Assembly (NCBI GenBank): GCA_028678715.1
Contig: JAJRCY010000013.1
Span: 1-11,492 of the forward strand
Source of the DNA: Methanomicrobiales archaeon
Lineage (GTDB): Archaea > Halobacteriota > Methanomicrobia > Methanomicrobiales > JACTUA01
Length of the DNA: 11,492 nucleotides
Direction: 5' to 3'
Shown: one piece after another, positions 1 to 11,492 of the stretch
Layout: every line of letters begins with the position of its first letter
Position numbering within the stretch: position 1 is the stretch's first letter
Notes under the pieces: generated by a model
The model's database searches: none
What the model saw: the letters and a program-made list of their open reading frames with translations, nothing else
Told to the model about the DNA's origin: nothing
Program-made: the position numbers and the translations under genes

Positions 1-64
1 ATCTGATCTTCAAGAATCATCCGCTATCCTTTTCACCCTGCGCGGCCCACTTGATCTCTATCTT

Positions 65-90
65 CTCTCCGGTGCAGCGAGCACCGAGAG
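65..90 (+). promoter_or_regulatory. Leader hairpin upstream of rubredoxin
   Basis: Positions 70-75 (CGGTGC) and 81-86 (GCACCG) form a perfect 6-bp stem around a 5-base loop. With C69 bulged, four more pairs (65-68 with 87-90) extend it to 10 bp. It ends just before the GGTGAT ribosome binding site at 95-100, so that site stays open. It could be a leader structure or the terminator of a gene left of the window. The remaining 1-64 shows no gene. Confidence 0.4.
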
Positions 91-105
91 GACCGGTGAT
101 ACACC

Positions 106-267
106 ATGGACGTGTACGAGTGTCAGATCTGCGGTCACGAATATGACCCGGGGCGGGGCGAACCCGACCAGGGGATCCGGCCCGGCATCCCGTTCGAGAG
201 ACTTCCGGACACCTGGACCTGCCCGGTCTGCAGCGCCGAGAAGCGGCTCTTCAAAAAGATGAGCTGA
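106..267 (+). CDS. Rubredoxin
   Basis: This is a 53-residue rubredoxin, a small cytoplasmic one-electron carrier with a single Fe(Cys)4 site. Two CxxC knuckles are visible, C6-x-x-C9-G and C39-P-x-C42. Between them lie the usual YDP (13-15), a GIxPGxPF-like loop (23-30) and LPDTWTCP (33-40), whose Trp and Pro pack on the iron site. The length matches the family (about 52-54). The ATG at 106 has a GGTGAT ribosome binding site five bases upstream. The gene precedes fprA and the superoxide reductase gene on the same strand, separated from fprA by 444 bases. This suggests it donates electrons to superoxide reductase, although the gap holds terminator-like signals and it may be a separate transcript. 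The family call is nearly certain; the partner is inferred. Confidence 0.96.
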
Positions 268-286
268 TACGTCACTGTGAACCCTA

Positions 287-374
287 CCATCCTCACCGGG
301 GATGGGGTCGGGAGAGGGCCCCACCCTCTCCCGTCACCTTCCCAAGGAACGATACTCCTCTCTCCACCTTTTTT
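287..374 (+). terminator. Tandem hairpins and T-tract after rubredoxin
   Basis: Positions 287-292 (CCATCC) pair with 300-305 (GGATGG), and 310-318 (GGGAGAGGG) pair perfectly with 324-332 around a 5-base loop. A run of six T occurs at 369-374. Archaeal transcription stops mainly at T-tracts, so 369-374 is the likely stop point; the hairpins may protect the transcript 3' end. The second hairpin may also belong to a small repeat family (see 5375-5399). Confidence 0.55.
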
Positions 375-477
375 CTCGTGACTGCCGGTGAATACCATGA
401 GTGGCACTGAGAAGAATCACCCGATGAAGCGGATCCTCCTTCCCGGTGTCACGGCTGGAGCGTGGATGGTTTCCCCG

Positions 478-549
478 CACCCTGGCTGCACCGGGTGGTT
501 CCCGCCCCCTTACGGGCGAGTCTGCACGAACGTGCCGGCAGGGGAACCA
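478..549 (+). ncRNA. Candidate structured leader RNA upstream of fprA
   Basis: TGGTTCCC (496-503) pairs perfectly with GGGAACCA (542-549). Enclosed are CGCCC/GGGCG (503-507 with 514-518, the base at 503 shared with the outer stem) and GCAC/GTGC (524-527 with 532-535), giving a three-way-junction shape. A competing stem, CACCC (478-482) with GGGTG (493-497), overlaps the outer left arm. No known riboswitch class is recognised. A TATA-like AATAATAC (549-556) abuts the right arm, so an operator rather than an RNA is also possible. Confidence 0.25.
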
Positions 550-711
550 ATAATACGGACCAGCGGCAACGTCACTCACGGTGCACACGACGGCAACCGC
601 ACCGGTGAGGCTGAGGGATACCATGAGGGGGCAGAGTGGCGTGTTCATTGGAATTGCGTGCAGACGACCGGCCGGGAGGCATCCTGATCTCCAGGATCCG
701 GAGGGAATGGC

Positions 712-1911
712 ATGACCGCCCGCGAGATGCTGCCGGGCATCTTCGAGGTGGGGGCCATTGACTGGGACCGGCGGCTCTTTGACGAGCTGATCCCCCTGCC
801 CCAGGGGACCAGCTACAACTCCTATCTCATCCGGGGATCAGAGAAGACCCTTCTCATCGATACCGTGGACCCTCCCTTTGCCCGGACCCTCCTTGACCAC
901 CTGGACTCCCTGGGGGTCAAGACCATCGATTACGTCGTGGCGAACCATGCCGAGCAGGACCACTCGGGGACCCTCGGGACCCTCCTCGCCCGCTACCCGA
1001 TGGCACGGGTGGTGACCAATGCGAAGTGCCGGGACATGCTGAAGGACCTTCTCCTGATCCCCGACGACCGGTTCCAGGTGATCCAGGACCGGGAGAAACT
1101 CTCCCTGGGGGACCGGACCGTGGAGTTCCTGTTCGCCCCCTGGGTCCACTGGCCGGAGACCATGCTCACCTACCTGCACGGGGACGGGGTCCTCTTCTCC
1201 TGCGACCTCTTCGGATCGCATTATGCCACCAGCGTGCTCTTCACCGACGAGGACCCGGTGGTGTACGAGGCGGCGAAGCGCTACTATGCCGAGATCATGA
1301 TGCCATTCCGGTCCTCCATCCGGGAGCACCTCCAGACGATCGCGCCTCTGGAGATCCGGATCATCGCCCCCAGCCATGGGCCGGTGTACCGGAAGCCGGC
1401 GTTCATCCTCTCCGCCTACCGGGACTGGGTCTCGGACCGGGTGGAGAACCGGGTGGTGATCCCCTATGTCTCCATGCACGGCTCCACGGCAGCCATGGTC
1501 CGATGCCTGGTGGATGCCCTGGTGGCGAGGAAGATCCCGGTGCAGCCCTTCAACCTCACGGCGACGGATACCGGGGAGCTCGCGAAGGCTCTCGTGGACG
1601 CGGCCACCCTTGTCGTGGCCACCCCCACCACCCTCTTCTCCCCGCATCCGAAGGCGATGTACGCGGTATACCTGGTGAACCTGCTCCGCCCCAAGATCCG
1701 CTGGGTCACCGTCATCGGATCCTACGGGTGGGGCGGGAAGACCCTGCAGATGATCAAGGAGAACCTCCCTCACCTGAAAGCCGAGTTCCTGGAGCCGGTG
1801 ATGGTGAAGGGCTTCCCGAAGGCGGAGGACCTGGCCGCACTGGACCGCCTTGCGGATGCCATCGCCGAGCGGCACCGTGGCCTGGGCAGTTTGGGGGGAG
1901 GTGGGCCATGA
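712..1911 (+). CDS. fprA: FprA-type A flavoprotein (F420H2 oxidase)
   Basis: A 399-residue flavodiiron protein that reduces O2 to water; in methanogens the electron donor is coenzyme F420H2. The N-terminal metallo-beta-lactamase-like domain (about 1-245) carries a complete diiron ligand set: H79-x-E81-x-D83 in the NHAEQDHSG motif, H146 in VHWPET, D165 in SCDLFG and H222 in PSHGP. A flavodoxin domain follows (about 247-390), with the FMN phosphate loop SMHGSTAAM at 254-262 and a later GSYGWGG at 337-343. Length and domain order are normal. The ATG at 712 has GGAGGG at 700-705. Its stop codon overlaps the start of the superoxide reductase gene (ATGA, 1908-1911), so the two are translationally coupled. 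F420H2 as donor is known for methanogen homologues and is not shown by the sequence itself. Confidence 0.95.
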   Translation: MTAREMLPGIFEVGAIDWDRRLFDELIPLPQGTSYNSYLIRGSEKTLLIDTVDPPFARTLLDHLDSLGVKTIDYVVANHAEQDHSGTLGTLLARYPMARVVTNAKCRDMLKDLLLIPDDRFQVIQDREKLSLGDRTVEFLFAPWVHWPETMLTYLHGDGVLFSCDLFGSHYATSVLFTDEDPVVYEAAKRYYAEIMMPFRSSIREHLQTIAPLEIRIIAPSHGPVYRKPAFILSAYRDWVSDRVENRVVIPYVSMHGSTAAMVRCLVDALVARKIPVQPFNLTATDTGELAKALVDAATLVVATPTTLFSPHPKAMYAVYLVNLLRPKIRWVTVIGSYGWGGKTLQMIKENLPHLKAEFLEPVMVKGFPKAEDLAALDRLADAIAERHRGLGSLGGGGP

Positions 1912-2285
1912 CCCAGCGGTACCAGGTGTACCGGTGCGGGGTCTGCGGGAACATGGTGGAGGTGACCCGTGTCGGGAGGGGCGAGCTGTCCTGCTGCGGG
2001 ACGCCCATGCTCCTCCTCCCGGAGCAGTCGGAGGAGGCCCTGGCCGAGAAGCACCGGCCGGTGGCGGAGACGCGGGACGGGACCCTCCGTGTGAAGGTGG
2101 GGGTGGTCCCCCACCCCATGGAGGACCGGCACTTCATCGAGTGGATCGACGTGGTCACGGACACCGGGGTAACGCGGAAGTACCTGCACCCCGGGGATAA
2201 CCCCGCAGCATTCTTCCCGATGGACGCCCCGCCCCTGAAGGTCCGTGCCCACTGCACCCTTCACGGGCTCTGGAAAGGGGCCTAG
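1908..2285 (+). CDS. dfx: Superoxide reductase (desulfoferrodoxin, two-centre type)
   Basis: A 125-residue desulfoferrodoxin that reduces superoxide to hydrogen peroxide in the cytoplasm, drawing electrons from rubredoxin. The N-terminal desulforedoxin domain holds the Fe(Cys)4 centre I ligands C10-x-x-C13 and C29-C30. The C-terminal domain holds the catalytic centre II ligands H49, H69, H75, C116 and H119, next to the E47-K48 pair that guides superoxide in. This spacing is the classical pattern for the two-centre class, and nothing is missing. The start overlaps the fprA stop (ATGA), with a GGGGGGAGGTGGG stretch immediately upstream as ribosome binding site. Together with fprA and the upstream rubredoxin it makes a compact O2/superoxide defence set. 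A 78-base gap leads to leuC with no clear terminator, so read-through is possible. Confidence 0.96.
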   Translation: MTQRYQVYRCGVCGNMVEVTRVGRGELSCCGTPMLLLPEQSEEALAEKHRPVAETRDGTLRVKVGVVPHPMEDRHFIEWIDVVTDTGVTRKYLHPGDNPAAFFPMDAPPLKVRAHCTLHGLWKGA

Positions 2286-2363
2286 GAGCCTCCGGCATCC
2301 CTCCCGTCCCCTTATCCCCGAAGGTTCCATTACCCATGCCTGCAAATAGTTGAGGGAAAGGGC

Positions 2364-3617
2364 ATGGGGCAGACACTCACCGAGAAGATCTTCTCGGCCA
2401 GATGCGGGTCGCCGGTCCGTGCCGGCGAGGTGGTGATGGCACCGGTGGACCGGGCCATGATCCACGACATCACCGGTCCGCTGGCCATCCAGAAGTTCCG
2501 GGAGATGGGGGGGACACGGGTCGCTGACCCGGAGGGCGTGGTGATCCTCTTTGACCACCAGGTGCCGGCCGATTCCATCGAGGCGGCCCAGAACCATGTC
2601 TTCATGCGGATGTTTGCCGAGGAGCAGGGGATCCGCAACCTGGATCTCAGGGAGGGCGTCTGCCACCAGGTGATGATGGAGAAGGGATACGCTGCCCCCG
2701 GCGAGATCGTGGTGGGGGCCGACTCCCACACCTGCATGTACGGGGCCGCGGGGGCCTTCGCCACCGGCATCGGGTCCACGGACATGGGTTTTGCCATGAA
2801 GTTCGGGGCCCTCTACTTCCGGGTGCCGGAGTCCACCCGGGTGGAGGTCTCCGGGACCTTCCCGAGGCGCGTGGGGCCGAAGGACCTGATCCTCGCGATC
2901 ACGGGCGACATCGGCGCGGACGGGGCCGCGTACCGGGCCATCGAGTTCGCGGGCGGGACGATCCGGGGAATGAATATGGCAGGAAGGATGACCTGCTGCA
3001 ACATGGCCATCGAGATGGGCGGAAAGACCGGCCTCGTGGCACCGGACAGGGTCACCTGGCAGTACCTGGCAGGCCGGCGGGAGATGAAGCCGTTCCCGCT
3101 GGACGCTGACCCGGATGCCGTCTATGCCGACCGGCGATCGTACGACGTCTCGGAGCTGGCTCCGCAGGTGGCGGTCCCCCACAACGTGGACCACGTGGTC
3201 GATGTCGGGGAGGTGGCGGGAACGCCCCTGGACCAGGTCTTCATCGGGTCGTGCACGAACGGCCGGTTCGAGGACATGCAGGAGGCAGCCGAGGTGCTGG
3301 GGGACCGGTCCTTCTCTGAGAAGGTCCGGGTCATCGTGATCCCCTCTTCGCGGGACGAGTACCTGAAGGCGCTCCGGGCCGGCCTTGTCGAGCGGTTCAC
3401 GGTCGCCGGGGCCCTGGTCGAGGCCCCCTGCTGCGGCCCCTGCATGGGCGGGGCCTTCGGCCTCCTGGCACCGGGTGAGGTCTCCCTCTCCACCTCCAAC
3501 CGGAACTTCCGGGGGAGGCAGGGCTCCGCGGAGGCGAAGGTGTACCTCTGCTCCCCGGCCACCGCCGCGGCGAGCGCTGTCCGTGGCGAGATCACGGATC
3601 CCCGGGAGGTGTCGTGA
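2364..3617 (+). CDS. leuC: 3-isopropylmalate dehydratase, large subunit (LeuC type)
   Basis: A 417-residue aconitase-family large subunit of the short archaeal LeuC/homoaconitase type. With the small subunit encoded next it would isomerise 2- to 3-isopropylmalate in leucine synthesis. The [4Fe-4S] ligands are C297 (FIGSCTNGR) and C357/C360 (CCGPCMGG). Other family signatures are DHQVPAD (64-70), [11 protein letters not shown] (118-128) and [12 protein letters not shown] (376-387). GAGGG at 2352-2356 precedes the ATG. The stop overlaps the leuD start by one base. Archaea carry near-identical paralogues for homoaconitate (AksD, coenzyme B pathway), and the same isomerase can serve citraconate in isoleucine synthesis. 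The assignment to leucine rests on the neighbours leuD and leuB and is moderately sure; the family is certain. Confidence 0.85.
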
Positions 3618-4171
3618 TGGCACGGAAGAAGACTGTGCTGAAGAGTGCCACTGCCATGGAGAATCCCCCCCGGGTCTGGAAATTCGGCGATGACATCGAC
3701 ACGGACCAGATCATCCCGGGCCGGTTCCTGACCATCTACGATCCCCGAGAGCTGGCCCTCCATGCCTTCGAGGGCACACGGGACGAGTTCGCCCGGCAGG
3801 CGAAGGAGGGTGACATCCTCGTGGCCGGGAGGAACTTCGGGTGCGGGTCGTCACGGGAGCATGCCCCCCTGGCCCTGAAGGGCGCCGGGATCCGGGTGAT
3901 CGTGGCCGAGTCCTTTGCCCGGATCTTCTACCGGAACGCCGTGAACGTGGGGCTGCTCCCGCTGGTCTGCAGGGATACGTCCGGTATCTCCGACGGCGAA
4001 GAGGCCGGGGTGGACCCCGGGGCGGGGGTGCTCGTGGCCGGTGGCCGGAGCCACCCGCTGGAGGAGGTGCCCCGGTTCCTGCAGGAGATCGTGGCTGCGG
4101 GTGGTCTCGTGGAGTACGCCCGGGGCCTGGAGGAGGTGACGACATGCCGAAAGACCACGCGGTCGCGGTGA
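3617..4171 (+). CDS. leuD: 3-isopropylmalate dehydratase, small subunit (LeuD type)
   Basis: A 184-residue small subunit carrying the swivelling substrate-recognition domain of the isomerase. Motifs seen are [17 protein letters not shown] (21-37), the recognition loop FLTIYDP (37-43), the invariant [18 protein letters not shown] (74-91) and [16 protein letters not shown] (98-113). From memory, the [11 protein letters not shown] form and a non-YLRT recognition loop resemble methanogen isopropylmalate isomerase more than homoaconitase. GGAGGTG at 3605-3611 supports the ATG at 3617; a GTG at 3614 is possible. An internal ATG at 3656 lies nearer the usual archaeal N-terminus but has no good ribosome binding site. 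The protein is about 15-20 residues longer than typical, with extra residues at both ends. The C-terminal tail overlaps leuB by 28 bases. Confidence 0.86.
4131..4139 (+). promoter_or_regulatory. Ribosome binding site of leuB inside leuD
   Basis: AGGAGGTGA, a near-perfect Shine-Dalgarno sequence, lies four bases before the ATG at 4144 and inside the leuD coding sequence. It fixes the leuB start and supports a real 28-base gene overlap. Confidence 0.85.
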
Positions 4172-5268
4172 TCCCGGGGGACGGGATCGGACCGGAGATC
4201 ATCACAGAAGGGCGGAAGGTGCTGGACGCCGCCGCCACACGGTACGGGTTCGGAATCGAGTGGGTGGAGCACGATATCGGGGCCGAGCGTTACCTGGCCA
4301 CGAAGCAGCTCCTGACCGGTGACGACCTGGACAGCCTCTCCGGCATGCGGGCCATCTACTTCGGGGCCATCGGGGACGAGCGGGTCCCGCCCGGGATCCT
4401 GGAGAAGGGGATCCTGCTCCGGCTCCGGTTCGCCCTGGACCTGTACGTGAACCTGAGGCCTGTCCGGCTCCTGCCCGGGGTCGTCACTCCTCTCGCGGGG
4501 AAGGGACCGAAGGATATTGACTTCGTGGTGGTCCGGGAGAACACGGAGGACTTCTACGTGGGGATCGGGGGCAGGTTCCGGGAGTCGGAACGGCGCACCT
4601 TCTCCGTGGAGCGGAAGCTGTACGAGCTCACGTTCTCCCTGGAGGCGGAGTCGGATGCCGACGAGATCGCCTACCAGATCGGGGTCATCTCCCGCGAGGG
4701 TGCCGAGCGGGTGATCCGCTATGCGTTTGACCTGGCCATGCGGCGGAGGAAGAAGGTCACCTCCGTCGACAAGGCGAACGTCCTCACTGACGTGTACGGG
4801 CTCTGGAGGGAGGTCTTCACCGGCGTGGCAAAGGGTTACCCGCAGGTGACCTCCGAGTTCAACTTCGTGGACGCGGTCACCATGTGGTTTGTGAAGAACC
4901 CGGAGTGGTTCGACGTGGTGGTGACCCCCAACATGTTCGGGGACATCATCACCGACCTGGGGGCCATGATCCAGGGCGGTCTTGGCCTGGCACCGGGCGG
5001 GAACATCAACCCGGACGGCACCTCCATGTTCGAGCCCATCCACGGCTCGGCCCCCAAGTACCGGGGCCTGGACGTGGCCAACCCCCTGGCCACCATCTGG
5101 GCGGGATCCATGCTCCTGGACCACCTTGGTGAGCACGAGGCGGCGGAAGGGGTGCTGGCAGCCATCGGGAAGTCCGTGACAGCCGGAGTCACCACCCGGG
5201 ACATGGGCGGGGCGGCCGGGACCCGCCAGGTGGGGGACTGGATCACGAAGGAACTGCTGAAGCGATAA
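4144..5268 (+). CDS. leuB: 3-isopropylmalate dehydrogenase-like beta-decarboxylating dehydrogenase
   Basis: A 374-residue enzyme of the isocitrate/isopropylmalate/tartrate dehydrogenase family, which oxidises and decarboxylates a 2-hydroxy acid using Mg2+ and NAD(P)+. Seen are the N-terminal [10 protein letters not shown] (10-19), substrate arginines R93/R95, R105 ([10 protein letters not shown]) and R131 ([10 protein letters not shown], with Y138), K210 (DKAN), metal-binding D267 and D271 (NMFGDIITD), and the cofactor loop [10 protein letters not shown] (297-306). The ERYL (48-51) and [10 protein letters not shown] features place it near tartrate dehydrogenase-like isopropylmalate dehydrogenases, not classical bacterial LeuB. 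K305-Y306 resemble the NADP-binding pair of NADP isocitrate dehydrogenases. Position in a leuCD operon argues for 3-isopropylmalate; homoisocitrate (AksF) or 3-methylmalate are alternatives. A seven-T tract follows 20 bases after the stop. Confidence 0.78.
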
Positions 5269-5288
5269 TCCGGTCAGGATTTCACACC

Positions 5289-5295
5289 TTTTTTT
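5289..5295 (+). terminator. T-tract terminator of the leuCDB operon
   Basis: Seven consecutive T lie 20 bases past the leuB stop in otherwise GC-rich DNA. This is typical of archaeal intrinsic termination, which does not require a hairpin. Confidence 0.6.
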
Positions 5296-5374
5296 CCAGA
5301 CCGCCGCACTGCAGGGCTCAGGCAACGGGTAAGGTACCAGATCCCATCGCATCGTTCCGTTCAACACATTTCAA

Positions 5375-5399
5375 CGGGAGGGGGCAGAGCCCCCTCCCG
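5375..5399. repeat. Perfect 11-bp inverted repeat (possible dispersed element)
   Basis: CGGGAGGGGGC (5375-5385) and its exact complement (5389-5399) are separated by AGA. The inner 23 bases match the 310-332 hairpin in length, in the sequence GGGAG at the left end and in CTCCC-type right end. One stem pair has changed on both sides, A-T to G-C. No T-run follows, so it is not an obvious terminator. Confidence 0.55.
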
Positions 5400-5483
5400 G
5401 TCCCTCGCCCGAGAGGATATTCGCTTCCACGGAGTCAACCCGATGGAGGGATGGCGATAACCCGAATGCCGGGATCCCGGTCC

Positions 5484-5525
5484 GGGGGGGGGGGGCGCCC
5501 ACGCGGCGGGGGGGGGAAGCCCCCC
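5484..5525 (+). repeat. Long G-tracts with C-tract
   Basis: Twelve G (5484-5495), then nine G (5508-5516), then AAG and six C (5520-5525), which can fold back on the last six G (5511-5516). Runs like these are prone to slippage and to miscounting in sequencing, and could form a G-quadruplex. Confidence 0.6.
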
Positions 5526-5660
5526 TGGAGCGTTCCACCGGTAAGCTGCGAATGAAGATAACCCTGCTGAAGGTACAATCCCGGCGTGAGTATCAGATCA
5601 GGAAATACTACTCATCATCATCCTCCGCATCGGGCGGGGGGGCCGTTGGGAAAAATCACC

Positions 5661-5670
5661 ATATTTATTA
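5661..5670 (+). promoter_or_regulatory. TATA box region for the gene at 5791
   Basis: ATATTTATTA, preceded by a purine-rich AAAAATCACC that may serve as the BRE, stands out in GC-rich surroundings. The expected start of transcription, about 25 bases downstream, is near 5692-5696. This gives a leader of roughly 95 bases to the ATG at 5791, or about 25 to an alternative ATG at 5719. Confidence 0.6.
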
Positions 5671-5720
5671 TCCTTCGGTCCGGAGAGTGTAGTGGATACA
5701 ACAGGGTCGGGAGGCCGCAT

Positions 5721-5783
5721 GCTCCCCGGTGATCCGTCCCGCAGGGGCTCGCCCGGGAGCACGGAATCCTCCTCCACTGGAGG
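5721..5783 (+). promoter_or_regulatory. Structured leader with paired ribosome binding site
   Basis: GCTCCC (5721-5726) pairs with GGGAGC (5755-5760). With C5727 bulged, two more pairs form between G5728-G5729 and C5753-C5754. A second hairpin, CCTCC-ACT-GGAGG (5771-5783), pairs the ribosome binding site GGAGG (5779-5783) itself. Translation of the following gene could be controlled by opening this stem. It is not a known riboswitch that I recognise. Confidence 0.35.
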
Positions 5784-5790
5784 CCTGGCA

Positions 5791-6222
5791 ATGACAACGC
5801 AACTCTTAAAGGATATGAGCGGTCTCATCTCCAGCTGGCAGCCCCGGAAGGTCTACCACTCCGCACCCCGGTACCTGGACGACCTGAAGAAGTTTGTCCA
5901 GGAGAAGATGGCGATGCCCCCGGCGCTCCGGTTCTCGGGGAAGAAGACGGCCGTCGAGTTCGTGGATGGCGGCACGCTGGACTTTGGCGTGAACCGCAAG
6001 ACCGCGGCTGCCACGGAATCCGTGGGGATCATCATGAAGAGGGATCTCATGACGCTCCCGGATGTCAAGCTCCTGATGGCGCAGATCCAGCAGGAGGAGG
6101 GGAAGTTCGGCGAGGTGATCCTGCTCGTCCTGGGCGAGATCAATGCAGACATGGAATCCAAGCTGCAGCACTTCCTGGAGGGGAGGAAGTCAAAGACCAC
6201 CTTCACGGTGATGAAGAAGTAA
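5791..6222 (+). CDS. Conserved-looking hypothetical protein, 143 aa
   Basis: I do not recognise this family. The product is soluble, with no signal peptide or membrane segment, and mixed alpha/beta. It has a helical N-terminus (1-40), a beta-rich middle with VEFVDGGTLDFGV (55-67) and VGIIMKRDL (78-86), a helix (91-103) and a hydrophobic strand EVILLVLGEIN (108-118), ending in a basic tail. The order D64, then strand with K83, then helix and a strand ending in GE is faintly like PD-(D/E)xK nuclease-fold proteins, but the acidic residue two before the lysine is absent (I81). GGAGG seven bases upstream supports the ATG at 5791. The frame is open upstream to an ATG at 5719, also with a GGGAGG, which would add a Ser/Gly/Pro-rich stretch. 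Third-position GC bias supports a real gene. Confidence 0.75.
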   Translation: MTTQLLKDMSGLISSWQPRKVYHSAPRYLDDLKKFVQEKMAMPPALRFSGKKTAVEFVDGGTLDFGVNRKTAAATESVGIIMKRDLMTLPDVKLLMAQIQQEEGKFGEVILLVLGEINADMESKLQHFLEGRKSKTTFTVMKK

Positions 6223-6258
6223 GACCACGTGCACTTGGGAACGTAATAACCTCACGAT

Positions 6259-6282
6259 GGGGATGAATTCCCCTCCTCTTTT
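6259..6282 (+). terminator. Hairpin plus T-tract after the hypothetical gene
   Basis: GGGGA (6259-6263) pairs with TCCCC (6269-6273) around a 5-base loop, followed by a T-rich stretch with four T at 6279-6282. It lies about 40 bases past the stop codon. Confidence 0.5.
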
Positions 6283-6526
6283 CACACAAATTCACTGGAT
6301 TCCTGAAATGAATGAAAACTGCGAAAAAATGTGAGATGATAAAAGAACCGGTTTCTCTGTCACCCAGCACTACCATAATACACCCTGATTTTCCCGTTCT
6401 TATACTCCTCCCTGTTAAAAAAATGCAGGATCTGAAGGTTCGGGTACATGTTAATGCCCTAAAGCTTGTATAATTCGATAGATTAAGTAAAATGAAGGAT
6501 TAAGAGCAGAAGCCTATAACGGTATC

Positions 6527-6534
6527 TATATATA
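6527..6534 (+). promoter_or_regulatory. TATA box of the secreted propeller gene
   Basis: TATATATA ends 36 bases before the ATG at 6571, so transcription would start about 10-15 bases before the gene. No clear Shine-Dalgarno sequence is visible there, so the mRNA probably has a very short leader. Confidence 0.65.
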
Positions 6535-6570
6535 CTACCTATGAAATATATCCTTTCAAGATAGACCCGA

Positions 6571-8595
6571 ATGAAAGAGAACACGCACCGCATTCCCTGC
6601 AGCATTCCCGTTGGGGGAGCTCTCCTCATCGCCGTCGCATTGACCCTCGGCATGGTGGCGCCGGTCTCTGCTGAGACCTACACCAGGGATGCCGATTTCG
6701 ACCAGGGGATCATGGTCGGGATCGATCACCTGATTCCGGACCAGCTCCAGCTCTCACCGCTGGCCTCCACCCTTCCCTATCTCTGGGTTCCCAATCTGGA
6801 GGGAACCGTCTCCCGGGTGGATATCAGGACAGGACGGGAACTGGGGAGGTACCGCGTGGTCCCGGCTAGACTGGCGGAGGGGGGGAGCCCCTCCCGCACG
6901 ACCGTCGATCTGCAGGGGAACTGCTGGGTGGGTACACGCCAGGCTGGCACTGTCGTGAAGATCGGCCTGCCTGAGGCCGGCGGGTGCCCGGACAGGAACA
7001 GCGACGGGATCATTACCACTTCACGGGATCGCGACGGGGACGGGGACATCACGGGGGATGAGCTGCTCCCGTGGGGAGGAGACGAGTGCGTCCTCCATGA
7101 GGTTGTCCTGATCCCGGGGAAGGAAGGCACCTATGTACCCGGCACCTACTCGGGAGGGTATGATACCAATTACTGGGGCACCTCCCCCCGGGGGCTTGCC
7201 GTAGACCGGCAGAACAACTTCTGGGCAGGTACCTGGAACAGCCACCGGTACTACTACATCGATGGCGTCACGGGCACCATCCTGAAAGAAGTGGATGTGA
7301 GCGCAGTCCCCCTCCCGGAGGGCGGGACCGTTTCCCACTGGGCCTACGGTGCGGTCATCGACCGTGACGGGATCCTCTGGTCTTCCAGCCTGTCGACCCA
7401 TATTCTCCGCCTGGATCCCTCGGACCTAAACAACGTCGAACTGACAGCCATCCCGATCCCGGAAGACTACGCCGAATCCGTGTACGGCATCGCGCTGGAT
7501 TATGCGGGCCATCTCTTTGTCACCGGCCATCTCTCCAATACCCTGGTCCGCGTCTCCCTTTCCACCCGTTCCGTGGAATGGAAGAGGACCCTCCAGGGAA
7601 TGGATGATGCCCGGGGTGTGGCCTGCACTCCCGACAACCATGTCTGGGTGGCCAGCTCCAATAACGGGAAGGTGATCGAGTACGATAACGAGGGGAACTA
7701 CCTGGGAGAGGTCTCCGGGTTCAATTTCCCTGTCGGGGTGGCGGTGGACGGGGTTGGCAAGCTCTGGGTTCCGGACCGGCTGATGGAACCCATCCACCGC
7801 GTCGATCCTGCGACAATGAAGAAGGATCTGTCCAGACGGCTCATCGGGAGCGTGGGCCACTACTCGTACAGCGACATGACGGGCATCATTGCCCGGTCCA
7901 TCACCACGAAGACCGGCACCTGGACCGTCATCGATGACAGCGGGGCACCCGGCACACCGTGGGAAACAGTCTCCTGGCATGGGGAGACTCCCCCGGGCAC
8001 GTCGGTCACCGTGCGGGTGCGGAGCTCGGAGGACGGGAAATCCTGGTCGGCCTGGGAGGCGGCGGAGAACGATGTTCCCCTGACGGCCACACCGGACGGG
8101 CGGCTCCTGCAGATCGAGGTCACGCTGAAAAACCTCTACGGGGACGTGTCACCGGTGCTCTATGACCTGACGGTGAGACCCGCCAACCTGCCCCCGGATA
8201 TCAGCACCGCGGCTCCCAGCATCGACTGCCTCTGGCCGCCGGACCACACGTTCGTGAACCTGGCGATTACGGGGGTCACGGACCCGGACGGCGACCCCGT
8301 GACGATCACGGTGGATGCCATCACCAGCGATGAACCCACCGCTACGGACGAAGGATCCGGCGGGAAGAGCCATGCGCCTGATGCCGAAGGAGTGGGCACA
8401 CTCGCCCCGCGGGTACGGGCGGAACGGTCCGGTGACGGCAATGGCAGGGTGTACGTTATCGCCTTCACCGCGAGCGACGGGAAACCCGGCGGATCCCGCA
8501 GCAGCTCCGTCTCCGTGTGCGTCCCCCATGACAAGAGCGATGGGTGCACCTGCACGGATGACGGGCAGGAGTACGATGCCACGGTCATCACCTGA
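6571..8595 (+). CDS. Secreted seven-bladed beta-propeller protein (Vgb/NHL-like) with C-terminal beta domains
   Basis: A 674-residue exported protein. A signal peptide is clear: a short basic N-terminus, a hydrophobic core (about 14-31) and likely cleavage after VSA at 34. Seven blade-like repeats follow, each centred on a pattern like LWV-x-N-x-x-G-T-V-x-R-V-D: near 71, 119, 218, 269, 315, 358 and 398. They resemble virginiamycin B lyase/NHL propellers. Between blades 2 and 3 sits an insert with two calcium-type loops, DRNSDGII (141-148) and DRDGDGDITGDE (153-164). Residues about 428-536 look like a beta-sandwich domain. Residues about 550-674 match a C-terminal module found in many secreted proteins: LWPPDH, DPDGDPVTIT, DEPT, RAERSGDGNGRVY, VCVPHD and a DDGQEYDAT end. 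Its role is unknown; surface binding or adhesion is more likely than lyase activity. Confidence 0.88.
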   Translation: MKENTHRIPCSIPVGGALLIAVALTLGMVAPVSAETYTRDADFDQGIMVGIDHLIPDQLQLSPLASTLPYLWVPNLEGTVSRVDIRTGRELGRYRVVPARLAEGGSPSRTTVDLQGNCWVGTRQAGTVVKIGLPEAGGCPDRNSDGIITTSRDRDGDGDITGDELLPWGGDECVLHEVVLIPGKEGTYVPGTYSGGYDTNYWGTSPRGLAVDRQNNFWAGTWNSHRYYYIDGVTGTILKEVDVSAVPLPEGGTVSHWAYGAVIDRDGILWSSSLSTHILRLDPSDLNNVELTAIPIPEDYAESVYGIALDYAGHLFVTGHLSNTLVRVSLSTRSVEWKRTLQGMDDARGVACTPDNHVWVASSNNGKVIEYDNEGNYLGEVSGFNFPVGVAVDGVGKLWVPDRLMEPIHRVDPATMKKDLSRRLIGSVGHYSYSDMTGIIARSITTKTGTWTVIDDSGAPGTPWETVSWHGETPPGTSVTVRVRSSEDGKSWSAWEAAENDVPLTATPDGRLLQIEVTLKNLYGDVSPVLYDLTVRPANLPPDISTAAPSIDCLWPPDHTFVNLAITGVTDPDGDPVTITVDAITSDEPTATDEGSGGKSHAPDAEGVGTLAPRVRAERSGDGNGRVYVIAFTASDGKPGGSRSSSVSVCVPHDKSDGCTCTDDGQEYDATVIT

Positions 8596-8646
8596 AACCG
8601 TGTGAGCGGGCAGGGAAGACCACCGGTATCCCGTTCCTTCCCCTCC

Positions 8647-8651
8647 TTTTT
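8647..8651 (+). terminator. T-tract between convergent genes
   Basis: Five T follow a pyrimidine-rich stretch about 50 bases past the stop of the secreted-protein gene. A weak inverted repeat precedes it (GGGAAG at 8613-8618 with CTTCCC at 8637-8642, 18-base loop). The 121-base gap (8596-8716) separates it from the oppositely directed nitrogenase-like operon. Confidence 0.4.
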
Positions 8652-8716
8652 CGGCGGATAGACTTCCTCCCCTGACTGCGATCCTCCCGTCCTTCCTTAC
8701 CGGCTGACGATCGCTC

Positions 8717-9850
8717 TCACGACCTGCTCCGCCGTTCCCGGTCCATGCAGGCGTTCAGCACCTGTTCCATGAGATCCAGCGCGCCTTCAACACCTGCCAG
8801 CGGGCGGGCCCGGAGCTGGATCCTGCCCCGGAGCGGCAGGGTGATCCCCACGAAAGCACCCTGCGGGTGCACCATCCGCTCGTAGGAGGATCCGAGGACC
8901 AGGTCCGGCTGCTCCCGGTCCAGCACGGCCCGGATCTCCTCAAGGGATGTCGTCTTCCCGACACGGAAACGGCTGGGACCGGGATCGTTCCGGCTGCCGA
9001 TGGCCGCGATCCCGCAGTCCAGGTACGTGGCAAGCATCTCTGCCGCGTACACCGAGGGTGCGGACATCCCGAAGATGGCAACGGTCGGCGGATCGTGCCT
9101 GCGCAGGTACTTATCGGCCGCATGGGTGATCCGCTCCTCCGCCCTCTCCACCTCCTCCAGCACCGGCCCCGGATCGCACCCCTCGCACTCCTCGCCAAGG
9201 GCACGGAAGGCCGCCGCAACCGCCGGAAGACCCAGCAGGGAGCCGATCCTCCGTCCTGCCCCGCCGGCCAGGTCGGGGTTCACCGACAGGCTCACCGGTG
9301 CTGCCCGGCCGAGCCGGTCCAGCGTGGTGTCGGTGAAGATCGTGGCCGGCGTTGTCCCGGAGAGCGCCAGCAGGCGTTCCGCCTCCCGCAGGTTCCCCCG
9401 GGAGAAGGGATCCGCCGGGTGGATACCATCCAGGTTCACACCCGGGGTCTCCGGGGCCACGGCCGGTGCAAGGGCCTCCATGGCGAGCCGGTAGCCCTCC
9501 TCCATGCCCCCGCAGAACCCCGGGCTGTCGACCACGAGAAGATCCCTGTCGGCGCCCACCCCGGCGGGATCCTCACCTGTCACGGCGGTCACGCAGGTGG
9601 TGACCACGGCAATCTTGAGATAGTGGGACGGGATGCCCTGCAGCACCTCGGAGAGGCGTGCAGCCCCCCCGAAGATCACCTCCCGTTCCTGAAGGAAGGT
9701 GCCGAAGAGCTCGCCGGGCATGAGGGTGGCAGGGTAGTAGTAGCACCCGCTGGACCCGTGGATTACAACGGCCAGGTCCTCAATCCCGGAGAGGCAGGAG
9801 ACGGCCCCTGCCATGGCGCACGGCCAGACAGGGTTGGTACAGTTACCCAT
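8717..9850 (-). CDS. Nitrogenase component 1-like protein, K/N-type subunit
   Basis: A 377-residue member of the NifD/K/E/N oxidoreductase family, last gene of the operon. The N-terminus has the K-type pattern: C11 in WPCAMAGA, HGSSGC with C36, and VVTTCVTAVTGED with C86. These are the three positions that bind the P-cluster-type iron-sulfur centre at the subunit interface. C4 and C19 are extra. VVDSPGFCGGMEEGY (106-120) is the conserved loop of this family. A second Rossmann-like domain starts near 255 (VAIFGMSAPS), and the C-terminus (about 338-370) has the usual P-x-R-G-R segment. It is much shorter than NifK (about 520). The ATG at 9850 has GGTGGAGG about 10 bases upstream and overlaps the preceding gene by 8 bases. 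Substrate unknown. Confidence 0.85.
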   Translation of the reverse strand: MGNCTNPVWPCAMAGAVSCLSGIEDLAVVIHGSSGCYYYPATLMPGELFGTFLQEREVIFGGAARLSEVLQGIPSHYLKIAVVTTCVTAVTGEDPAGVGADRDLLVVDSPGFCGGMEEGYRLAMEALAPAVAPETPGVNLDGIHPADPFSRGNLREAERLLALSGTTPATIFTDTTLDRLGRAAPVSLSVNPDLAGGAGRRIGSLLGLPAVAAAFRALGEECEGCDPGPVLEEVERAEERITHAADKYLRRHDPPTVAIFGMSAPSVYAAEMLATYLDCGIAAIGSRNDPGPSRFRVGKTTSLEEIRAVLDREQPDLVLGSSYERMVHPQGAFVGITLPLRGRIQLRARPLAGVEGALDLMEQVLNACMDRERRSRS

Positions 9851-10883
9851 GGATCGCCCGCCTCCACCGGTGCAGCAGCTGCCGGATCCCGGTCGTCCCC
9901 ACCGGAAGGGGATCGGGGAGGGGCACCGCGGTCCCGTGCCGATCAACCCTGAGATCAAGGACCGCCGCCAGCTCCTGCACCAGCGCCGCGCCCTCCCCTG
10001 CCCCGTCACCCCTGTCACACCACACCCGTGACCCCGACAGATCCGCATAGCAGGAGAGCATCTCCTGCTGCACCTCCTCTTCCCTGCGAACCGCTCCTGC
10101 GGCGTCCATGCCCAGTATCCTCCCGGCCCGTGCCAGGAAGAGAAGGGTTCCGGCAAGGCCCACCGGGTAGGAGGGCAGGTACGGGGTTCTGAACCGTCCG
10201 CCCAGCCAGACCCCCAGCGGCGCAAGATCGGGCTCCCGCAGCACATTGAGGCGGGATACGCCCAGCCGGGGAAGCGTGGCCCAGTCCATGCCCCTCACCA
10301 GCCGGAGATCAACCCGGGCGCCCAGGAGAGAGAGCAGCCGGCGGACCTCCCCGCCGTGGGCATCCACCTCGTACTCCAGGTTCTTCTCCCCGACGAGCAC
10401 CACGCCGCCGGGTCCGTCCCCCGGTTCCCCGGCACAGCCGGCTATCGCCTGGAGGGCCCGGTGGAACCCGTCCCGGAAGACGCCGCCCAGGAACCCGGCG
10501 GTGGGGATATGGACCACCGGCACATCCCAGCCCCTGCTGCAGACCGCACCGGTATCGTCGCCGATCGTCTCCACGACACAGGTGGAGAGCACGAACACCA
10601 CTGGCGGATCCAGGGCAGCGGCATCCCGGATGGCCTCTGCGAGCGCCCCCTCGCCCCCGAAGATCACCCCGCTCTCGTCCAGGTCCGTGGAGGCGAGGCG
10701 GGGCAGCACCACCGTGTCGTTCTCCAGGCAGGTGGCATGGAAGAGGGAGAGGTTGTGCTGGGCGCACCCGGGCGGGCCGTGGATCACGGTGACGGCGTCC
10801 CGGAACTGGGTGGACACCGACAGGGCCCCCGTGAGGGTGCAGCCCTCAAGCCGCGAACCGGAGGGCAAGGGCTTCAAGGTCAT
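9843..10883 (-). CDS. Nitrogenase component 1-like protein, D/E-type subunit
   Basis: A 346-residue paralogue of the next gene's product. It has D-type signatures: C15 in [18 protein letters not shown] with C40, and [12 protein letters not shown] with C102, matching the three P-cluster cysteines of NifD. A second domain starts near 160 (VVLVGEKN). In NifD the FeMo-cofactor cysteine lies in a segment aligned by eye with [10 protein letters not shown] (210-219) here, which has no cysteine. The protein is also about 130 residues shorter than NifD. It therefore probably lacks a nitrogenase-type cofactor, as in protochlorophyllide reductase and CfbD. The ATG at 10883 lies inside the end of the H-like gene (38-base overlap) and has no strong ribosome binding site, suggesting coupled translation. 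It is distinct from CfbD as I recall it, which lacks the first cysteine. Confidence 0.84.
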
Positions 10884-11492
10884 CCATCGAGAGCGGGGTG
10901 GGGATCACCAGATCTGTGTTCGACATCACCGCCCGGGCCAGCCCGCGGTACACCTGTGCCTGGGAGGAATCCGGGGCGTACTCGATGACGGTCCGCTTGC
11001 GCACCTCGGCCATCTGCACGACGCGGTCCCGGGGGATGAAGGCGACCAGGCGCGATCCAATCCGTTCCGCGAACTCCCGGACCAGCGCCTCCTCGTCGGG
11101 CATGGTGGCGGAGTTGCAGATCACCCCGGCGAGCCGGCATTTCGACCTGCCCCGGCCCGAGAGGCGGGCGATGGCCCGGCAGATGTTGTTCGCTGCGTAG
11201 AGGGACATCAGCTCCCCCGAGGTGACCAGGTAGATCTCCTCGGCATAGCCCTCCCGCATCGGCATCGCAAAGCCCCCGCAGACCACGTCGCCCAGCACGT
11301 CGTAGACCACCACGTCGGCGGTGAGGGAACCGAGCTGTTCGAGGAGCTGGAAGGTGGCGATGATGCCCCGGCCGGCACACCCCACGCCGGGCTCGGGGCC
11401 GCCGGCCTCCACGCACCGGACACCCTGGTACCCGGTGAAAACCACCTGATCGGCCGTGAGGCCCTCGTCCCTGCCGTCCCGGAGCTGGTCCA
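10846..11492 (-). CDS. Nitrogenase reductase-like iron protein (NifH family), 5' end cut by window
   Basis: The C-terminal 214 residues of a NifH-family ATPase, which passes electrons one at a time from its [4Fe-4S] cluster to a component-1 partner. Both cluster cysteines are visible: GVGCAGRGI (codon 11377-11379, equivalent to NifH Cys97) and [14 protein letters not shown] (codon 11278-11280, equivalent to Cys132). [30 protein letters not shown] and the later VICNS are typical. About 60 N-terminal residues with the Walker A loop lie beyond the right edge, so intactness cannot be judged. It is the first visible gene of the operon, overlapping the D-like gene by 38 bases. The sequence is close to NifH itself, but the partners show the operon is not a nitrogenase. 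CfbC is an alternative identity. Confidence 0.9.

What the first reader, a model, noticed from the sequence alone, without database searches (positions are those of the whole stretch)
8717..11492. Three-gene nitrogenase-like operon (H, D-like, K-like) that fits neither nitrogenase nor CfbCD
The sequence shows an overlapping H-D-K gene order with one NifH-family reductase and two different component-1 paralogues: one with HGPPGC (D/E type), one with HGSSGC (K/N type). From established knowledge, F430 synthesis uses CfbC plus a single CfbD, and true nitrogenase subunits are much longer (about 480 and 520 residues) than the 346 and 377 here. The inference is a separate two-electron reductase of the uncharacterised nitrogenase-like groups, possibly acting on a tetrapyrrole, a thioether or another small molecule. 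It is the best candidate in the window for an undescribed system.
Basis: partly seen in the sequence, partly recalled or inferred. Interest (0 to 1): 0.75.

Follow-up and report, generated by a model that had tools for sequence, protein, structure and literature searches.

The report
CfbC-linked second nitrogenase-like reductase, Methanomicrobiales
In most methane-producing archaea of one order, the gene for the ATP-driven electron donor of coenzyme F430 synthesis overlaps genes for an extra, unstudied two-subunit nitrogenase-like enzyme that may reduce a related ring-shaped cofactor.

Summary
The three genes are real and overlap as described; H is cut by the contig end. H is not a separate reductase: it is CfbC, the electron donor of F430 synthesis. 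In 54 of 61 Methanomicrobiales genomes one protein passes the CfbC cut-off; in 40 of 40 distinct loci that held both genes, the D-like gene follows it. CfbD is another gene, seen in a cfbA-E-D-B row. D' and K' are further component-1 paralogues: they reach no NCBIfam cut-off, form their own clades, and all 81 K' matches in a phylum sample lie in this order. Genus g38 and G049 lack both but keep CfbC and CfbD, so the pair is dispensable for F430. Unlike CfbD it keeps all six P-cluster cysteine positions, without known FeMo-co ligands. Nearest relatives are H-D fusion/N pairs, several beside CobN or ChlI-like genes. I conclude that D'K' is a second CfbC-driven reductase, probably of a tetrapyrrole. 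Substrate and activity are not shown.

The parts
10846..11490 (-). cfbC (H): ATP-dependent Fe-protein-type reductase subunit, N-terminus cut by the contig end
   Evidence: NF033200 F430_CfbC is the best family at 303 bits on the fragment. The same-genus full-length homologue L122:12213-13028, 95.3% identical over 214 aa, passes its cut-off, 408.8 against 402
9843..10883 (-). D' (alpha-type component-1 paralogue, 346 aa, domain III mostly missing)
   Evidence: PF00148 7.1e-50; alpha side of the tree, sister to fusD 100/98; AF2 model pLDDT 89
8717..9850 (-). K' (beta-type component-1 paralogue, 377 aa)
   Evidence: PF00148 3e-40; own clade 100/100; AF2 model pLDDT 92.5
10846..10883 (-). 38-nt overlap of the cfbC end with the D' start (translational coupling inferred)
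   Evidence: overlap of 17-41 nt in 37 of 40 distinct loci; three (L115, L124, L126) have gaps of 115-341 nt
9843..9850 (-). 8-nt overlap of the D' end with the K' start
10839..10841 (-). D' Cys15 codon, position of nitrogenase alpha-Cys62
   Evidence: Cys in 159 of 160 rows, 1 gap (120 database proteins and 40 loci; the two sets overlap)
10764..10766 (-). D' Cys40 codon (HGPPGC), position of alpha-Cys88
   Evidence: Cys in 160 of 160 rows
10578..10580 (-). D' Cys102 codon, position of alpha-Cys154
   Evidence: Cys in 160 of 160 rows
9818..9820 (-). K' Cys11 codon, position of beta-Cys70
   Evidence: Cys in 148 of 160 rows, 12 gaps, no substitution
9743..9745 (-). K' Cys36 codon (HGSSGC), position of beta-Cys95
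   Evidence: Cys in 159 of 160 rows, 1 gap
9593..9595 (-). K' Cys86 codon, position of beta-Cys153
   Evidence: Cys in 159 of 160 rows, 1 gap

Best explanation
The operon encodes CfbC plus two component-1 subunits, D' and K', that together form a second ATP-dependent reductase beside CfbCD. Proposed mechanism: (1) the CfbC dimer takes an electron from ferredoxin on its [4Fe-4S] cluster; (2) ATP-driven docking on D'K' passes it to an iron-sulfur cluster at the D'/K' interface, held by three cysteines from each subunit (a P-cluster-type ligand set); (3) the electron goes straight to an organic substrate in the cavity that other family members fill with FeMo-co or the L-cluster and DPOR fills with protochlorophyllide. 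Here the cavity would be open because D' lacks most of domain III and the known cofactor ligands. The substrate is most likely a tetrapyrrole, made or recycled beside F430. SHOWN: gene order and overlap; H is the one protein per genome over the CfbC cut-off; CfbD is separate; D' and K' are present or absent together in 224 of 232 genomes; the Cys pattern; the nearest relatives. INFERRED: the D'K' heterotetramer, the cluster type, docking by CfbC, the tetrapyrrole substrate. NOT SHOWN: any activity, or which tetrapyrrole.
Against: No experiment. Foldseek's own ranking does not put BchB first: for D' it is NifE (9i0f_A, E 1.5e-17, TMq 0.67; BchB follows at 2.3e-17, TMq 0.69), for K' VnfK (7adr_B, E 1.1e-20, TMq 0.84; BchB 4.4e-19, TMq 0.81); so the fold evidence for DPOR is mixed, and chain length may favour BchB. 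The tetrapyrrole inference rests on the partner CfbC, on neighbours of the sister system and on fold, not on D'K' neighbours of known function: TrkH-like, phosphoribulokinase, flavodiiron and LeuC-LeuD-IDH-type genes say nothing of tetrapyrroles. DPOR, COR and CfbCD have [4Fe-4S] clusters, so a full P-cluster ligand set is odd for a tetrapyrrole reductase. The sister fusN keeps one of the three beta cysteines. K' grouping with CfbD and fusN (90/92, not starred) involves long branches, and K' moves when these are left out. D' has a common late His (H338, 30 of 43 rows), so another metal ligand is not excluded. The CfbC cut-off is narrow: NifH-like proteins of other clusters reach 390 bits and the D'-linked H of G004 scores 401.
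Confidence: 0.45

Rival explanations
1. D'K' is an accessory or alternative catalytic component of F430 synthesis itself: with CfbC it takes over or improves one of the reductions of Ni-sirohydrochlorin a,c-diamide in this order.
For: Shares the one CfbC over the cut-off, with overlapping genes; retained in most of an order that lives by methanogenesis.
Against: Genomes without D'K' keep CfbD (10 of 10 tested over the cut-off). Of ten genomes without D'K' tested for CfbC, eight are over the cut-off (seven of g38, and G049); G149 has 331 bits with an inner stop and G116 (76% complete) no match. CfbD is over the cut-off in 57 of 61 genomes, nearly all of which have D'K'. Review passages describe CfbC and CfbD alone as the reductase system (PMC7242693, passages).
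Confidence: 0.17
2. D'K' is a NifEN-like scaffold that holds or passes the [8Fe-9S-C] cluster to the MCR activation complex.
For: D' scores best with NifE among NCBIfam models (82.9 bits) and with NifE in Foldseek and PDB sequence searches. L-cluster-like FeS clusters occur in the MCR activation complex (PMC12176620, passages).
Against: The D' rows printed have no counterpart of alpha-Cys275 or alpha-His442 and lack most of domain III, and no further Cys is common in D' beyond C15, C40, C102, C115. 82.9 bits is far under the NifE cut-off of 505. D'K' is absent from g38 and K' had no match outside the order in a sample of 392 genomes, though MCR activation is needed in all methanogens.
Confidence: 0.08
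3. D'K' does not catalyse: it is a redox sensor or a holding partner that sequesters CfbC and so controls electron flow to CfbD.
For: Coupling with CfbC by gene overlap; dispensable; no known substrate-binding metal site.
Against: Unsubstituted cysteines over 160 rows per subunit suggest electron transfer; both subunits keep the fold core.
Confidence: 0.13
4. D'K' is a C-S-cleaving reductase of the methylthio-alkane reductase kind, or a nitrogenase.
For: Six P-cluster Cys as in MarDK and NifDK; gene order H-D-K.
Against: No known FeMo-co/L-cluster ligands and most of domain III missing. The one MarD reference groups with another protein (100/100) and D' with fusD. I saw no nifB, nifX or sulfhydrylase gene in the maps, unlike the Chlorohelix Mar-like cluster; those maps were not searched for them by family.
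Confidence: 0.04

Closest known systems
[quoted passage not shown]
   Same: The H gene is CfbC by curated cut-off (same-genus homologue), one per genome over the cut-off.
   Different: D' 40 and K' 35 bits against the CfbD cut-off of 268; two different subunits; three P-cluster-type Cys per subunit, whereas 30 of 30 CfbD have Ser at the first; dispensable.
H-D fusion + N-like pairs (Dos Santos 2012, 'nifH and nifE-like genes fused'; no function named in the section read; that they are the same proteins is my reading)
   Same: Nearest relatives in my trees: D' sister to the fusion's D part 100/98; K' in one group with fusN and CfbD 90/92.
   Different: There the reductase is fused to D, fusN keeps one of the three beta Cys (rows printed), and the genes sit with an ABC transporter and chelatase-type genes. 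fusN is in 19 of 232 genomes of the order.
DPOR, BchL-BchN-BchB (and COR, BchX-BchY-BchZ)
   Same: Nearest solved fold for both subunits by VIA-align, not by Foldseek E-value; compact chains without a known cofactor site.
   Different: NCBIfam BchB 39 bits against a cut-off of 490; DPOR has a [4Fe-4S] interface cluster (PMC12552129, passages).
MarHDK (methylthio-alkane reductase)
   Same: Six cysteines at the P-cluster positions.
   Different: Mar holds an [Fe8S9C] cluster; D' lacks the domain and ligands for it; separate clades, with one Mar-like reference.
NifDK / NifEN
   Same: Fold; H-D-K order; alpha/beta pairing; best single-model scores are to NifE (D') and NifK (K').
   Different: 346 and 377 aa; no alpha-Cys275/His442 in the rows printed; all curated cut-offs missed by far.

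Membership tests
CfbC (H gene) | Passes NF033200 F430_CfbC (cut-off 402 bits) | tested here: met
   408.8 bits for the full-length same-genus homologue, 95.3% identical to the window fragment. The fragment itself, positions 63-259 only, scores 303, so the cut-off cannot be applied to it. In G004 the homologue scores 401.2, just under
CfbD (D', K') | Passes TIGR03282 (cut-off 268.4) | tested here: not met
   D' 40.4 and K' 34.8 bits; a separate CfbD over the cut-off in 57 of 61 genomes
CfbD (D', K') | Two of the three alpha-type Cys (homodimer, [4Fe-4S]) | tested here: not met
   30 of 30 CfbD have Ser at the first Cys position, where D' has Cys in 159 of 160 rows. Oligomeric state and cluster were not testable
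Mo/V/Fe nitrogenase (NifDK etc.) | FeMo-co ligands alpha-Cys275 and alpha-His442 and full-length domain III | tested here: not met
   Absent in the three D' rows printed; no common Cys beyond C15, C40, C102, C115 in 43 D' rows; NifD/NifK/Vnf/Anf cut-offs not reached
NifEN maturase | Passes NifE/NifN models (505 / 327 bits) | tested here: not met
   D' NifE 82.9; K' NifN 21.2; NifE clade excludes D'
DPOR/COR | Passes BchB/BchN/BchY/BchZ models | tested here: not met
   D' best BchB 39.4 against 490; no such model listed for K'
DPOR/COR | Tetrapyrrole-binding cavity at the interface | not testable with these tools
   Only single-chain models
Methylthio-alkane reductase | Groups with MarD/MarK and has an L-cluster site | tested here: not met
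   MarD with L038 ivD 100/100, D' with fusD; most of domain III missing. Only one Mar-like reference cluster was used
P-cluster-type component 1 | Three ligand Cys in each of two subunits | tested here: met
   Whether a P-cluster is built is not testable with these tools
H-D fusion/N branch (sister) | D part fused to the reductase domain | tested here: not met
   H and D' are separate genes in 40 of 40 distinct loci with both

The most novel reading that the evidence does not exclude
CfbC-D'-K' is an ATP-dependent repair reductase for coenzyme F430 or its late Ni-hydrocorphin precursors: it removes double bonds formed by oxidation (12,13-didehydro-F430 is the oxidation product I recall). It would then be a tetrapyrrole reductase wired through a P-cluster-type cluster, a combination not described in the passages I read. 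In many loci the CfbC neighbourhood also holds oxygen-defence genes (flavodiiron protein, 26 loci; desulfoferrodoxin-like, 8 loci; the latter named by my reading), but these also stand by CfbC where D'K' is missing.
Probability: 0.12. Interest if true: 0.85.

Novelty: new variant of a known kind. Interest (0 to 1): 0.6.

Why it matters
F430 synthesis is treated as complete with CfbA-E. Here the pathway's electron donor is tied, by overlapping genes, to an unassigned two-subunit enzyme in most of a methanogen order, with a genus that lacks it as a natural control. It is a testable case of one Fe protein serving two catalytic components. It may also be an intermediate kind in the Nif family: a full P-cluster ligand set without the known active-site cluster ligands, in a compact body like that of tetrapyrrole reductases.

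Tried and rejected
Rejected: nitrogenase, NifEN, CfbD and Mar membership (see Membership tests). Rejected: D' and K' as a private duplication of each other; the one-clade tree has p-AU 0.0165, though long branches are in play and these groups were named after I had seen the tree. K' held with the K side was also disfavoured in the first tree (p-AU 0.0368), whereas K' lies on the K side when CfbD, fusN, BchN and BchY are left out or when more fusN rows are added and BchN and BchY left out: the deep place of K' is unsure.

Locus L210 (G045), fetched as a fusion locus, holds no fusion: my reading of a partial hit was wrong. BchY and BchN references have very long branches, so the place of DPOR/COR against D'K' is not resolved.

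Considered: functional replacement of D'K' by the fusion/N pair. fusN is in 8 of 12 g38 genomes (which lack D'K') and in 11 of the other 220, ten of which also have a strong D'. This is one genus, so suggestive only. CfbD bit scores are 511-571 in eight g38 genomes against at most 520, but G049 and G149 (494, 467) break any link to D'K' loss; not used.

Papers: searches listed no paper that I could recognise as being on this operon; open-licence library only, so absence from print is not shown. Seen: PMC3464626 (section 11 whole, other passages); PMC12176620, PMC9391474, PMC8351635, PMC8399215, PMC12552129, PMC7242693 (passages). Others: search listing only.
Full report
1. What is there. The window is one whole contig (C13) of an unnamed Methanomicrobiales draft genome, 56.5% complete. 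Three genes lie on the minus strand at its right end: H (10846-11490, cut by the contig end), D' (9843-10883, 346 aa) and K' (8717-9850, 377 aa). Pfam places H in Fer4_NifH and both others in Oxidored_nitro. The genes overlap by 38 and 8 nt.

2. H is CfbC. On NCBIfam the best family of the H fragment is F430_CfbC at 303 bits for positions 63-259. The full-length homologue of the same genus (G001, locus L122), 95.3% identical over the fragment, passes the curated cut-off, 408.8 against 402. Over 61 genomes of the order, 54 have a protein above this cut-off, one row per genome. The margin is narrow: NifH-like proteins of other clusters reach 390 bits, and G004's D'-linked H has 401.2. I fetched 40 regions from 39 of the 61 genomes, chosen for spread. 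Together with the five titled contigs and the window, 42 loci hold H and D'. Two pairs are the same contigs, so 40 are distinct, and in 40 of 40 D' follows H on the same strand: 37 with an overlap of 17-41 nt, three with gaps of 115-341 nt. L008 has D' but its contig starts there. Regions with an H match but no D' beside it were L117 (G049, no D' or K' in the genome at 1e-20) and L123, a G002 contig with another nif-like set.

3. CfbD is elsewhere. TIGR03282 finds a CfbD above its cut-off in 57 of 61 genomes, in other places than D' and K'. In five of the regions read (L190, L191, L196, L197, L198) it stands in a row with what I read as cfbA, cfbE and cfbB; in L190 all four pass their curated cut-offs; the others I matched by similarity. 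I saw no cfbC in those rows. So the F430 pathway is complete only with the CfbC that heads our operon. In G000 no CfbD passed the cut-off, which means little at 56.5% completeness; G001 and G002 of the same genus have it.

4. D' and K' are additional. They score 40 and 35 bits against CfbD's 268, and miss every Nif, Vnf, Anf and Bch cut-off listed by a wide margin. In a tree of 73 component-1 proteins each is one clade at 100/100. With seven fusion pairs added and BchN and BchY left out, an alpha side and a beta side separate at 98/94; D' (100/99) is on the alpha side as sister to the D part of H-D fusion proteins at 100/98, and K' (100/100) is on the beta side with fusN and CfbD at 90/92. The place of K' depends on long branches: in the first tree it fell, with CfbD and fusN, apart from the K side, and it joins the K side when these rows are left out. 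I take the two subunits as an alpha/beta pair, not a private duplication (p-AU 0.0165 against one clade).

5. Distribution. By my reading of the tables at E < 1e-90, of 232 genomes of the order 196 have both D' and K', 28 have neither, 4 have K' only (G089, G090, G109, G190) and 4 D' only (G098, G128, G173, G182); seven of these eight are drafts of 210 or more contigs, and G128 (10 contigs) has a weaker K' match of 2.3e-71. Of the 28 some are incomplete drafts; the clear cases are all 12 genomes of genus g38, several of them 99% complete, and G049 (99%), with both of g35 (85% and 62% complete). The class holds the same 232 genomes. In a sample of 392 genomes of the phylum, 81 have K' at 1e-35 and all 81 lie in this order; of the 311 without a match only 20 are listed, two in the order (G049, G211) and 18 from other families. 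D' was not searched outside the order by genome; the contig scan gave five Methanomicrobiales loci and two Planctomycetota at 28% identity, and the named ones among the 120 best hits shown in each are methanogens of this order. Seven of seven g38 genomes tested and G049 have CfbC over the cut-off; G149 of g35 has a match of 331 bits with an inner stop, and G116 none. Ten of ten genomes without D'K' that were tested have CfbD over the cut-off. In the four g38 regions read (L192-L195) the gene after CfbC is the 139-140-aa gene that follows K' in other genomes of f5, so the pair is present or absent as a unit. From contig lengths I recall G200 as Methanospirillum hungatei, G038 as Methanoculleus marisnigri and G024 as Methanoregula boonei; no call names them.

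6. Ligands. Aligned with NifD, NifE, MarD and BchN, D' has cysteines at all three alpha positions of the interface cluster and K' at all three beta positions. Over 120 database proteins and 40 loci per subunit (overlapping sets) no other residue occurs at these six positions; the only misses are gaps: D' 1, 0, 0 and K' 12, 1, 1 of 160. CfbD has Ser at the first position in 30 of 30. In the D' rows printed there is no residue for alpha-Cys275 or alpha-His442, and the chain ends after a remnant of domain III; a late His (H338) occurs in 30 of 43 rows, so another ligand is not excluded. D' also has an extra Cys115 (156 of 160) and K' an extra Cys4 (145 of 160, 13 gaps, 2 Ser), of unknown use. The Mar structure paper lists six cysteines for its P-cluster and says that BchNB and CfbD do not have all cysteines conserved (PMC12552129, passages). 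So D'K' combines the P-cluster ligand set with the absence of the known active-site cluster ligands. Dos Santos et al. describe nitrogenase-like clades with three Cys in each subunit and without FeMo-co ligands (section 11 read), so the Cys pattern as such has precedent; whether their tree holds these proteins I could not see.

8. The sister system. Eight of the nine regions fetched hold the H-D fusion (L210 does not); seven also show a fusN frame (L214 ends first). In L206 the neighbours are a CobN/Mg-chelatase (PF02514, 1240 bits), a ChlI-like AAA protein, an AAA-VWA protein, CbiK (PF06180), a FecCD permease, an ABC ATPase and a binding protein. By similarity, the permease and ATPase recur in all eight, the CobN-like protein in five (L206, L207, L209, L211, L212) and the CbiK-like one in three (L206, L209, L213); L208 has a CobO/BtuR gene. 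Regions were of limited length, so misses mean little. That is a metal-tetrapyrrole context. fusN occurs in 19 of 232 genomes, 8 of them among the 12 g38 genomes without D'K'. It coexists with a strong D' in ten other genomes, so replacement is at most suggested.

9. Mechanism. Taken together: one CfbC serves two catalytic components, CfbD and D'K'. The gene overlap keeps CfbC and D' in step. D'K' should take electrons at a six-Cys interface cluster and hand them directly to an organic substrate in a cavity without metal cofactor. A tetrapyrrole is the best-supported substrate class because the donor and the nearest relatives belong to tetrapyrrole chemistry and the fold is compatible with it, but none of this is direct. 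D'K' is not needed for F430 synthesis as such, which points to a side reaction: modification, salvage or repair.

10. Novelty. Eight paper searches listed nothing that I could recognise as being on this operon. The library is open-licence papers only. I rate it a new variant of a known kind.

Noticed in passing
L189:11450-12703, L190:6855-8129, L191:7927-9117; also L020-L028, L030-L033, L035, L036: A single component-1 paralogue of about 390-424 aa (motif HGPKGCVYHINYILG) close to the cfb genes in these three regions and present in both same-genus genomes (L199, L200); nine rows form their own clade 100/100 on the alpha side. Best NCBIfam NifE 163 bits, under the cut-off. No partner identified.
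   Followed up: partly
L206-L209, L211-L214: NifH-NifE-like fusion protein, mostly followed by a NifN-like protein, with a FecCD-type ABC transporter and, in part of the loci, CobN, ChlI-like, AAA-VWA and CbiK genes: a possible uncharacterised tetrapyrrole metallation/reduction system.
   Followed up: partly
window 2364-5268: LeuC-LeuD-isocitrate/isopropylmalate-dehydrogenase-type trio; in many relatives it converges on K'. The dehydrogenase passes PRK03437 (3-isopropylmalate dehydrogenase), 432 against 393; the two dehydratase subunits pass only subfamily models.
   Followed up: no
window 712-2285: Flavodiiron-type protein gene (flavorubredoxin models, under cut-off) followed by a frame that I read as desulfoferrodoxin (not scanned); in relatives, g38 included, such genes and a phosphoribulokinase-like gene stand upstream of cfbC.
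   Followed up: partly
window 5692-6222 and 6571-8595: A 176-aa and a 674-aa protein (the latter with repeats that I read as beta-propeller-like and a signal-like start) without any NCBIfam match at 0.001.
   Followed up: no
L192:7068-7490 and relatives: A 139-140-aa protein without NCBIfam match at 1e-15 follows K', or CfbC where D'K' is missing, in one family.
   Followed up: no
G046, G126, G127, G031, G011, G036 and others: Some K' matches span one stop codon in the genome search; it may lie at the gene's edge or mark a broken copy. Not examined, nothing mended.
   Followed up: no
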